From Parafrankia discariae (GTDB lineage Bacteria > Actinomycetota > Actinomycetes > Frankiales > Frankiaceae), in NCBI RefSeq assembly GCF_000373365.1, contig NZ_KB891104.1, positions 1 to 64,000 on the forward strand: 64,000 nt of DNA, given 5' to 3'. The notes below the pieces were generated by a model. It did no database searches. It was not told the origin of the DNA and worked only from the letters and a program-made list of their open reading frames with translations. Positions 1 through 64,000 of this stretch are shown here, piece by piece. Within the stretch, counting starts at the first letter, position 1. Each line of letters starts with the position of its first letter. The position numbers were made by a program, and so were the translations under genes.

Positions 1-780
1 CGCGGCGGAGAAGCCGTAGGGGAAGGTGCGGTCCTCCAGGCCCTTGATGAACGAGGTGCCCCCGGAGGTCTGGATGACCGGGCAGGCCATCGCCTCGGCC
101 AGCGCGCGCACGGACTCCCCCGCCCGGGAGGTGTGCACCCCGTGCCCGACCAGCAGGATCGGCTGCCTGGCCGCGCGGATGTACGCCGCGGCCTCGTCGA
201 TCCGGTCCTGACCCGCGGTCTGGTCCACCAGCCGGTACGCCGCCGGCGGCAGGGGTTCCGGGACGTCGAGCTCCTCGAGGATCACGTTCGAGGGGTACTC
301 GATGTACACCGGGCCCGGCGTGCCCGACAGGGCCTTGCGCAGACCCTGACGGATGATCTCGTCGGTCTGGTCGGGGTACTCGATGCTCGCGCTGTACTTC
401 ACCGACGGCGCGAACAGGTCGGCCTGCTGCACGAACTGGATCCGCCCCCGGCGGACCCGCTGCTCGGTGATCCGGGCCCGCTGACCACCCAGGAAGATCA
501 CCGGCGAGTTCTCGACCTTCGCGCACATCATCGCGCCGGCCAGGTTCGCGACACCCGGGCCCAGGGTGCCGATCGCCAGCGCCGCCTTCCCCGTCATCCG
601 CGACACCGCCTCCGCCATGAACCCGGCGGACTCCTCATGGTGCGGCGACACCACGGTCCAGCCACGCTCCTGCGCGAGGTGGAACATGTGCACGAAGTTC
701 GGGTCCGGAATACCGAAGATCGTCTTGATCCCCTCGGCCTCGAACAACTGGAGGATGCGCTCGTAGACTTTTACCGCCAT
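1..780 (-). CDS. Thiamine-pyrophosphate-dependent enzyme (acetolactate synthase/benzoylformate decarboxylase-like), 3' end off window
   Basis: The reverse strand is open from an ATG at 780 to the left edge (260 codons seen). It begins MAVKVYERILQLFEAEGIKT, the usual N-terminal PYR domain of IlvB-like TPP enzymes. The cofactor-activating glutamate lies in HHEESAGFMAEAVSRMTGK, followed by the glycine-rich GTLGPGVANLAGAMM. From family knowledge such enzymes cleave or join 2-keto acids or acyloins using TPP; the substrate cannot be told because the C-terminal TPP-binding domain is outside the window. It is the last visible gene of a leftward catabolic run, 164 bp after the SDR stop, so it may be co-transcribed or have its own promoter. 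Confidence 0.85.
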   Translation of the reverse strand, partial: MAVKVYERILQLFEAEGIKTIFGIPDPNFVHMFHLAQERGWTVVSPHHEESAGFMAEAVSRMTGKAALAIGTLGPGVANLAGAMMCAKVENSPVIFLGGQRARITEQRVRRGRIQFVQQADLFAPSVKYSASIEYPDQTDEIIRQGLRKALSGTPGPVYIEYPSNVILEELDVPEPLPPAAYRLVDQTAGQDRIDEAAAYIRAARQPILLVGHGVHTSRAGESVRALAEAMACPVIQTSGGTSFIKGLEDRTFPYGFSAA

Positions 781-889
781 TGGTAGTCTGGGAACGCCGG
801 TACCGGCCCGCGGTACGGTTTCCCATCCCCCTTCCGATCCGGGTTTGCGCTGGTCCGTGGCTGCGGTGCTGCGTCAGTGCCGTACTGCG

Positions 890-946
890 GTGTCGGTGCG
901 GGTGGTGCGGTGTCGGTGCGGGTGGTGCTGTGTCGGTGCGGTGGTC
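890..946. repeat. 20-bp tandem repeat, about 2.5 copies
   Basis: The unit gtgtcggtgcgggtggtgcg occurs at 890-909 and, with one change, at 910-929, followed by a partial copy from 930. It sits directly after the stop codon of the leftward SDR gene. No coding role is visible; it may be a slippage product or part of a 3' end structure. Confidence 0.8.
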
Positions 947-1886
947 AGGACGCGTTCGCTGCGCCCTTCGCGGCCATCGCGAAGCTGTTGACGATGTGGT
1001 CGACGTGCGCCGAGGGCACGACCGGCAGGATCCAGGGATCGCTCGTGTCGCGGATGGTCTCGAGCTGCTCCCCGACCTGCTCGACCGTCCAGGACGGCTG
1101 GTACACGCCCGGGGTCTCGGCGATGAAGACCCGGGCCACCCGGCCGGCGATCGAGGTCAGCATCTCCCCGGTGATCGAGCACGACTCGTGCGCGAGCCAG
1201 CCCACGGTGGGGGCCACCAGCTCGGGCGTCATCGGCGGGTAGGCCGAGGTGTCGATCCCCTCCGCCATCCGGGTGATCGCGGCGGGGACGATGATGTTGC
1301 TCTTCACCCCCGACGCGGCCCCCTCGAGCGCGGCCACGTTCGACAGCCCGATCATGCCGGTCTTGGACACGCCGTAGTTGACGACCCCGGCGTTGCCGTA
1401 CAGCCCGCCGATCGACGAGGTCAGCACGATCCGGCCGTACCCCGCCGCGACCATCAGCGGGAACGCGGCCCGCACGACGTGGAACGCCCCGCGCAGGTGG
1501 ACGTCCAGTACGGCGTCGAAGTCCTCGTACGTCATCTCCGCCAGCGGCGCCGGGCGGTGCGTGCCGGCGTTGTGGATGAGGACGTCGATCCGGCCGAAGC
1601 TGTCGACCGCCGTGTCGATGATCGCCTGGCCGCCCGCGGCGGTGGCCACCGAGTCGGTGGAGGCGACGGCCTCGCCGCCGGCGGCGATGATCTCCTGGAC
1701 GACCTGCTCGGCGGGGCCGGCGTCGAGGCCCTCCCCGCTCATGCTGCCGCCCGGGTCGTTGACGACGACCTTGGCGCCCAGCGAGCCGAGCAGCAGGGCA
1801 TAGGCACGCCCCAGCCCCCGGCCGGCACCGGTGATCACGGCGACCCGGTCGTCGAACCGGGCCGCGGGCAGTGTGGCCTCAGACAT
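945..1886 (-). CDS. Short-chain dehydrogenase/reductase (SDR), 313 aa
   Basis: NAD(P)-dependent oxidoreductase of the SDR family. The Rossmann motif TGAGRGLGRAYA is near residues 21-32, the NAG motif is in IHNAGTH, and the active site is a Ser in LTSSIGG plus YGVSK. The long loop after the first strand with VVNDPGG resembles the dehydrogenase domain of multifunctional beta-oxidation enzymes (17beta-HSD4 type), which oxidise 3-hydroxyacyl-CoA or steroid alcohols. ATG at 1886 is chosen because GAGAGG lies 8 bases upstream; an ATG at 1907 lacks a site. The C-terminal tail is about 60 residues longer than in minimal SDRs. It lies 42 bp after the flavin monooxygenase, so the two are probably one operon. 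The substrate is unknown. Confidence 0.88.
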   Translation of the reverse strand: MSEATLPAARFDDRVAVITGAGRGLGRAYALLLGSLGAKVVVNDPGGSMSGEGLDAGPAEQVVQEIIAAGGEAVASTDSVATAAGGQAIIDTAVDSFGRIDVLIHNAGTHRPAPLAEMTYEDFDAVLDVHLRGAFHVVRAAFPLMVAAGYGRIVLTSSIGGLYGNAGVVNYGVSKTGMIGLSNVAALEGAASGVKSNIIVPAAITRMAEGIDTSAYPPMTPELVAPTVGWLAHESCSITGEMLTSIAGRVARVFIAETPGVYQPSWTVEQVGEQLETIRDTSDPWILPVVPSAHVDHIVNSFAMAAKGAANAS

Positions 1887-1928
1887 TGAGTGGTCCTCTC
1901 GCGACATGGGTGAGCAGGCGGGTGGTTG

Positions 1929-3755
<1,827 letters not shown>

Positions 3756-3841
3756 GCACATTCCTCGGATCTGGGCTGGTGCTCGGGTCACTCGTCAGGC
3801 GCCGCGGGGAGATTCGCGGGAGAGGCGGGGTCCAGGCGGGT

Positions 3842-5224
3842 CTAGGCGAGTTTGTGAGGCTCGCCGGTGCCCATGTACTTGGCCAGGTTGTGGTGCAGGT
3901 TCACGACGCTGCGCTCGCGGTACGGATTGGGCTTCGGCCCGGAGAAACCGCCCGACTTCATGCCCTGCTGCACGGCCGACATGTTCGCGAAGTCCTGCGG
4001 CAACACCGTGCGCCAGCCCGGGTCCTCCGGCGGGGTGAACTCCCACTTCGTCTCCGGCTCCTCGCCGGCCGGATAGAGCTCGTAGACGGCGGCCTCGAAG
4101 ATGCACTTGTCGGGGTCGTAGCCGTACGGCCGGGCGCTGTAGCAGAGCATGTTGTTCGGCGCGTGCCCGATCTGGAAGTTCGGGAAGATCTGCCAGGCGG
4201 TGCCGCTCTTCGCGACGATCTCCGGGGGGACCGTCGGCCACACCACCCCGCGGGCGGCGTCGTCGCGCCGGGCGGAGGCCAGCCAGTGCTGGAGCACCTC
4301 GCCCGGGGGCGTGCCCTCCGGCAGCTCCTCGGTCAGCCGCTGGGCGGCGTCGACGAGGGTCCGGGTGGTGTTGGTGTTCGCGTTCTCCCAGGTGAAGTTC
4401 TGCAGCTCGATCGTCGACAGCCGGGCGTCGGGGCCGCTGCCGATCCGCAGCTTCGCCTGGTTCTCCTCCAGGCCCTTCGGCGCGTCGTAGCCGATGTTGC
4501 TGTGCCGGCCCTGCGCCCGCGCCCAGCCCAGGAAGTTCCCGAAGTTCATGAACTCCGGGTGGGTGTAGGGCACGTGATAGGTCTCCATGAAGGCCTCGAG
4601 GGCGACCTTCCAGTTGCAGTCGAAGACCAGCCACTTCCGCCACCGGTAGCGCATGTTCTCCAGCTGGAACGGGTCGAGCAGCGACGCCGCCGGCTCCAGG
4701 TACTGCCGCAGCGGCTCGGCGTCCGGGTCCAGGTTGATCCAGATCCAGCCGCCCCAGGTGTCGACCTGGACGTCCTTGAGCCCGGCCTTCTCGTCGGTCA
4801 GCCCGCACGGCCAGTCCTCGCGCTCGGCCGCGAACGTGTTCTCGCCGTCGAGGTTGTACCGCCAGCCGTGGAAGCCGCAGACGAACTGCCGCAGCTGGCC
4901 GCGGGCGTCGCGAGCCCCCTGCGGGGTGTCCACCAGCCGGCGGCCCCGGTGCGAGCAGACGTTGTGGTACGCCCGGATCCGGTCCGGAGCCGAGCGCACC
5001 ACAACGAGCGAGTCGTCGAGGATCTCGTAGGTCAGGAAGTCACCGACCCGCGGAATCTCCTCGACCCGGCCGACCTGCTGCCAGACCTTCCGCCACAGCT
5101 TGTCCCGTTCGGCCCGGGCGTACTCCGGGGAGAGATACGCCTCCACTCCGATCTCGAGCGGTTCCGACAGCGGCTCGACCGGTGTGGAAACTGTTTCCTG
5201 GATGTTGTCGAGAGTCTCGCTCAT
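3842..5224 (-). CDS. Rieske non-haem iron oxygenase, alpha subunit, 460 aa
   Basis: Terminal oxygenase component that hydroxylates an aromatic or alicyclic ring using electrons from a reductase. The Rieske cluster ligands are visible as CSHRG and CGFHGW, about 20 residues apart. The mononuclear iron site is ETYHVPYTH, with the two histidines of the family and Glu at the bridging Asp position. The length is typical of alpha subunits. ATG at 5224 is preceded by GGAG; an in-frame ATG at 5236 lacks a site. No beta subunit, ferredoxin or reductase gene is seen nearby, so electron partners must be encoded elsewhere. It lies between a BVMO and an SDR in the leftward run. Confidence 0.92.
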   Translation of the reverse strand: MSETLDNIQETVSTPVEPLSEPLEIGVEAYLSPEYARAERDKLWRKVWQQVGRVEEIPRVGDFLTYEILDDSLVVVRSAPDRIRAYHNVCSHRGRRLVDTPQGARDARGQLRQFVCGFHGWRYNLDGENTFAAEREDWPCGLTDEKAGLKDVQVDTWGGWIWINLDPDAEPLRQYLEPAASLLDPFQLENMRYRWRKWLVFDCNWKVALEAFMETYHVPYTHPEFMNFGNFLGWARAQGRHSNIGYDAPKGLEENQAKLRIGSGPDARLSTIELQNFTWENANTNTTRTLVDAAQRLTEELPEGTPPGEVLQHWLASARRDDAARGVVWPTVPPEIVAKSGTAWQIFPNFQIGHAPNNMLCYSARPYGYDPDKCIFEAAVYELYPAGEEPETKWEFTPPEDPGWRTVLPQDFANMSAVQQGMKSGGFSGPKPNPYRERSVVNLHHNLAKYMGTGEPHKLA

Positions 5225-5313
5225 GACATTCTCCAACCCGTGTCACGGGGTAATCGGGTTCGGGTGTGGCCTAGGTCCGGGATCTAACAGGAAAACAGAC
5301 TCGTTTCGAGGCA

Positions 5314-6159
5314 TCAGCGCAGGAGGGACGCGCGGAACTCCTCGTCCTTCAGGAAAAGGGACGTGTTGTCGGCGCCCAGATGGGTCCATCTGAGGTTCAG
5401 GCCGCCGTCCACCAGAATCGTCTGTCCGGTGATGTAGGAGGACAGGTCCGAGAGGAGGAACAGGATCGCTCCGGCCTGCTCCTCCGGGCGGCCGCGGCGG
5501 CCAGCGGTGATGGCGCGGCGGTCGCGGTCCGGGTCGGCGTCCACGTACGCGCCCGACGACGGGGTCGCGGTCACCCCGGGTGCCACGGCGTTCACCCGGA
5601 TGTCGTTGCCGGCGAGCTCGACGGCCAGCGTGCGCGTCGCCGCCACCACCCCCGCCTTGGCGGTGCCGTAGGCGATGTGGAACGGCGCCGTGTTCATGCC
5701 GCTGATCGAGGAGACCGACACGATCGACCCCGGGCGGCCCTGCGACTTGAGCTCGGCGGCGACCGCCTGGCTGAAGAAGAACATCGTCTCGAGGTTCTGG
5801 GTGAACAGCGCGCGCCAGTCCTCCCGGGTCACCCGGGTCGCGGGCATCCACGTCGCGGGGTCGGCCCCGCCGGCGACGTTGACCAGCCCGTACAGGTCGC
5901 CTTCCGTCCGCGAGGCCGCGTTCAGCACCGTCGCGATGCCCTCGTCGGTCGAGGCGTCCGCCGCGACCGGCACGACCGGCAGCCCCTCCTTCACCAGCGG
6001 CCCGATGTGCGTGTCGAGGTTCTCCTGGGAGCGGCTCACCGCGAGCACGGTCGCCCCGGCCCGGGCCACGGTGCTCGCCACCGCGGTCCCGATGCCGCCA
6101 CCGCCGGCGCCGGAGACGATGACGATGCGCCCGTTCAGGTTGAGGAACTCGTTCGTCAT
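5314..6159 (-). CDS. Short-chain dehydrogenase/reductase (SDR), 281 aa
   Basis: Classical SDR with an unusually glycine-rich cofactor loop (SGAGGGGIGTAV, near residues 16-27), NVAGG for the NAG motif, a catalytic Ser in SVSSISG and YGTAK as YxxxK. The C-terminal ITGQTILVDGGL is typical of the FabG-like subgroup. It probably oxidises an alcohol or cis-diol formed by the neighbouring oxygenases (inference). ATG at 6159 has GAGG 5 bases upstream and begins only 7 bp after the stop of the beta-propeller gene, which supports translational coupling. Confidence 0.88.
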   Translation of the reverse strand: MTNEFLNLNGRIVIVSGAGGGGIGTAVASTVARAGATVLAVSRSQENLDTHIGPLVKEGLPVVPVAADASTDEGIATVLNAASRTEGDLYGLVNVAGGADPATWMPATRVTREDWRALFTQNLETMFFFSQAVAAELKSQGRPGSIVSVSSISGMNTAPFHIAYGTAKAGVVAATRTLAVELAGNDIRVNAVAPGVTATPSSGAYVDADPDRDRRAITAGRRGRPEEQAGAILFLLSDLSSYITGQTILVDGGLNLRWTHLGADNTSLFLKDEEFRASLLR

Positions 6160-6166
6160 GGCGGCC

Positions 6167-7762
6167 TCAGGCTTCCCGCCGCAGGGCGAGCACGCTGCCC
6201 TCGGCATCCGCGGACAGGTAGATCGTGCCGTCCGGCCCAGCGGCGATGCCCGCGAACGGGCCCTGCGGCCCGGAGAAGGGCGGCAGCCCGCGCAGCGGCT
6301 TGGGCGTCACGCCGGGAGGGGCTCCCACCGGAAGGTCACGGGCGATGGTCTGCCGGGCCCCGGTGCCGAGGTCGACGCTGATCAGCTGCTTCGTGCCGGC
6401 GTCGACGATGAGGAGCTGGCCGCCGCGGACGAGGATGCCCTGCGGTTGCACCAGGCCGTCGACCGCCGTGTCGACGCGGAAACCGGAGATCGTGACGACC
6501 CGCCCGGCACCCGACTCGGAGACGAAGAGCGTGCCGTCCGCGCCGAACGCGACGCCCAGCGGATCGTTTAGGCCGGACGCCAGCTCCTCCACCCGACCGG
6601 AGCGGATGGACAGCACCCGGCCCTTGCCGAACTCGGCGGCGACGATGTCGCCGCCCGGGGCGACCGCCACGCCGTAGAGCTGGTCGAGCTCGTCGGCGAG
6701 CACCTCGCTCTCCGCGCTCGCCGGCCGGTAGCGCGTGACCTGCCCGCCCGAGGTGGTGACGACGAACTCGCCCGCGCCGACGGCGGTGACCCCGCGGACG
6801 AAGCCCGGGTAGCCCGGGCTGAACAGCATGCCGAGCGTCTCCGGCCGGCCCCCGGGGCTCAGGCGGTAGAAGTACGTCCCGTCGGCGATGTAGAGGTCGC
6901 CGTCCTCGCCGACGGTGAGGTCCAGCGGCCAGTTCAGCCCGCCCGGCAGCGTCTCGCGGGTCGCCCCGCCGCCGAGGATCTCGGTGATCGACCCGGTGAA
7001 GTTCGAGACGAACAGCCGGTCGCCGACGAAGGTGCAGTTGTCCAGGCCCGGGGTGAGGGTGGCCAGCACGGTGCGCTCGCCGTTGCGCGGGTTGATCCGC
7101 AGCACCTCACCGGTGGCGACCTGGGTGGAGACGATGAAGCCCTCGGGGTCGAACTTCACCGAGTCGGGGACACCGAGGTCTCCGACGACCCGCTGCGGCT
7201 CGCCGCCCTCGGGGTCGATCCGCCAGATGTCGTTCGTCCCCATCACCGGGTAGTACAGGAGGCCGTCGGGGCCGACCTCCATGGCGTTGGGCATCGCCAG
7301 TTCCTCGACCAGCACGCGGGGCGCCCCGCCGGCGAGGTCGAGCTCCATCAGGCGCCCGCCGACCCGGCACTCGTTGACGAACAACCGGCCCTGGTGGACG
7401 GTGATGCCGTTGACGCTGGGGAGGTCGTCGCGCAGCACCCGGGTGGTCCCGTCGGCGCCGCGCACGCTCACCCGGCCGTCCATGACCTCGGTGGCGTAGA
7501 GGTCGCCCTGCGGGCCGAAGGCCACGTCGTCGGGGGCGATGATCTCGCCGCCCTTGGCGCTGATGGTCTCCAGCTGGCCGGTCGCGACGTCCAGCGCGCT
7601 GATCTGGCTGCCGGTCACCTGCGCCACGTAGACCCGGCCGTCCGGGCCGGTGCGTAATCCGTTCGCGCCGAACAGTCTGCTCGGCGAGGTGAGCCGATCC
7701 AGGCTCCATCCTTCGGCGAGGCCGATGGATGCGGCGCTGTAGCGCGCCCCTTGCGACACCAT
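6167..7762 (-). CDS. SMP-30/gluconolactonase/strictosidine-synthase-like beta-propeller protein, 531 aa
   Basis: The protein consists of repeated NHL/SMP-30-like blades, with many copies of the pattern GPDGxLY or G-DGTLFVS (for example VGPDGLLYYPV, FGADGTLFVSE, AAGPDGTIYLS). Its length allows about 12 blades, i.e. two six-bladed propellers. Family members bind a divalent metal and hydrolyse lactones or act as binding proteins; next to a BVMO a lactonase role is attractive but inferred. No signal peptide is seen. ATG at 7762 is chosen because conserved sequence starts there; GGGAG lies 11 bases upstream. It sits between the P450 and SDR genes in one run. Confidence 0.8.
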   Translation of the reverse strand: MVSQGARYSAASIGLAEGWSLDRLTSPSRLFGANGLRTGPDGRVYVAQVTGSQISALDVATGQLETISAKGGEIIAPDDVAFGPQGDLYATEVMDGRVSVRGADGTTRVLRDDLPSVNGITVHQGRLFVNECRVGGRLMELDLAGGAPRVLVEELAMPNAMEVGPDGLLYYPVMGTNDIWRIDPEGGEPQRVVGDLGVPDSVKFDPEGFIVSTQVATGEVLRINPRNGERTVLATLTPGLDNCTFVGDRLFVSNFTGSITEILGGGATRETLPGGLNWPLDLTVGEDGDLYIADGTYFYRLSPGGRPETLGMLFSPGYPGFVRGVTAVGAGEFVVTTSGGQVTRYRPASAESEVLADELDQLYGVAVAPGGDIVAAEFGKGRVLSIRSGRVEELASGLNDPLGVAFGADGTLFVSESGAGRVVTISGFRVDTAVDGLVQPQGILVRGGQLLIVDAGTKQLISVDLGTGARQTIARDLPVGAPPGVTPKPLRGLPPFSGPQGPFAGIAAGPDGTIYLSADAEGSVLALRREA

Positions 7763-7911
7763 GGTGACGGACTCCCGAACCTCGTCGTTGGGATGAAGTC
7801 GTTGAGATGAGGAATTTCGGCTGCCGGCCCGGGCGGGATGTCGACTCACGCCGCGGGCCGGTCTCACCGGGGCCGGTTCTCACCGGGACCGGTTCTCACC
7901 GGGGAGGGCCA

Positions 7912-9225
7912 TTACCGGGAGTCGGACGCCGCCGGCGTGAACTCGAGCTGCAGGTGGGTCAGACCGCGCAGGATGAACGTCGGGAGGTACTGGTAGTCGC
8001 GGGCGCCCGCGGGACCGTGCACGCGCTCGGAGATCCGGATGTCGGCCGTGCGGTCGAGCAGCCGCTCGATTCCCGCCCGGGCCTCGGCCCGGGCCAGTGG
8101 CGCGCCGGGGCAGCTGTGGATGCCGCGCCCGAACGCGATGTGCTGACGCGCGTTGGGGCGGGCGACGTCGAGCGTGTCCGGGTCGGCGAAGCGGCGGGGG
8201 TCGCGGTTCGCGGCCCCGTTCACGACCATCACCGTGGCGCCGGCGGGGATGTCGACCCCACCGACCGTGGTCGACACCCGGGCCAGCCGGAAGTCGCCCT
8301 TGACCGGGCTCTCCAGCCGCAGCGTCTCCTCGATGAAGTTCGGGATCCGTTCGCGCTCGGCGCGCAGCAGGCGCTGCAGGCCGGGATTGTCGGCGATCAG
8401 CTTCGCCGCGGTGCTGACCAGCCGGACGGTGGTCTCCTGGCCGGCGGAGAACAGGTTCGCGGCCACCCGCACGACGTCGATGATCTCGGGGGTGGAGCCG
8501 TCCGGGAACGTCGCGGTGGCCAGCCCGGTGAGGACGTCGTCGCGGGGATCCCGGCGACGGGCCTCGATGTAGGTCGTGAAGCGGTCGTAGAGGAACTGCA
8601 GCGGCGAGTGCTCCATCGAGTGGTCGCCGGTGCTGCCCACGCCGCCGCCCTCAGCCGCCGGCCGGTGCTGCAGCCGGTCGGCGAACTCCTCGTGGTCCTC
8701 CTCGGGCACGCCGAGCAGGTCGGCGATGACGAGCAGGGCGAAGGGGCCGGCGAAGCCGCGGATGAACTCGCCCTCGCCGCTGGCGAGGTAGTCGTCCAGC
8801 AGGCGGTCGGCGAGCCGCCAGATGAACTCCTCGTTCTCCTTGAGCCGCTTCGGCGTGATCAGCCGCATCAGCAGCGCGCGGTGATCGGTGTGCGTCGGCG
8901 GGTCGAACGTGGGCAGCTGGTCGCTCATCGGCAGGTCGGCGCGGTGCCGCTCGATCAGCTCGGAGATCTCGTCACCCTCGAGGCCATCGAGCGGGACCGG
9001 GAACCCGGGGAACGGCCCGGTCACCGAGATGCACGAGGAGAACCGGTCGGAGTCGTGGAACACCGAGACGGCTTCCTCGTAGCCCGTCACCATCACCACG
9101 TCGTGGTGCGGCTCGCGGTGGACCGGACACTGCTCCCGCAGCGCGTGGAAATAGGGATAAGGGTCCGCGACGAGCTCGTCACCCCGGAAGAAGTCGATCG
9201 CCTCGATGTCCTTCACCGTCTGCAC
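7912..9225 (-). CDS. Cytochrome P450, 437 aa
   Basis: Soluble class I bacterial P450. The I-helix oxygen-activation motif is FSAGQETT (Gln-Glu in place of Asp/Glu-Asp), the K-helix is ETLR, and the haem loop is FGRGIHSCPG with Cys as axial ligand. The length is usual for CYPs of terpenoid or steroid catabolism. A GTG at 9225 is the best start: AAGGGA is 5 bases upstream and the protein then begins with QTVKDIEAIDFFRGDE. In-frame codons further up run into the promoter. It is the first gene of the leftward run, and its promoter region carries the TetR operator module at 9365-9414. No ferredoxin gene is adjacent. Confidence 0.93.
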   Translation of the reverse strand: MQTVKDIEAIDFFRGDELVADPYPYFHALREQCPVHREPHHDVVMVTGYEEAVSVFHDSDRFSSCISVTGPFPGFPVPLDGLEGDEISELIERHRADLPMSDQLPTFDPPTHTDHRALLMRLITPKRLKENEEFIWRLADRLLDDYLASGEGEFIRGFAGPFALLVIADLLGVPEEDHEEFADRLQHRPAAEGGGVGSTGDHSMEHSPLQFLYDRFTTYIEARRRDPRDDVLTGLATATFPDGSTPEIIDVVRVAANLFSAGQETTVRLVSTAAKLIADNPGLQRLLRAERERIPNFIEETLRLESPVKGDFRLARVSTTVGGVDIPAGATVMVVNGAANRDPRRFADPDTLDVARPNARQHIAFGRGIHSCPGAPLARAEARAGIERLLDRTADIRISERVHGPAGARDYQYLPTFILRGLTHLQLEFTPAASDSR

Positions 9226-9364
9226 CGCATCCCTTCGACACCGCTGTGCGCGTGTCCCGCTGGCCCTGAAGCGAATGACCCGTTGTCCGCAGCGTTCGGC
9301 GCCATTCCCCGCGACGGTCCGACGCCTGGTCCGCGCTGCACCCCGAATCGCCTTCCCCTCGATC

Positions 9365-9414
9365 GGACCGGTCCTGCGAACTAGGCCGCTACGATACGGA
9401 CCGGCGGTCCACAT
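9365..9414 (-). promoter_or_regulatory. TetR operator/promoter module A (P450 promoter)
   Basis: Read leftward, this 50-bp block matches the block at 10153-10202 at 45 of 50 positions. It holds two palindromes: ggaccggcggtcc at 9398-9410 and the perfect ggaccggtcc at 9365-9374. It lies between the P450 start (9225, leftward) and the tetR start (9534, rightward), so one regulator could control both. The operator assignment is an inference from symmetry, repetition and position. Confidence 0.75.
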
Positions 9415-9460
9415 CGGCAAGAGGTCCGGGCACATCGACGCGAGCCCGAGTTCCCAGCAC

Positions 9461-9511
9461 ACCAGAGGTCCGAGCACACCAGAGGTCCGAGCACACCAGA
9501 GGTCCGAGCAC
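9461..9511. repeat. Three exact 17-bp tandem repeats upstream of tetR
   Basis: The unit accagaggtccgagcac is repeated exactly at 9461-9477, 9478-9494 and 9495-9511. A degraded relative lies at about 9420-9436. The repeat ends 10 bp before the tetR ribosome binding site, so it lies in the tetR leader. It could be an extra protein-binding array or neutral slippage. Confidence 0.85.
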
Positions 9512-9533
9512 ATCGGCGCGAGGAGGTGCAGCG

Positions 9534-10094
9534 GTGGCCGGTTCCGAGCGCGCCGACGCCGCCCGCAACCGGGCCGCGATCCTCGCGGCCGCGGCGGACC
9601 TGTTCGACCGCGACGGCGCCGAGCAGGTGTCGATGAACGACATCGCCCGGGCCGCGGGGGTCGGCAAGGGCACCCTTTTCCGCCGTTTCGGCGACCGCAC
9701 CGCGCTGATCGAGGCCGTCCTGTACCCGCGGGTGGCCGCGATGCTGGCCCGCGTCGAGCACGGGCCTCCCCCGCTCGGCCCCGGCGGGGAGCCCGTCGCC
9801 GCGCTGCACGCCTACCTCGACTCCCTGCTCGACTTCGTCTGGACGAACCGCACCCTGATCCGCGCGCTCGAGCACCACGGCCCGCGCGCCTACTACTCCA
9901 ACCCGTCCAGCCGGTACTGGATCGGCGAGCTCGACCGGCGCCTGGCCGCCGTGCGCCCGGGCGAGAACACCGACTATTTGGCGCACGTGCTGTTCACCGC
10001 TCTGCGGGCCGACGTCGTCGACTATCTCGTCTCCGGCCGCCAGATGGACCCCGAGCGGGTCCGCACCGGCCTGCACCGCCTCGCCGGCAGCTGA
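9534..10094 (+). CDS. TetR/AcrR-family transcriptional regulator, 186 aa
   Basis: One-domain TetR repressor. The N-terminal helix-turn-helix is in residues about 10-55 (VSMNDIARAAGVGKGTLFRRF region). The ligand-binding half carries GPPPLGPGGEPVAALHAYLD and HVLFTALRADVVDYLVSGR. The GTG start has a perfect AGGAGGTG 5 bases upstream. It lies between two copies of a near-identical operator module (9365-9414 and 10153-10202), so it most likely represses the divergent P450 operon, itself and the downstream acyl-CoA dehydrogenase operon. A paralogue that shares the ligand domain but not the HTH is at 20532-21017. The ligand is probably a pathway intermediate (inference). Confidence 0.92.
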   Translation: MAGSERADAARNRAAILAAAADLFDRDGAEQVSMNDIARAAGVGKGTLFRRFGDRTALIEAVLYPRVAAMLARVEHGPPPLGPGGEPVAALHAYLDSLLDFVWTNRTLIRALEHHGPRAYYSNPSSRYWIGELDRRLAAVRPGENTDYLAHVLFTALRADVVDYLVSGRQMDPERVRTGLHRLAGS

Positions 10095-10152
10095 GGGGGC
10101 GGCGGATCAGATCCGGAGCGCCCTCCCACGTATCCGGAGCACCCTCTTGCGT

Positions 10153-10202
10153 ATGTGGACCGGCGGTCCGTATCGTGGCGGCCTAGTCCACCGGACCGGT
10201 CC
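10153..10202 (+). promoter_or_regulatory. TetR operator/promoter module B (acyl-CoA dehydrogenase promoter)
   Basis: This block is 45/50 identical to the leftward block at 9365-9414. It holds ggaccggcggtcc at 10157-10169 and the perfect palindrome ggaccggtcc at 10193-10202. It lies 120 bp before the GTG of the first acyl-CoA dehydrogenase and reads in the same direction. Differences from module A are mostly outside the palindromes, which suggests the palindromes are under selection. Confidence 0.75.
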
Positions 10203-10321
10203 TGAACCACGGGCGAGCACCGCCTCCCCGTGCGGCCGCGGTCGGACGGAAGCCCACGCGGCGCGACCCGAGCCGCGGCAGGCGTCGGGCAAGGGAGCCG
10301 GATGACGCGAGGTGACGGATC

Positions 10322-11458
10322 GTGCTGCTGGAGTTGAGTCCCGACCAGGAGGTCCTCAGGGAGGCCACCGCGAGATACCTCGCGGACCGGGTGCCGGCCG
10401 AGGCGGTCCGCCGCCTGCGTCACGACCCCGCCGGCTTCGAGGCGGACTACTGGCAGGGCGGAGCCGAGCTGGGCTGGACGTCCCTGCTGGTCGGTGAGGA
10501 GCAGGGCGGCGGATCGATCAGCGGGTCCGCCCTCGTCGACCTGACGCTGGTCGCGCACGAGTTCGGCCTGCGGGCCGCGCCCGGGCCGCTGGCCGCCGCC
10601 AACGCCGTCGCCGCCGCGCTCGGCGCGGCCGGTCCGGCGCACTCCGCGGTCCTCGCCGACATCCTCTCGGGTGCCACGGTGGCGGCGTGGTGCCTCGGCG
10701 GGCCGCCGCCGCTGGACGGGCTCGACAGCGTCGGCCTCGCGCTGCGGGTCGACGGCGACGACCTCGTCCTCGACGGGGTCAGCCGCCCGGTCGAGTCGGC
10801 CGCCCAGGCCGGGCACCTGCTCGTCGCCGCCCGCGGCGACCAGGGGCTCACCCAGCTGATCGTGCCCGCGGCCACGCCCGGGGTGACGGTGGAGCCGCTG
10901 CGCACGGTCGACCTGACCCGGCGGTTCTTCGCCGTCCGGATGGACGGCGTCCGGGTGCCGCGCGCCGCCGTCGTCGGCGAGCTCGGCGCGGCGGCCGACC
11001 AGATCGAGCGCCAGCTCCAGCTCGCGATCGTCATCCTCAACGCCGAGACGGTCGGCGCGATGCAGGCCGCCTTCGACATGACCGTCCGCTGGGCGTTCGA
11101 GCGCTACTCCTTCGGCCGGCCGCTCGCGTCCTACCAGGCGCTCAAGCACCGTTTCGCCGACATGAAGACCTGGCTGGAAGGCGCGCACGCGGTCAACGAC
11201 AGCGCCGCGGCCGCCGTCGACGCCGGCTCCCCCGACGCCGGGGAGCTGGTGAGCGCGGCGAAGTCCTTCATCGGCGACTACGGCACGGAGCTACTGCAGG
11301 ACTGCGTCCAGCTGCACGGCGGGATCGGCGTGACCTACGAGCACGACCTGCACCTGTACCTGCGCCGCGTCACCGTGAACCGGGCGCTGTGCGGCACGCC
11401 GGCCGAGCACCGCCAGCGCGTCGCCGCCGTCGTCGAGCACCTCAAGGAGCGGGCATGA
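10322..11458 (+). CDS. Acyl-CoA dehydrogenase family protein (first of a coupled pair), 378 aa
   Basis: FAD-dependent acyl-CoA dehydrogenase fold: N-terminal helical domain (LSPDQEVLREATARYLADR), middle beta domain, and C-terminal helices with QLHGGIGVTYEHDLHLYLRR. The position just before the GT that holds the catalytic Glu in medium-chain enzymes reads ALCGT, so that Glu is absent here. This, and overlap with a second family member, resembles mycobacterial ChsE1-ChsE2-type heteromers, where only one partner carries out catalysis (family knowledge; pairing here is inferred). GTG start with GAGGTGA upstream. The TGA stop overlaps the ATG of the next gene (ATGA), so translation is coupled. Confidence 0.88.
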   Translation: MLLELSPDQEVLREATARYLADRVPAEAVRRLRHDPAGFEADYWQGGAELGWTSLLVGEEQGGGSISGSALVDLTLVAHEFGLRAAPGPLAAANAVAAALGAAGPAHSAVLADILSGATVAAWCLGGPPPLDGLDSVGLALRVDGDDLVLDGVSRPVESAAQAGHLLVAARGDQGLTQLIVPAATPGVTVEPLRTVDLTRRFFAVRMDGVRVPRAAVVGELGAAADQIERQLQLAIVILNAETVGAMQAAFDMTVRWAFERYSFGRPLASYQALKHRFADMKTWLEGAHAVNDSAAAAVDAGSPDAGELVSAAKSFIGDYGTELLQDCVQLHGGIGVTYEHDLHLYLRRVTVNRALCGTPAEHRQRVAAVVEHLKERA

Positions 11459-12777
11459 CGTCCGACAGCAGCACCGCCGCCGGCACGGATGCCGCCGCGG
11501 CGGGCGACACGGCCGCGGCCGGCACCGAGAGCGTCGCGGACTTCCGCCGGCGGGCACGCACGTGGATCCGCGCCAACCTGCGTCCCCTCCAGCGCAACGA
11601 GGGTGCCGGCGTCATGCGGGCGGACACGACGGACGAGCAGGAGCTCGCCGCCGTCGCCCGCGAGCGGCAGATCCAGCGGATGCTGTTCGACGCCGGCCTC
11701 GCCGGCATCTGCTTCCCGCGCGAGTACGGCGGGCAGGGCCTGTCGCCGGAACACCAGCGGGCGTTCAACGAGGAGATCACCGGCTTCGAGTACCCGGGCC
11801 GGCTGCAGGCGCCGACGTTCTCGCCGTGCGCCGCGGTGCTCCTCGAGTTCGGCACCCCGGAGCAGAAGGAGCGCCACCTCCCCGCCATCCTCAAGGGCGA
11901 GGAGATCTGGATGCAGTTCCTCTCCGAGCCCAGCAGCGGTTCGGACGTCGCCGGCGCGCTGACCACCGCCGTGCGCGAGGGCGACGACTGGATCCTCAAC
12001 GGCTCGAAGATCTGGACGACCGGGGCCTGGTGGTCGGACTGGGCGCTCTGCCTGGCCCGCACGAACTGGGACGTCCCCAAGCACCGCGGGCTCACCGTGT
12101 TCATCATGCCGCTGCGCCAGGACGGCATCGACGTCCAGCGCATCGAGATGCTCAACGGCAACAAGGAGTTCTGCCAGGAGTTCATCACCGACGTCCGGGT
12201 CCCCGACACCGACCGGATCGGCGAGGTCGACAACGGCTGGACCGTCGGCACCCGGTGGATGTTCCACGAGCGGATGCTGCACAACTCCCCGTTCGTCACC
12301 GTCCCCGCCGGCTGGTCCTACGGCGGGGTCGACGCCACCGTCCTGGTGGACGTCGCCCGCGACGCCGGCCGCCTCGACGAGCCCCGGACGCGCGACCTCA
12401 TCGGCGAGGGCCGGGTACTCGACCTGGTCCGCGAGTCGCTGCAGGGCCGGATCGGCCGCGGCGTCGTCTCCCGCCGGATGCCCGACCAGTCGGCCGCCAT
12501 CGGGCGGCTGTTCGCCGGCATCGCCTCCACCCGCGTCACCAGCATGGCGTACGACATCGCCGGCTCGGCGGGCGCGGCCTGGGCCACCGACGACGGCGCG
12601 GTGGCCGAGTGCGGGAACGACTTCCTGCTGCGCCAGACCACCTGCATCGGCGGCGGGACCACCGAGATGGCCCGCAACGTGATCAGCGAGCGGGTCCTCG
12701 GCATGCCCCGCGAGCCCGCCCTCGACCGTGACCGTGCCTTCCGTGACGTGCCCCGCGGGGGATCCGGCCGCTCCTGA
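11455..12777 (+). CDS. Acyl-CoA dehydrogenase family protein (second of pair), 440 aa
   Basis: Longer acyl-CoA dehydrogenase of the FadE type. After an Ala/Thr-rich leader of about 25 residues come the N-terminal helical domain (FPREYGGQGLSPEHQ), the FAD-binding middle domain (MQFLSEPSSGSD, NGSKIWTTGAWW) and C-terminal CIGGGTTEMARNVISERVLG. The medium-chain-type catalytic Glu position is Gly (IGGGT), so a base must come from another helix or from the partner subunit. It starts in an ATGA overlap with the preceding gene and is followed 12 bp later by the amidohydrolase. It probably desaturates a CoA ester of a degradation product. Confidence 0.9.
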   Translation: MTSDSSTAAGTDAAAAGDTAAAGTESVADFRRRARTWIRANLRPLQRNEGAGVMRADTTDEQELAAVARERQIQRMLFDAGLAGICFPREYGGQGLSPEHQRAFNEEITGFEYPGRLQAPTFSPCAAVLLEFGTPEQKERHLPAILKGEEIWMQFLSEPSSGSDVAGALTTAVREGDDWILNGSKIWTTGAWWSDWALCLARTNWDVPKHRGLTVFIMPLRQDGIDVQRIEMLNGNKEFCQEFITDVRVPDTDRIGEVDNGWTVGTRWMFHERMLHNSPFVTVPAGWSYGGVDATVLVDVARDAGRLDEPRTRDLIGEGRVLDLVRESLQGRIGRGVVSRRMPDQSAAIGRLFAGIASTRVTSMAYDIAGSAGAAWATDDGAVAECGNDFLLRQTTCIGGGTTEMARNVISERVLGMPREPALDRDRAFRDVPRGGSGRS

Positions 12778-12789
12778 CCAGGAGGTGTG

Positions 12790-13974
12790 ATGCCCACCCA
12801 CGACATTCCGGTGTTCGACGCCGACAACCACCTGTACGAGACCCAGGACGCGCTCACCAAGTTCCTGCCGGCGCGCTACCGGGGCGCGATCGACTACGTC
12901 GACGTGCACGGCCGGACGAAGATCGTCGTGCGCGGGCAGATCAGCCAGTACATCCCGAACCCGACCTTCGAGGTCGTCGCCCGTCCGGGGGCACAGGAGG
13001 ACTACTACCGGCACGGCAACCCCGAGGGGAAGACGTACCGGGAGATCTTCGGCAAGCCGGTGCGCTCCATCGACGCCTGGCGGGAACCGGCCGCGCGGAT
13101 CAAGGTCATGGACGAGCAGGGGCTCGACCGCACCCTGATGTTCCCCACGCTCGCCAGCCTGATCGAGGAGCGGATGCGCGACGACGCGGACCTCGTCCAC
13201 GCCGTCATCCACTCGCTCAACGAGTGGCTGTACGAGACCTGGCAGTTCAACTACGAGGACCGGATCTTCACCACGCCGGTGATCACCCTGCCGATCGTGG
13301 AGAAGGCCGTCGAGGAACTGGAGTGGGTCCTCGAACGGGGCGCCCGGGTCATCCTCGTCCGGCCGGCGCCCGTGCCGGGCCTGCGCGGGCCGCGCTCGTT
13401 CGGCCTGCCGGAGTTCGACCCGTTCTGGGCCCGGGTGCAGGAGGCCGACATCCTCGTCGCGCTGCACTCGTCCGACAGCGGGTACGCCCGCTACAGCGGC
13501 GAGTGGCTGGGTGCCAACCGCGAGATGCTGCCGTTCCAGCCGAACCCGTTCCAGATGCTGCAGGCCTGGCGGCCGGTCGAGGACGCGGTCTCGGCGCTCG
13601 TCTGCCACGGTGCGCTGTCCCGTTTCCCCCGGCTGAAGGTGGCCGTCGTCGAGAACGGGATGAGCTGGGTCGCCCCGCTGATGGACGCGATGCGCAACCT
13701 GTACAAGAAGATGCCGCACGACTTCCCCGAGAACCCGATCGACGTGATCCGGCGCAACGTCTACGTCAGCCCGTTCTGGGAGGAGGACCTCGGCGCGCTG
13801 ACCAAGGTCCTCGGCGAGGACCACGTGCTGTTCGGGTCCGACTATCCGCATCCGGAGGGCCTGGCGAACCCGCTCAGCTACCTCGACGAGCTCGCGCACC
13901 TGCCGGAACCGCTCGTGCGCAAGCTCATGGGCGGCAACCTCGCCCAGCTCATGAAAGTGTCGGCCGCGGTCTGA
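12790..13974 (+). CDS. Amidohydrolase-2 family metal-dependent hydrolase, 394 aa
   Basis: TIM-barrel hydrolase of PF04909 type. The metal motif is the degenerate FDADNHLYE at the N-terminus (usual in this actinobacterial subgroup). Histidines follow in ALHSSDSGY, and LFGSDYPHPEG holds the C-terminal catalytic Asp. Relatives decarboxylate or hydrolyse ring acids and CoA-linked intermediates, and are common in steroid and aromatic clusters. ATG at 12790 has AGGAGG four bases upstream; an alternative GTG is at 12787. Only 12 bp separate it from the preceding gene, so it belongs to the same operon. The exact reaction is unknown. Confidence 0.88.
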   Translation: MPTHDIPVFDADNHLYETQDALTKFLPARYRGAIDYVDVHGRTKIVVRGQISQYIPNPTFEVVARPGAQEDYYRHGNPEGKTYREIFGKPVRSIDAWREPAARIKVMDEQGLDRTLMFPTLASLIEERMRDDADLVHAVIHSLNEWLYETWQFNYEDRIFTTPVITLPIVEKAVEELEWVLERGARVILVRPAPVPGLRGPRSFGLPEFDPFWARVQEADILVALHSSDSGYARYSGEWLGANREMLPFQPNPFQMLQAWRPVEDAVSALVCHGALSRFPRLKVAVVENGMSWVAPLMDAMRNLYKKMPHDFPENPIDVIRRNVYVSPFWEEDLGALTKVLGEDHVLFGSDYPHPEGLANPLSYLDELAHLPEPLVRKLMGGNLAQLMKVSAAV

Positions 13975-13998
13975 ACAGGCAACCAGCTGGGAGTTCGC

Positions 13999-14859
13999 AT
14001 GGGTTTACTTTCGGGCCGGGTCGCCGTCGTCACCGGCGCCAGCCGGGGCATCGGCAAGGGCATCGCCCTCGCGCTCGCCGACGAGGGCGCGACGGTCTAC
14101 GTCACCGGGCGGACGGTGTCCCCCGGCTCGCATCCGCTTCCCGGCACGGTCGGGGAGACCGCGGCGGAGGTGGACCGCCGGGGCGGCAGGGGCGTCGCCG
14201 TGCAGGTCGACCACGGTGACGACGAGCAGGTCGCCGCGCTGTTCGAGCAGGTCGAGCGGGAGCAGGGCCGGCTCGACATCCTGGTCAACAACGCCTTCTC
14301 GCTACCCGAGGACCTGACGGAGCCGAACCCGTTCTGGGAGAAGCCGCTGTCGAACTGGGAGATGGTCGACGTCGGGGTGCGGTCGAACTTCGTGGCCGCC
14401 TGGCACGCGGCGCGGCTCATGGTTCCGAACCGGGCCGGCCTGATCGTGGCCATCTCCGGCTACGTGGGGGTGACCTACACCTACGGCGTCGTCTTCGGGA
14501 CCTGCAAGTCCGCGGTCGACCGGATGGCCCGGGACATGGCCGTCGAGCTCAAGCCGCACAACGTGGCGTCGCTCTCGCTGTGGCAGGGCCTCACCTTCAC
14601 CGAGCGGGCTGAGCGCAACATCGCGCAGAACCCCGCGATGAAGGAGCAGCTCGTCACCAACCCGACGATCGGCTGCTCGCCGGAGTTCCCCGGCCGCGTC
14701 ATCGCGGCGCTCGCCCGGGACCCGGATCTGCTGCGGCACTCCGGGGGCACCTTCATCACCGCCGAGCTGGCCCAGGAGTACGGCGTCACCGACCTCGACG
14801 GGAAGGTCATCCCGTCACTGCGCGCCCAGCGCGGCGCCCCGCTCTGGTCCCCCGTCTAG
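13999..14859 (+). CDS. SDR-family oxidoreductase (DHRS1-like) with Phe at the catalytic Tyr position, 286 aa
   Basis: The Rossmann motif TGASRGIGKG and NNAFS place it in the SDR family, and the C-terminal half (VELKPHNVASLSLWQG) resembles DHRS1-type enzymes. The segment that should read YxxxK reads FGTCK, so residue 166 is Phe while Lys170 is kept; an alternative Tyr lies five residues upstream. Either the active site uses a different residue, as in some divergent SDRs, or the protein is not a classical dehydrogenase. It follows the amidohydrolase by 24 bp, within the operon. An AGCTGGGAG element serves as ribosome site before the ATG. Confidence 0.85.
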   Translation: MGLLSGRVAVVTGASRGIGKGIALALADEGATVYVTGRTVSPGSHPLPGTVGETAAEVDRRGGRGVAVQVDHGDDEQVAALFEQVEREQGRLDILVNNAFSLPEDLTEPNPFWEKPLSNWEMVDVGVRSNFVAAWHAARLMVPNRAGLIVAISGYVGVTYTYGVVFGTCKSAVDRMARDMAVELKPHNVASLSLWQGLTFTERAERNIAQNPAMKEQLVTNPTIGCSPEFPGRVIAALARDPDLLRHSGGTFITAELAQEYGVTDLDGKVIPSLRAQRGAPLWSPV

Positions 14860-14980
14860 CGGCCCTCTGAACCGGGCACGCCGCACCCGGCTCCGCAGAG
14901 CGCACACCACCACACCCGCGACCCGCATCTCCACCCCCCGGCGTCGACGTCGACGCCGGCACACGCCACCGCGAGGGACG

Positions 14981-15538
14981 ATGAGTCAGCCCATCACCGC
15001 CGAGAAGCTCGCCCGACTCGAAGGACTGCTCGAGCGGCAGGACATTCTCGACTGCCTGACCCGGTTCAGCCGGGGCATGGACCGCTTCGACCGCGAGCTG
15101 TTCCTCTCCGCCTTCCACCCCGACGCCGTGATCGCCGCCGGCCCGTTCGTCGGCGGCCCGGTCGAGCTGTACGACTGGGCGGCCCCCGGGCACGAGCAGG
15201 GCCAGGTGGCCACCCACCACAACCTGCTCAACGTCACCGTCGACATCGACGGCGACACCGCGCACACCGAGACGTACTACCTGTTCGTCGGGCGCAACCG
15301 CGACGACTCCAACTGGATCGCCGGCGGCCGTTACATCGACCGGCTGGAACGGCGCGACGGCGTCTGGCGGATCGCGCTGCGCACCAACGCCATCGAGTGG
15401 TCCGGCCTGGTGCCCACCATGGAGATCCCGTTCTCCGACGTGCCGGACATCCACCTCGACGGCGCTCCGGCCCGCAGCAAGGAGGACCCCTCCTACCGGC
15501 GGCCGTTGATCAACACCCGCAAGCCGCAGATTCCCTAG
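14981..15538 (+). CDS. SnoaL-like/NTF2-fold protein, 185 aa
   Basis: Single alpha+beta cone domain of the SnoaL_4 type: an N-terminal helix pair (LERQDILDCLTRFSRGMDRFD), the strand-turn HPDAVI, and the beta sheet with HHNLLNVTVDIDGDTAHTETYY and GGRYIDRLERRDGVWRI. The same conserved Arg/Asp pattern occurs in the next gene, so the two are tandem paralogues. Family members are small-substrate isomerases, cyclases, dehydratases or binding proteins. GAGGG precedes the ATG. It is 121 bp after the SDR gene and probably within the same transcript. Confidence 0.85.
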   Translation: MSQPITAEKLARLEGLLERQDILDCLTRFSRGMDRFDRELFLSAFHPDAVIAAGPFVGGPVELYDWAAPGHEQGQVATHHNLLNVTVDIDGDTAHTETYYLFVGRNRDDSNWIAGGRYIDRLERRDGVWRIALRTNAIEWSGLVPTMEIPFSDVPDIHLDGAPARSKEDPSYRRPLINTRKPQIP

Positions 15539-15557
15539 GCCCGGCCCGGCCAGCCCT

Positions 15558-15608
15558 GGTCGGCGGCAGCCCCGGGCCGGCCTGGCCGGCCCGGGGCTGC
15601 CGCCGACC
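15558..15608. terminator. Perfect 25-bp inverted repeat between the SnoaL-like genes
   Basis: The arms 15558-15582 and 15584-15608 are exact reverse complements with a single central base (T at 15583). RNA from either strand would form an extremely stable GC hairpin. There is no following T run, as is usual for actinobacterial intrinsic terminators. It may stop or dampen transcription before the second SnoaL gene, or protect the upstream message. Confidence 0.7.
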
Positions 15609-15645
15609 CGTTCCACCCCTTCGCCAACCACGAGGTGAGCCGGAT

Positions 15646-16185
15646 ATGAGTATCAGTGCCGACGACCTGAGCTTCGTCCTGGACCGTGAACGGATCCGCG
15701 ACGTCCTCGCCCGGCTGGCCCGGGGCGAGGACCGGCGCGACGCGGACCTGATCAGCGGGGCCTACTGGCCGGACGCGACCGACGACCACGGGATCTTCCG
15801 CGGCACGTTCAAGGAGTACCTGGCGTGGGTCGTGCCCGGCGCGCCCTCGATTCCCGTCACCCTGCACACGCTGGGCCAGACCCTGATCGACGTCACGGGT
15901 GACACCGCGGTGGCCGAGACCCACGTGACCTCCTACCACCGGATCGACTTCGGTGAGCAGGAGCACGACGTGGTGATCGGCGGCCGGTACGTGGACCGGC
16001 TGGAGAAGCGGGACGGGGAGTGGCGCATCGCGCACCGCACCATGCTCTACGACTGGTTCCGGGACTTCGGGCAGTCGGTGGACTGGTCGCAGGGGGTCAT
16101 GGGCACCCCGTTCCTCGCCGACCACTATGTGGGCAGCGCGAACGGCGACCACAGCGTCACGCTGTTCCAGCAGAAGTCCGACTGA
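15646..16185 (+). CDS. SnoaL-like/NTF2-fold protein (second copy), 179 aa
   Basis: Paralogue of the preceding gene with the same fold signature: ERIRDVLARLARGEDRRDADLI at the start, TLHTLGQTLIDVTGDTAVAETH in the sheet, and GGRYVDRLEKRDGEWRIAHR. ATG at 15646 follows GAGGTGA by 7 bases; the longer reading frame upstream has no ribosome site. Its 3' end overlaps the 3' end of the leftward PPOX gene by 29 bp. Probable role: enzyme or binding protein in the catabolic pathway. Identity is not further resolvable. Confidence 0.85.
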   Translation: MSISADDLSFVLDRERIRDVLARLARGEDRRDADLISGAYWPDATDDHGIFRGTFKEYLAWVVPGAPSIPVTLHTLGQTLIDVTGDTAVAETHVTSYHRIDFGEQEHDVVIGGRYVDRLEKRDGEWRIAHRTMLYDWFRDFGQSVDWSQGVMGTPFLADHYVGSANGDHSVTLFQQKSD

Positions 16186-16579
16186 CCCCGCGGGCGCGCG
16201 GCGCCGCCCCGTCCGGATCGACACCCCAGCTGATGATCCGGACGGGATGGATGCGGATGACCTCACGGCTGAGATGGCGCTGCGGCGGGTCCTGATCGGT
16301 CAGCGCCTCCGCCGTCCCCCGGATCTCCACGCCGCGCACCCGCCACGGGTCGACGGAGGCGATGTCGTCGACGACGAGGGACACCACGCCGGTGGCCGCG
16401 ACGTTGCGGAACTTCCGGCTGGCGCCCAGGTCGTACCCGTGAATGTCGATCGTGCCGGTCGCCTCGTTGACGCGGAAGGCGACCGGAGAGTTCTGCGGCG
16501 CGCCGCCCGGGGCGACGGTCGCCAGCCGGCCGAGCCGCTGGCCGGCCAGGTACGCACGTTCGGTCTCGGTGAGGTCCAT
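16157..16579 (-). CDS. PPOX-class (pyridoxamine oxidase-like) F420/FMN-dependent protein, 140 aa
   Basis: Split beta-barrel flavin/deazaflavin-binding protein. The N-terminal strand pair LGRLATVAPGGAPQNSPVAF and GYDLGASRKFRNV are typical of actinobacterial PPOX-class F420-dependent oxidoreductases. Length is usual (about 130-145 aa). Members reduce a wide range of compounds or bind cofactor. The ribosome site is weak. It is convergent with the second SnoaL gene (29-bp overlap) and downstream of the leftward Rieske gene, with which it may be co-transcribed. Confidence 0.82.
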   Translation of the reverse strand: MDLTETERAYLAGQRLGRLATVAPGGAPQNSPVAFRVNEATGTIDIHGYDLGASRKFRNVAATGVVSLVVDDIASVDPWRVRGVEIRGTAEALTDQDPPQRHLSREVIRIHPVRIISWGVDPDGAAPRARGVSRTSAGTA

Positions 16580-16667
16580 GCGGCCAGCATCGGACCTGAA
16601 GCGGACTTCAGGTCAAGGGCCGACGCCGATCGGGCGCCGGCCCCGCGTGCTGGCCCGCGCTGCCCGG

Positions 16668-17927
16668 CTAGCCCTGGTACCCGGCCACGTAGTCGCTCGC
16701 GGTCTTGTGCAGGTGCCGGATGGCGAGCTCCTGGTCGTTGAGCGGGAACCGCGAGACCACACGGGACTCGAGCATGGTCTGGGTGGCCTCGAGGGTGTTG
16801 CAGTCCTGCAGCGCGAACTCCTTGAAGGTGACCGCGGCCAGCTCCTGGCGGATCCGGTCCTGCGCGGTCCGCGGCGGCACGAAGTACAGCGTGCCCTCGA
16901 AGATGTGCTGGTTGTACGCCGTCGGCCAGTAGTGGTAGGTGAGGTACCAGCCGGTCGCCCACACCACGATCATGAAGTTCGGGAAGAAGACGTAGGAGTC
17001 CAGGCCCCAGGCCGGGTGGCCGGCCGGGTTGACCCCCGGCGGCAGCGGGTTCAGGCCCTCGAGGTCGGGCCGGTCCCAGGGCCCGAAGTTGCCGCTGCGC
17101 AGGACCCGCTCGATCGGCTTCACCATGTTGAGGTCCTTGGGCGGCGACATCCCGCCCCACGCCGACTGCATCGAGTGCGACCCGTCGAGGTCGTAGTGCA
17201 GGGACTCGTAGCCGTAGCCCAGCAGCTTGCGTGACTCGTCGCCCACGTACTGCTTCGCGTGCAGGACGGGTGCGTGGTAGAACTCCGCGAACGCGTCGAT
17301 GTAGAGCTTCCAGTTGCTCCCGACCTCGGCGCGGTACTTGTAGACCTCGGTCATCTCGCCGAAGGGATAGCCCTGCAGGCCCTTCGCGAAGCGACCCAGG
17401 TACTCGGCCAGCGGGGTCGTGCCCTCGCTGTCGAGGTTGACGAAGATGAAGCCCTCCCACAGCTCACAGCGCACCGGCACCAGACCGAGCTGCGCCCGGT
17501 CGATGTCGAAGAACTCGGACTCCTGCTGGACGAACGTGCAGGAGCCGTCGAGCCCGTAACGCCAGGCGTGGTACTTGCACTGGAACTGGCGGGCCGTGCC
17601 CTGCGTCTCCTCCTGGGGGAAGTCGTTCCACACCAGCTTGTTGCCGCGGTGCCGGCAGACGTTGTGGAACGCGCGGACCTCGCCCTCGGCGTCGCGGACG
17701 ACGATCAGCGACGCGCGCGCGGCCTTGATCTCCTTCGTGAAGTAGTTGCCGGTCCGCGGGATCTGCTCGACCCGGCCGACATTGAGCCAGGTCCGCTCGA
17801 AGATCGCTTTGCGCTCCAGCTCATAGTGCTCGGGCGAGATCGAGTCCTCGAACGAGACGAACCCGGTACCGAGATCCGGGTAGTGCTCGGTCCAGCTGCC
17901 CTCCGCGGGCTTCGGGAAGTGCGCCAT
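16668..17927 (-). CDS. Rieske non-haem iron oxygenase, alpha subunit, 419 aa
   Basis: Second ring-hydroxylating oxygenase of the island. Rieske ligands: CRHRG and CKYHAW. Catalytic iron: EFYHAPVLH, again with Glu at the bridging position. It is shorter than, and clearly different from, the first Rieske protein. ATG at 17927 has GGAGGT 6 bases upstream. Its promoter is visible: TTGACC (18061-18056) and TAGGGT (18038-18033) with a 17-bp spacer on the leftward strand. It is divergent from the TetR-AKR fusion gene, which is the obvious candidate regulator. Confidence 0.92.
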   Translation of the reverse strand: MAHFPKPAEGSWTEHYPDLGTGFVSFEDSISPEHYELERKAIFERTWLNVGRVEQIPRTGNYFTKEIKAARASLIVVRDAEGEVRAFHNVCRHRGNKLVWNDFPQEETQGTARQFQCKYHAWRYGLDGSCTFVQQESEFFDIDRAQLGLVPVRCELWEGFIFVNLDSEGTTPLAEYLGRFAKGLQGYPFGEMTEVYKYRAEVGSNWKLYIDAFAEFYHAPVLHAKQYVGDESRKLLGYGYESLHYDLDGSHSMQSAWGGMSPPKDLNMVKPIERVLRSGNFGPWDRPDLEGLNPLPPGVNPAGHPAWGLDSYVFFPNFMIVVWATGWYLTYHYWPTAYNQHIFEGTLYFVPPRTAQDRIRQELAAVTFKEFALQDCNTLEATQTMLESRVVSRFPLNDQELAIRHLHKTASDYVAGYQG

Positions 17928-18032
17928 CCGTCTACCTCCGAGCCGATGCACGTACGAGCCGCGTGGCCACGGGTCACCGCGAGCTCCGAAACGATCCGTC
18001 CGCGTGCCGTTTCTCCAGCCGCGTGAGAATGA

Positions 18033-18061
18033 ACCCTACGAGCCCGTATGGTTTGGGTCAA
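18033..18061 (-). promoter_or_regulatory. Sigma-70-like promoter of the second Rieske gene
   Basis: On the leftward strand TTGACC (-35, 18061-18056) and TAGGGT (-10, 18038-18033) are separated by exactly 17 bp. Transcription would start near 18026, giving a leader of about 100 nt before the ATG at 17927. Confidence 0.6.
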
Positions 18062-18135
18062 CAGCCTGCGGCGACCGGCAGACCAGGATCGCACCCGTCG
18101 GCCTCGGGAGTGCTCGGAGGGCGCCGCCGTCGACC

Positions 18136-18171
18136 TTGACCCGAATCCGACGCACCCGTAGCTTTACTGGA
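18136..18171 (+). promoter_or_regulatory. Leaderless promoter of the TetR-AKR fusion gene
   Basis: TTGACC at 18136-18141 and TAGCTT at 18159-18164 are spaced by 17 bp, and the A of the ATG at 18171 is 7 bases after the -10 box. No ribosome site precedes the ATG. Together this predicts a leaderless mRNA, which is common in actinobacteria. Confidence 0.65.
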
Positions 18172-19820
18172 TGGAGTCCAGGGCGGGTGGCGAGCGTTCA
18201 CGGGCCGGGCGCCCCACGGCGACGGAGGCCGCCAGGCTGACCGAGCGGCTCCGGCGGGCCGCCGTCGACACGTTCCTGGAGTCGGGCTACGACGGCACCA
18301 CGATGGAGGCCGTGGCGCAGGCCGCGGGCATCACCAAGAGCACCCTGTACGCCCGCTACCCCGACAAGCGGACGCTGTTCATCGCGGTGAGCTCGTGGGC
18401 ACTCACCCGCCAGGAGCGCGACGAGCGCGTCCTCGAACCGCTGCCCGACGACCTCGCCGAGAGCCTGACCGTGATCGCGCGGGCGATCCTGGCCCGGTCG
18501 GTCGACCCCGACATCGTCCGCCTGAGCCGGATGGCGATCGCCGAGTCCGCGCGCTTCCCCGAGTTCGCGGTCAGCTCGCAGGCCGTCACCTGGTCACCGC
18601 GGGTCCAGCTGATCATTGATGTGCTGCGCCGGCACGAGAGCGCGGGCACCGTGGTCGTCGGGGACGTCGACCTCGCCGCCGAGCAGTTCTTCGCCATGGT
18701 CGGCGCGATGCCGGCGTGGCTGGCCGCCTACGGCATCTACCGGACCCCCGAGGTCGAGGAGGAGCACCTCCACCACGCGGTGAGCCTCTTCCTCAACGGC
18801 GTCCTGGCCAGGCCGGAGACCACGGCGGGCCCGCACCCGGCCGAGGTCGGCCGGCCCGCCGGGGGGAGGCCCGCCGGCTGGCGGACGAACGGGCCGGCGG
18901 CCGTCCAGCGCGCGAGCGGGCCGATGGAGTACCGGCGGCTCGGTCGCAGCGGGCTGACCGTCTCCCGGTTCGCGCTGGGAGCCACGGCCCTCGGCACCGG
19001 GCCCGCGGGCCGCGACGAGCGGGCCGCGATCGGCGTCATCCACCGCTTCCTCGACGCCGGCGGCAACCTCCTCGACACCACCCCCGCCGCCGGCCCGGGC
19101 CCGGGCGGCACCGGCCCGGGCGGCACCGCTCCGGACGGTGCCGTGCTGGAGCTCTGCGGCCGCGCGGTGCGGGACCGGCGCGCGAGCGTCGTGCTGGCCG
19201 CGAGCGTCGGGCCGCCGACCGGCCCGGAGCCCCGGGAGGGCGGGAACAGCCGCCGCCACCTCCGGGCCGCCTGTGAGTCGATCCTCCGCCGGCTCCGGAC
19301 GGACCATCTCGACCTGCTCCAGCTCGACGTCGACGACCCGACGACCCCGCTGGAGGAGACGGTCGAAGCGCTGGACGACCTGGTGCGCGCCGGCAAGGTC
19401 CTCTACGTCGGGGCCGCCAACCTGCGCGTCCACCGGGTGATGAAGGCGCTGTCGGTCAGCGACCGGCTGGGCCGGGCGCGGTTCGTCTCGTTCCGCGGGC
19501 GGTACGACCTGCTCGCCCGGGAGCTCGAACGCGAGCACCTCCCGCTGCTGGCGGAGGAGGGCCTCGGCCTGATCAGCACCGGATACGGACACGGACCGGC
19601 CGACGCCGCCGCGGCGGCCGCCGTGAGGGCCGCGGCGGCGGAACTGGGATGCACGACCGCGCAGCTGTCGCTGGCCTGGCAGCGGACGAGACCCGTCACC
19701 TCGATCACCCTCGACGTGGCCGCCGTGGCCCAACTGGACGAGCACCTCGCGGCCCTGGGCATCGAGCTTTCGACCGAGATCGCGGTCGGGCTGGAAAGGG
19801 CCGCCCACCTCCGGGGATGA
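18171..19820 (+). CDS. TetR regulator fused to a catalytically degenerate aldo-keto reductase domain, 549 aa
   Basis: One uninterrupted frame. Residues about 1-215 are a complete TetR protein: HTH GTTMEAVAQAAGITKSTLYA, then LFIAVSSW and a C-terminal ligand domain. A Gly/Pro/Arg-rich linker leads to an aldo-keto reductase barrel from residue 252 (MEYRRLGRSGLTVSR) to the end. Of the AKR tetrad, only the Asp remains (D302 in NLLDTT). The Tyr is missing from the altered TTPAAG segment, the Lys position is Ser345 (LAASVG) and the His position is Asp386 (LLQLDVDD). The AKR part is thus probably a binding or sensing domain rather than an enzyme (inference). An internal ATG at 18924 has only a poor ribosome site. 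It is divergent from the Rieske gene, its likely target. Confidence 0.85.
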   Translation: MESRAGGERSRAGRPTATEAARLTERLRRAAVDTFLESGYDGTTMEAVAQAAGITKSTLYARYPDKRTLFIAVSSWALTRQERDERVLEPLPDDLAESLTVIARAILARSVDPDIVRLSRMAIAESARFPEFAVSSQAVTWSPRVQLIIDVLRRHESAGTVVVGDVDLAAEQFFAMVGAMPAWLAAYGIYRTPEVEEEHLHHAVSLFLNGVLARPETTAGPHPAEVGRPAGGRPAGWRTNGPAAVQRASGPMEYRRLGRSGLTVSRFALGATALGTGPAGRDERAAIGVIHRFLDAGGNLLDTTPAAGPGPGGTGPGGTAPDGAVLELCGRAVRDRRASVVLAASVGPPTGPEPREGGNSRRHLRAACESILRRLRTDHLDLLQLDVDDPTTPLEETVEALDDLVRAGKVLYVGAANLRVHRVMKALSVSDRLGRARFVSFRGRYDLLARELEREHLPLLAEEGLGLISTGYGHGPADAAAAAAVRAAAAELGCTTAQLSLAWQRTRPVTSITLDVAAVAQLDEHLAALGIELSTEIAVGLERAAHLRG

Positions 19821-20047
19821 CCGTCCGCGGCCGGCGCGGCACCCCCGCCTGCCGACACGCGTGGCCGCGAGGAGTCGGGCGGCCCGTGCTCGCGTGCCGT
19901 CCGTCGCTCCCGCGTCGACATTCGGCTCTTTCGAACGCGTTTCCCACGCGATTTAGTAGAAGTGTCGGAAATGCACCAATGCGGCCCATGGAAACGCACG
20001 TGGTCACCGACCTCGGCTGGGCCCATCCTGCGAAAGCGAGACCTCTG

Positions 20048-20404
20048 ATGAGTATCTACGACGCTATCGGTGGTGCGAGCGCCGTGCAGGCCGCGGTCGA
20101 CGAGTTCTACGTCCGGGTGACGGCCGACCCCGATCTCGCGCCCTTCTTCGCCGGCAAGGACCTCCCGCGGCTCAAGGCGCACCAGCAGGCCTTCATCTCC
20201 GCGGCGATCGGCGGGCCCGAGGTCTACCAGGGCGGCGCGATCGCCGCGGTGCACTCCGGGCTGCGCATCACCGACGCCAACTTCGACGCGGTGGTCGACC
20301 ACCTGGTCTCCGCGCTGAGCGGCCTCGGTGTCCCGGCGGAGACCACCGGCAAGATCGGAGCGGTGCTCGCCCCGCTGCGGGCCGACATCGTCACGGTGAA
20401 GTAG
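20048..20404 (+). CDS. glbN: Group I truncated haemoglobin, 118 aa
   Basis: Small 2/2 globin that binds O2/NO; family members detoxify NO or buffer oxygen. It starts SIYDAIGGASAVQAAVDEFY, with the B10 Tyr in FYVRV, the GG turns, and the proximal F8 His in AAVHSGLRI. ATG at 20048 matches the family start; an in-frame ATG at 19991 would add 19 residues of no family similarity. The ribosome site is weak. It stands alone, convergent with the TetR-like gene and separated from it by a strong hairpin. Haem and oxygen handling may support the many oxygenases nearby, but that link is only suggestive. Confidence 0.93.
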   Translation: MSIYDAIGGASAVQAAVDEFYVRVTADPDLAPFFAGKDLPRLKAHQQAFISAAIGGPEVYQGGAIAAVHSGLRITDANFDAVVDHLVSALSGLGVPAETTGKIGAVLAPLRADIVTVK

Positions 20405-20447
20405 CGCCCGCCGGCGCGGGGCCGTCCCACACCCAGGCCCGGAACGG

Positions 20448-20510
20448 GCTCGGGGCCGTGCGCCGCCCGGCTGGTGAGGCCGACCAGCACGACCGGGCAC
20501 GGCCCCGAGC
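20448..20510. terminator. Bidirectional hairpin terminator between glbN and the TetR-like gene
   Basis: A perfect 14-bp stem pairs gctcggggccgtgc (20448-20461) with its complement at 20497-20510, with a second small stem inside the loop. It lies between the two convergent stops (20404 and 20532). Confidence 0.7.
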
Positions 20511-20531
20511 GGCTCGGACCGCGCCGCGGAC

Positions 20532-21017
20532 TCAGACGGCGACGAGGCTGCGCAGGCCGTCGCGGACCCGCGAGAGCGGCATCCCGCGGGCCGAGACGAG
20601 GTAGTCGACGACGTTCGCCCGCAGCGCGGGGAACAGCACGTGCGTCAGGTACTCGGCCTGCGCGTCGGCGTCTCCACCGGGACGGGTGGCGGCCACCCGT
20701 CGCGCCAGCTCGCCGATCCAGAACTCGCTGAGCGGGCTGGTGTAGTAGGTCTCCAGCCCGTCCTCCTCCAGGGCGCGGATGAGGGCGCGGTTCGCCCAGA
20801 CGAACTCGAGCAGAGCGTCGAGGTAGGCGTGCAGCGTGTCGACGGGCGCTCCGCCCGGCCCGAGCGGCGGCGGCCCCTGCTCGACCCGCTTGCGCAGCGC
20901 GGCGGCACGGGGGGCCAGGATCGCGTGAATCACGGCCGCGTGGTCACCTTTTTCGGGAGCCGCCGCTCTTTTCAGGGCCACCGTTCTTTCCGGAGCCGCT
21001 GCTTTTTCGGTGGCCAC
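20532..21017 (-). CDS. TetR ligand-domain paralogue lacking the helix-turn-helix, 161 aa
   Basis: From GDHAAVIHAIL onward it matches the catabolic TetR at 9534-10094 throughout its C-terminal domain (RVEQGPPPLGPGGAPVDTLHAYLD, FWIGELARRV, LRANVVDYLVSARGM). The part that should hold the DNA-binding helices is replaced by about 30 residues rich in Ala, Lys, Pro and Glu. The upstream frame to 21266 contains no HTH either. GTG at 21017 has GGGGAGGA 5 bases upstream, like the paralogue. The gene thus looks expressed, not simply broken. A protein that can dimerise and bind ligand but not DNA could titrate the repressor (inference). Paired operator-like palindromes lie right upstream at 21041-21084. 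Confidence 0.8.
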   Translation of the reverse strand: MATEKAAAPERTVALKRAAAPEKGDHAAVIHAILAPRAAALRKRVEQGPPPLGPGGAPVDTLHAYLDALLEFVWANRALIRALEEDGLETYYTSPLSEFWIGELARRVAATRPGGDADAQAEYLTHVLFPALRANVVDYLVSARGMPLSRVRDGLRSLVAV

Positions 21018-21040
21018 TGCACTCCTCCCCTCGCGGAGGC

Positions 21041-21084
21041 GGACTGATGGTCCGCATCGTAACAGCATTCCGGACCGACGGTCC
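21041..21084 (+). promoter_or_regulatory. TetR operator module C
   Basis: Two palindromes of the same type as modules A and B: ggactgatggtcc (21041-21053) and ggaccgacggtcc (21072-21084), joined by a stretch starting gcatcgt like gtatcgt in the others. It lies 24 bp upstream of the HTH-less TetR gene (leftward) and about 280 bp before the membrane protein gene (rightward). As with module A it separates a tetR-type gene from a divergent gene. Confidence 0.7.
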
Positions 21085-21364
21085 GCTTCCGCCGTCAGAC
21101 GACGCCCTGCTCGCCGGTCGGACGGCCTCGACCCGCCGTTTCCCGAAGAGGTGTGGATCCAGAGGTAGCCCGGCGCCCCGCGCACCGGTGGCGCCGGCAC
21201 GCTCCGTGGCACCCGGTACCCGTCCGGCGCACTGAACGACGCCGCTCGGTGGTGGCCCTGCGCCACCGTGTAGAAATGCGCGGTCTGCCGGGAGAGTCCC
21301 GGTGTGCGCGTCCGGTGCCCCGCGAGCGGCCGTCCGGGCGACCGAACGTCAGGAACCGGGAGCC

Positions 21365-22618
21365 ATGCCGGACTCGTCCGCTTTCGATGTGCTGATCGGC
21401 CTCGCGCTGCTCTTCGCCGTGTTCAGCCTCGCCGTGTCCCGGATCAACGAGGCCGTGCTCGCCCTGTTCCGCTACCGGGGACGCCAGCTCGAGTCCGAGC
21501 TGCGGCGGCTGCTCGGCGCCCGGGCCGCCGACCACCCCGAGGGCGGACCGGACGTCGCCGCCGAACTGCTCGACGGCCCACTGCGGACCACCCGGGCCAC
21601 CGGCCGCAACACCAGCCCGCCGCCCATGGCGGACCACCCGCCCGTCGCCGGGGCCCTGGCCGCGGTGCGCCGGGCGCGTACCCTGCGGCTGCCGTCGTAC
21701 GTGCCGTCGACCGCCTTCGCCCAGGCGCTGCTCGACCGGGTCGACCCGCCCGCTCGGGCCATGCTGGCCCAGCTCGGCCCGGAGACCCTGCCCGACCAGG
21801 TCACCGACGAGGCCCGGGCCGCCTACCGGCGCGCCTACGACGCCGCCCGGCGCACCCTCGACCAACAGACCGCCCAGGCCCTGCACGCCGCGATGCCCGT
21901 GGACCACCCGGCCGGACGGGTGATGGCGGCCGCGCTCGTCGCCGCCACCGGCTCCGCCGCGGTCGGGACCATCGAGGACGGGCTCGCCGCGCTCCCCCCG
22001 TCGCCGGCCAGGGACGCCCTGATCGCGGCGACCGTCCAGGCCGCCGGGGACCGCGAGAAGATCGTCACCGAGCTGGCCCGCTGGTACGACGACGCGATGG
22101 ACCGCCTCTCCGGCTGGTACCGGCGGCGCGTCGCCGTGTTCCTGCTCTGCTACGCGGTCCTGCTGGCCGTCCCGTTCAACCTCGACGCGATCGGGCTGGC
22201 CCGGACGTTCTGGCAGGACGGCACGGTACGCCAGGCCGCGGTGGCGGCCGCCCAGGTCGAGGTGGCTTCCGGCAGCACGGCTTCCGGCAGCACGGCTTCC
22301 GGCGCCACGGCTTCCGACGGCACCGCCGGCGAGGCGGCGCCCGACCAGCCCACGGCCGGTGAGGCGGCGGAGCAGGCGGTCCAGGCCGTGCGGGAGGTCT
22401 CCGGGCTCGCCGTCCCGATCGGGTGGGTGCACAGTTCCGAGACACGGGACGACCCGCGGGAGGTACCCCACTCGGTCGGCGGCTGGCTGCTGAAGATCGT
22501 CGGTCTGGCGATCGGCTGCTTCGCGCTCACCGCCGGAGCCCCGTTCTGGTTCGACCTGCTCGGCCGCCTGGTGAACATGCGCGCCACCGGGCCGAAACCC
22601 CGGGCCACCAACGGCTGA
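21365..22618 (+). CDS. Predicted membrane protein of unknown function, 417 aa
   Basis: No family recognised. One hydrophobic segment lies at the N-terminus (FDVLIGLALLFAVFSLAVS), followed by a long Ala/Arg-rich cytoplasmic or extracytoplasmic region. A membrane segment (VAVFLLCYAVLLAVPFNL) comes near residue 265, then a repeat-rich stretch, and a last hydrophobic segment (LLKIVGLAIGCFALTAGAPF). Between the second and third segments three 15-bp DNA repeats encode TASGS units. ATG at 21365 is preceded closely by GGGAG; a GTG at 21302 with GGGAGAG is an alternative that adds 21 residues. It is divergent from the HTH-less TetR gene across operator module C and may be part of that regulon. Confidence 0.75.
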   Translation: MPDSSAFDVLIGLALLFAVFSLAVSRINEAVLALFRYRGRQLESELRRLLGARAADHPEGGPDVAAELLDGPLRTTRATGRNTSPPPMADHPPVAGALAAVRRARTLRLPSYVPSTAFAQALLDRVDPPARAMLAQLGPETLPDQVTDEARAAYRRAYDAARRTLDQQTAQALHAAMPVDHPAGRVMAAALVAATGSAAVGTIEDGLAALPPSPARDALIAATVQAAGDREKIVTELARWYDDAMDRLSGWYRRRVAVFLLCYAVLLAVPFNLDAIGLARTFWQDGTVRQAAVAAAQVEVASGSTASGSTASGATASDGTAGEAAPDQPTAGEAAEQAVQAVREVSGLAVPIGWVHSSETRDDPREVPHSVGGWLLKIVGLAIGCFALTAGAPFWFDLLGRLVNMRATGPKPRATNG

Positions 22619-22668
22619 CACCGGCAGACACCGGCAGGCGACGGCAGGCGACGGCGAGAGGACAGACG

Positions 22669-23940
22669 TTGACCCAGGCGCGATCGCACGGCGAGATGGC
22701 CGAGGTCGGGATCATCGGAGCGGGGGTGCACGGCGCGAGCGCCGCGTTCCACCTCGCCCGTCGCGGGCTCGACGTCGTCGTGTTCGAGCGGGGACGACCC
22801 GCGGGCGGGCCGACCGGGAGCTCCAGCGGTATCTGCCGGGCCTACTACACCCAGCCGTTCCTGGCCCGGGTGGCGCACGACAGCATCGCGTTCCTCGCCC
22901 GCTTCGCCGAGCACACCGACGGCGCGGACGCCGGCTTCGTCCGCACCGGCGGCCTGTACCTGCACGGCCCGCACGACGCGGCCGCCGCGCGCCGCACCGC
23001 GGCCACTCTGGCCGACCTGGGAATCGGCGTCGAGACCCTCGGCCCGGACGAGGTCGCCGGCCGGTTCCCCGGGATCGACGTCGGTGCCGGCGGGGACGAC
23101 GTCCCGGACTCCGTCGGCACCGGTGGGGACGTCGCCGTCGCCGTGCGGGAGGAGCAGGCCGGCTACGCCGATCCCCACCGGACGACCTGGGGCTTCGTCA
23201 GTGCGGCCCGGGCCCGCGGCGGGGTGGTCCACACCGGCGCCCGGGTCGTGCGGATCACCGAGACACCCGGGCAGGTCGAGCTCACCACCGCGGACGGCAC
23301 GACGCACCGGGTCCGGCGCCTGCTGCTCGCCGCCGGTCCCTGGACGGCACCGCTGGCCGCCCAGCTCGGCGTCACGTTGCCGCTGCACGCCGAACGGCAC
23401 GTCGTCGCGCTCCTCGGCCCCGCCCCGATCGCCGGTACCGGTACCGGGGCGGCCGCCGACGCCGACGCCGGGGTGATCATCGACGTGGCCGGTGGGTACT
23501 ACGCCGCGCCGCAGCCCGACGGCGGATGGATGCTCGGCGGCCTCGAGCCCACCCCGCCGGTCGATCCGGACACCGCGACCGGCCCGGTACGCGACACCGA
23601 GTTCGCCCGCCTCGCCGAGGCCGCGCTGCGCCGGCGCCCCGGCCGGCCGGGGCGGGCCGGCCGGCCCGGCGAGCCGCGGGCCCGGGCCGGCGGCTGGTCC
23701 GCGCTCTACGACGTCAGCCCGGACTGGCAGCCGGTGATCGGGCGGATCACCGACCGGGTGTGGGTCGACGCCGGCACCAGCGGCCACGGCTTCAAGCTCG
23801 CGCCGGTCCTCGGCGACCACGTCGCCGGCCTGCTCGCCGGGGAGCCACCCGCTCCCGGCCTGGCCGAGTTCGACCCCGGCCGGTTCACCGCCGGCGACCG
23901 ACTGGCCGCCGGCTTCGGCACCGCCCGCATCCTCGGGTGA
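22669..23940 (+). CDS. FAD-dependent oxidoreductase, DAO/sarcosine-oxidase-like, 423 aa
   Basis: Flavoenzyme of the D-amino-acid-oxidase superfamily that probably oxidises an amine or N-methyl amino acid. The FAD dinucleotide motif is GIIGAGVHGASAAFHLARRG and the second nucleotide-contact strand ends VVVFERG. The C-terminal DAGTSGHGFKLAPVLGDHVA is the hallmark of the monomeric sarcosine oxidase/N-methyltryptophan oxidase group. TTG at 22669 has GAGAGGA upstream; ATG at 22696 is a shorter alternative. It lies 50 bp after the membrane protein gene, probably one transcript. Confidence 0.88.
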   Translation: MTQARSHGEMAEVGIIGAGVHGASAAFHLARRGLDVVVFERGRPAGGPTGSSSGICRAYYTQPFLARVAHDSIAFLARFAEHTDGADAGFVRTGGLYLHGPHDAAAARRTAATLADLGIGVETLGPDEVAGRFPGIDVGAGGDDVPDSVGTGGDVAVAVREEQAGYADPHRTTWGFVSAARARGGVVHTGARVVRITETPGQVELTTADGTTHRVRRLLLAAGPWTAPLAAQLGVTLPLHAERHVVALLGPAPIAGTGTGAAADADAGVIIDVAGGYYAAPQPDGGWMLGGLEPTPPVDPDTATGPVRDTEFARLAEAALRRRPGRPGRAGRPGEPRARAGGWSALYDVSPDWQPVIGRITDRVWVDAGTSGHGFKLAPVLGDHVAGLLAGEPPAPGLAEFDPGRFTAGDRLAAGFGTARILG

Positions 23941-23961
23941 GCGTGGCGGGGCGGGGTCGGG

Positions 23962-25746
23962 TCAGCCCTCCAGGAGGGAGACCACGGCGAAGCTCAGGAC
24001 CAGCCCGAGGATGACCGCCCGGATCGGCAGCTGGGCCCGTTCCACCCGGTCCCGACGCTCCGAGAGCGCCGACAGCGGCCCGGCCACCATCGACAGCAGC
24101 ACCCCGGCCCACACCAGCGCGGACAGGTCGGCCACGTTCGGGTCGAGGCCGACGACGAGGATGGTGACCACCAGCGCGGCGGCGAAGAGCACCTGGGGCA
24201 GCAGCAGGAGCGACATCCGCGGCAACGCGGTCTTCGCGGTGGCCCCCGACTCCGGCCGGCCGGAGAGCACGACCCGCACGAACGACAGCGCGTACAGCGG
24301 GGCGTTGAACAGGGTGCTGGCCACCGTCCGCTGCGCGCCGCGCGGCCCGGTGTAGGCGACGACGAACAGCAGCGAGCCGACCAGGTACGGCAGGGCGTGC
24401 AGCACGTAGGCGGTCAGCGACACACCGGCCGCGATCCGGACCCCGGCCAGGACGCTCAACGGCGGCCCCAGCAGGAACATCATCTGCGCGCAGGCCACCA
24501 GGTAGCCGATCCCGGTGTGCAGGTAGTGCGCCCGCTGCCAGCCGGTCAGGCCGGGCTTGCGCAGCGGGTTGTCGAACAGCAGCAGGCGCAGGCCGTCCAT
24601 TGCCCACCGGCTGCGCTGCTTGGCGTACTCCGCCGCGGTCGCCGGCGCGACGCCGACGGACACCGGGCCGTTGTGGTAGACGCTCTGCCAACCGGCGGCG
24701 TGCAGCTGGTACGACGTGTGCAGGTCCTCGACGATGTTCCACTCGCTGAAGCCGCCGACGGACTCGACCGCCGTCCGCCGGTACAGGGTGCCGTTCCCGC
24801 AGGACGACGCGGCGCTGTCGCGGTCCTTCGCCGGCTGCACCGCCTTGTACAGCATCGGCTCGGCGTTGTTGAGCACGTCGTGCCGGCCGACGTCGAAGCG
24901 CTGCTCGGTGCAGACGAACCCGACCTTCGGGTCCCGCAGGTAGCCGAGGACCAGCTCGCCGAGGTCGGGCACCGCGATGTGGTCGGCGTCCAGCGTCATG
25001 ACGGCGTCGCCGTCGGTGCGGGCGAGGGCGTGGTTGAGGTTCGCGGCCTTGCCTCGCGGCCCGTCGGTACGGGTGAAGCAGGTGATCCCGAGCCGGGCGG
25101 CGAGCGCGTCGATGTCACGCCAGTTGGGCCGCCCGGCGATCCGCCCGTCGTTGAGGACGTAGGTGCGGTGTGGGTAGTCGATCGCCAGCGCCGCGCGCAG
25201 CGTCGCCTCCACCATCTCGACCGGCTCGCCGCAGACGGTGACGAAGACGTCGAGGGCGCCGGCCGGCGCCGGGGCGCGTCGGACGTACCCGGTGCGCATC
25301 CGGCCGGTCATCACCGCCGTCCACACGATCGTGAGGTAGCTGACGATCTCGGCCGCGTAGAACAGGTGGCCGGCCACGCCGGTCCCGTCCAGCGTCCCGG
25401 CGCGCCACACCGCGTACACCGCGCCGATCAGCGTGATCGCGACCCCGACGACCCGCCCGGCGACGGCCTTCCACCACACCACGGGCACCCGGACCCAGGT
25501 GTCCACGCCGTCCAGCGGCGGTATCCCGGCCCGGGCGGCGCCGCGGACGTCGCCGGCCACGGCCTGCGCCGGGATCGGCGGGACGACCGGCACCCCGGCC
25601 GTGGACGGCTCCCGCGGCGCCAGGCCGGGCGAGGCCGGCCCGCTCGGAGCCAGGCCGTTCGGAGCCAGGCTGGGCGGTGCTGACGGTGGCGCGAACTCGG
25701 GTGAAGCCGGGCCGGCCGCGTCGGCGGGCGCTGCCTGGTACGCCAT
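23962..25746 (-). CDS. Cellulose-synthase-like family 2 glycosyltransferase, 594 aa
   Basis: Processive membrane beta-glycosyltransferase. An Ala/Pro-rich N-terminus of about 90 residues is followed by two transmembrane segments, the GT-A catalytic domain and five or so C-terminal membrane segments. Catalytic signatures are all present: LNDG with the first Asp, LDADHI (DxD), NIVEDL (the catalytic-base Asp of the TED-type motif) and QRSRWA (QxxRW). From family knowledge it would extrude a polysaccharide from a UDP-sugar. No PilZ domain is seen at the C-terminus, and no BcsB-like partner is adjacent. The start at 25746 has GAAGGGA upstream. It is convergent with the DAO-type gene (22-bp gap). 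Confidence 0.9.
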   Translation of the reverse strand: MAYQAAPADAAGPASPEFAPPSAPPSLAPNGLAPSGPASPGLAPREPSTAGVPVVPPIPAQAVAGDVRGAARAGIPPLDGVDTWVRVPVVWWKAVAGRVVGVAITLIGAVYAVWRAGTLDGTGVAGHLFYAAEIVSYLTIVWTAVMTGRMRTGYVRRAPAPAGALDVFVTVCGEPVEMVEATLRAALAIDYPHRTYVLNDGRIAGRPNWRDIDALAARLGITCFTRTDGPRGKAANLNHALARTDGDAVMTLDADHIAVPDLGELVLGYLRDPKVGFVCTEQRFDVGRHDVLNNAEPMLYKAVQPAKDRDSAASSCGNGTLYRRTAVESVGGFSEWNIVEDLHTSYQLHAAGWQSVYHNGPVSVGVAPATAAEYAKQRSRWAMDGLRLLLFDNPLRKPGLTGWQRAHYLHTGIGYLVACAQMMFLLGPPLSVLAGVRIAAGVSLTAYVLHALPYLVGSLLFVVAYTGPRGAQRTVASTLFNAPLYALSFVRVVLSGRPESGATAKTALPRMSLLLLPQVLFAAALVVTILVVGLDPNVADLSALVWAGVLLSMVAGPLSALSERRDRVERAQLPIRAVILGLVLSFAVVSLLEG

Positions 25747-25839
25747 ACAAGTCCCTTCTCTATCCCCCCACCACGCATCCTGTCAGCTGGTCATTTCGGG
25801 CTAGTTCGCTGGGGGGGAGCAGCCGCCGGACGCCGCCAC

Positions 25840-26046
25840 CTATGTGGCCCCGCCGGGCCCCACCGCGGTGCCAACCGCCTCCGCCGACCCGCGCGCCGCC
25901 AGCCCCTCGCACCGCCGGCGCCATGGTCGGGGCGGGGGGTGGCGCGGTCGGGTGTACTCCTGCACCGCCCGCGGCGTCTCGGCGCGCTGGCGCAGCACCA
26001 GCGCGCCGACGTCGACGCCGGGCACCGTGACGGCGAGCGCCAGCTT
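25840..26046 (-). pseudogene. padR-like regulator, 3' fragment (right of the IS element)
   Basis: The leftward frame reads KLALAVTVPGVDVGALVLRQ and then RAETPRAVQEYTR, matching the C-terminal helical domain of PadR regulators. After this the frame drifts into Pro/Arg-rich sequence, so the true end is lost. It joins exactly to the fragment at 27793-28170 when the IS is removed: DELAI + KLALA. Confidence 0.75.
26027..26046 (-). other. Candidate TnpB guide sequence (flank of the IS right end)
   Basis: In IS605-type systems the omega RNA runs through the right end and its guide is copied from the flanking DNA. The 20 nt next to the right boundary, read leftward, are the padR codons for KLALAVT. 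If an omega RNA is still made it would target the empty padR site. Confidence 0.45.
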
Positions 26047-26056
26047 GGTGACTACT

Positions 26057-26076
26057 CCGGCGGTTGGAGCCGCCGG
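26057..26076 (-). repeat. Right-end hairpin of the IS element
   Basis: ccggcgg (26057-26063) pairs with ccgccgg (26070-26076) around a six-base loop, 10 bp inside the right boundary and just after the tnpB stop. It could be the TnpA recognition hairpin or the last stem of the omega RNA. Confidence 0.6.
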
Positions 26077-26080
26077 CTTC

Positions 26081-27279
26081 TCAGGCCGCTTGCGCGCCCT
26101 GACGGGCCAGCCCAGCCCGAAGGATGTTGACCGCCGCGTTGACGTCGGCGTGCGCCGTGTGTCCGCAGGCGACGCAGGCGAACGCGGCCTGGGTCGGCCG
26201 GTTCTCGGCGGCACAGTGGCCACACTTCGCGCAGGTGCGGGACGTGTGGGGGGCGGGAACCGGGATCACCGTCCGTCCGGCGCTTTCAGCCTTGGCGTGC
26301 AGGATTCCCAGGAACACCCCCCATCCCGCGTCGTGGATCGACCGGTTCAGCCCGGACTTGGCGGCCTGCCCGTTCGGCAGGAACACCCCCGGGCTGTCAG
26401 GGTCGGGCCTGGCCCTGGCCCGACGGACCATGCCTTTGATGGTGAGTGCCTCGACAGCGATCAGGTCGTGGTCGCGGACCAGGCCGAGCGCGGTCTTGTG
26501 CGCGAGGTCGGCGCGCTGGCGGGTGACCTCGCGGTGCAGCCCGGCGACCCGGGCGACGGCCTTGCCTCGCCGTTTCGAGCGGCGTTTCTTCCGCGACAGG
26601 TCGCGTTGCGCGGCGGCCAGCCGGCCGGCGGCGCGTTCCAGGAGTCTGGGGTTGCCGTAGTGCCGGCCGTCGCTGGTCGTGGCCAGCGAGGCGATCCCGA
26701 GGTCGACGCCGACCACGGCGCCGGTCGTCGGCAGCGGCTCGGCGGGCACGCCGTCGCAGGACAGCAGCACGTACCAGCGGCGGCCCTCGCGTTTGACCGA
26801 GACCGTCTTGACCGTGCCGCGCACGGGCCGGTGCCGGTTGACCCTGACGTGGCCGACACCCTGCAACCGGACGAACGTCTGCGTCGGATGCTCGGGCTGG
26901 GAGTCCCACTTTCAGCCGTCGTTGTCGACGGGCCACGTCACCGTGTCGAAATGCCCGGCGCCCTTGAAGCGCGGGTAGCCGGGGGTCTCACCAGACTTGA
27001 CCCGGCGGAAGAACGCCTGGAAGGCGAGGTTGAGGCGGCGCAGGGTGGCCTGCTGCGAGGAGAACGACCAGCGGGCCTGATCCGGGTCATACGCCCGGAT
27101 CTCCTTCAACTGGTCCGACTGGTCCCCGTAGGTGATCGGGTCCTCAACGGGTGCGTGTAGGCGTCCCGCCGCTCCCGCAACGCCGCGTTGCACAAGTCCC
27201 GGTGGTCTTTCAGCATCGCGACCAGCAAACCGGCCTGCCGCGACGTGGGACGCAGCTGGAACGTGAAGGTCCGTCTCAC
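26081..27279 (-). pseudogene. tnpB: tnpB (IS605 OrfB RNA-guided nuclease), disrupted by a frameshift and a stop
   Basis: The C-terminal two thirds keep the RuvC residues (GVDLG, VEALTIKG, HADVNAA) and the zinc motif (CAKCGH, CVACGH). The N-terminal FTFQLRPTSRQ part and ALRERRDAY are in another frame. A one-base loss near 27136-27150 changes frame between RRDAYTHP and ITYGDQSDQLKEIR. An in-frame TGA at 26914-26912 follows PVDNDG and precedes KWDSQPEHPTQ. GTG at 27279 overlaps the tnpA stop (GTGA), so the intact ancestor was translationally coupled. Two lesions make sequencing error alone unlikely, though either could be one. Confidence 0.85.
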
Positions 27280-27698
27280 CGGGTCGCGCCCTTGCGCCAC
27301 GGGCGTTCGTTCTGCGTGTCGATGTACCGCCGGACCGTCTCAGCGGACACCGCGCCGACGGTGGCGACGAAGTACGACCGCGACCACAGGGTGGGTAGCC
27401 GGGACCGCAGGTGGCCGAACTCGCCGCGCAGCTCGTGGGACGTGAAGCCCTTCAACTGGTTGGCGATGTAGGACGGCGGGTGCTTCGGGTGAGCCTTCAC
27501 GAACAGGTGCACATGGTCGGGCTCGATCTCCAGCGCGACAACCCGCCAGTCGTGCTCGGCGCACTTGGCGCACAGCAGTTCTTCGAGCCGGTCGCGGACC
27601 GGGCCGGTGAGCACCGGGCGGCGGTATTTCGGGCACCACACCACGTGGTAGCCGAGGTCGTAGACCCCACCCGCCTCCGTGGTCACCTGCCCGCCCAT
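27276..27698 (-). CDS. tnpA: IS200/IS605 Y1 transposase TnpA, 140 aa
   Basis: Single-strand transposase of the HUH superfamily. The metal motif is PDHVHLFV (HUH). The nucleophilic Tyr is in ETVRRYIDTQ, with the usual Gln after it. The start of the domain reads YHVVWCPKYRRPVL, a family hallmark. Length is normal and the frame intact, so the element could still move. It excises and inserts as single-stranded DNA at a short target without duplication. Start ATG at 27698 lies about 95 bp inside the left boundary. Confidence 0.93.
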   Translation of the reverse strand: MGGQVTTEAGGVYDLGYHVVWCPKYRRPVLTGPVRDRLEELLCAKCAEHDWRVVALEIEPDHVHLFVKAHPKHPPSYIANQLKGFTSHELRGEFGHLRSRLPTLWSRSYFVATVGAVSAETVRRYIDTQNERPWRKGATR

Positions 27699-27758
27699 GC
27701 CACCGACTATACCAGCGTGGCTGGTCTAACAGTTACGGTCCGTACCGGATCCCCCTGC

Positions 27759-27770
27759 CGCCTGAAGGCG
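27759..27770 (-). repeat. Left-end hairpin of the IS element
   Basis: cgcc and ggcg form a four-bp stem with a tgaa loop, 22 bp inside the left boundary. Subterminal hairpins near the left end are what TnpA binds in this family. Confidence 0.5.
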
Positions 27771-27792
27771 ACAATCCCCTCCGAAGGTCACT

Positions 27793-28170
27793 GATGGCGA
27801 GCTCGTCGCGGCCGGCCGGCCGTGCGGCGGCTGACCGGTGTCGTCCACCGGCTCCGCGCGGCCACGTGACCCGCCGCGCTGAGCCGGTGGACGATGCCCC
27901 GCCCCGCCGGCAGGCACCTGCGGGGCGGGGTCCTCATCGCCCTCGACGAGCCCGGCACGCGCGAGGCGGCGCAGGGTCGTGTAGACCTGCCCGATGTTCA
28001 GCGGCCAGGTCGACCCGGTTCTCGACCCGAACTCCGCCCGCAGCTGATAGCCGTACATCGGGCGCTCGGCCAGCAGCGCCAGCAGCGCCAGCAGCCCGTT
28101 CTTGGCGGTGCCCTTCGGGGGCCGACGGACGAACGGTTCGGTCTTCGTTCCGCGGCAGGGACGCGGTCAT
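27793..28170 (-). pseudogene. padR-like regulator, 5' fragment (left of the IS element)
   Basis: The winged-helix part is clear: GLLALLALLAERPMYGYQLR, then NIGQVYTTLRRLARAGLVEGD. It is spread over frames. The only sensible start (ATG 28170, TASLPRNED) is in a different frame from GLLALL. The wing continues in another frame as IVHRLSAAGHVAARS, and a further shift in the ggccggccggcc run leads to DELAI at the IS junction. At least three frameshifts plus the IS mark a dead gene. Its former target is unknown. Confidence 0.75.
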
Positions 28171-28510
28171 CTCGAAAAGCCAGCCGGTGACGCTTTTCCG
28201 GCCGATCATCCGCGCCGGACGGACTTCCCGGCCGTACGGCGGGATCCCGTGGCCGCGAAGTGCGGCCAGCCGCCGACGAGCCGCGGAGCGCGGAAGGTCA
28301 CGCGGGTTTCGTTCGCCGACGCGATCTCGGCCGCTTTCTCCTGCGGGCCGCCGGTTCTCGCCCCACCGGCGTGGAGAAACGGATCTCATCGTTCGTGCCG
28401 CCTGGCACGGCACCGCAGCCGCCGACGGCGGCGGCACCACGACGGTTCGCGGTCGGACGGTTTCCTTCGTCCGGAGTACTCGGACCGCGCGCGGGCGGCC
28501 CGGCGACTCG
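28171..28510. other. Non-coding gap between padR remnant and binding-protein gene
   Basis: About 340 bp with no supported gene. Several open frames exist but none has family-like sequence or a ribosome site. It probably holds the old padR promoter and the 3' end of the binding-protein transcript. Confidence 0.5.
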
Positions 28511-29737
28511 TCAGTCGGGCAGCCGGTGGCCGCAGTAGTTCGGGCTGACGATCTGGATGGCGGAGCCTTCGGCGTTCACCTCGACGAACGAGTAGCACTC
28601 GGCGGGTTTACCGAAGTCGCGTTCCAGATCGATGTCACCGATGAGGCCGCCGGCGTTGTAGCCCTTCACCGCCCGCAGGGCGTCGATGTAGCCCTGCCGG
28701 GTCGGGCAGTCCCCCGTCTCCTCCAGGCCCCGGATGAACATGTCGGCGATGATGTAGCCGACCAGCGCCAACGTCTGGTCGGTGTCCTGGAGCTGCGGGG
28801 CGTAGGTGGCCATCGCGGCGCGGTAGGAGTCGAGTGCGGGCGACTTCGTCTCCAACGGAATGTAGGCGGCGAACGTCGTCACACCGGCCAGCTGCGCGCC
28901 GTAGGTCTGCAACAGATCGGCGTTCGGCGCGGGGCTGCTGCTGAGAATGGCCTTGAGCGGGACGTGTTGGCGCCGGACGGCCGCGACGACCCGGGCCAGG
29001 CCCTCCGTGCTCAGCGTGCCGGCCAGCGTGTCGACGCCCTGCGCGGCCATCTGCTGCGCGATCTCGTCGGCCTGGGCCGAGACGGGGTTGTCGTCGGTGC
29101 CGACCGTGGTCGTCGTGATCCCCACCGACTGGAAGCTGGAGGTGAACTCCTCGGCGATGTGCGTCGACACGGTCGGGTCGAGCGGGTTGTAAAGGATCAT
29201 CGCCTTGGTTCCGCCGCGCTCATGGACGAACTTGCCGAACGTGTCGACCGAGCCCTTCGCGGTGAAACTGTAGTTGAAGGAGAACATGTTCCGGTACTTC
29301 GCCCAGGCGTCCTCCACCGCGATTCCAAGCACCGGAATTCCGCGTTCCGCGAGATAGGCCGCACTGCCCGAGGCCACCGTGCTCGTCTCGAGCATACCGA
29401 AGACGTTTTCCCGCTCGACCAGGGTGCGGGCCGTCGTGAGATTCATCGACGCCTTGGCCGTGTCGTCCCGCCAGTCATAGACGATCCGACGCCCGTGAAC
29501 GCCGCCGGCGGCGTTCACGGCACCGAACCTGGCGTCGATTCCGGCGCGGGCGGCGCTGAAGGTCACCGCGCCGAGGCCGGTGTCCGGAAACAACAGCCCC
29601 AGCTTGACCTCGTCCGCGGTGACACCCTCAGTGACGCAGGGGGGCGCGCTCTGCGCCGCGTCACTTCGACAGCCGGTCAGGGCGGCGGCGCATAACAGCA
29701 CGGCTGACAACCAGGACAGTGAACGAGTTGTCGCCAT
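28511..29737 (-). CDS. Branched-chain amino-acid-type ABC substrate-binding lipoprotein, 408 aa
   Basis: Periplasmic-binding-protein fold type I (LivJ-like). The signal peptide SLSWLSAVLLCAAALTGC ends in a lipobox (LTGC), so it is anchored outside the membrane. Body motifs include VKLGLLFPDTG, the NAAGGVHGRRI segment of this family, and a C-terminal half ending SPNYCGH. Such proteins bind amino acids, amides or aromatic acids for import. No permease or ATPase gene is adjacent, so it is an orphan component. ATG at 29737 is set by the signal peptide; the Shine-Dalgarno is weak. A perfect 7-1-7 palindrome lies 137 bp upstream at 29874-29888. Confidence 0.9.
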   Translation of the reverse strand: MATTRSLSWLSAVLLCAAALTGCRSDAAQSAPPCVTEGVTADEVKLGLLFPDTGLGAVTFSAARAGIDARFGAVNAAGGVHGRRIVYDWRDDTAKASMNLTTARTLVERENVFGMLETSTVASGSAAYLAERGIPVLGIAVEDAWAKYRNMFSFNYSFTAKGSVDTFGKFVHERGGTKAMILYNPLDPTVSTHIAEEFTSSFQSVGITTTTVGTDDNPVSAQADEIAQQMAAQGVDTLAGTLSTEGLARVVAAVRRQHVPLKAILSSSPAPNADLLQTYGAQLAGVTTFAAYIPLETKSPALDSYRAAMATYAPQLQDTDQTLALVGYIIADMFIRGLEETGDCPTRQGYIDALRAVKGYNAGGLIGDIDLERDFGKPAECYSFVEVNAEGSAIQIVSPNYCGHRLPD

Positions 29738-30170
29738 GCAGGCCCCCGGGGTCAGGTCGGTTCTTGCAGCCACCGTATCCCGGACGTCCAACATGGGTAA
29801 CGACTCACTCACAACTGTGAAGCGGCGCCTGTACCACCTCGCGATTGATCACTCCGGTGTGCACGGACACTATGCGTCCGACGGACGCGAACAATATGAC
29901 CAAAACAGTGGCTGCGATTCAACGGATAACCGCTGACCTGGGCGAATCTCCGGTCGGGAGAACCCCCGGCGGGGCCCCGGCCCGCGGCCCGGCGGCGGCC
30001 CGCCCGACGGTGTCGCGCGGCCTGCCGTCGGGCGGCAGGCCACCGCGCCGCGCCGCCGCCAGCCGATCCGGTGTGCGTTCGTTGACCTGGACCAGGTGAC
30101 CCGCGAGCCGGAAGCAGCGGTCCGGCGCCCGGGACCGAACGGCGGCGCGGGGTCTGAGCCGACGTCGAGC
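29738..30170. other. Regulatory gap upstream of the binding-protein gene
   Basis: About 430 bp without a supported gene. It is more AT-rich than its surroundings between about 29800 and 29930 and carries the palindrome at 29874. The rest (29950-30170) is GC-rich and includes the end of the MDR gene transcript. Confidence 0.5.
29874..29888. promoter_or_regulatory. Perfect 7-1-7 palindrome (possible operator)
   Basis: gcgtccg-a-cggacgc lies in a relatively AT-rich stretch upstream of the leftward binding-protein gene. Its size and symmetry fit a dimeric repressor site. No matching regulator gene is adjacent, although the broken padR lies on the other side of the binding-protein gene. Confidence 0.5.
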
Positions 30171-31127
30171 TCAGCCGACGTCGAGCACGGCCCGGCGCCG
30201 CCGGGTCCGGCCGGCGGCGAAGCTGGCGAGCAGACCGGGGACCTCGGCCCAGCCACCACGCCAGCCCGGCCGCGGGCACAGTCGCCCGGCGGCGACCAGC
30301 TCGACGACCGTGGCCAGGTCGGCGCCGACCGGCCAGCTGCCCCAGAACCCGCGGACCTGGCGGCGCAGCGGGCTGGCGAAGGTCGCCGCCGGGAAGACCA
30401 TCCGCTCCCCGGAGATCGCGCCGACCGCGACGGCGGTGCCGCCTTCGGCCAGCAGCTCGACCGCCCGGGTCATCGTCGTCCCGCCCACCACGTCGATCAC
30501 CACCTCGACCGGCCGCAACGGCGCGTCCGGCCCGGAACCCCCGGTACCGGCCGGCGCCGTCCCGGGCAGGTCGGTGCGGACCTCGTGGGCGCCGGCCGCC
30601 CGCAGGTCGTCGGCGTCCGCCGGATCGCGGGCCACGGCGACGACCTCGGCTCCGCGCAGCGCGGCGAGTTGGACGGCGAACCAGCCCACCCCGGCGCCGG
30701 CGCCGGTGACGAGGACGCGGCTGCCGGCGAGTCCCTCAACTTCGTCGAGGGCCTGCACCGCGGAGACCGCCGGCAGCGCGAGCCCGGTCAGCACGCCCGG
30801 GTCGACACCCGGCGGCAGCACGGCGACGTCGCCGGTGCCGGCGGCGACGAACTCCGCCCAGGCGCCGGGTGCCGGTAGCAGGGTGAGCACCGTCGACCCC
30901 ACCGGTGGGCCACTCCCGTCGGCCGCGGCCTCGATCACCACACCGGCCGCGTCGAACCCCCAGACGCCACCGTCGCCGAGGATCGCCGCGGCGTAGCCCG
31001 TGTCGCGGTCGACCAGCGAGACCGCCGCGGTCCTGATCAGCACCTGGTCCGGCCCGGGTACCGGATCCGGCACCTCCCCAAGCCGCAGCCCACCGGCCGC
31101 CGACCCGTCCGTCACAAGTGCCCGCAT
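30171..31127 (-). CDS. MDR-family (quinone-reductase-like) NADPH oxidoreductase, 318 aa
   Basis: Medium-chain dehydrogenase/reductase without zinc ligands. The N-terminal GroES-like fold contains PGPDQVLIRTAAVSLVDRD, and the nucleotide motif is VTGAGAGVGWFAVQLAA (GxGxxG). These enzymes reduce quinones or alpha,beta-unsaturated ketones. The length is normal. ATG at 31127 has GGAGAG upstream. It lies 230 bp after the peroxiredoxin gene, separated by a strong hairpin, so it has its own promoter. Confidence 0.87.
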   Translation of the reverse strand: MRALVTDGSAAGGLRLGEVPDPVPGPDQVLIRTAAVSLVDRDTGYAAAILGDGGVWGFDAAGVVIEAAADGSGPPVGSTVLTLLPAPGAWAEFVAAGTGDVAVLPPGVDPGVLTGLALPAVSAVQALDEVEGLAGSRVLVTGAGAGVGWFAVQLAALRGAEVVAVARDPADADDLRAAGAHEVRTDLPGTAPAGTGGSGPDAPLRPVEVVIDVVGGTTMTRAVELLAEGGTAVAVGAISGERMVFPAATFASPLRRQVRGFWGSWPVGADLATVVELVAAGRLCPRPGWRGGWAEVPGLLASFAAGRTRRRRAVLDVG

Positions 31128-31261
31128 TTACCCACTCTCCGCCCTTACTCAACCGCTCACAGTGACGGTCATCACGATGCCGCCAGCCCGGAAGCAGAAC
31201 CGAATTTCCATCACGGTATCGACGATGAAACCGATCGGTTCAGATTGAGAGGCGTGTCGCG

Positions 31262-31303
31262 TCCGACCCGCGGCGGGCCTCGCGGGGCCCGCCGCGGGTC
31301 GGA
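31262..31303. terminator. Hairpin terminator after the peroxiredoxin gene
   Basis: An exact 18-bp stem (31262-31279 with 31286-31303) closes a six-base loop. It lies 58 bp beyond the peroxiredoxin stop on the leftward strand and before the MDR gene. Confidence 0.75.
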
Positions 31304-31360
31304 GGGCCGCGGGTCGGAGCGCGGCGGAACGGAACGCGGCAGGCGGGGCGGGGTCCGGCC

Positions 31361-31807
31361 TCAGCCGAGTGCCCGCAGCGCCTCCAGCGCCCGGTCCGCG
31401 TGCCGGTTCATCGCGAACTCCGAGTCGATCCGGGCGACGACCGTTCCGTCCCGGTCGAGGACGAACGTGGCCCGCTTGTTGGGGCCGAACCTGCGCCGGA
31501 CCCCGAACGCGTCCGCGATCGTCCGACCGGTGTCGGCGAGAAGCGGGAAGCCGAAGGAGTGTTTGGCGCTGAACTCCGCCTGCCGGGCGGTGTCGTCCGC
31601 GCTGACACCGACGATCCCGGCGCCGAGCGCCGCGAACTCGCCCGCCAGGTCCCGGAAGTGGCAGCTCTCCCGAGTACAGCCCGGCGTCATCGCCGCCGGG
31701 TAGAAGAACACGACCAGCGGCCCCTTCGCCAGCAGGTCCGAAAACCGCCGCTCGGCGCCGGTCTCGTCCACACCGGACAGGTCACCGACCTGGTCCCCCA
31801 CGTTCAT
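31361..31807 (-). CDS. Peroxiredoxin, Bcp/PrxQ-AhpE-like, 148 aa
   Basis: Thiol peroxidase. The peroxidatic Cys is in the motif PAAMTPGCTRESC (PxxxTxxC), with a second Cys five residues later as in PrxQ-type enzymes. The C-terminal Arg region is in FVLDRDGTVVAR. It reduces hydroperoxides with thioredoxin or mycoredoxin as electron donor (family knowledge). ATG at 31807 has GGAGGG 7 bases upstream. It follows the flavin reductase gene in the same direction after a 17-bp repeat array. Confidence 0.92.
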   Translation of the reverse strand: MNVGDQVGDLSGVDETGAERRFSDLLAKGPLVVFFYPAAMTPGCTRESCHFRDLAGEFAALGAGIVGVSADDTARQAEFSAKHSFGFPLLADTGRTIADAFGVRRRFGPNKRATFVLDRDGTVVARIDSEFAMNRHADRALEALRALG

Positions 31808-31842
31808 CCGAGAACCCTCCACTCGTTCGTCGAGCCGGCGAA

Positions 31843-31943
31843 TCAGCCGGTCCGGCGAATCAGCCGGTCCGGGAAGTCAGCCGGTCCGGGAAGTCAGCCG
31901 GTCCGGGAAGTCAGCCGGTCCGGGAAGTCAGCCGGTCCGGGAA
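31843..31943. repeat. About six copies of a 17-bp repeat between flavin reductase and peroxiredoxin genes
   Basis: The unit aagtcagccggtccggg occurs four times exactly, preceded by two variants (aatcagccggtccggcg and a 16-bp version). It lies in the gap between two leftward genes, just upstream of the peroxiredoxin start. It could affect spacing of a promoter or be neutral. Confidence 0.8.
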
Positions 31944-31963
31944 CCGCGCGGAGCGCGGGCTCC

Positions 31964-32572
31964 TCAGCGCGAGCGCGCGCCGCGGATGCTCAGATCGCCC
32001 TCGCCGATCGTCCCATCCGGCCTCGCGGGACTTTCCGACGCCGTCTGGATGGTGCCGTAGGCGCCGTCGTGGTACACCAGCGGTGCCTCGGCCCGGCCGG
32101 TCCGGCTGTCGAGCACCTCGGCGACGACGAGATGATGGTCACCCTCGACGGTGCGGCGCCGGACGCGGCACAGCAGCCAGACCGCGGCGTCGAGCAGCAA
32201 CGGCTCGCCGCCGGGGAGCGCCCGCCACCGGGTCGGCGGGCCGAACCGGTCGGCGCCCGGCCGCGCGAACCGGGCCGCCAGCTCGTGCTGGCCCTCCGAC
32301 AGCAGGTGGACCATGAGCGTCTCGCTGGCCTCGAGCACGGGCGCGATGGACGACCGGACGGACAGGGCCAGCGACACCAGCGGTGGACGCTCGGACAGTG
32401 AGGCCACGGACGTCGCGGTGAACCCCACCGGGCCGCGCGGTCCCGCCATCGTCACGATCGTCACGCCGGCGGCATGACGCCGGAAGGCCCGCGCGAGCGC
32501 GCCCGGGTCGGCGGCACTGCGAGCCGGCGGCCGGCGCGGGGCCGGATGCTGCGCGGTGACCTGCTTTGGCAT
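31964..32572 (-). CDS. Flavin reductase-domain protein (split-barrel FMN reductase), 202 aa
   Basis: HpaC/ActVB-like reductase that supplies reduced flavin to two-component monooxygenases. Characteristic stretches are AAGVTIVTMAGPRGPVGFTA, then SLSERPPLVSLALS and GEGDLSIRG. ATG at 32572 (PKQVTAQHP) is chosen because AAAGGG lies upstream and the family fold begins soon after. No partner monooxygenase is adjacent. It may serve an enzyme elsewhere in the genome, or produce flavin for general use. Confidence 0.88.
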   Translation of the reverse strand: MPKQVTAQHPAPRRPPARSAADPGALARAFRRHAAGVTIVTMAGPRGPVGFTATSVASLSERPPLVSLALSVRSSIAPVLEASETLMVHLLSEGQHELAARFARPGADRFGPPTRWRALPGGEPLLLDAAVWLLCRVRRRTVEGDHHLVVAEVLDSRTGRAEAPLVYHDGAYGTIQTASESPARPDGTIGEGDLSIRGARSR

Positions 32573-32678
32573 AACCACACCCTTTCCCAGCGACGCCGCT
32601 CTAACAACCACGGACGCGGTAAGGCCATCCCGGACCAGCGCCGTCCCGACCGCGGTCACCCGGTTCTACGGGCAGAAC

Positions 32679-32789
32679 GTGCCGTATCCGGGTTTCGACG
32701 ATCATGACGGTTTGGTCGCCAGCTGGCTCGTCATCGTCGTCCTCGCCAGCGGCGTCTGGCTCGTGCTGCGGCGCAACGGCGGGCTCTAG
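32679..32789 (+). CDS. Possible small single-pass membrane protein, 36 aa
   Basis: A GTG-started frame encodes PYPGFDDHDG followed by a clean hydrophobic helix (SWLVIVVLASGVWLVL) and a basic end RRNGGL. Composition and the positive C-terminal end fit a bitopic small membrane protein. The ribosome site is weak. It ends 11 bp before the SRPBCC gene. A longer version from 32556 would overlap the flavin reductase start and is less likely. Confidence 0.4.
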   Translation: MPYPGFDDHDGLVASWLVIVVLASGVWLVLRRNGGL

Positions 32790-32800
32790 CATGACTGAGT

Positions 32801-33256
32801 GTGAGCGTGGTGTTCGTGGAGGCCTCCGGGCCCGCGCCGCCCGAGCTGTGCTGGGAGCGGTACGCCGTCCCGGCGGCCTGGCCGGGCTGGGCGCCGCAGA
32901 TCCGGGCGGTCGTGGTCGAGGGCGCCGGGCGCGCCCCGGCGGGCGCGGTCGCCGGGGCCGGTGGGCGGCGTGGTCCGGGCGCGCCCGGGCGTACCCGGAT
33001 TGTTCCCGGGCTGCGCGGGCGGGTCCGTCCACTCGCCGGGCCGGCGGTGCGGTTCCTGGTCACCGCGGTGGACGAGTCCGAGCGGACCTGGAGCTGGCGG
33101 GTCGGTATCGGCCCGTGGCGGCTGAACCTCGACCACGGTGTGGACGCCTGTCTCGACGGCGGCACGTCCACCTGGGTGCGGATCACCGGCCCGGCCCCGC
33201 TGCCCCACGCCTACGCCCCCCTCGCGCGGGCCGCGCTACGCCACCTCGTCCGCTGA
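32801..33256 (+). CDS. SRPBCC/START-like small-molecule-binding protein, 151 aa
   Basis: Helix-grip fold of the polyketide cyclase/dehydrase group. It begins with the usual strand-helix VFVEASGPAPPELCWERY, has AAWPGWAPQI near the entrance of the pocket, and ends with a long amphipathic helix (YAPLARAALRHLVR). Proteins of this kind bind hydrophobic ligands; some are cyclases. The start is GTG. It is convergent with the TetR gene (15-bp gap). Confidence 0.78.
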   Translation: MSVVFVEASGPAPPELCWERYAVPAAWPGWAPQIRAVVVEGAGRAPAGAVAGAGGRRGPGAPGRTRIVPGLRGRVRPLAGPAVRFLVTAVDESERTWSWRVGIGPWRLNLDHGVDACLDGGTSTWVRITGPAPLPHAYAPLARAALRHLVR

Positions 33257-33271
33257 ACCGGCACCGCGTGG

Positions 33272-34042
33272 TCAGTGGCCGGGCGGACGCAGGAAGGCCT
33301 CGAGGCCGTCGAGGATGCGGGCCAGTCCGAACTCGAAGTCGGTGTCGTCGTAGTCCGGCCGGCTGTCGAGCGCCCCGCTCCCGACGATCTCCATGAGTGC
33401 CGGGTAACGCTCACCGTCGATCAGCTGCCGCAGCACCGCCCCCCAGGACGGTGGCGGCCCGGCGCCCGCCGGGGCGGCCGCGGCGGCCGGGCCCGGGCCG
33501 TAGGCGTGGCGCAGCTGCACCCACAGCCGGGCCTCGGCCCGCACGTAACCGTCGAGCAGGAGCAGCGCGCTCAGCTTCTCCTCGGGGGCGGCCCGCGTGT
33601 CGGTGAAGGCCGCCAGCCCGACGTCGAGCCAGCGCAGCTGGTTGGGGCCCAGCGGCGGGCCGCTGATCGGGACGTCGAGCGCCCACGGGTGCCGCTGGTG
33701 GACCGCCCGGCTCGCCCCCGCCCACCGCTCGAGCACCGGACGCCAACCCTCCCCCGCCGCCGGGCCCGGCGGCGGGCTGTCCAGGACGGCGTCGAACATG
33801 AGCATGAGCAGCTCGTCCTTGCCGCCGAGGTACCGGTAGAGCGACATCGCGGTGAAGCCGAGCCGCTGGGCGAGCCGGCTCATCGACAGCGGGCCCAGCC
33901 CCTCCTCGTCGGCGATCTCCACGGCCGCGGTGACGATACGGGCCAGGCTCAGCCCGGGGCGCGGGCCGCGCCGGCCCCGTTCGCGCCGCCCCCACAGCAG
34001 GTCGACGCCCGGCGGCAGACCCGGGCTGGCCTCGATGTCCAT
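33272..34042 (-). CDS. TetR-family regulator with TetR_C-type domain, 256 aa
   Basis: HTH near residues 30-75 (IVTAAVEIADEEGLGPLSMS, then GFTAMSLYRYLGGKDELL). The C-terminal domain resembles the TetR_C_1 family of drug-sensing repressors. ATG at 34042 has GGGAG upstream. It is divergent from the DrrAB-type exporter genes across 210 bp that contain the palindromes cgtacggagtcgcgtacg and gtctagac. By position it most likely represses that exporter and senses an exported drug. Confidence 0.9.
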   Translation of the reverse strand: MDIEASPGLPPGVDLLWGRRERGRRGPRPGLSLARIVTAAVEIADEEGLGPLSMSRLAQRLGFTAMSLYRYLGGKDELLMLMFDAVLDSPPPGPAAGEGWRPVLERWAGASRAVHQRHPWALDVPISGPPLGPNQLRWLDVGLAAFTDTRAAPEEKLSALLLLDGYVRAEARLWVQLRHAYGPGPAAAAAPAGAGPPPSWGAVLRQLIDGERYPALMEIVGSGALDSRPDYDDTDFEFGLARILDGLEAFLRPPGH

Positions 34043-34108
34043 GCGGCTCCCGCTCCCTCGGCACGTTCCCGCCGCCATCGTACGGAGTCGCGTACGCGCT
34101 ACACGATT

Positions 34109-34116
34109 GTCTAGAC
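34109..34116. promoter_or_regulatory. Palindromic elements between tetR and the ABC exporter
   Basis: gtctagac at 34109-34116 is a perfect palindrome inside the larger, relatively AT-rich stretch gattgtctagaccgtaatc. A second imperfect inverted repeat starting cgtacg lies about 25 bp before it. Location between divergent genes suggests the operator of the TetR protein. Confidence 0.45.
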
Positions 34117-34236
34117 CGTAATCAGTTTCGGTGGTACACAATAACCCTCGGCGTTTCTGTATGCGCCGTACACAGTTGGCGCCGCGCGCCGCCAGCCCCG
34201 GCCCGACGCCCGCACCGACACCCGGAGGACCGCACC

Positions 34237-34257
34237 ATGCCGAGCACGAGCACATGA
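34237..34257 (+). CDS. Six-codon leader ORF overlapping the ABC ATPase start
   Basis: ATG at 34237 with a good CGGAGGA site 6 bases upstream encodes MPSTST and stops at a TGA (34255-34257) that overlaps the ATG of the ATPase gene. The ATPase ATG has no site of its own. Ribosomes may therefore be delivered to it by coupling from this minimal ORF. Confidence 0.5.
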   Translation: MPSTST

Positions 34258-35240
34258 CCACACCGAATGGGCACCAGTACGCTCCCGCGGTCCGCGTCCG
34301 CGGGCTCACCAGGAGCTACCGGCACGCGGCCGTCCTGGACGGCGTCGACCTCACCGTGGGCCGCGGCGACGTCCACGCGCTGCTGGGGCCGAACGGCGCC
34401 GGCAAGACGACCATGATTCGCATCCTGGCCACGCTGCTGCGGCCGGACTCCGGAACCGTCCACGTCGCCGGCCACGACGCGCTGCGGGCCGCGCGGCAGG
34501 TCCGCGCCGTGATCAGTCTGACCGGGCAGTACGCGGCCGTCGACGAGGTCCTCACCGGCGAGGAGAACCTGGTCCTGATGGGCCGGCTCGCCCGGCTGGG
34601 CCGGCCCGGCGCCCGCGCGCGTGCCACCGAACTGCTGGACCGCTTCGACCTGGCCGACGCCCGCGCCCGGCCGGTACGCACCTACTCCGGGGGGATGCGT
34701 CGCCGCCTCGACCTGGCCCTCGGCCTCGTGTCCCGGCCGCGGGTGATGTTCCTTGACGAGCCGACCACCGGACTCGACCCGCGCAGCCGCGCCGAACTGT
34801 GGACGGTCATCCGCGAGCTCGCCGCGGACGGGGTGAGCGTCCTGCTCACCACCCAGTACCTCGAGGAGGCCGACCGGCTCGCCGACCGGGTCACCGTGCT
34901 CGACCACGGACGGGTCACAGCCGAGGGGACCGTCGAGGAGCTGAAGTCCCGGATCGCCGGGCAGCGCCTCGAGCTCACCTTCACCGACGACGCCCACTTC
35001 GCCGCCGCGCTGCGGCTGCTCGGCCCCACCGCGGGCGAGCGCGACGCCCGGCGCCGGACCGTGGCCGTCCCCACCGACGGCACCGCCACCGAGGTACGCG
35101 CCGTCCTCGACCGGATGCGGCACGCCGGACTGGACGTGGGCCCGGTCGCGCTGCGCCGGCCGAACCTCGACGACGTGTTCCTCAGCCTCACCAGCGCCGG
35201 CCAGCCCGCCCCGTCCCGCCGCGAGGAGCCCGCCCGATGA
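34254..35240 (+). CDS. ABC transporter ATPase, DrrA/CcmA-like, 328 aa
   Basis: Drug-export ATP-binding subunit. Walker A is GPNGAGKTT (near residues 43-51), the Q-loop region is SLTGQYAAVDEVLTGEEN, the signature is YSGGMRRRLDLAL, Walker B is VMFLDEPTTGLD, and the H-loop region reads LLTTQYLEEAD, where Gln replaces the usual switch His, as is common in DrrA proteins. The C-terminal extension carries PNLDDVFLSLT as in daunorubicin-resistance ATPases. The start at 34254 is in an ATGA overlap with a six-codon leader ORF. Its own stop overlaps the permease ATG. Confidence 0.93.
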   Translation: MTTPNGHQYAPAVRVRGLTRSYRHAAVLDGVDLTVGRGDVHALLGPNGAGKTTMIRILATLLRPDSGTVHVAGHDALRAARQVRAVISLTGQYAAVDEVLTGEENLVLMGRLARLGRPGARARATELLDRFDLADARARPVRTYSGGMRRRLDLALGLVSRPRVMFLDEPTTGLDPRSRAELWTVIRELAADGVSVLLTTQYLEEADRLADRVTVLDHGRVTAEGTVEELKSRIAGQRLELTFTDDAHFAAALRLLGPTAGERDARRRTVAVPTDGTATEVRAVLDRMRHAGLDVGPVALRRPNLDDVFLSLTSAGQPAPSRREEPAR

Positions 35241-36094
35241 CCATCGAACCCCGCACCGCCGGCACCACCCCGGCCGGCATCATCCCCGCCGGCGCCGCCG
35301 CGACCGAAGGGTGGACGGTTACCGCGCGCTGGGCGGCGGCGGACGCCGCCGTGCTGGTCGGGCGCGGCCTGCGGCACCTGGTCCGCGACCCGGAGACGCT
35401 GCTACTGAGCGTGATCCTGCCGGTCAACCTGATGCTGCTGTTCGTCTACGTGTTCGGCGGCGCGATCGACACCGGGGGCGACTACGTCGACTACGTCGTG
35501 CCGGGCATCATCCTGCTCTGCGCGGGCTACGGGGCGGCCGCCACCGCGGTCGGCGTCGCCCAGGACACCGCGACCGGTGTCATCGACCGGTTCCGCTCGC
35601 TGCCGATCTCGGCCGGGGCGGTGCTGACCGGGCATGTCGTCGCCAGCGTCGCGCGCAACGCCGTCTCGACCGCGCTGGTCGTCGCGGTGGCGCTGGCCAC
35701 CGGGTTCCGCCCGGACGCCACCGCCGTGGAATGGTGCGGGGTCATCGTGGTGCTGCTGCTGTTCGTCCTCGCCATGACCTGGCTGTCGGTGGCGCTCGGA
35801 CTGCTGGCCGGCAGCTCGCAGGCCGCCAGCGGCTTCACCTTCTTCGTGCTGTTCCTGCCCTACCTGAGCAGCGCGTTCGTGCCGACCGGCACGATGCCGG
35901 GCCCGCTGCGCGCGGTCGCGGACCACCAGCCGGTCACCCCGGTGATCGAGACGCTGCGCGGCCTGCTGACGGGGACCCCGATCGGGACGAGCGGGTGGCT
36001 GGCGCTGGCCTGGTTCGGCCCGGTGCTGGCCGGGTCCTACCTGGCGGCGAAATTCCTGTTCGGATGGCGTGCGTTCACCGGGCGGGCCGACTGA
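35237..36094 (+). CDS. ABC transporter permease, DrrB-like (ABC-2 type), 285 aa
   Basis: Membrane partner of the preceding ATPase. After about 45 soluble residues there are six hydrophobic segments, including ILPVNLMLLFVYVFGGAID and the ABC-2 segment FLPYLSSAFVPTGTMP that is typical of DrrB/NodJ permeases. ATG at 35237 overlaps the ATPase stop (ATGA). The pair probably exports a hydrophobic antibiotic or lipid. The gene is followed after 125 bp by the HelD-like gene. Confidence 0.92.
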   Translation: MTIEPRTAGTTPAGIIPAGAAATEGWTVTARWAAADAAVLVGRGLRHLVRDPETLLLSVILPVNLMLLFVYVFGGAIDTGGDYVDYVVPGIILLCAGYGAAATAVGVAQDTATGVIDRFRSLPISAGAVLTGHVVASVARNAVSTALVVAVALATGFRPDATAVEWCGVIVVLLLFVLAMTWLSVALGLLAGSSQAASGFTFFVLFLPYLSSAFVPTGTMPGPLRAVADHQPVTPVIETLRGLLTGTPIGTSGWLALAWFGPVLAGSYLAAKFLFGWRAFTGRAD

Positions 36095-36160
36095 TCGGCG
36101 GTTTTCACCCGCCTGAGCGATCGCCTGGATGAAGCCGCTCTGGGCTAAACTGGGGCCGCC

Positions 36161-36187
36161 ATGAAGGCACGCGAAAACGTGCCTTAG
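36161..36187 (+). CDS. Eight-codon leader ORF (MKARENVP) containing a hairpin
   Basis: ATG AAG GCA CGC GAA AAC GTG CCT TAG lies 31 bp before the HelD start. A -10-like TAAACT (36146-36151) would start the mRNA only a few bases before this ATG, so it would be translated nearly leaderless. The whole ORF is folded in a perfect hairpin (see next entry). This is the layout of an attenuator or translation-sensing leader. Confidence 0.5.
   Translation: MKARENVP
36164..36185 (+). promoter_or_regulatory. Leader hairpin upstream of the HelD-like gene
   Basis: aaggcacg (36164-36171) pairs perfectly with cgtgcctt (36178-36185) around the loop cgaaaa. No T run follows, so it is not a classic terminator. 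A ribosome on the eight-codon ORF would melt it. No rifamycin-associated-element-type inverted repeat is visible here. Confidence 0.6.
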
Positions 36188-36218
36188 ACAGCCACAGAGT
36201 AGCGGAAAGGGTTGGGGA

Positions 36219-38918
36219 TTGTCAAACGAAGCGGTGCCCGCCGCGGCTGTATCCCCGGGATCCCCGGTCACCGCGGCCATCCCGGCCGCGGACGGCGCCG
36301 GGGACGGCGAGCAGGCCCGGGAGCAGCGGTACCTGACCATGCTGCACGAGCGGCTGGACGGGCTGCGGGCCGCGGCCGCGGCCGGGCTCGCCGAAGCCCT
36401 GCTGCGCGACGATCCCGAACCCGGCGCGCGCGCCGACCGCGACGCGCTCGTCGCCCGCAACGCCGACCAGGTCGCCCGCTTCGACGCGATGCGGGACCGG
36501 CTGCTGTTCGGCCGGCTCGACATGGCCGACGGGGAGCAGCGCTACATCGGCCGGATGGGGGTCCTCGACCCCGACTCCGACTACCAGCCGCTGCTCATCG
36601 ACTGGCGGGCCCCGGCCTCCCGCCCCTTCTACCTGGCCACCGGGGCCACTCCGCTGCACGTCGCCCGCCGCCGCCACATCCGCACCGTCGGGCGGCGGGT
36701 GACCCACCTCGACGACGAGCTGTTCGACCCGACGACCCTGGGCGGCGGGGTCGTCGGGCTACGGACCCTCGACGGCCTCGGCGCCAGCGCCGACGACGGC
36801 GACGGCCCCGGCGAGGCGACGCGGGGCGGTCTCGTCGGCGAGGCGACGCTGCTGGCCACCCTCGGCGCGCACCGCACCGGCCGGATGCGCGACATCGTCG
36901 CGACCATCCAGGCCGAACAGGACCGCATCATCCGCTCCGAGCAGGACGGCGTCCTCGTCGTCGAGGGCGGGCCGGGCACCGGCAAGACCACCGTCGCGCT
37001 GCACCGCGCCGCCTACCTGCTGTACTCCCGGCGGGAGCAGCTGTCCAAGCGCGGGGTGCTCATCGTCGGGCCGAACCCGGCGTTCCTGCGCTACATCGAG
37101 CAGGTGCTGCCCTCCCTCGGCGAGACCGGGGTGCTGCTGTCGACCGTCGGGGACCTCTTCCCCGGCGTGCGGGCCCGCCGTGCCGAGAGCACGACCGCCG
37201 CGGAGATCAAGGGTCGGTCGGAGATGGTCGACATCCTGGCCGCCGCCGTCCGCGACCGCCAGCGGCTGCCCGACACGCCCCTGGAGATCACCGTCGCGGA
37301 CGGGATCGCCCGCCTCGACGAGACCATCGTCGTGCCGGCCCGGGCGGCCGCCCGGCTCACCGGCCGGCCGCACAACCACGCCCGGTCGGTGTTCGTCCGG
37401 GAGGTGATCACCGCCCTGACCCGCCAGATCGCCGACCGGTACGAGTCGTCGATCGACGAGGTCGACATCCCGGACTTCGTCGACGACTTCATGCTCTGGC
37501 CGGACACCGACGCCGCCCGCGACGCCCTCGGCGAGAGCGACGAGGACGGCGGGCCAGGCGGAAGCGGCACGGCGGCGGACGGTGGTGACTGGCCGAGCGC
37601 GGCCCTGGCCGCCGCGGCCGCGGCGACGGACCGGCCGGTGCTCGACTCCGCCGACCTGGCCGACCTGCGCCGCGACCTGCGGTCCGACCCCAGGCTCGCC
37701 GAGGCGATCGACGGCCTGTGGCCGCTGCTGACCCCGCAGGCGCTGCTGGCGGACCTGTTCGCCTCCCCCGACACGCTGTCCCGCGCCGCCCCCGGCCTGA
37801 GTGACGCCGAGCGCGCGGCGCTGCGCCGCGCCCCCGACGGGGCCAGCGAGACCGGCGAGGGCGGGTCCGGCGGCTGGACGCCCGCCGACACCCCGCTGCT
37901 CGACGAGGCCGCCGAACTGCTCGGCGACGACCCCCGGGCGGCGATCGACGCGGCCGTCGCCGCACATCTGGAACGCCAGCAGCGCGTCGACTACGCCGGC
38001 GGGGTGCTCGACATCCTCTCCCGCGGCGACACCGAGGACCCGGACGGCGAGACGCTGATGGCCGCCGACGTCATCGACGCCGACCGTTTCGGCGAGCGCC
38101 AGGAGGAGGTCGACACCCGCAGCACCGCCGAGCGCGCCGCCGCCGACCGCGGCTGGGCGTTCGGCCACGTGATCGTCGACGAGGCGCAGGAGCTGTCCCC
38201 GATGGCCTGGCGGATGGTGATGCGCCGCTGCCCGACCCGGTCGATGACGCTCGTCGGCGACGTCGCGCAGACCGGCGACGCGGCCGGGAGCTCGTCATGG
38301 GAGCAGGCGCTCGACCCGTTCGTGGGCCGGCGGTTCACCCTCGAGCGGCTCACGGTGAACTACCGCACCGGCGCGGAGATCATGGACGTCGCCGGCGACG
38401 TGCTCGCCGCCCAGGGCCGCGGGCTGCGCGCGCCGCGGTCGGTGCGCCGCTCGGGCCACGCGCCGTGGCGGCTCGCGGTCGACGCGCCGGAGCTGGTGGA
38501 GCGCCTGCAGCGGCTGGTCCGCGCCGAGCGCGCGGCGGCCGGCGGTGGGCGGCTGGCGGTGATCGTGCCACGGTCCCGCCGCGACGAGCTGGCGTCTCTC
38601 GCCGAAACCGACAACGCCGGCGGCACCGGGGGTGTCGGCGCGGCGGGTGGGGCGGGTGGCTCGGACGCGGATCCGGAGCGGCCGATCGTCGTGCTGACGG
38701 TCCGCGAGTCCAAGGGGCTGGAGTTCGACGCGGTCATCGTGGTCGAACCCGAACGCATCCTGGCCGAGTCACCGCGAGGCGCCGGTGACCTGTACGTCGC
38801 GTTGACCCGGCCGACGAACCAGCTCGGGGTGGTGCACGTCGGCGAGCTGCCGGCGGTGCTGAGCCGGCTACGGCCGCACGCGGCTGGCACCGGTGCGCCG
38901 GCGGCGCCGCGACGCTGA
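36219..38918 (+). CDS. HelD/HelR-type RNA polymerase-associated UvrD-like ATPase, 899 aa
   Basis: Superfamily 1 helicase-like protein. The N-terminal coiled part (EQRYLTMLHERLDGLR) and RYIGRMGVLD with PLLIDWRAPASRPFYLAT are hallmarks of HelD, which inserts into the RNA polymerase channels and releases stalled enzyme. Walker A is EGGPGTGKTT near residue 250, Walker B region VDEAQELSPMAW, then GDVAQTGD, VNYRTGAEIM, and the C-terminal VRESKGLEFDAVIVVEP with YVALTRP. The actinobacterial HelR branch is known to protect RNA polymerase from rifamycins. At 899 aa it is longer than most, due to low-complexity inserts. The TTG start has GGAAAGG upstream. It lies after a drug exporter. Confidence 0.9.
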   Translation: MSNEAVPAAAVSPGSPVTAAIPAADGAGDGEQAREQRYLTMLHERLDGLRAAAAAGLAEALLRDDPEPGARADRDALVARNADQVARFDAMRDRLLFGRLDMADGEQRYIGRMGVLDPDSDYQPLLIDWRAPASRPFYLATGATPLHVARRRHIRTVGRRVTHLDDELFDPTTLGGGVVGLRTLDGLGASADDGDGPGEATRGGLVGEATLLATLGAHRTGRMRDIVATIQAEQDRIIRSEQDGVLVVEGGPGTGKTTVALHRAAYLLYSRREQLSKRGVLIVGPNPAFLRYIEQVLPSLGETGVLLSTVGDLFPGVRARRAESTTAAEIKGRSEMVDILAAAVRDRQRLPDTPLEITVADGIARLDETIVVPARAAARLTGRPHNHARSVFVREVITALTRQIADRYESSIDEVDIPDFVDDFMLWPDTDAARDALGESDEDGGPGGSGTAADGGDWPSAALAAAAAATDRPVLDSADLADLRRDLRSDPRLAEAIDGLWPLLTPQALLADLFASPDTLSRAAPGLSDAERAALRRAPDGASETGEGGSGGWTPADTPLLDEAAELLGDDPRAAIDAAVAAHLERQQRVDYAGGVLDILSRGDTEDPDGETLMAADVIDADRFGERQEEVDTRSTAERAAADRGWAFGHVIVDEAQELSPMAWRMVMRRCPTRSMTLVGDVAQTGDAAGSSSWEQALDPFVGRRFTLERLTVNYRTGAEIMDVAGDVLAAQGRGLRAPRSVRRSGHAPWRLAVDAPELVERLQRLVRAERAAAGGGRLAVIVPRSRRDELASLAETDNAGGTGGVGAAGGAGGSDADPERPIVVLTVRESKGLEFDAVIVVEPERILAESPRGAGDLYVALTRPTNQLGVVHVGELPAVLSRLRPHAAGTGAPAAPRR

Positions 38919-38932
38919 GCCGGCGGGGTCGG

Positions 38933-38975
38933 TCCGTCCCCGGGACGCGGCGGTGGGCCGCGCCCCGGGGACGGA
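38933..38975. terminator. Hairpin terminator after the HelD-like gene
   Basis: A 19-bp stem with one mismatch (38933-38951 with 38957-38975) and a five-base loop begins 15 bp after the stop codon. Confidence 0.75.
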
Positions 38976-39082
38976 GTGGAGATTTCAAGATCGGAACTGG
39001 TCGCGAACGGTCGTCAACATCGTTGACTGTCTTGTGTCGGGGGTGCACCAGCCGGTAGTCGAACGATCAGGCCACCGTCGCC

Positions 39083-39325
39083 TCACCCGCTTCGCGCGGT
39101 AGACGCGAGCAGCCGATGCCACCGGTCAGGCTCGAGGTTCAGCCACCGGTCGACATCCTCGCGCCACCAGATCCGGGTCCCGTTCCAGGCGGACGTCCGG
39201 TTCACGACCCCCGCGGCCGCGGGTGCCGCCGGATCGCTGCGCAGCCGGTGATCGACGGCCTGCCGGGTGACGCCCAGCGCCCGGGCGATGTCACCAGACC
39301 CGACGAGCAGAGGGAGCTCATCCAC
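39083..39325 (-). CDS. Small HTH (excisionase/MerR-like) DNA-binding protein, 80 aa
   Basis: The core LVGSGDIARALGVTRQAVDHRL is a winged-helix HTH of the excisionase/AlpA type, followed by TSAWNGTRIWWREDVDRWL, the usual wing. GTG at 39325 is chosen as just before the domain; GTG at 39352 is an alternative adding nine residues. Neither has a strong ribosome site. No integrase is adjacent, so it is probably a stand-alone regulator. Targets unknown. Confidence 0.7.
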   Translation of the reverse strand: MDELPLLVGSGDIARALGVTRQAVDHRLRSDPAAPAAAGVVNRTSAWNGTRIWWREDVDRWLNLEPDRWHRLLASTARSG

Positions 39326-39541
39326 CCCGCCGACGCTAACCGCAAAAAGCACGAGTGGAATGTCCCGCCGCCCCGGTAGGTGGGGCGGCGGCCCCCATCA
39401 CAGGACCAACGGACGGCACACGGGAGCACTCGGCCCCAGCCTGCGCGGTCACGTGGCCTACCGGACGGCGCGTGCTGACGACTCCGTCACGGCACGGGCA
39501 CGGGCACGGCGGGGCGAGGCAGGTCGGCGGACGGCGGATGG

Positions 39542-40705
39542 TCAGGCGGCGTGCTTCGCCGCGATCCGCTCCCGGTCGGGCCAGCGCACGTCGTGCGCCC
39601 AGCCGAGACGCTCGAACACCGCGATCAGCCGGGCGCTGAGGTCGATCTGACCGCGCAGCACCCCGTGGCGCGCGCTGGTGGGGTCCGCGTGGTGCAGGTT
39701 GTGCCACGCCTCCCCGAACGACGGGACGGCCAGCCACCACACGTTGCCCGAGTGGTCCCGGGTGGTGAACGGCTTGGCGCCCAGGACGTGGCAGATCGAG
39801 TTGATCGAGAAGGTCACGTGGTGCAGCAGGAAGACCCGGACCAGCGACGCCCAGAAGAACGCGGTGAGCGCGCCCGTCCACGACCCCGCCCACAGACCGC
39901 CGACCAGCGGCGGGAGCAGCATCGACACGGCGACCAGCCAGCCGAAGCGGTCCGAGATCCGGCGGATGTCCCGGTCGGCGAGCAGGTCCGGGCAGTACCG
40001 CTGGGCGTTGGTCCGCCGCGGCGCGAACAGCCAGCCGACGTGCGCGTGCAGCAGGCCCCGGGCCAGCGACCGGGCCCCGGGCCCGAACCGCCACGGGGAG
40101 TGCGGGTCGCCGTCGCGGTCGGAGAAGCGGTGGTGGCGCCGGTGCGCGGCCACCCAGTCGATCACGCTCATCTCGATCGCCATGCCGCCGGCGAGCGCGA
40201 GCGCGATCCGCAGGCCCCGGCGCGCCTTGAACGCGCCGTGGGTGAAGTGCCGGTGATAGCCGACGGTGATCCCGAGACCGCCGACGACGTACATCACCGC
40301 GCCGATGACGATGTCGTGCCAGCCCAGGCCCCAGCCCCAGGCGAACGGGACGGCGAGGGCGACCGCCAGCAGCGGCCCGCCCAGGAAGAGCGCGAGCAGG
40401 ATCTGCTCGGCGCGGGACTTCGGCCGGGGATCCAGCTCCGGCACGGCACCCGGCGCCCGCGGCGGCGCGGTACCCTCGGCCACCGCGCACTCTCCCACCG
40501 CGATCGCGCTCGCCGCGGCCTTGCCGCCCGTGTTCTTGTCCGCGGCACGCCCGGCCGCCGGGCCCGACGGCGTGGACGGCCGCGTCGCGCCGGCCGCGAC
40601 GGCCGGGCCGGGCGCCACCGCCGGCACCGACGCCCGAGGCGCGTCCGTGGCCGGACCGACAGTCAGAAGCACGGGCGGACTCACGCCCGTACGGTCATGG
40701 GACAT
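39542..40705 (-). CDS. Acyl-CoA/acyl-lipid delta-9-type desaturase, 387 aa
   Basis: Integral-membrane di-iron fatty acid desaturase. All three histidine boxes are present: HRHFTH, HRRHH and HNLHH. Four hydrophobic stretches flank them (for example LLAVALAVPFAWGWGLGW). An Ala/Pro-rich N-terminal tail of about 90 residues precedes the enzyme. It introduces a double bond into acyl chains and so tunes membrane fluidity. ATG at 40705 has GGAGAGG 7-8 bases upstream. No dedicated electron donor gene is adjacent. It is divergent from the DUF3516 helicase gene (320-bp gap). Confidence 0.93.
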   Translation of the reverse strand: MSHDRTGVSPPVLLTVGPATDAPRASVPAVAPGPAVAAGATRPSTPSGPAAGRAADKNTGGKAAASAIAVGECAVAEGTAPPRAPGAVPELDPRPKSRAEQILLALFLGGPLLAVALAVPFAWGWGLGWHDIVIGAVMYVVGGLGITVGYHRHFTHGAFKARRGLRIALALAGGMAIEMSVIDWVAAHRRHHRFSDRDGDPHSPWRFGPGARSLARGLLHAHVGWLFAPRRTNAQRYCPDLLADRDIRRISDRFGWLVAVSMLLPPLVGGLWAGSWTGALTAFFWASLVRVFLLHHVTFSINSICHVLGAKPFTTRDHSGNVWWLAVPSFGEAWHNLHHADPTSARHGVLRGQIDLSARLIAVFERLGWAHDVRWPDRERIAAKHAA

Positions 40706-41026
40706 AAGGACCCTCTCCAGGTGGCCGACGACGACACCGCCGACTCTGCTGCGAATCATCATCCAGGTCAGTGGAGGTGGCGCCCGGACCCATGGGGGTC
40801 TGGCCCCACCTGTACCCGCGGGGGGTGAGCCGCGCCGCCCCGCCCGGCGCAGCCGGGGATACCCGCGCCGCGCCGGACCGATACGCCGCCGCGCCCGGCC
40901 GGCGGCGGTTCACCCGGCGCGGTGCACCCACCCACCCGCCTGCACGCCGCGGACCGCACGGCGCGCGCCGCGGTGGGACGGCCCGTCGCCCGCGCCCGCC
41001 GTCCGTGGGGCACGATCGAGAGCACC

Positions 41027-43660
41027 ATGACGCCGCACACCTCCACGCCCGAGAACACCGCACCCGACCTCGCCCCCGACGGCGCGGCACCCGGAACCGC
41101 ACCTGGCGGCACGCCTGGCACCCCCGCGGGCCCGGTCGCCGGCGCGCCGGCGCTGACCGACCGGCTGCCGGCCGGTCCCGAACCCGACGCGGACGCCCTG
41201 TTCGACGCGTTCGGCGCCTGGGTGACCGACCAGGGCCTGGAACTGTATCCGGCGCAGACCGAGGCGCTGATCGAGGTGGTGAGCGGAGCGCACGTCATCC
41301 TGGCGACCCCGACCGGCAGCGGGAAGAGCCTGGTGGCCACCGGCGCGCACTTCGCCGCGCTCGGCTGGGGCCGGCGCACCTTCTACACCGCGCCCATCAA
41401 GGCGCTGGTGTCGGAGAAGTTCTTCGCGCTGTGCGCGGTGTTCGGCCCGGCGCGGGTCGGCATGATGACCGGCGACGCCTCGGTCAACGAGACCGCGCCG
41501 ATCATCTGCTGCACCGCCGAGATCCTGGCGAACATCGCGCTGCGTGACGGCGCCGCCGCCGACGTCGGCCAGGTCGTCATGGACGAGTTCCACTACTACG
41601 CCGACCCGGACCGGGGCTGGGCCTGGCAGGTACCGCTCATCGAGCTGCCCGACACCCAGTTCCTGCTCATGTCGGCGACGCTGGGCGACGTCACCCGGTT
41701 CGAGGAGGACCTGACCCGGCGCACCGGGCGGCCCACGGCGGTGGTGCGCTCGGCGCAGCGCCCCGTCCCACTGTTCCACCGGTATGTGACGACCCCGCTG
41801 CACGAGACGATCGAGGAGCTGCTCGAGACCCGCCAGGCGCCGGTCTACGTCGTGCACTTCACCCAGGCCTCCGCGCTGGAACGGGCGCAGGCGCTGATGA
41901 GCGTGAACGTCTCCACCCGGGCCGAGAAGGACGCCATCGCCGAGATGATCGGCGGGTTCCGGTTCACCGCCGGGTTCGGGAAGACACTGTCCCGGCTGGT
42001 CCGGCACGGGATCGGCGTGCACCACGCGGGGATGTTGCCGAAGTACCGCCGGCTGGTCGAGCTGCTCGCGCAGGCCGGCCTGCTCAAGGTCATCTGCGGC
42101 ACGGACACGCTCGGGGTGGGCATCAACGTCCCGATCCGCACCGTGGTGTTCACCGCGCTGTCGAAGTACGACGGCACCCGCACCCGGATCCTGACCGCGC
42201 GGGAGTTCCACCAGATCGCCGGGCGGGCCGGGCGGGCCGGCTACGACACCGTCGGCAACGTCGTCGTGCAGGCCCCCGAGCACGTCGTGGAGAACGAGAA
42301 GGCGCTGGCGAAGGCCGGCGACGACCCGAAGAAACGACGCAAGGTCGTGCGCCGCAAGCCCCCCGAGGGCTTCGTCTCCTGGGGCGTGCCGACCTTCGAC
42401 CGGCTCGTCGCCGCCGAACCCGAGCCGTTGACGTCACAGTTCGCCGTCAGCCACTCGATGCTGCTCAACGTGGTCAACCGGCCGGGGGACGCGTTCGCCG
42501 CGATGCGCCACCTGCTCACCGACAACCACGAGTCGCCGGCCGGGCAGCGCCGGCTCATCCGCCGGGCGATCGCGATCTACCGGGCGCTGCTCGCCGCCGG
42601 GGTGGTGGAGAAGCTCGACGCCCCGGACGAGACCGGGCGCACCGTGCGGCTCACCGTCGACCTGCAGCTCGACTTCGCGCTCAACCAGCCGCTGTCCCCG
42701 TTCGCGCTGGCCGCGATCGAGCTGCTCGACCGCGAGTCCCCCGCCTACCCGCTGGACGTCCTGAGCCTGCTCGAGGCGACGTTGGACAACCCGCGGCAGG
42801 TGCTGTCCGCGCAGCAGTTCCGCGCCCGCGGGGAGGCGGTGGCGGCGATGAAGGCCGAGGGCGTCGAGTACGACCGGCGGATGGAGCTGCTCGACGAGGT
42901 CACCTGGCCCAAGCCGCTCGACGAACTGCTGCACGCCGCGCTCGCCACCTACCGACGCGGCCACCCCTGGGTCGACGACTACGAACTGTCCCCCAAGTCC
43001 GTCGCCCGGGACCTGTTCGAGCGGGCGATGACCTTCGCCGAGTACGTCGACTTCTACGGCCTGGCCCGCTCCGAGGGGCTGTTGCTGCGCTACCTGGCCG
43101 ACGCGTTCAAGGCCCTGCGCCAGACGGTGCCCGAGGACGCGCGCACCGAGGAGCTCACCGACCTCACCGAGTGGCTGGGCGAGCTGGTCCGCCAGGTCGA
43201 CTCCAGCCTGCTCGACGAGTGGGAGGCGCTGCGCGACCCCGCCCCCGAGGGCGGCGTCGCGCCGGGGGCGCTGGTCGAGCGGACCTCGGCGGTCACCGCG
43301 AACACCCGCGCGTTCCGGGTGCTGGTGCGCAACGCGCTGTTCCGCCGGGTCGAGCTGGCCGCGCTGCGCCGTTACGACCTGCTCGGCGAACTGGACGCGG
43401 CCGTGGGCTTCGACGCACAGGCCTGGCGGGACGCCCTCGAGCCGTACTTCGACCTCCACGCCGAGATCGGGACGGGCCCGGACGCCCGCGGCCCCGGGCT
43501 GCTCATCGTGGAGACCGCCGCGGACCACTGGACGCTGCGCCAGATCTTCGACGATCCGGCCGGGGACCACGACTGGGGAATCAGCGCCGAGGTGGATCTC
43601 GCCGCCTCCGACGAGGCCGGCGTTGCCGTCCTGCGGGTGACGGCCGTCGACCAGCTCTGA
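41027..43660 (+). CDS. Ski2-like DEAD/DEAH-box helicase with DUF3516 C-terminus, 877 aa
   Basis: Superfamily 2 RNA/DNA helicase. Motif I is ATPTGSGKS, Ia TAPIKALVSEK, II MDEFHYY, III LMSATLGD, and VI HQIAGRAGRAG. The C-terminal half from about residue 470 (PEGFVSWGVPTFDRL onward) matches the actinobacterial DUF3516 region. Members are usual in actinobacterial chromosomes and probably act in RNA turnover or repair; the role is not firmly established. ATG at 41027 is preceded by GAGAGC. A disordered Pro/Thr/Ala-rich leader of about 45 residues comes before the helicase core. Confidence 0.9.
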   Translation: MTPHTSTPENTAPDLAPDGAAPGTAPGGTPGTPAGPVAGAPALTDRLPAGPEPDADALFDAFGAWVTDQGLELYPAQTEALIEVVSGAHVILATPTGSGKSLVATGAHFAALGWGRRTFYTAPIKALVSEKFFALCAVFGPARVGMMTGDASVNETAPIICCTAEILANIALRDGAAADVGQVVMDEFHYYADPDRGWAWQVPLIELPDTQFLLMSATLGDVTRFEEDLTRRTGRPTAVVRSAQRPVPLFHRYVTTPLHETIEELLETRQAPVYVVHFTQASALERAQALMSVNVSTRAEKDAIAEMIGGFRFTAGFGKTLSRLVRHGIGVHHAGMLPKYRRLVELLAQAGLLKVICGTDTLGVGINVPIRTVVFTALSKYDGTRTRILTAREFHQIAGRAGRAGYDTVGNVVVQAPEHVVENEKALAKAGDDPKKRRKVVRRKPPEGFVSWGVPTFDRLVAAEPEPLTSQFAVSHSMLLNVVNRPGDAFAAMRHLLTDNHESPAGQRRLIRRAIAIYRALLAAGVVEKLDAPDETGRTVRLTVDLQLDFALNQPLSPFALAAIELLDRESPAYPLDVLSLLEATLDNPRQVLSAQQFRARGEAVAAMKAEGVEYDRRMELLDEVTWPKPLDELLHAALATYRRGHPWVDDYELSPKSVARDLFERAMTFAEYVDFYGLARSEGLLLRYLADAFKALRQTVPEDARTEELTDLTEWLGELVRQVDSSLLDEWEALRDPAPEGGVAPGALVERTSAVTANTRAFRVLVRNALFRRVELAALRRYDLLGELDAAVGFDAQAWRDALEPYFDLHAEIGTGPDARGPGLLIVETAADHWTLRQIFDDPAGDHDWGISAEVDLAASDEAGVAVLRVTAVDQL

Positions 43661-44561
43661 GCGGCGTACCGGACGGCGGGCGCGGCGGCGAGCCACTCAT
43701 GGCACCGAGGTGTTCCCGCGCCCGCCGGGCGGCACGCAACCGGCACCATCGGTCCAGCCCTCCCGCGTAGGTTCGGGAAAGGCCTCAGGTGCGGTGCGGC
43801 GCGGCATGGTGACGGACGGGCATGACGGCCGCCGCGACCGGCGCGGGGGCCGTCGCGCCGTGGCCCGTACCCGGCCGGGCCGGGCATCGCGCACCGGCGT
43901 CCACCCGCGACCAGGGGTGACGGCGGCGACTCCGGGCCGAGGCCGGAAAGCCGCCACCGGGCTGGTATTTACCCAACCCTGGCGGCGGACATTCTCACAA
44001 AACAACCACCGGAAACACAACTGACGCCAGGCCGGGAATCGGCGAAGAACACCGGACGACGGACCCCGTCGCTTCACATCAACGGAGAACGAACAGGCGA
44101 TCGCCGTGTCCCACGCGACGCCGCGGCGCCCCGGCGCGCTCCCCGCGCCGGGGCGCGGCGGGGCACGGCGGCGGGATCCGCGCGCGGCGCACGGGCGTCC
44201 GGCGGCGGTGCGGGGCCCGCGCGACCGGGCCACCCCCATACACCTTCGCCGGATCCCAACCCTCACTGCGCGCGTTCGGCACCACAGTGCACAATGCGCT
44301 GATTGCCGGGACGAAGATCCCCTTGCTAGTCTCATTTCCCAGCAAGGCATTTTGTCTGCCGTAAAGGACCGGGCCACCCGGCGGCACTCGCCGCCGACCC
44401 GGCACCGCACCCGGCACCGCACGACCTCCGTTTTTCCGCGACCGACCTCGCCGCATACCGGCTTACCCCGGGAAAAAGGTGGTGGGCCGGTGGCACCTCT
44501 GCCGAATTTTTCTGCTTTGTTTCGTTCTTAGTCCGCGAGACCCCCGGACGAGAGGAAGACG
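43661..44561. other. Long non-coding stretch before the LuxR-type gene
   Basis: About 900 bp without a supported gene. It contains a 13-bp GC hairpin (44126-44138 with 44144-44156) and a lower-GC stretch from about 44280 to 44360 that may hold the promoter of the downstream regulator. The several open frames look like shadows and lack ribosome sites. Confidence 0.5.
44126..44156. terminator. 13-bp perfect GC hairpin
   Basis: gcgccccggcgcg and its complement flank a five-base loop. It could terminate read-through from the helicase gene 470 bp upstream, though the distance is large. Confidence 0.4.
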
Positions 44562-45419
44562 ATGACATCGGGCACTTCCGATGACTGCTCGGTCGAGGCT
44601 TTGCTGCCTCGAGCCGTCACCCGGCTGCGCGCCCGTACCGGCGCCGATCTGGCCTATGGCGGATCGGTCGATCCCCGCTCGCGCTACCTGACCATCAGCG
44701 CGCTCGACGGGAACCGCACCAACGCGCTGCGCGGCATGTCGCTGCCGCCGGGCCACGGCGTGGGCGGGCGGGTCGTCGCGCTGGGGCGGCCCGTCGTGAT
44801 CGACGCCGGCACCCGCCCGCGCTACACCGAGGACCAGCGTGACTGGGCCGTCCTCGGCGAGGACATCTCCTCGGTGGTGGCCGTGCCGGTACGCACCGGC
44901 GGAACCGTCCACGCGGTGCTGTACTGCGGCGTGCGGGCCGACAACCCCGTCCCGCCAGCCGCCGTGGAGACCGCGCTCAGCGTCGCCCGCCGGTTCGAGG
45001 CGCTGCTGGCCGAACGCACGATGGCGGCCCGCGCCGACGCGGGCCCGACACCGGGCGGCCCGGCGGGCGCGTCCCGGCTGCGGGTGCTGTGCCGGGTCGA
45101 CGCCGAGCTGGAGGAGCTCAGCTACCAGGCCGGCGACCCGGCCCTGCGGGAGCGGATCGTCGCGGTGCGCGACCTGCTCGAGGACCTCTTCCCCGACACC
45201 GCGCCGCCGACGCGGGCCCAGCCCTTCGGGCTGTCCCCCCGCGAGCTCGACGTCCTGCGGCTCGTCGCGGAGGGCATGTCCAACGCGGAGACCGCGCGCC
45301 GGCTCGCCGTCAGCCCCGAGACGGTGAAGGCGTACCTGCGCAGCATCATGAACAAACTGGGAGTGCACAACCGCACGGCAGCCGTGAACGTCGCGCGCCG
45401 TTCCAGCCTTCTGCCGTGA
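44562..45419 (+). CDS. GAF-domain LuxR-family transcriptional regulator, 285 aa
   Basis: An N-terminal GAF domain (residues about 10-150: GHGVGGRVVALGRPVVID, SSVVAVPVRTGG) is joined by a helix to a C-terminal LuxR HTH (LSPRELDVLRLVAEGMSNAE, AETARRLAVSPETVKAYLRS). The same layout occurs in actinobacterial regulators that sense small molecules or redox state. GAGAGGA precedes the ATG. A strong terminator follows at 45449. The target may be the MMPL gene downstream, or itself. Confidence 0.9.
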   Translation: MTSGTSDDCSVEALLPRAVTRLRARTGADLAYGGSVDPRSRYLTISALDGNRTNALRGMSLPPGHGVGGRVVALGRPVVIDAGTRPRYTEDQRDWAVLGEDISSVVAVPVRTGGTVHAVLYCGVRADNPVPPAAVETALSVARRFEALLAERTMAARADAGPTPGGPAGASRLRVLCRVDAELEELSYQAGDPALRERIVAVRDLLEDLFPDTAPPTRAQPFGLSPRELDVLRLVAEGMSNAETARRLAVSPETVKAYLRSIMNKLGVHNRTAAVNVARRSSLLP

Positions 45420-45448
45420 GTCCGGCGCGACGGCGCGCCGCCAGAACC

Positions 45449-45500
45449 GCCGACGGGCGGTGACCCCCCGAGAATCTCGGGACGGTCACCGCCCGTCGGC
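45449..45500. terminator. Strong nested hairpin terminator after the LuxR-type gene
   Basis: An outer perfect 17-bp stem (45449-45465 with 45484-45500) encloses an inner stem cccgaga/tctcggg. It begins 30 bp after the stop codon. Confidence 0.8.
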
Positions 45501-46193
45501 CTGTGGTGCTCCGATCATCCGGTCGGCCGGACGCCCGAGCGGTGTTTCGCCCGCGGCCGGCCGGTCGGAAACATTCCGTTCACGCCCATCGGGAAATGAA
45601 TTCCAGTCCTGGTGCCCGCAATCCGCGGGCCACCGGCGGAACCGGCCGCGGGACGAATCTCACCGGCGCCGGGTCGGCCCGGGGCAGAATCGCCGCGCGC
45701 CGGGCGCCGGCGCCGGTCGGGTGGCCGCGGCGCCGGGCGCCGGCAGCGGGAGCGGGCCGGTGGACGCCGGGCCCGACGCGCCACTCTGATCCCCCGCGGG
45801 GTGCTGTTCCACCCCAGGTGGCGGCACCGCTCCCGGGCCGCCGCGGCGCGGCTGCCCCCCGGGCCGGCGCTCGGCGCCGCCGGGCGCGGCGGGACGCTCG
45901 TCCCCCCCGGAGCCAGCCGGGCGGCCCGCGCCGTCAGTCGGATTACCCCCGTGCGGTTGAACCCCGTACCGCGGCCGGGGGCACCTCGCCAGATGCGGCG
46001 GTGTTCTTCCGTTGTTGTGCCCTTCGAACTTCTCCTCCACGACGAACTCCCCCTCCTCCGGATACCGACTGGCGCGAGTCACGACGTCATCGCGGTACTC
46101 ACGCCAACGGCGTGAACATTAAAGAGGTATTCGCACCTTTGGTACCCCTCTACGGGGGTATCGCCCAATCTTTGCCACTTCTACGTTGAACTC
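45501..46193. other. Non-coding region upstream of the MMPL gene
   Basis: About 690 bp with no supported gene. The last 130 bp are clearly less GC-rich and contain the inverted repeat tacccc-tctacg-ggggta (46143-46160) about 35 bp before the ATG. This is the likely promoter/operator area of the transporter gene. Confidence 0.5.
46143..46160. promoter_or_regulatory. Inverted repeat upstream of the MMPL gene
   Basis: tacccc and ggggta are spaced by six bases, 33 bp upstream of the ATG. A related sequence, gtaggggtaccc, occurs at about 49428-49439 in front of the thioesterase gene, which suggests a shared regulator (weak inference). Confidence 0.45.
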
Positions 46194-49100
46194 ATGTCAT
46201 TTCCCGTCGAAGTCACGCGGCGGTTCAGGGGCTCGACGGGGCGCCCCGCCAACCACCGGTCACCCGCCCACCCGGGCGCCGTGGCCGGGCCGGCAGAACC
46301 GCCCGGGCCGCACCGGCGCCGCTGGCGCGGCCGCGCCGGGCGGTCCCCTCAGCCACGCGCCCCCCAGCCGCGAGCCGCCACGCCGGGGGCTCCCGAGCCG
46401 CGGGCCGGGGCCCCGCTGCGATCGGGCGGTCAGTCGGGCGGTCCGGGCCGGCCCGGTCAGCCGGGTGGGCCCGGCGGTTCGGCCGGCGCGCCGGCCGGCG
46501 GGCGCGGCGGGCTGTTCGCGCTGCTCGCCCGGATCGCGATCACCCGCCCGGGCCGCGTGCTGGCCGTCACCGGGCTGCTCGTGCTGCTCCTGCTGCCCTG
46601 GGCCGCCGGGGTGTTCGACCGGCTCGCCACCGGCGGCTTCTACGCCCCCGGCGACTCTGCCACCCGCGCCGAGGCGATGCTCGACGCCGAGTTCCCCGGT
46701 GCCCCGCCGAACGTGGCGATCATGATCACCGCGCCCGGGGACATCGACGGCCCGACCGCCCGCCGGCTCGGGGAGAACCTCACCGAGGAACTCCACCGCG
46801 AGCCGGGCGTCAGTGGCGTCACGTCCTACTGGTCGGCGGAGTCCCAGCGCGGGCTGCTGCGGTCCCAGGACGGACGCAGCGCGCTCGTCCTGCTGCGGCT
46901 CACCGGCACCGAGGACGCGATCGCGCGCCATGTGGCCGCCCTGCATGCCAGGTACGCCCACGACGGGCCCGGGGTCGCCGTGCGTCTCGGCGGCGCGCCG
47001 GCGGTCATGCTGGACGTCACCGAACAAAGCCGCGCGGATCTCAAGCGCGCCGAACTGATCACCGCGCCGTTGGTACTCGGTGTCCTGCTGTACGCGTTCG
47101 GCGGAACGGCCGCGGCGCTGCTGCCGGTCGTCGTCGGCGGCAGCGCGGTCATCGCGAGCCTCGCCGCGCTGCGGCTGCTCTCCGAGGTAACCCATATCTC
47201 GGTCTTTTCCCTAAATCTGACGACCGCGCTCGGTTTCGCGCTCGCCGTGGACTACTGCCTGTTCATCCTGCGGCGTTTCCGTGAGGAGCGGGAGAACGGC
47301 CTGGACCGGCCCGCCGCGTTGCACACCAGCCTGCGCACCGCCGGACGCACGGTGCTTTTCTCCGGTCTGACGGTGGCGTTGTCGCTGACCGGCGCGTTGC
47401 TGTTCCCGCTGCCCTACCTGCAGTCGTACGCCTACGCGGGCATCGCGGTGGTGGTGGCCTCCGAGCTCGCGGCCCTGCTGGTGCTGCCGGCGGCGATCAT
47501 GCTGCTGGGTGAGCGGGTGGAGCGCGGACGTCGCCGCCGGGGCGGGGCGCCCACCCCCGCCGCGACCGGGGCGGGCACCGCCCCCGGCGGCGGCCGGGAG
47601 TCCGGCGCGGTGTGGGGGGCGATCGCCCACCGGGTGATGGCCCATCCGCTGCTGTTCGGCGGCGCCGCGGTCGCCCTGATGGTGGTGATGGCGCTGCCGC
47701 TGGGCAACCTGCGGGTCGCCCTCGCCGACGACACCGTCCTGCCGACCAGCGCGGACTCGCACATCGTCAACGACGCCATGCGTGAGGACTTCACCGTCTG
47801 CCTGCCCTGCCAGATCCCGGTCGTCGCGGCCGGGGTGGACGCCCGCGAGCCGCAGGTCGCCGCGCTCCTGGGCGGCTACGCGACGCGGCTGTCCCGGGTG
47901 CCCGGCGTCGCCCGGGTGGACACGGTGGCCGGCAGCTTCACCGCCGGTCGTCTCGTCGGCCCACCGCCACCGGACGGCGGGGCGTTCGTCGGCGTGCACG
48001 GCGGCGCCTGGCTCTCGCTGTGGCCGACCGAGCCCGACCCGCTCTCGGCGGGCACCCAGCGCACCGTCGACCTCGTCCGCGCCATCCCGGCGCCCTACCC
48101 GGTGGAGATCGGTGGCCTCGCCCCGCACCTGGTCGAGACCCGCGACACGGTGATGCGCGGCCTGCCCGGCGCCATAGCCGTGGTGATCACGGCGACGTTC
48201 GTGCTGCTGTTCCTGTTCACCGGCAGCATCCTGCTGCCGATCAAGGCGCTGCTGCTCAACGCGCTCAACCTGGCCGCGGTCATGGGCACAATGGTGCTCG
48301 TCTTCCAGGACGGGCACCTGCAGCCCCTCGTCGGGCACTTCCAGGTCTCGGGCACCGTCGAGCTGACCAGCCCGGTGCTGATGTTCTGCGTCGCCTTCGG
48401 GCTCAGCATGGACTACGAGATCTTCCTGCTCGCCCGGATCCGCGAGGAGCACCAGCGCGGGGCGGGCAACCGGCGCGCCGTCACCCGCGGCCTGGCCGCC
48501 ACCGGCCCGCTGCTGACCTGCGCCGCGCTCGCCCTCATCGTCGTGATGATCGGCGTCGCGACCTCCCAGATCAGCATCATCAAGATGATCGGAGCCGGCC
48601 TGGCACTGGCCGTGCTCCTCGACGTCACGGTCGTACGCGCCGTGCTGGTCCCGGCCTTCATGGCCCTGGCGGGCCGGTACAACTGGTGGGCGCCCAGGCC
48701 GCTGCGGCTGCTGCACGAGCGGTTCGGCCTGCGCGAGGGCGGCGAGGCGCTCGGCGAGGCGCTCACCACCGTGGTCCCGCCGGCCGGCGCCACGCCGTCC
48801 CCGGGCCGGTCGGCGAGCACCGCACCGACCACGGCTCCGCTCGCCACGACCGCCCGGGCCGGCGGCGTGCCGGCCGCGGCGGGCACCCGGCCGACGGCCG
48901 TCGCCCGTTCGTGGGCACCCGCCGCGGCGGCCCGCCCGGTGGGCGGCCACGAACCGGAACCCGGCCCACAGGGCCCCGCCGGCGGCACGGGTACCCCGCA
49001 CCGGCGGCCTGGCCTCGGGATCTCGGAACCGGCCCATCCCAGCCCGCCGAAGGTCCTGTTCTCCGCGAGCACCTACGGCCGGGCTGAGGACGGCCTGTTC

Positions 49101-49355
49101 GACCCCGACGCCTCGGACGACCACCAGTCCTCCGGCCCGGGCTCCAAGGGGCAGGCGGTCGGCCAGGGCGGCCCTGACGCGCGGGCGGACGGGGAACCTG
49201 GGCGGGCCCCGGCGGACACCGGTACGGACGACCCCGCGCGGGACACCCACGTGCCCACCCTCGGCGAGCGGGAGACCACGGAAGGCTGCTGGTCCGCGGA
49301 CGCCTGGTTCTCCCCGCACGGCGACGTTCCGGGCGACCAGCCGCGGGAGAGCTGA
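46194..49355 (+). CDS. MMPL/RND-family membrane transporter, 1053 aa
   Basis: Large exporter of the MmpL type. The frame opens with about 100 residues rich in Arg, Pro and Gly, followed by the first membrane helix (VLAVTGLLVLLLLPWAAGVF). Two repeats, each with an extracytoplasmic domain and five to six helices, follow. The proton-relay-type segments are FALAVDYCLFILRRFREE in the first repeat and FGLSMDYEIFLLARIREEH in the second. A hydrophilic C-terminal tail of about 200 residues ends the protein. MmpL proteins export lipids or drugs. The ATG at 46194 has no clear ribosome site, so the true start may lie inside the basic leader. Confidence 0.9.
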   Translation: MSFPVEVTRRFRGSTGRPANHRSPAHPGAVAGPAEPPGPHRRRWRGRAGRSPQPRAPQPRAATPGAPEPRAGAPLRSGGQSGGPGRPGQPGGPGGSAGAPAGGRGGLFALLARIAITRPGRVLAVTGLLVLLLLPWAAGVFDRLATGGFYAPGDSATRAEAMLDAEFPGAPPNVAIMITAPGDIDGPTARRLGENLTEELHREPGVSGVTSYWSAESQRGLLRSQDGRSALVLLRLTGTEDAIARHVAALHARYAHDGPGVAVRLGGAPAVMLDVTEQSRADLKRAELITAPLVLGVLLYAFGGTAAALLPVVVGGSAVIASLAALRLLSEVTHISVFSLNLTTALGFALAVDYCLFILRRFREERENGLDRPAALHTSLRTAGRTVLFSGLTVALSLTGALLFPLPYLQSYAYAGIAVVVASELAALLVLPAAIMLLGERVERGRRRRGGAPTPAATGAGTAPGGGRESGAVWGAIAHRVMAHPLLFGGAAVALMVVMALPLGNLRVALADDTVLPTSADSHIVNDAMREDFTVCLPCQIPVVAAGVDAREPQVAALLGGYATRLSRVPGVARVDTVAGSFTAGRLVGPPPPDGGAFVGVHGGAWLSLWPTEPDPLSAGTQRTVDLVRAIPAPYPVEIGGLAPHLVETRDTVMRGLPGAIAVVITATFVLLFLFTGSILLPIKALLLNALNLAAVMGTMVLVFQDGHLQPLVGHFQVSGTVELTSPVLMFCVAFGLSMDYEIFLLARIREEHQRGAGNRRAVTRGLAATGPLLTCAALALIVVMIGVATSQISIIKMIGAGLALAVLLDVTVVRAVLVPAFMALAGRYNWWAPRPLRLLHERFGLREGGEALGEALTTVVPPAGATPSPGRSASTAPTTAPLATTARAGGVPAAAGTRPTAVARSWAPAAAARPVGGHEPEPGPQGPAGGTGTPHRRPGLGISEPAHPSPPKVLFSASTYGRAEDGLFDPDASDDHQSSGPGSKGQAVGQGGPDARADGEPGRAPADTGTDDPARDTHVPTLGERETTEGCWSADAWFSPHGDVPGDQPRES

Positions 49356-49583
49356 CCGGCGGCGCCGCGGCGCCTCAGCCGCCTGACCAGCACCGCCGAC
49401 GGTGGGCTGCGGCACACCCCCTGGTGGTAGGGGTACCCGATGCAGTATTCCGGACTGACGGCATGCTCTCCCGGAGCGGCCCGTCAGCGCGACGTTCCGG
49501 CCACCGCGCGAAGGCGCCGCGGACCGGGACGCCGCGGCACCGGGGCCGGGACGTGCCGCGCCGACCGACCCAGAAGGTGGATC

Positions 49584-50414
49584 ATGCGACCAGTGACCGT
49601 GAACGAGCCGGCGATCCTCGCCCCGACCGAGGGCACGGTCCTGGAACTGCTGGACCTCGAGGAGATCGACCGCGACCTGTTCCGGGTCCGCAACGTGTTC
49701 GACGACGTGTACGCGCTCTACGGGGGCCAGGTGGCCGCCCAGGCCCTGCTCGCCGCGGGCCGCACCGTGCCCGAGGAGCGGGTGCCGCACTCGCTGCACG
49801 GCTACTACCTGCGGCTGGGGGACGCGTCCCGGCCCACCATCTTCCGGGTCGACCGCGACCGCGACGGCCGCTCGTTCTCGGCCCGCCGGGTGGTCGCCGT
49901 GCAGGGCGGCGAGGTCATCTTCAACATGTCGGTGTCGTTCCACGTGCCCGAGGAGGGCCCGGACATCGACGCCGAGCCGATGCCGGTGGTGGGCGCCCCG
50001 GAGACGATGCTCGACTACGTGTTCCCGCGGCTGTTCTCCTTCGAGGGCCGCACCGAGAAACCGGTCGAACCCGGCGAGGACTTCCCGACCCGCTGCTGGG
50101 CCCGGTGCACCACGGCGCTGCCGGACGACCCGCTGACCCACGCGGTCATCCTGACCTACCTGTCCGACAGCATGGCCGGCCTCGCCCCCTTCCACACCCC
50201 CACGGCCCGCTCCGGGTCGAGCCTCGACCACGCGGTCTGGTTCCACCGGCCGATCCGGCTCGACGAGTGGGTGCTGATGGACCACGTCCCGCGCACGATC
50301 GCGGGTGGCCGCGGCTGGTACACCGGCACCATCCACACCCGGGACGGCCGGCTCGGCGCCAGCCTGACCCAGGAGGCCCTCTTCCGCGCCCCCCGGGAGC
50401 GGCCCCGGCTGTGA
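49584..50414 (+). CDS. tesB: Acyl-CoA thioesterase II (TesB-like), 276 aa
   Basis: Double hot-dog thioesterase that hydrolyses acyl-CoA to free acid and CoA. Signatures: VYALYGGQVAAQALLAAGRT with the substrate-site Gln, HSLHGYYLRLGDASRPT, and in the second half SLDHAVWFHRPIRLDEWVLMD with the catalytic Asp region, then RGWYTGTIHTRDGRLGAS with QEALFR. ATG at 49584 has AAGGTGG upstream; upstream frame extensions lack family sequence. It follows the MMPL gene by 228 bp and may recycle CoA in lipid turnover. Confidence 0.92.
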   Translation: MRPVTVNEPAILAPTEGTVLELLDLEEIDRDLFRVRNVFDDVYALYGGQVAAQALLAAGRTVPEERVPHSLHGYYLRLGDASRPTIFRVDRDRDGRSFSARRVVAVQGGEVIFNMSVSFHVPEEGPDIDAEPMPVVGAPETMLDYVFPRLFSFEGRTEKPVEPGEDFPTRCWARCTTALPDDPLTHAVILTYLSDSMAGLAPFHTPTARSGSSLDHAVWFHRPIRLDEWVLMDHVPRTIAGGRGWYTGTIHTRDGRLGASLTQEALFRAPRERPRL

Positions 50415-50914
50415 CGTCCGCCCCCACGCGGGGCGGGCCCGGCCGGGCCGAGGCGGTCACTCCGCATCGGATCCCGGCCGGCCGGATCACACCGCGCCCG
50501 GACAAAAACGCCGACCCGTTCTCCGGCGTCGGTCCGTCCACATTCCCGCCAACTGTCCGGTTGTTATCTTTTCCCGCCGGGACGTCGATCAACGAGGTGC
50601 CGGCCGGCACCTGTCACCGCGCGGCGCGATACGCCGCCGGGCCGGACCGTCTCCCCGCAGACCACGAGGTCAGCTGCCGCAATGCCGACCTCACGTGCCC
50701 GAAAGGCGGGGTCGCGCCAACAGGCTTGCCAGGCCGCGCCAACCCCGCGTTTTATAAAGCCCACCTCATCAGCCGCATGACCGTCACTCGACAGACCATT
50801 GGACACCGACCGGCGACCGGAAACACGACTCCAGTCGTACGACGGTGTCACACGATCCGGCCGCGATCCCCGTCAGTGCGCGATTTGTGACCGCATCGGA
50901 GCTAGAGTGGCAAG
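50415..50914. other. Non-coding gap upstream of the IMPase-like gene
   Basis: 500 bp with no supported gene. It is less GC-rich than the surroundings around 50740-50800 (including ttttataaagc), which could be a promoter. No clear terminator or repeat is seen. Confidence 0.5.
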
Positions 50915-51742
50915 ATGGATCTAGCGGTGGCCCTCGACCTTGCCGTTCGGCTCTCGCGTGAGGCCGGCGACCTCGCCCGGAGTTCTTTTTCCGCCCGCTT
51001 CGCGTATGCCAGCAAAAGTCTGGCACTGGATGTGGTGACGGAGATCGATCGCGCCGCCGAACGACTCATAGTCGGCGGGGTGCGAAGGACCTTTCCAGGC
51101 CACGTGATCATCGGCGAGGAGTCCGGGCTCCACCCCGGCCACGAGGACTGGACGTGGCTGGTCGATCCCCTGGACGGCACGACCAACTTCACCATCGGCC
51201 TGCCCGTCTACGGGGTCGCCATCGCCCTCACGCACCGGGACGACGTCGTGGCCGCGGTGGTTCGCGACTCGCACACCGGCAGGTATCTGGCGGGCAGTGA
51301 GGCGACCGGGCTCCTCGCCGGGGACGGTGCGGTGCTCGCCAAGCAGGGCGAGCCGGTCGCGCCGGCCGTCGCCCTGCAGCAGGGCTACGGCGTCGATCGG
51401 GACGACCCCGCGCTGGACCGGGTCCGTTCGACTCTCGAGGCCCGTTATGGGCGGGTCTTCTACACCTGGTCACCGGCGATCGACACGATGCTGCTGCTTG
51501 CCGGCCATCTCTGCGCGACGGTCGCGGTCGACTGCGCCGGCCCGGAACATGTCGCCGCGCAGTTCCTGGCCCGACAGGCTGGATGTACCGTGCGGGCCCT
51601 ACGAGGATCCGGAACGACCTCGCCGGACATCATCGTGACCGCCTGGCCCGAGGCCTTTGACGCCGTTCACGACCAGGTGGCGGCCGCCCTGGTCAAGCAG
51701 CTCCCATCAGCAAGGCGACAAGACGCCGACATTCCTGCGTGA
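50915..51742 (+). CDS. Inositol-monophosphatase-like protein with altered metal motif, 275 aa
   Basis: Member of the Mg-dependent sugar/inositol phosphatase fold. The first metal motifs are intact: DVVTEIDRAAE, IGEES and WLVDPLDGTTNF. The third motif, normally WDxAAGxLI, reads PEHVAAQFLARQAG, so the metal-binding Asp is His212 and the Trp is Glu. Activity may be reduced or changed. Relatives remove phosphate from inositol, histidinol or nucleotide 3'-phosphates. Its 3' end overlaps the convergent NACHT gene by 50 bp. The ribosome site before the ATG is weak. Confidence 0.85.
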   Translation: MDLAVALDLAVRLSREAGDLARSSFSARFAYASKSLALDVVTEIDRAAERLIVGGVRRTFPGHVIIGEESGLHPGHEDWTWLVDPLDGTTNFTIGLPVYGVAIALTHRDDVVAAVVRDSHTGRYLAGSEATGLLAGDGAVLAKQGEPVAPAVALQQGYGVDRDDPALDRVRSTLEARYGRVFYTWSPAIDTMLLLAGHLCATVAVDCAGPEHVAAQFLARQAGCTVRALRGSGTTSPDIIVTAWPEAFDAVHDQVAAALVKQLPSARRQDADIPA

Positions 51743-53906
51743 GGCTTTCCCGCGCATCGTCCTTGTGCGTGACAGCGAACCGGAGAAGCTCGTCCTCGGA
51801 GGCCCGGATGTCCACGGCTCGGTCGAGGTAGGCGCGTCGCCCCGGATCCGCGAGCAAGACGCGGATGGTGTACAGCGACATCGGCCAGAGCTGCGCGTAC
51901 GCACCGCTCCGAAGCTGACGAAGTGAAGCCAGAAAGAGCCGGTCGCAGGGGTCCGTGCCATCATCCCGCCAGCCGCTGTTACTCGCCCCCTGGTCACCGT
52001 AGTAGATCCTGTTGTAGCCGAGATGAAAAATCAGCGAGTCGGGGTCCTCGTCGAAGTCCGAGACCAGGCGGTCGATCAGGGACCCGTCGTCCAGATGGAG
52101 GGCGAAACCGACAGCGATACCGCGCCGGACGAACGGATGCGGCTCGTCGGCGTGGATCTCGCGAAGCCGGTCCTGGCTACGCTGGTCGTCCCCGAGCACG
52201 AGCGGAAGCAGATTCGCCGCCTGCTGCCTTGCCATGATCGCAGAGTGGCTGCCGGCGGCGGTCGCGGCCGTGACCTCCAGCACGTGGAAAAGGTTTCGGC
52301 ACACCGACCTGGCCTCGATGGCGATCCCCGCGCAACGGTCGAGGAGCTGCCGGGTGAAATCGATCATCTCGTCCGGCAGCGGCGAGAGCAGGACCGCGAG
52401 CAGGACGTCATCGGCGACCTGGTCGTTGACGAGCACCGACCGTATGTAACGCGCCGCGAAGAACTCGAAGAAGGACTTGTGGACGAAGCGGTAGTAGTCG
52501 TCACCCTCCGAACGGACGAGAAAGGACCGCAGGGTCAGCTCCCGGAACGCCTCGTCAGGCGACTCCTCTGGTCGCCACTGGCGAACGACGTCGTTGAGCG
52601 TGCGCCCGCCGATTAGAAGGTCGTGCACGTCGAACTGACCGAAGGCCTTACGCCCGTCGAACGCGAGCTGATAGATCCTCCAGGCCACCCGCTCTGCGAG
52701 CTCCTGCATATCCTGCCAGTGCACTGACATACCTCGGCGCCGCTCCAGGTGAAGCCACTTGGAGACATACAGGTCGTAGACTTCTGCGGCGTTCCACTCA
52801 TCCGGTTCCGGCGCTCGCCCGGCGTTCTCGGCCGGCACCCCGCCCAGCCGGTTCGCCAGCACGTCGGTCGCCATGAACAGCAACAACGGACGAGAGACCA
52901 GATCGGTCAGCGCCGTCGAGCTCTCGATCGTCGCGATCACCGTCTCGGCGGAGTCCAGGCCGAACTTGGCACAGTACGCCCGGACGAACGAGCGGCCGGC
53001 GACCTGGAAGTCAACCCCCCGCAGGTTCGCCCGCGTGACGAACCAGCGGCTCGGCTCGCTCGCGGCCATATAGAGATCGAAGAACGTCTGACGGCAGGTG
53101 AGCACGACCCGGCCGCGCAGGACTTCCGCGAGCTCCCGGGGAATCACGTCGCGGGCCGCCCCGCCGTGGATGGCGAGCTCGTCGAGGCCGTCCAGCAGGA
53201 GGATGATCCTGTCCGCGCGCAACAACTGGTGGATCCGGTCGACGGACAGCGGGACCCCGTCGCCGTCCCCGTCCGCCGGGCGCCCGGCGAGCGCGGTCTC
53301 GATCAGGAGATTCGGCGAGGTCTCGCTTCCGCTCCGGATCAGCTCACCGACCTCGACCAGCCTCAGCAGCCACGGTATTCGCTCCCGTTTCGGATCCGCA
53401 ACGAACCGGCGAACGAGCTCGCGATAGGCAAGCTCGCAGACCAGGGTCTTTCCCACCCCCGGATCGCCGAGCAGGAGCACACTGCCGGACGCGGCAACTT
53501 CCCGGGCGAGCCAGTCGACGACACCTGCCGAGTTCTCTTCCGTCGCCCCGGTCTGCTCGATCTCAGGCTCGGCGAAAAGACCTCCGACCCCGACGAAATC
53601 ACCAAGGGTGATCCCGCCATCGCTCATAGGTGGAAGGCCCGCGGGGAGCTGCTCCTTCAGCACGACGAGCTGAGCCCGGAAGTAACGCCGCAGGCGCCGC
53701 CGCTCCCAGGGGCCCAGCCGATCACGAGGGGTCAGAACACGCCGCCCCAGAAACAGCACGACCGCGACCACCAGCGCGCCGACGGCGAGGAACAGACGGC
53801 CCGACAGCAGACCGGCGAGGCTGATCACCAGGCCACCAAAAGCCACGAGCTGGTTAAGCTCCTCGACCAGGTCGACGAATGGGGCGCCACGGCGCCGACG
53901 AGCCAT
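51693..53906 (-). CDS. Membrane-anchored NACHT NTPase, 737 aa
   Basis: Two N-terminal membrane helices (residues about 18-35 and 37-55) are followed by a linker and a NACHT-type STAND ATPase. Walker A is GDPGVGKT (147-154), Walker B IILLLDGLDE (near 234-243), sensor LTCRQTFF, then winged-helix and helical regions (SFLVRSEGDDYYRFVHKSFFEFFAARYI is the typical NACHT end). The last 250 residues lack clear repeats. Bacterial NACHT proteins are known in anti-phage immunity; whether this one is, is inference. The start has GGGGGA upstream. The 3' end overlaps the IMPase-like gene. Slightly lower GC than its neighbours fits an accessory gene. Confidence 0.88.
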   Translation of the reverse strand: MARRRRGAPFVDLVEELNQLVAFGGLVISLAGLLSGRLFLAVGALVVAVVLFLGRRVLTPRDRLGPWERRRLRRYFRAQLVVLKEQLPAGLPPMSDGGITLGDFVGVGGLFAEPEIEQTGATEENSAGVVDWLAREVAASGSVLLLGDPGVGKTLVCELAYRELVRRFVADPKRERIPWLLRLVEVGELIRSGSETSPNLLIETALAGRPADGDGDGVPLSVDRIHQLLRADRIILLLDGLDELAIHGGAARDVIPRELAEVLRGRVVLTCRQTFFDLYMAASEPSRWFVTRANLRGVDFQVAGRSFVRAYCAKFGLDSAETVIATIESSTALTDLVSRPLLLFMATDVLANRLGGVPAENAGRAPEPDEWNAAEVYDLYVSKWLHLERRRGMSVHWQDMQELAERVAWRIYQLAFDGRKAFGQFDVHDLLIGGRTLNDVVRQWRPEESPDEAFRELTLRSFLVRSEGDDYYRFVHKSFFEFFAARYIRSVLVNDQVADDVLLAVLLSPLPDEMIDFTRQLLDRCAGIAIEARSVCRNLFHVLEVTAATAAGSHSAIMARQQAANLLPLVLGDDQRSQDRLREIHADEPHPFVRRGIAVGFALHLDDGSLIDRLVSDFDEDPDSLIFHLGYNRIYYGDQGASNSGWRDDGTDPCDRLFLASLRQLRSGAYAQLWPMSLYTIRVLLADPGRRAYLDRAVDIRASEDELLRFAVTHKDDARESLTQECRRLVALLMGAA

Positions 53907-54213
53907 CGCGATTCCCCCGCCCGGTCGTCAACGAAGAGCGAATGCCTTCGATGATCTTGTAGACAGCAGGTTACCACCTGCGGAGCTGAACCGAAGGGTA
54001 CCCAGCCAGAATGCTCCGCGGCCGGACAAGTTTGCCGGCGGCACACCTTGCGCGCGGGCGCGTGGCCGGCGGCCCAGGCAATCCCTCGGCGGCAAGACGC
54101 ATCGCCCTCATCGGTCCGCACCGCAGGTGTTCGACGATGGAAGCCACCCGCACCGCAAGGCGCACCCGGCATACGCAGCGTCGCGCCCTTATCCCCGCTT
54201 ATGACGGGTTGCG
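53907..54213. other. Divergent gap between the NACHT gene and the unknown small gene
   Basis: About 307 bp without a supported gene. It should hold the leftward NACHT promoter, perhaps in the less GC-rich 53925-53975, and a rightward promoter for the next gene. Confidence 0.45.
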
Positions 54214-54738
54214 ATGCGACTTTCTGGGCTACCCTTGCCACGTGGGTACTGTTCTGCGGTGGATCGGCCGGCTGTGACAACCCCGGGCCACGGGCCTGGC
54301 CCGCTGCTTCAGCGGGAGCTACGGCAGGCGGGACTTCCCGCCTACCTTATGCGGATGGCTCTCGAGATCCTCCCGTCGGCGATCACGGTATCGACCGTCG
54401 ATCTGCTCCTGAGCATCCTGCGGTCCAGGACGGGAACAGACGCGGGAGGTTCCAGCACTCCCGTGCCCGGCCGAACAGCCCCCGCGCCTTTTCTCCCGGC
54501 TGGTCACACGGATCGAACCCGAACGGACGATCGGCCGGAAGATGGGGACGCGGTGTCTTCGCTGTTCGAACTGTGGACAGCGGAAGGCGGCGACGGTGCC
54601 GCTCTCACCCGTCTCCTGGCCGCGGTCGAGTATCGTCGGCGGGCACTGCCGCTGGCACGGTCGCGAGAGCCCGGCGGGGCGCTGCTTGAGGCCCGTACCA
54701 TCTCACCACCTTCTGGATGTCGTCCGGGCACGACCTGA
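54214..54738 (+). CDS. Unknown small protein, up to 174 aa
   Basis: No family recognised. The convincing part begins near LLQRELRQAGLPAYLMRMAL and continues EILPSAITVSTVDLLLSILR; then a Pro/Thr/Arg-rich linker; then a helical end (VSSLFELWTAEGGDGAALTR, AAVEYRRRALPLAR). The start is uncertain: ATG 54214, GTG 54274 or ATG 54358 are possible. Two small hairpins (ccgctgcttcagcgg and ggcgggacttcccgcc) fall in the coding region at about 54300-54345. It precedes the PaaK-nucleotidyltransferase gene by 58 bp in the same direction, so the two probably work together. Confidence 0.5.
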   Translation: MRLSGLPLPRGYCSAVDRPAVTTPGHGPGPLLQRELRQAGLPAYLMRMALEILPSAITVSTVDLLLSILRSRTGTDAGGSSTPVPGRTAPAPFLPAGHTDRTRTDDRPEDGDAVSSLFELWTAEGGDGAALTRLLAAVEYRRRALPLARSREPGGALLEARTISPPSGCRPGTT

Positions 54739-54796
54739 ACGAGCTGGGAACATTTGAGAAACACGTTCGCCGCGAAGCTTTCGGGGCGCTCCCGAA

Positions 54797-56722
54797 GTGA
54801 ATGGTACGGACAGTTCGGCACTCGCGGATCTGCTGACCTTCGCGGCGACCACCGTCCCGTACTACCACGACCACCCGACGCTCCGGGACGTGAGCCCGGA
54901 GGTCGCCGAGCGGGCGCTGTTCGACCTCCCGATCCTCGACCGCGAGGAGGTGCGCAGGCACCGGGTCCGGCTGTGGTCCGAGGCCGGCGAGCCGTCCGAC
55001 TGGCGCACCGTGCGAACCACCGGGACCTCCGGCGTACCTGTGGAGATCACGATCGACCAGGACGCGCAGCGGGCCGAGCTTGCTGCGCTGGCCCGGCAGG
55101 TCACGACAGTTCTCGACCGAGCCGAGTGGCTGGACGACGGGCTTGTCCACCTCACGCTGCACCTCGCCTCGACGAGCCGCTCCCAGCGTTCACCGTGGTC
55201 GATCCGCGGAACCATGACGAAGTGGAGCTTCCACCGGGTCTGGCATCTCCCACCGGATCTCCTGGGACGCTCCCTGCACCACCTCGATCGGCGTGTCGTC
55301 ACCGGCATGCCCTCGGTGCTCACACTCGTGGCCGAACGCGCGGCGGACGTCGGAAAAATCAGGCCCCACGCGCTGGTTCTTTCTGGTGAGACGGTACAGA
55401 TGGCCACGCGCGAGCGCCTGGGCGAAATATTCGACTGTCCGGTGACGTCGCTCTACACCCTCGCCGAGTTCGGGGTCGTCGGCAACGGCTGTCTCACCAC
55501 GGACGATTATCACGTGAACGAGCGAGACGCGGTCGTGGAGATTCTGGAGCCACGGCAGGCGGTCGCATCACCGGCTGACCCCGGCGGGGACATTGTCGTC
55601 ACCGGTCTGGTCAATCGCGCTATGCCGCTGCTTCGATACCGGACGGGAGACCGCGGGGCCTGGTCGACCGGCTCCTGCGGATGCCCTGTCCCCGGCCGCC
55701 GGTTCAGTATCACAACCGCCCGGTCGTTGCATGTGGTGGCGGACGGGGCGAATGGCCGGCGGATCACCGACCTCGATCTCTGCAAGTTGTTCACCCAGCT
55801 CGATGTTCAGGGCGCCCGGATCGTGCAGACGACACCGACCGACGTGGTCGTCGTGTATGAGGGACGGCCGCTTCTCTCGCATGTCCGGGAGATGGCCGAG
55901 ATGTCGGTGCGGCAGCTGGTCGGCCCAGGAATCACCGTTTCCGTCGCGAGGGTCACGGACGCCTCCCTCGGTGGGACCGCCCGGATTCCGACCGAGCCCG
56001 GCCGAACCGCCGCCGGAGCGAGCCCGCCGCGGCAGACGGAGGCCGACGAAGTGGTCGGCTGGGCCCGCCCGCGGCTCGCGCACGTTCCCGGCCTGCTCGC
56101 CGCCGTTCTCACCGGCTCGATTCTCGACCCGGTCGCCCGCAGCAGGTTCAGCGACATCGACATGCACCTCCTCGTCGACGACCCCCGCCCGGAGCTCTGG
56201 CTCGACCTGACCCGGGAACTGCACGCGGAGCTTCCCGGCCTGCGGGTGAACGTCACGGACGGTGCGACTCTCGCGGCCTCCCCCCTTGTCCTGTGCCGGC
56301 TGCTCGCGGAACGGCGGCCGGTCGTCCGGGATCTCGCCGGGCACGGCCTGCGGCAGCCTGGGATCGCCGCCCTCCGGGCGGAGGCCACCTTCTGGGCGCA
56401 GGACGCACAGGCGGTGCTGTGGACCCAGGTCAGCTCAGTGGACGTCGAGCGGGAACCGCTGCGCGACGCCTGGCTCGCCGGCCGATACATGCTCGACGCC
56501 TTCCGCTATCACTTCCTCCTGCGCGGCGGACGGGAGACGGCGGCCAGTCGCGTGGCGGCGGCCAGCGAGGCCGACAGCCTGCCGCACCACCCCCTTCTCC
56601 TCGAGGTCATGGAGGTCAGCCGGGAACACCGCCCCCCGCCACCGGCGGGGTCGGAGGAATGCCGTGAATACCTGCTCGGTGCGCTGTCCTGCGTCCGGTG
56701 GTTCGCGCGGTCCCTGCGGTGA
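54797..56722 (+). CDS. PaaK-like adenylate-forming domain fused to a nucleotidyltransferase, 641 aa
   Basis: Residues about 1-420 form a phenylacetyl-CoA ligase/coenzyme F390 synthetase-like enzyme: the P-loop-like RTTGTSGVPVEIT, YTLAEFGVVGNGC, and LLRYRTGDRG (the YxTGD motif). From about residue 430 a minimal nucleotidyltransferase follows: AVLTGSILDPVARSRFSDID has the GS and the two metal Asp residues (SDIDMHLLVDD), then a helical end. One polypeptide thus could activate a carboxylate as adenylate and also handle a nucleotide. This fusion is not one I know as an established enzyme. GTG at 54797; the ribosome site is weak. The upstream unknown gene is a likely partner. Confidence 0.78.
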   Translation: MNGTDSSALADLLTFAATTVPYYHDHPTLRDVSPEVAERALFDLPILDREEVRRHRVRLWSEAGEPSDWRTVRTTGTSGVPVEITIDQDAQRAELAALARQVTTVLDRAEWLDDGLVHLTLHLASTSRSQRSPWSIRGTMTKWSFHRVWHLPPDLLGRSLHHLDRRVVTGMPSVLTLVAERAADVGKIRPHALVLSGETVQMATRERLGEIFDCPVTSLYTLAEFGVVGNGCLTTDDYHVNERDAVVEILEPRQAVASPADPGGDIVVTGLVNRAMPLLRYRTGDRGAWSTGSCGCPVPGRRFSITTARSLHVVADGANGRRITDLDLCKLFTQLDVQGARIVQTTPTDVVVVYEGRPLLSHVREMAEMSVRQLVGPGITVSVARVTDASLGGTARIPTEPGRTAAGASPPRQTEADEVVGWARPRLAHVPGLLAAVLTGSILDPVARSRFSDIDMHLLVDDPRPELWLDLTRELHAELPGLRVNVTDGATLAASPLVLCRLLAERRPVVRDLAGHGLRQPGIAALRAEATFWAQDAQAVLWTQVSSVDVEREPLRDAWLAGRYMLDAFRYHFLLRGGRETAASRVAAASEADSLPHHPLLLEVMEVSREHRPPPPAGSEECREYLLGALSCVRWFARSLR

Positions 56723-56943
56723 CGACGCCGGCCCCGGCCCCGCGGACGGCGAGGTCGAGGTCGATCCCTCGTAGGCGAGCGACGCTCCGCCGCGTGGCCC
56801 GGCTCCGAGGCGGGTCCGCCGCGCCGATGCCGCAGTAGTTGGGGATCTCGCCCACCTGCCGTGCACGGACGTTCGCGTTCGAGTCGCTTGCCGGTCATGT
56901 GCGGCTGCGAGCGTGCGGACCGTCCTTGTGAAGGAGGGTCTTC

Positions 56944-58275
56944 ATGGCAGTTAACCGCCGTCAGGTGGTCGTGGGAACCGGCGCGGCCGGCCTGGGCTTC
57001 ACCCTGTCGGGTGCGGTGAGCTCGGTGTTCGCCGGCACCGCGTCCGCCGCAACACCGAAGAAGTTCACCGGGTACGGCGAGCTGGTCCCGGATCCGAAGG
57101 GCCTGGTCGATCTTCCCCCCGGCTTCCGGTACACCGTGCTGTCCCGAGCCGGGGTCGACTCCCTGACCGGCGGGGGTGCGGTGCCCGGCGCGCCCGACGG
57201 GACGTACGCGTTCCCGCTCGGCCCGGGCCGCAGCGTTCTCGTCCGCAACCACGAGCTCTCCCCCGGTGGCACGGACCTCGTCCCGCAGCGGCCGGGCATC
57301 ACCTACGACCCGGCCGCCTCGGGCGGGACGACGACCGTCACCGTCGCCGGTGACCGGTTGCTGTCGGCCGTGCCCAGCCTGGCCGGCACCATCCGCAACT
57401 GCGCCGGTGGCAACACCCCGTGGCGCACCTGGCTGTCCTGCGAGGAGACCGAGGAGACCCCGACGACCAACCCCGCGCTGACCAAGCGGCACGGGTACGT
57501 CTTCGAGGTCGACCCGTTCGGCCGGCTGCGGGACCGCGAGGCGGTGCCGCTGACCGCGCTCGGCCGGTTCGCGCACGAGGCCGTCGCGGTCGACCCCCAG
57601 TCGGGCTGCCTCTACCTGACCGAGGACGCGTCCAAGCCCTACGGCCTGATCTACCGCTTCCTGCCCCGCAAGCCGCTCGGCGGGCCCGGCAGCCTGCGGG
57701 CCGGCGGCAAGCTGCAGGCGCTGCAGGTCCCCGGTGTCCCGGACCTGTCCGCCGTCAGCGCGCTGCACACCACGGTGCGACTGTCCTGGGTCGACGTCCC
57801 CGACCCGGACGCCGCCACGGTGTCGACCCGCAAGCAGTTCGCCGCCGGCAAGGTCACCCAGGTCCCGAAGGCCGAGGGCATCTTCTGGTCCGGGCGCTCC
57901 GCCTACGTGGTCTCCAGCTACGCCAAGACCGCGGACGGCGCCGCCCGGGACCACGCCGGTCAGGTCTGGAAGCTCGACCCGAAGCGCGGCACCCTCGAGC
58001 TGGTGCTGCTGATCGAGCCGGGCGGCCGGTTCGACGGCCCCGACAACATCACCGTGTCGCCCAACGGCGGCATCGTGCTGTGCGAGGACGGCGACGGCGA
58101 GCAGTACCTGATCGCGCCGTCGGCCGAGGGTGTCCCCTACCCGCTGGCCCGCAACGCCGTCAGCGACAGCGAGTGGACCGGCGCCACGTTTTCCGCGGAC
58201 GGCCGGTGGCTCTACTCCAACATCCAGAGCGACGGCCTCACGGTGGCGATCACCGGCCCGTGGTGGCGCGGCTGA
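56944..58275 (+). CDS. Tat-exported PhoX-like (DUF839) protein, 443 aa
   Basis: The twin-arginine signal VNRRQVVVGTGAAGLGF with AxA cleavage after ASA near residue 35 shows folded export. The mature part is a six-bladed beta-propeller of the PhoX/DUF839 group: LVRNHELSPGGTD, LSCEETEETP, RFAHEAVAVDPQSG, DGPDNITVSPNGGIVLCEDG. PhoX enzymes are Ca/Fe alkaline phosphatases induced by phosphate starvation; this is a short member, so activity is not certain. AAGGAGG stands 7 bases before the ATG. No Pho box was recognised upstream. Confidence 0.88.
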   Translation: MAVNRRQVVVGTGAAGLGFTLSGAVSSVFAGTASAATPKKFTGYGELVPDPKGLVDLPPGFRYTVLSRAGVDSLTGGGAVPGAPDGTYAFPLGPGRSVLVRNHELSPGGTDLVPQRPGITYDPAASGGTTTVTVAGDRLLSAVPSLAGTIRNCAGGNTPWRTWLSCEETEETPTTNPALTKRHGYVFEVDPFGRLRDREAVPLTALGRFAHEAVAVDPQSGCLYLTEDASKPYGLIYRFLPRKPLGGPGSLRAGGKLQALQVPGVPDLSAVSALHTTVRLSWVDVPDPDAATVSTRKQFAAGKVTQVPKAEGIFWSGRSAYVVSSYAKTADGAARDHAGQVWKLDPKRGTLELVLLIEPGGRFDGPDNITVSPNGGIVLCEDGDGEQYLIAPSAEGVPYPLARNAVSDSEWTGATFSADGRWLYSNIQSDGLTVAITGPWWRG

Positions 58276-58347
58276 GCCGTCCGCCTCGCGACCCCGGGAC
58301 GTCGAACGCGGCGTCCTGACGCACCGGTGCGCTGACCGGTGCGCCGG

Positions 58348-59538
58348 CTATCCGGCCACGATCGGCCGGGTAGCCGGACCGGGCAGCCAGCTGCCGGCTG
58401 CCATGACCCGGGTGACCCGCAGATCGGCGTCGAGCACGACCAGGTCGGCGTCCAGCCCGGGGGCGATCGACCCGCAGCGGTGGGCGAGGCCCAGTACCCG
58501 GGCGGGGTTCGCCGCCGCGGCGGCGACCGCCACCTCGAGCGGGAGCCCGGCGGCGACGGCGCGCCGCACGGCGAGGTCCATCGTCAGGGTGCTGCCGGCG
58601 AGCGCGCCGGTGGCGGCCAGCCGGGCCTGCCCGTCCCGGACCCGGACCGGCTGGCCGCCGAGCAGGTAGTCGCCGTCACCGACGCCCGCCGCGTCCACCG
58701 CGTCGGTGACCAGCACCAGGCGGGCCGGCTCGGCGGCGACCAGGCGCAGCAACGCCGGGTGCACGTGCACACCGTCGTTGATCAGCTCGCAGGCCACGCC
58801 GGCGTCGAGTGCCGCGCCGGCCGGGCCGGGCTCGCGGTGATGCAGCGGGCGCATGCCGTTGAACAGATGGGTGGCGAGGGTCATCCCGGCCGCGAAGCCG
58901 GCGGCGGCCTCGTCGTAGGTGGCGTCCGTGTGGCCGGCGGCGGCGATCACCCCGGCGGCGAGCGCGGCCTCGATCACCGCGGTGGCTCCGGGCAGCTCCG
59001 GGGCCAGGGTGATCACCCTCAGCGTGCCCGCGGCCGCCGCGGCGAGCTCGGCGAACACGCCGCGGTCGGGCGGGCGCAGATGCCCGCCCGGCTGGGCGCC
59101 GCGGCGGGCGGACGCGAGGAACGGCCCCTCCAGGTGCGCGCCGACCACATGACCGCCGGGCCCGGGCCCGGCCGCGGCGAGCGCGGCCACCCACGACAGC
59201 TGCTCGGCCAGGCGCGCCACCGGCGCCGTCACCAGCGAGACCAGCGTGCGGGTCGTCCCGTGCGCCCGGTGGAAGGCCACCGCCGCGGCCAGCTCCGTCG
59301 GTGACGCCGTGACGTCGTGCCCGCCGCCGCCGTGGACGTGCAGGTCGACGAACCCGGGCACCAGCCAGGCCCCGGCCAGGTCGACGACGTCCCCGCTGCC
59401 CGCCCCCCCGCCGACGGGGCCGGCCTCGGGGCCGCCGACGGAGCCGACCTCGACGATCAGCCCACCCTCGACCCGCACCCGGCCGGGGTCGAGGACGCCG
59501 TGCGGCGTCACCACCCGGGCGCCGACCAGAACCGTCAT
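58348..59538 (-). CDS. nagA: N-acetylglucosamine-6-phosphate deacetylase, 396 aa
   Basis: Amidohydrolase that deacetylates GlcNAc-6-P in amino-sugar and cell-wall recycling. The motifs are complete: VDLHVHGGGGHD, AHLEGPF (metal Glu), AAGHTDAT (His), THLFNGM (His) and VTDAV (catalytic Asp). The length is normal. GGGAGG precedes the ATG. It is convergent with the PhoX-like gene and divergent from the GGDEF gene. No NagB or PTS gene is adjacent. Confidence 0.95.
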   Translation of the reverse strand: MTVLVGARVVTPHGVLDPGRVRVEGGLIVEVGSVGGPEAGPVGGGAGSGDVVDLAGAWLVPGFVDLHVHGGGGHDVTASPTELAAAVAFHRAHGTTRTLVSLVTAPVARLAEQLSWVAALAAAGPGPGGHVVGAHLEGPFLASARRGAQPGGHLRPPDRGVFAELAAAAAGTLRVITLAPELPGATAVIEAALAAGVIAAAGHTDATYDEAAAGFAAGMTLATHLFNGMRPLHHREPGPAGAALDAGVACELINDGVHVHPALLRLVAAEPARLVLVTDAVDAAGVGDGDYLLGGQPVRVRDGQARLAATGALAGSTLTMDLAVRRAVAAGLPLEVAVAAAAANPARVLGLAHRCGSIAPGLDADLVVLDADLRVTRVMAAGSWLPGPATRPIVAG

Positions 59539-59812
59539 CCCGACCTCCCTCGCGTGCCTCCCCCGCGGGCCCGGCGGGCGCCGGGGCGGCGCGCGGGGGT
59601 GGCGGCCCGCTCACCGTAGCGACACCGCGTGGCGGGTCCGGCGGGCGCGATGACGACGTAACGGGCGGATCGCGGGTCCTGAGTTGAGAAAGCCCGGCGC
59701 CGGGCGTCCACTCGAAACACGGAGTTCTCGCCCGGTAAGCCGTGCGACCCGGTCCCGTCGACGGGCCGCGCACCCGGCGGGACGTCACCGGAGCACCGCC
59801 GACAGGAGCTGA

Positions 59813-61486
59813 ATGCCGGACGGACGGGAAGCGACATCGGCCGGGACCCGCGCCCGCGCCGAGCCGGACAGGCTGCCCGCGCGTCCGGTGTCCCGCGGCG
59901 CGTTCCGCGCGATGGCCGCCGTCGGGCTGGCCTTCGTCGGGCTGGCCTCGGCGGTCGCGATGGTGCTGCCCGAGCGGGTCGGCAAGCAGGCGGCGCAGGC
60001 GGCGGTGGCGGGCGCCGCGCTCGCCTCCGCGATCTGCTGCCTGATCACCGCCCGGCGGGTGCCCCGGCCCGAGCGTCGATGGCGCCGGTACGAGGCGGCG
60101 GCGATCATGTCGAGCTTCGTGGCGGGCGTGGCCGTGTCGATGGTGGCCAGCGGGGTGACCGTCCCCGACCTCGCCGCCACCGGCGCGGCGCCGCTGCTCG
60201 GCTACGCCCTGGGCCTGGCCGGGCTGTTGACGTTCCCCACCGAGCGGGCCCGTGCCATCCCGATCAGCACGAACAAACGCGGCGGGATCGCCTGGTACCT
60301 CGAGGCCGTCCTCGACGGGCTGCTCGTCGTCGGATCGCTGCTGCTGCTCGTCTACGCGATCCTGGTCGTCCCGCTCGTCCGGTCGGCGCAGATCAACCAG
60401 ACGTCGCTGGCGTTCGGGGTGGCCGGCGGGGCGGGCAAGCTCATCCTGCTCTCCGCCGTCATCTTCATCCTGATCTTCCGGCGGCCGACGGGCTCGGGGT
60501 CGCTCAGCCTGCTCAGCGCGGCGCTGCTGCTGTTCGCGGTGACCGACGGCGCCGCGCTGAACGCCTACGCGAAGGCCACCGACGGCCCGGACGCGGTCGT
60601 GCTGGTCGGCTTCGCCGGCGGCAGCGTGCTGACCGCGCTGGCCGCCGCCGCCCCCCACGACGGCATGATCATCAGAACGCGGCGGAGCCCGCGCGGGGTC
60701 TGGGCCCGCGTCGCCGTGCCCTACCTGCCCCTCGGCTGCGTCGGCGCCCTGCTCGCGGCCCAGATCACCACCCACGCCGACATCCCGGTCCCGCAGATCA
60801 TCGGCATGCTCGCGCTGATGCTGCTCGCGCTCGCCCGCCAGTTCGTGACCACGATCGACAACACGCTGCTGCTGGCCCGCTACGAGGAGAGCCGGACCCG
60901 GCTGCACCACCAGGCCTTCCACGACCCGCTGACCGGGCTGGCGAACCGCACCCTGTTCTTCCGCCGGCTGCGCGCGGCCCTCGACGGGCACGAACGCACC
61001 GGCCACCCGGTGGCGCTGCTGTTCTGCGACCTGGACGATTTCAAGATCGTCAATGACAACCTCGGTCATGCCGCCGGCGACCGGGTGCTGCGCACGGCGG
61101 CGCACCGGCTGGCCCGGGCCGCGGGCCCGACCGACACGGTGGCCCGCCTCGGCGGCGACGAGTTCGCCGTCCTGCTGGACACCGGGGCCGCGGACCGGGC
61201 GGGCGGGCGGGCCGAGGAGCTGCGCGCGGCCGGGGACCGGATCCGCGCGGCGCTGCGGATCACCGTGCCCATCGAGGACAGCCGGCACCTGGTGCGGGCC
61301 AGCCTGGGCCTGGTGATCGTGAGCACCCGGGCCGGGCCGGTCTGCCCCGACGAGGTGCTCCAGCACGCCGACCACGCCATGTACGCGGCGAAGCGGCTGG
61401 GGAAGGGCAACCTGGTCGTCTACTCCCCGGAGATCGACGACTCCCGGCCGGCCGGCATCGCGGACCAGGCCGGGATGGCCGGCTGA
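59813..61486 (+). CDS. Membrane diguanylate cyclase (GGDEF), 557 aa
   Basis: About eight to ten hydrophobic segments (residues about 35-350) are followed by a GGDEF domain: FHDPLTGLANRTLFFRRL, CDLDDFKIVND, LGGDEFAVLLD (active site intact, near residues 447-451) and HADHAMYAAKRLGKG. It makes c-di-GMP from two GTP. The inhibitory I-site RxxD is not conserved; the Arg position is Gly (GPTD), so product inhibition is probably lost. AGGAG lies before the ATG. It is divergent from nagA. Confidence 0.92.
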   Translation: MPDGREATSAGTRARAEPDRLPARPVSRGAFRAMAAVGLAFVGLASAVAMVLPERVGKQAAQAAVAGAALASAICCLITARRVPRPERRWRRYEAAAIMSSFVAGVAVSMVASGVTVPDLAATGAAPLLGYALGLAGLLTFPTERARAIPISTNKRGGIAWYLEAVLDGLLVVGSLLLLVYAILVVPLVRSAQINQTSLAFGVAGGAGKLILLSAVIFILIFRRPTGSGSLSLLSAALLLFAVTDGAALNAYAKATDGPDAVVLVGFAGGSVLTALAAAAPHDGMIIRTRRSPRGVWARVAVPYLPLGCVGALLAAQITTHADIPVPQIIGMLALMLLALARQFVTTIDNTLLLARYEESRTRLHHQAFHDPLTGLANRTLFFRRLRAALDGHERTGHPVALLFCDLDDFKIVNDNLGHAAGDRVLRTAAHRLARAAGPTDTVARLGGDEFAVLLDTGAADRAGGRAEELRAAGDRIRAALRITVPIEDSRHLVRASLGLVIVSTRAGPVCPDEVLQHADHAMYAAKRLGKGNLVVYSPEIDDSRPAGIADQAGMAG

Positions 61487-61559
61487 GCCGCGAGCCCAGG
61501 CCGAGGTCCCGGGCGGCGGGTTCAGTCGGCCGGACGGGCGGCGGTCGCCGCCCGCGGTG

Positions 61560-62000
61560 TCAGTTCTCCACCCACCCGTACTTGCGGGCGACGTCGGCGA
61601 GCTGACGGCGGATGTGCAGGATCTGCGCGCCGGTCAGCGACGGCTCGGTCTGCAGCAGGACCTCGGTGACCTCCTGCGTGAACTCCTCGGCCGGCAGGAC
61701 GTCGCACAGGACGTCGCCGCCGTCGTCGTGCCGGGGAACCACCGGCGCCGGGGTGGTCGCGCCGGTGGCGGGGACGCCGACCGGGGGGGTCGCCGGGCCC
61801 CGCAGGATCCGGGCCGACGAGGCCTTCCGGCCGCGGTCGCTCTCCTCGACCTCGAACTCCATGACCACGCCCGGCACCACCAGGCTCTTCTCGACGAGCA
61901 GATCGTTCGCGTGCAGGAAGACATCTTCGCCGCCGTCGCTGGGCGCGAGGAACCCGTAGCCGCGCACATGATCGAAACGGAGTACTTTACCCGTGCTCAC
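61560..62000 (-). CDS. Cold-shock-domain protein with C-terminal extension, 146 aa
   Basis: The N-terminal 67 residues form a cold-shock domain with RNP1-like GYGFLAP and RNP2-like DVFLHAND. After a Pro/Thr-rich linker comes a helical end (FTQEVTEVLLQTEP, ILHIRRQLADVARKYGWVEN). Such proteins bind single-stranded nucleic acid and are usual in actinobacteria. Start is GTG at 62000 (STGKVLRFDH) with a weak site. It is divergent from the DUF3710 gene. Confidence 0.9.
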   Translation of the reverse strand: MSTGKVLRFDHVRGYGFLAPSDGGEDVFLHANDLLVEKSLVVPGVVMEFEVEESDRGRKASSARILRGPATPPVGVPATGATTPAPVVPRHDDGGDVLCDVLPAEEFTQEVTEVLLQTEPSLTGAQILHIRRQLADVARKYGWVEN

Positions 62001-62251
62001 AACTCACCCACAACCCCTGAGAAACCCCATGATCCGGCCCACTGCCGACCGCACCCCGCCAGTCACCCCGAGGCGGAACCGTGGCAGTCGCCAGCCATCT
62101 TAGGCAGCCCGCGCCGCCGTGGCCCGGGTTTTCGCCGGGCTGGCTTGCCCTGCCGCCGCGACGGGGTGACACTGCGTCCCAGTGGCCACGCCCACACCCG
62201 GTGCCGCCCGCTCCCACCCGGCGGCGCGTGTGGTGGTTGGGGAGGGGGAGC

Positions 62252-62965
62252 ATGTTCGGTCGCCGCAGAACCTCCGTGGACGAGCACCGATCCGGCCATC
62301 CGCCGCGCGGGCCGGCACCGGCGGCCATGGGCCACCCCGGCCCGTTCGACGTCTCCGAGCGCGCCTGGCCCGGCGGGGCGGGGCGGGGCGCGCCCGAGAT
62401 CCTCGACCTCGGCGCGCTGCGCGTCGCGGTACCGCCGGGGGTGACCGCCCGGATCGCGCGCGGCGCGCGGACCGGGCCGGGCACCGATCTCGTCCTGACC
62501 GCCCCCGGGCTCACCGTGCGGGTGACCGTGTTCGCCGCGCCGACCAGCGGGCGGCTGTGGGCCGGTGTGCGCGCCGAGCTGGCCGCGGGCCACCCGGAGG
62601 CGGCGGTCCGCGACGGCCCGCACGGCCCGGAGCTGCTGCTCCCGGGTTCCCGGGTGGTCGGGGCCGACGGCCCGCGCTGGTTCCTGCGGGCGGTCGTGAC
62701 CCCGGCCGACGCCGCCGGGGCCGACGACATCCTGCGCGGTCTGGTCGTCGTACGCGGGCCCGGCGCCATGCCGGCGGGCACGGCCCTGCCGCTGCTGCCG
62801 GTCGGGCCGGCCGGCAGCCGCCCCAAAGCCGGCACCGTGGCCGACCTGTGGACCGACGAGCCGCTGACAGCCGGCACCGGGACTCTGGAGGGCCGTCGTG
62901 CCACGCACGAGTACGCGGCGGCGTTCACCGGCGACCTGAGCCGCAATTTGTCGACCTGGGGCTGA
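62252..62965 (+). CDS. DUF3710-family protein, 237 aa
   Basis: Conserved actinobacterial protein of unknown function. It starts FGRRRTSVDEHRSG, then the domain core ILDLGALRVAVPPGV, LVLTAPGLTVRVTVFAAPTSG and GPRWFLRAVVTP, with a disordered tail. ATG at 62252 follows GGAGGGGGAG; the longer open frame to 62081 is basic and Pro-rich and unlikely. In other actinobacteria DUF3710 genes lie near dut and OB-fold genes, but not here. Confidence 0.85.
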   Translation: MFGRRRTSVDEHRSGHPPRGPAPAAMGHPGPFDVSERAWPGGAGRGAPEILDLGALRVAVPPGVTARIARGARTGPGTDLVLTAPGLTVRVTVFAAPTSGRLWAGVRAELAAGHPEAAVRDGPHGPELLLPGSRVVGADGPRWFLRAVVTPADAAGADDILRGLVVVRGPGAMPAGTALPLLPVGPAGSRPKAGTVADLWTDEPLTAGTGTLEGRRATHEYAAAFTGDLSRNLSTWG

Positions 62966-63083
62966 GCCCGCCCGGGGCCCGCCTCCCAGGGTGCCGCGCC
63001 CGCCCGGGCCCTGCTCGCGGCCGGGCCCTGCTCGCGGCGACCCGGAGCGGACGGGGCATGATGCAACCGGGGGTGGCCGCGCC

Positions 63084-64000
63084 ATGTCCGCCGTCCCCGT
63101 CTCCCCGGCCCGACTCGACCTCGATGGCGGCGGTGTGCGCACCGATCACAACCTGGCCTACGCGACGCTGTCCGACGCGCAGCGGCTCGATCTGTCGCTG
63201 CCCTCCGGCGCCGGCGACCCGCTCCCGGTCGTCGTCGCGATCCACGGCGGCGCGTTCGCCTTCGGCGACAAACAGGACATGGCCCGCACCGCGCACGCCC
63301 TCACCGCCGCGGGCTACGCGGTGGCCAGTGTGAACTACCGGCTCTCCGGCGAGGCGGCGTTCCCGGCGGCGGTCGCCGACGTGCGGGCCGCGGTGCGCTG
63401 GCTGCGGGCGAACGCGCACCACCGCGGCCTCGACCCGACCCGGATCGGGGTGATCGGCGAGTCCGCCGGCGGCTACCTCGCCGCCATGCTCGGCGCCGCC
63501 GGCGCGGACCCGCTGTCCGAGGACGTTGATCTGCCCCCGGCCGGCGACCTGTCTCCGGCCGGGGATCCACCGTCCAGCGCGGTGGGGGCGGTGGTCGACC
63601 TGTACGGCCCGGTGGACTTCTCGACCATGGACACCCAGCTGCGGGCGAACCCGCGCTGCCCGGCCCGCGCCGCCTCGCACGACCGCGCCGACTCCCCCGA
63701 GTCGCGTTTCCTCGGCGCGCAGATCACCACCGCGCCGGAGCTGGTGCGCCGGGCCAGCCCGCTGTCCCACCTACGCCCGGACCGCCCGCCGCCGCCCTTC
63801 CTCATCGAGCACGGCGACACCGACTGCACCGTCCCCTACCAGCAGTCGCAGCAGCTCGCGGACGGCCTGTGCGCCGTCGGCGGGTCGGTCGAGCTCACCC
63901 TGCTGCGGGGGGCCGGCCATGGCGGCGCCTTCCCGCTCGCCGAGCGCCTGCCGGGGATCATCCGGTTCCTGGACCGCGTTCTGGACCGCGCCCCGCGCTG
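63084..64000 (+). CDS. Alpha/beta-hydrolase (BD-FAE/esterase-lipase type), 3' end off window
   Basis: Serine esterase. The oxyanion motif is AIHGGAFAFGD, the nucleophile elbow GVIGESAGGYLAA, the acid residue lies in EHGDTDCTVPY and the catalytic His in GAGHGGAF, so the triad is complete. About 305 residues are seen and only a short C-terminal end is missing. It hydrolyses an ester of unknown kind. ATG at 63084 has GGGGGTGG upstream. It follows the DUF3710 gene by 118 bp. Confidence 0.9.
   Translation, partial: MSAVPVSPARLDLDGGGVRTDHNLAYATLSDAQRLDLSLPSGAGDPLPVVVAIHGGAFAFGDKQDMARTAHALTAAGYAVASVNYRLSGEAAFPAAVADVRAAVRWLRANAHHRGLDPTRIGVIGESAGGYLAAMLGAAGADPLSEDVDLPPAGDLSPAGDPPSSAVGAVVDLYGPVDFSTMDTQLRANPRCPARAASHDRADSPESRFLGAQITTAPELVRRASPLSHLRPDRPPPPFLIEHGDTDCTVPYQQSQQLADGLCAVGGSVELTLLRGAGHGGAFPLAERLPGIIRFLDRVLDRAPR

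Follow-up and report, generated by a model that had tools for sequence, protein, structure and literature searches.

A TetR repressor fused to a catalytically depleted aldo-keto reductase-derived domain, apparently restricted to Parafrankia and divergent from a Rieske oxygenase gene

The window, by which we mean the whole 64,000-nucleotide stretch analysed (Parafrankia discariae, contig NZ_KB891104.1, positions 1 to 64,000), carries on its plus strand a single open frame of 549 codons. It encodes a TetR regulator, a linker and a domain derived from the aldo-keto reductases (AKRs), and it is transcribed away from a Rieske oxygenase gene. The parts of the locus are as follows.

16668-17927, minus strand: Rieske oxygenase alpha subunit, divergent, presumed target (Pfam PF00355 and PF00848)
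18032-18053, no strand: predicted operator 1, 22 bp, AACC-N2-ACG-N4-CGT-N2-GGTT (inverted repeat, 0 mismatches)
18144-18165, no strand: predicted weak operator 2 (11 of 14 fixed positions)
18171-19820, plus strand: fusion gene, 549 aa (open frame; Pfam domains; orthologs in 6/6 genomes of the genus)
18255-18389, plus strand: TetR_N helix-turn-helix (HTH), residues 29-73 (Pfam PF00440, E 4e-13)
18459-18794, plus strand: TetR_C_7 (AefR-like) ligand/dimer domain, residues 97-208 (Pfam PF14246, E 4e-18)
18813-18923, plus strand: Pro/Ala/Gly-rich linker, residues 215-251, differing in length among species
18924-19817, plus strand: AKR-derived pseudoenzyme domain, residues 252-549 (Pfam PF00248; AlphaFold2 barrel; tree)

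An earlier note on this DNA had proposed that one frame joins a TetR repressor to an AKR domain. An open frame by itself is weak evidence in GC-rich DNA, where long antisense frames are open too, and we used in-frame indels and omega as evidence in place of the stop-free frame. The join is borne out by the Pfam domains of the 549-codon product and by the same fusion in all six genomes of the genus that were examined. PF00440 scores 49.3 bits against a cut-off of 24 and PF14246 scores 65.8 bits against 22, while Aldo_ket_red (PF00248) covers residues 268-536, above its cut-off (E 6e-34). Residues 217-280, which take in most of the linker, have a pLDDT below 50 in the full-length AlphaFold2 run.

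Each of these six Parafrankia genomes carries the fusion in complete or almost complete form, with Parafrankia soli, P. colletiae, Parafrankia sp. EUN1f and Frankia sp. EI5c as named carriers. A search of named records returned 31 loci, comprising 4 fusions, 25 TetR-only matches and 2 AKR-only matches. Outside the genus, no fusion was found among 35 family genomes (E 1e-70; at most 40 candidates scored per genome), 296 class genomes (E 1e-75; at most 4) or 246 phylum genomes (E 1e-50; at most 5), samples that overlap and from which remote fusions could escape given the limited candidates per genome. Plasmids gave no match at E 1e-25. TetR-only matches at E <1e-70 occur, among the 35 family genomes, in six of the eight genomes assigned to genus g7, in the lone g4 genome and as extra copies in two members of the genus itself. 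The fusion is thus a genuine oddity and, from these searches, apparently genus-restricted. Three further loci (L014, L015 and L023, in genomes G002, G004 and G020) hold stand-alone TetR paralogs that are 66-67% identical to the fused TetR, and the window's Rieske oxygenase is unmatched within the 14-16 kb examined around them.

The earlier note had named the divergent Rieske oxygenase as the target of the repressor, which is probable given a conserved pairing and a conserved inverted repeat. A TetR gene faces a divergent Rieske gene in all 14 distinct loci, six fused and eight unfused; the unfused loci (L017-L022, L029 and L030) lie in other genera, and L031-L034 duplicate loci already in this count. 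Identity to the window's oxygenase is 83-96% in the other five fused loci and 66-81% in the eight unfused ones, and the fused and unfused Rieske-linked TetRs share one clade (100/99) in the TetR tree. The inverted repeat fits 12-14 of its 14 fixed positions in 14/14 distinct loci (3 of the 17 rows tested being second copies), in a test that is partly circular, the pattern being drawn from the tested loci, and that used mononucleotide shuffles. Within the 7.9-Mb own genome, the only copy with 0 mismatches is operator 1 itself, and with at most 1 mismatch there are 4 places, versus 1 for the reversed control.

Promoter elements were assigned by eye; at its threshold, a sigma-70 scan reported no promoter in this intergenic space. 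Predicted operator 1 covers the spacer of a putative Rieske promoter (TTGACC at 18061-18056 and TAGGGT at 18038-18033), and predicted operator 2 covers the spacer and -10 of a putative promoter for the fusion gene (TTGACC at 18136-18141 and TAGCTT at 18159-18164). By score, operator 2 is equalled by 17990-18011, also 11 of 14; copies fitting 10-12 of 14 lie at its matching place in L010-L013, L029 and L030. Because the -10 of the fusion gene, as read by eye, stands only six bases before the ATG, the layout suggests a leaderless message. Judged on this sequence evidence, the TetR half resembles a long-established, ordinary local repressor, and since eight unfused orthologous TetRs share the oxygenase and the repeat but have no such AKR fused to them, the basic switch does not require the AKR half.

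Two neighbouring frames were also recorded. Directly 3' of the fusion, 20048-20404 (plus strand) encodes a bacterial-like globin (PF01152), which is 95% identical to its counterpart at the same place in P. soli. The frame at 20532-21266 (minus strand) resembles the window's TetR at 9534-10094 but has no helix-turn-helix and no Pfam match; its P. soli copy (L025, 10392-11045) runs through an HTH, relative to which about 45 residues, HTH included, are missing in frame. This frame may be either a regulator ligand domain without its DNA-binding part or a decayed gene.

Structure prediction, which the earlier note had asked for, gave an eight-stranded barrel for the AKR half (AlphaFold2; pLDDT 83.3, pTM 0.86) from a nine-row alignment that included four free AKRs. 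With the fusions alone covering this half, the full-length run returned poor confidence (ten-residue blocks averaging 28-77), so the AKR fold rests partly on relatives. The nearest solved structure to the model by Foldseek is 4xk2 (TM 0.85), which is also the best solved relative by sequence (E 2e-36). The barrel had been called complete: all eight strands are indeed modelled, but two parts of active AKRs are missing, the conserved stretch that follows strand 7 and the C-terminal tail.

We then placed the catalytic tetrad by alignment of the six fusions with ten "active" AKRs, a label that here means a complete tetrad by sequence only (seven loci of the own genome plus L016, L024 and L071). 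All features lie in the AKR half.

19074-19076, plus strand: Asp302, the sole tetrad residue retained (6/6 fusions)
19089-19091, plus strand: Ala307, at the catalytic Tyr place
19203-19205, plus strand: Ser345, at the catalytic Lys place
19326-19328, plus strand: Asp386, at the catalytic His place
19578-19610, plus strand: shortened beta7-alpha7 stretch, at the W-S-P-L-x-x-G place of active AKRs

The catalytic Tyr, Lys and His are each invariant (10/10) in the tetrad-complete AKRs. The earlier reading of the tetrad holds, with Asp302 kept, Ser345 and Asp386 correctly placed and the Tyr place changed, and it extends to the other fusions: Tyr, Lys and His are gone in all six and Asp is kept in all six. 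The substitutes vary by species, the Tyr place reading A/-/-/-/R/P across the six fusions, the Lys place S/S/G/G/S/T and the His place D/D/S/S/A/G. The cofactor site fares similarly. We take the NADP(H) site to consist of the Ser after strand 5, the Gln of strand 6, the W-S-P-L-x-x-G segment after strand 7 (the NADPH loop) and the Gly of strand 8. The fusions retain the strand-5 Ser in 0/6, the strand-6 Gln in 1/6, the W in 0/6, the Gly of P-L-x-x-G in 0/6 and the strand-8 Gly in 0/6. Judged by these residues, the catalytic and NADPH sites were lost together, the NADPH site as a whole. Six residues on the ligand face (G275, S360, D302, D389, T392 and Y445) are fixed in all six fusions, and R450 is kept in all five readable ones; they may conceivably mark a small residual site.

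The AKR tree groups the six fusion AKR halves as one clade (100/100), with two free, tetrad-complete AKRs as its sister (100/100): L016, from the P. colletiae genome G001, and L024, from the Pseudofrankia-type genome G030. The L024 AKR overlaps a preceding same-strand TetR gene by an ATGA stop/start, and this TetR is a paralog, outside the clade of fused and unfused Rieske-linked TetRs. None of the unfused Rieske-linked loci examined has an AKR of the L016/L024 type downstream on the same strand; the AKR at L034 is a different one, 27-36% identical and on the opposite strand. Among 276 class genomes, a match to the L024-type AKR at E <1e-95 came from G030 only (G001, which holds L016, gave no match, presumably because the sample did not include it). 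A layout such as that of L024 could readily give rise to a fusion. We infer that two TetR loci recombined and that the stop was then lost, probably once only, in the common ancestor of the genus, although the TetR tree, in which an open fork holds the fused TetRs, is by itself no demonstration of a single event. In G001, at L057 (8125-9177, 11303-11944 and 12450-13691), the free AKR has another TetR about 2 kb away and, at about 3 kb, another Rieske oxygenase that is 68% identical to the window's, so genes of the TetR, AKR and Rieske families cluster more than once.

To compare constraint along the gene, omega was computed for the 15 fusion pairs by the Nei-Gojobori method, which is rough in DNA this GC-rich. 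It is 0.00-0.18 for the HTH region (residues 10-75), 0.10-0.23 for the TetR_C_7 region (76-214), 0.49-2.04 for the linker, 0.34-0.75 for the whole AKR half and 0.17-0.43 for the AKR core (359-470); the Rieske gene gives 0.03-0.21. The ATG at 18924-18926 is kept in all six fusions though the linker before it drifts freely. Within the barrel, six between-lineage fusion pairs yield a ligand-face omega of 0.65-1.19, every pN/pS interval including 1, and an omega of 0.31-0.60 for the remaining frame, every interval below 1. For the two close fusion pairs, the face omegas are 0.64 and 0.35, with intervals that include 1, and the frame omegas are 0.41 and 0.35. In the matched active pair L016-L024 (dS 0.60), omega is 0.15 for the face and 0.17 for the frame. 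Compared with the active pair, frame omega in the fusions is higher by a factor of roughly two to three and a half, and pure decay of the frame would be not far off. These estimates indicate a ligand face that drifts at about the neutral rate and a frame under purifying selection. Drift of the face alone could also mean new ligands, which is a reason for caution.

Identities by structural class (four classes, computed with gaps left out) give the same contrast. L016 and L024 share 92% of the ligand face, 85% of the helices and 87% of the opposite-face loops; for the six between-lineage fusion pairs, the corresponding values are 33-54%, 54-72% and 80-93%. In 15/15 fusion pairs the ligand face ranks lowest in conservation among the four classes, and in 0/15 highest; among active pairs it ranks lowest in 8/45 and highest in 3/45. 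The mean difference between face and helix identity is -0.17 in the fusions versus +0.05 in the actives (45 pairs), and across the ten active AKRs the face stands at 0.43 and the helices at 0.40. L016-L024 is a favourable comparison, yet on these identities the contrast between fusions and actives holds over the whole set. From alignment column 215 on, the window protein and that of P. soli also differ by six in-frame indels, and the EUN1f and G002 proteins differ by three; the downstream core stays in frame in each comparison. Were indels under no frame constraint, with one third of them keeping frame, a run of nine like these would have a probability near 5e-5 (hand calculation).

Several explanations of the AKR half were weighed against these data. 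It might be a pure passenger, roleless and decaying, with the TetR half doing everything; we regard this as rather unlikely, though well worth reckoning with. The near-neutral linker and ligand face, the frequent indels and low-complexity insertions, and the unfused orthologs that work without an AKR half all fit a passenger. Set against these are a barrel frame whose omega and intervals stay below 1, the low values of the core, alpha-beta loops that are 80-93% identical between lineages, and a reading frame intact in all six genomes despite at least nine indels. This evidence of constraint is not decisive, since any attached tail should show some. The proposal of the earlier note, a metabolite or NADPH sensor recruited to gate DNA binding, fares worse and in our estimate is very improbable. 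A regulator bearing an enzyme fold, a barrel that AlphaFold2 retains, and the fixation of Asp302 and a few other face residues speak for it, and ligands could differ by species. However, the tetrad and the NADPH contacts are gone together, the face is the least conserved class in every fusion pair with an omega about neutral and not clearly above 1, and the substitutes at the Lys and His places vary among species. Moreover, a changing ligand is not expected, because the oxygenase is 83-96% identical in the other five fused loci. These data argue against NADPH sensing and make a sensor of a shared ligand unlikely.

Two further possibilities concern the gene product itself. An internal start at ATG 18924 might also yield a separate AKR-like protein, which would be compatible with the other readings; we consider it improbable. 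An ATG stands at this place in all six fusions, where many free AKRs begin, and the anti-Shine-Dalgarno duplex reaches -6.6 kcal in EUN1f and -5.9 kcal in G002. But the window's duplex at 18924 is -4.9 kcal, equalled or exceeded by 42% of the tested in-frame places, the energies fall to -1.7 in P. colletiae and -2.6 in EI5c, no promoter- or terminator-like site appears at the scan threshold, and the product would have neither the AKR tetrad nor the NADPH site. The probability that an assembly or sequencing error fused two genes, which the earlier note had listed as grounds for refutation, is negligible. An adjacent two-gene TetR-AKR layout does exist in L024, but the same fusion in six separate assemblies, with AKR halves 51-92% identical, rules such an error out.

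On balance, we favour, with confidence somewhat better than even, a TetR repressor that senses through its own TetR_C_7 pocket and carries a folded but inert pseudo-AKR tail with a structural or weak role. This weighting takes in the control of 45 active pairs, which is less extreme than the matched pair L016-L024. On this model, a repressor dimer would bind 22-bp operators within the Rieske promoter and its own, blocking both. The inducer would probably come from the oxygenase pathway, as a substrate or a product, and would bind the TetR_C_7 pocket rather than the AKR barrel, freeing the repressor from the operators. The AKR-derived half would remain folded, binding neither NADPH nor a common ligand, and might be retained for structure (the repressor's stability, bulk or contacts) or simply because misfolding of the tail would damage the repressor.

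A bolder possibility, which we hold only tentatively, is that a retired TIM-barrel enzyme has become a purely structural repressor module, its ligand face drifting while the opposite face and helices are kept; such a module could, for example, set the oligomer state, the lifetime of the repressor or partner docking. If true, this would add a new architecture to the TetR family and show an enzyme domain reused in nature with its active face discarded. The loci described here form a series toward an enzyme within a regulator, from an unfused repressor-oxygenase pair through a free AKR behind a paralogous TetR to a genus-wide fusion, and the free AKRs and unfused repressors make the role of the fused dead enzyme directly testable.

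The earlier note knew of no established regulator of this design, and none appears in literature titles and abstracts among the matches listed. Gal80 and other oxidoreductase-derived regulators place an enzyme fold inside a transcription regulator, and Gal80 binds NAD(P); unlike Gal80, the fusion AKR half has lost its cofactor site, and in place of a conserved nucleotide or ligand pocket it has a face with a between-lineage omega of 0.65-1.19. TetR regulators with an AefR-like C-terminus (PF00440 and PF14246) resemble the fusion in both domains, in a divergent presumed target and in an inverted repeat in the intergenic space, but the fusion has about 335 extra residues, the linker and the AKR-derived barrel. 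AKR enzymes of the 4xk2, DepB, MtmW and Kv-beta kind are similar in fold and sequence, whereas the fusion is without the Tyr, Lys and His, the NADPH loop and the strand-8 Gly. The TetR and free AKR pair of G030 (L024/L056) differs in being two genes with a complete AKR tetrad and a paralogous TetR, yet it shares with the fusion the same two families in the same order and on the same strand, and its AKR, together with L016, forms the nearest AKR clade to the fusion.
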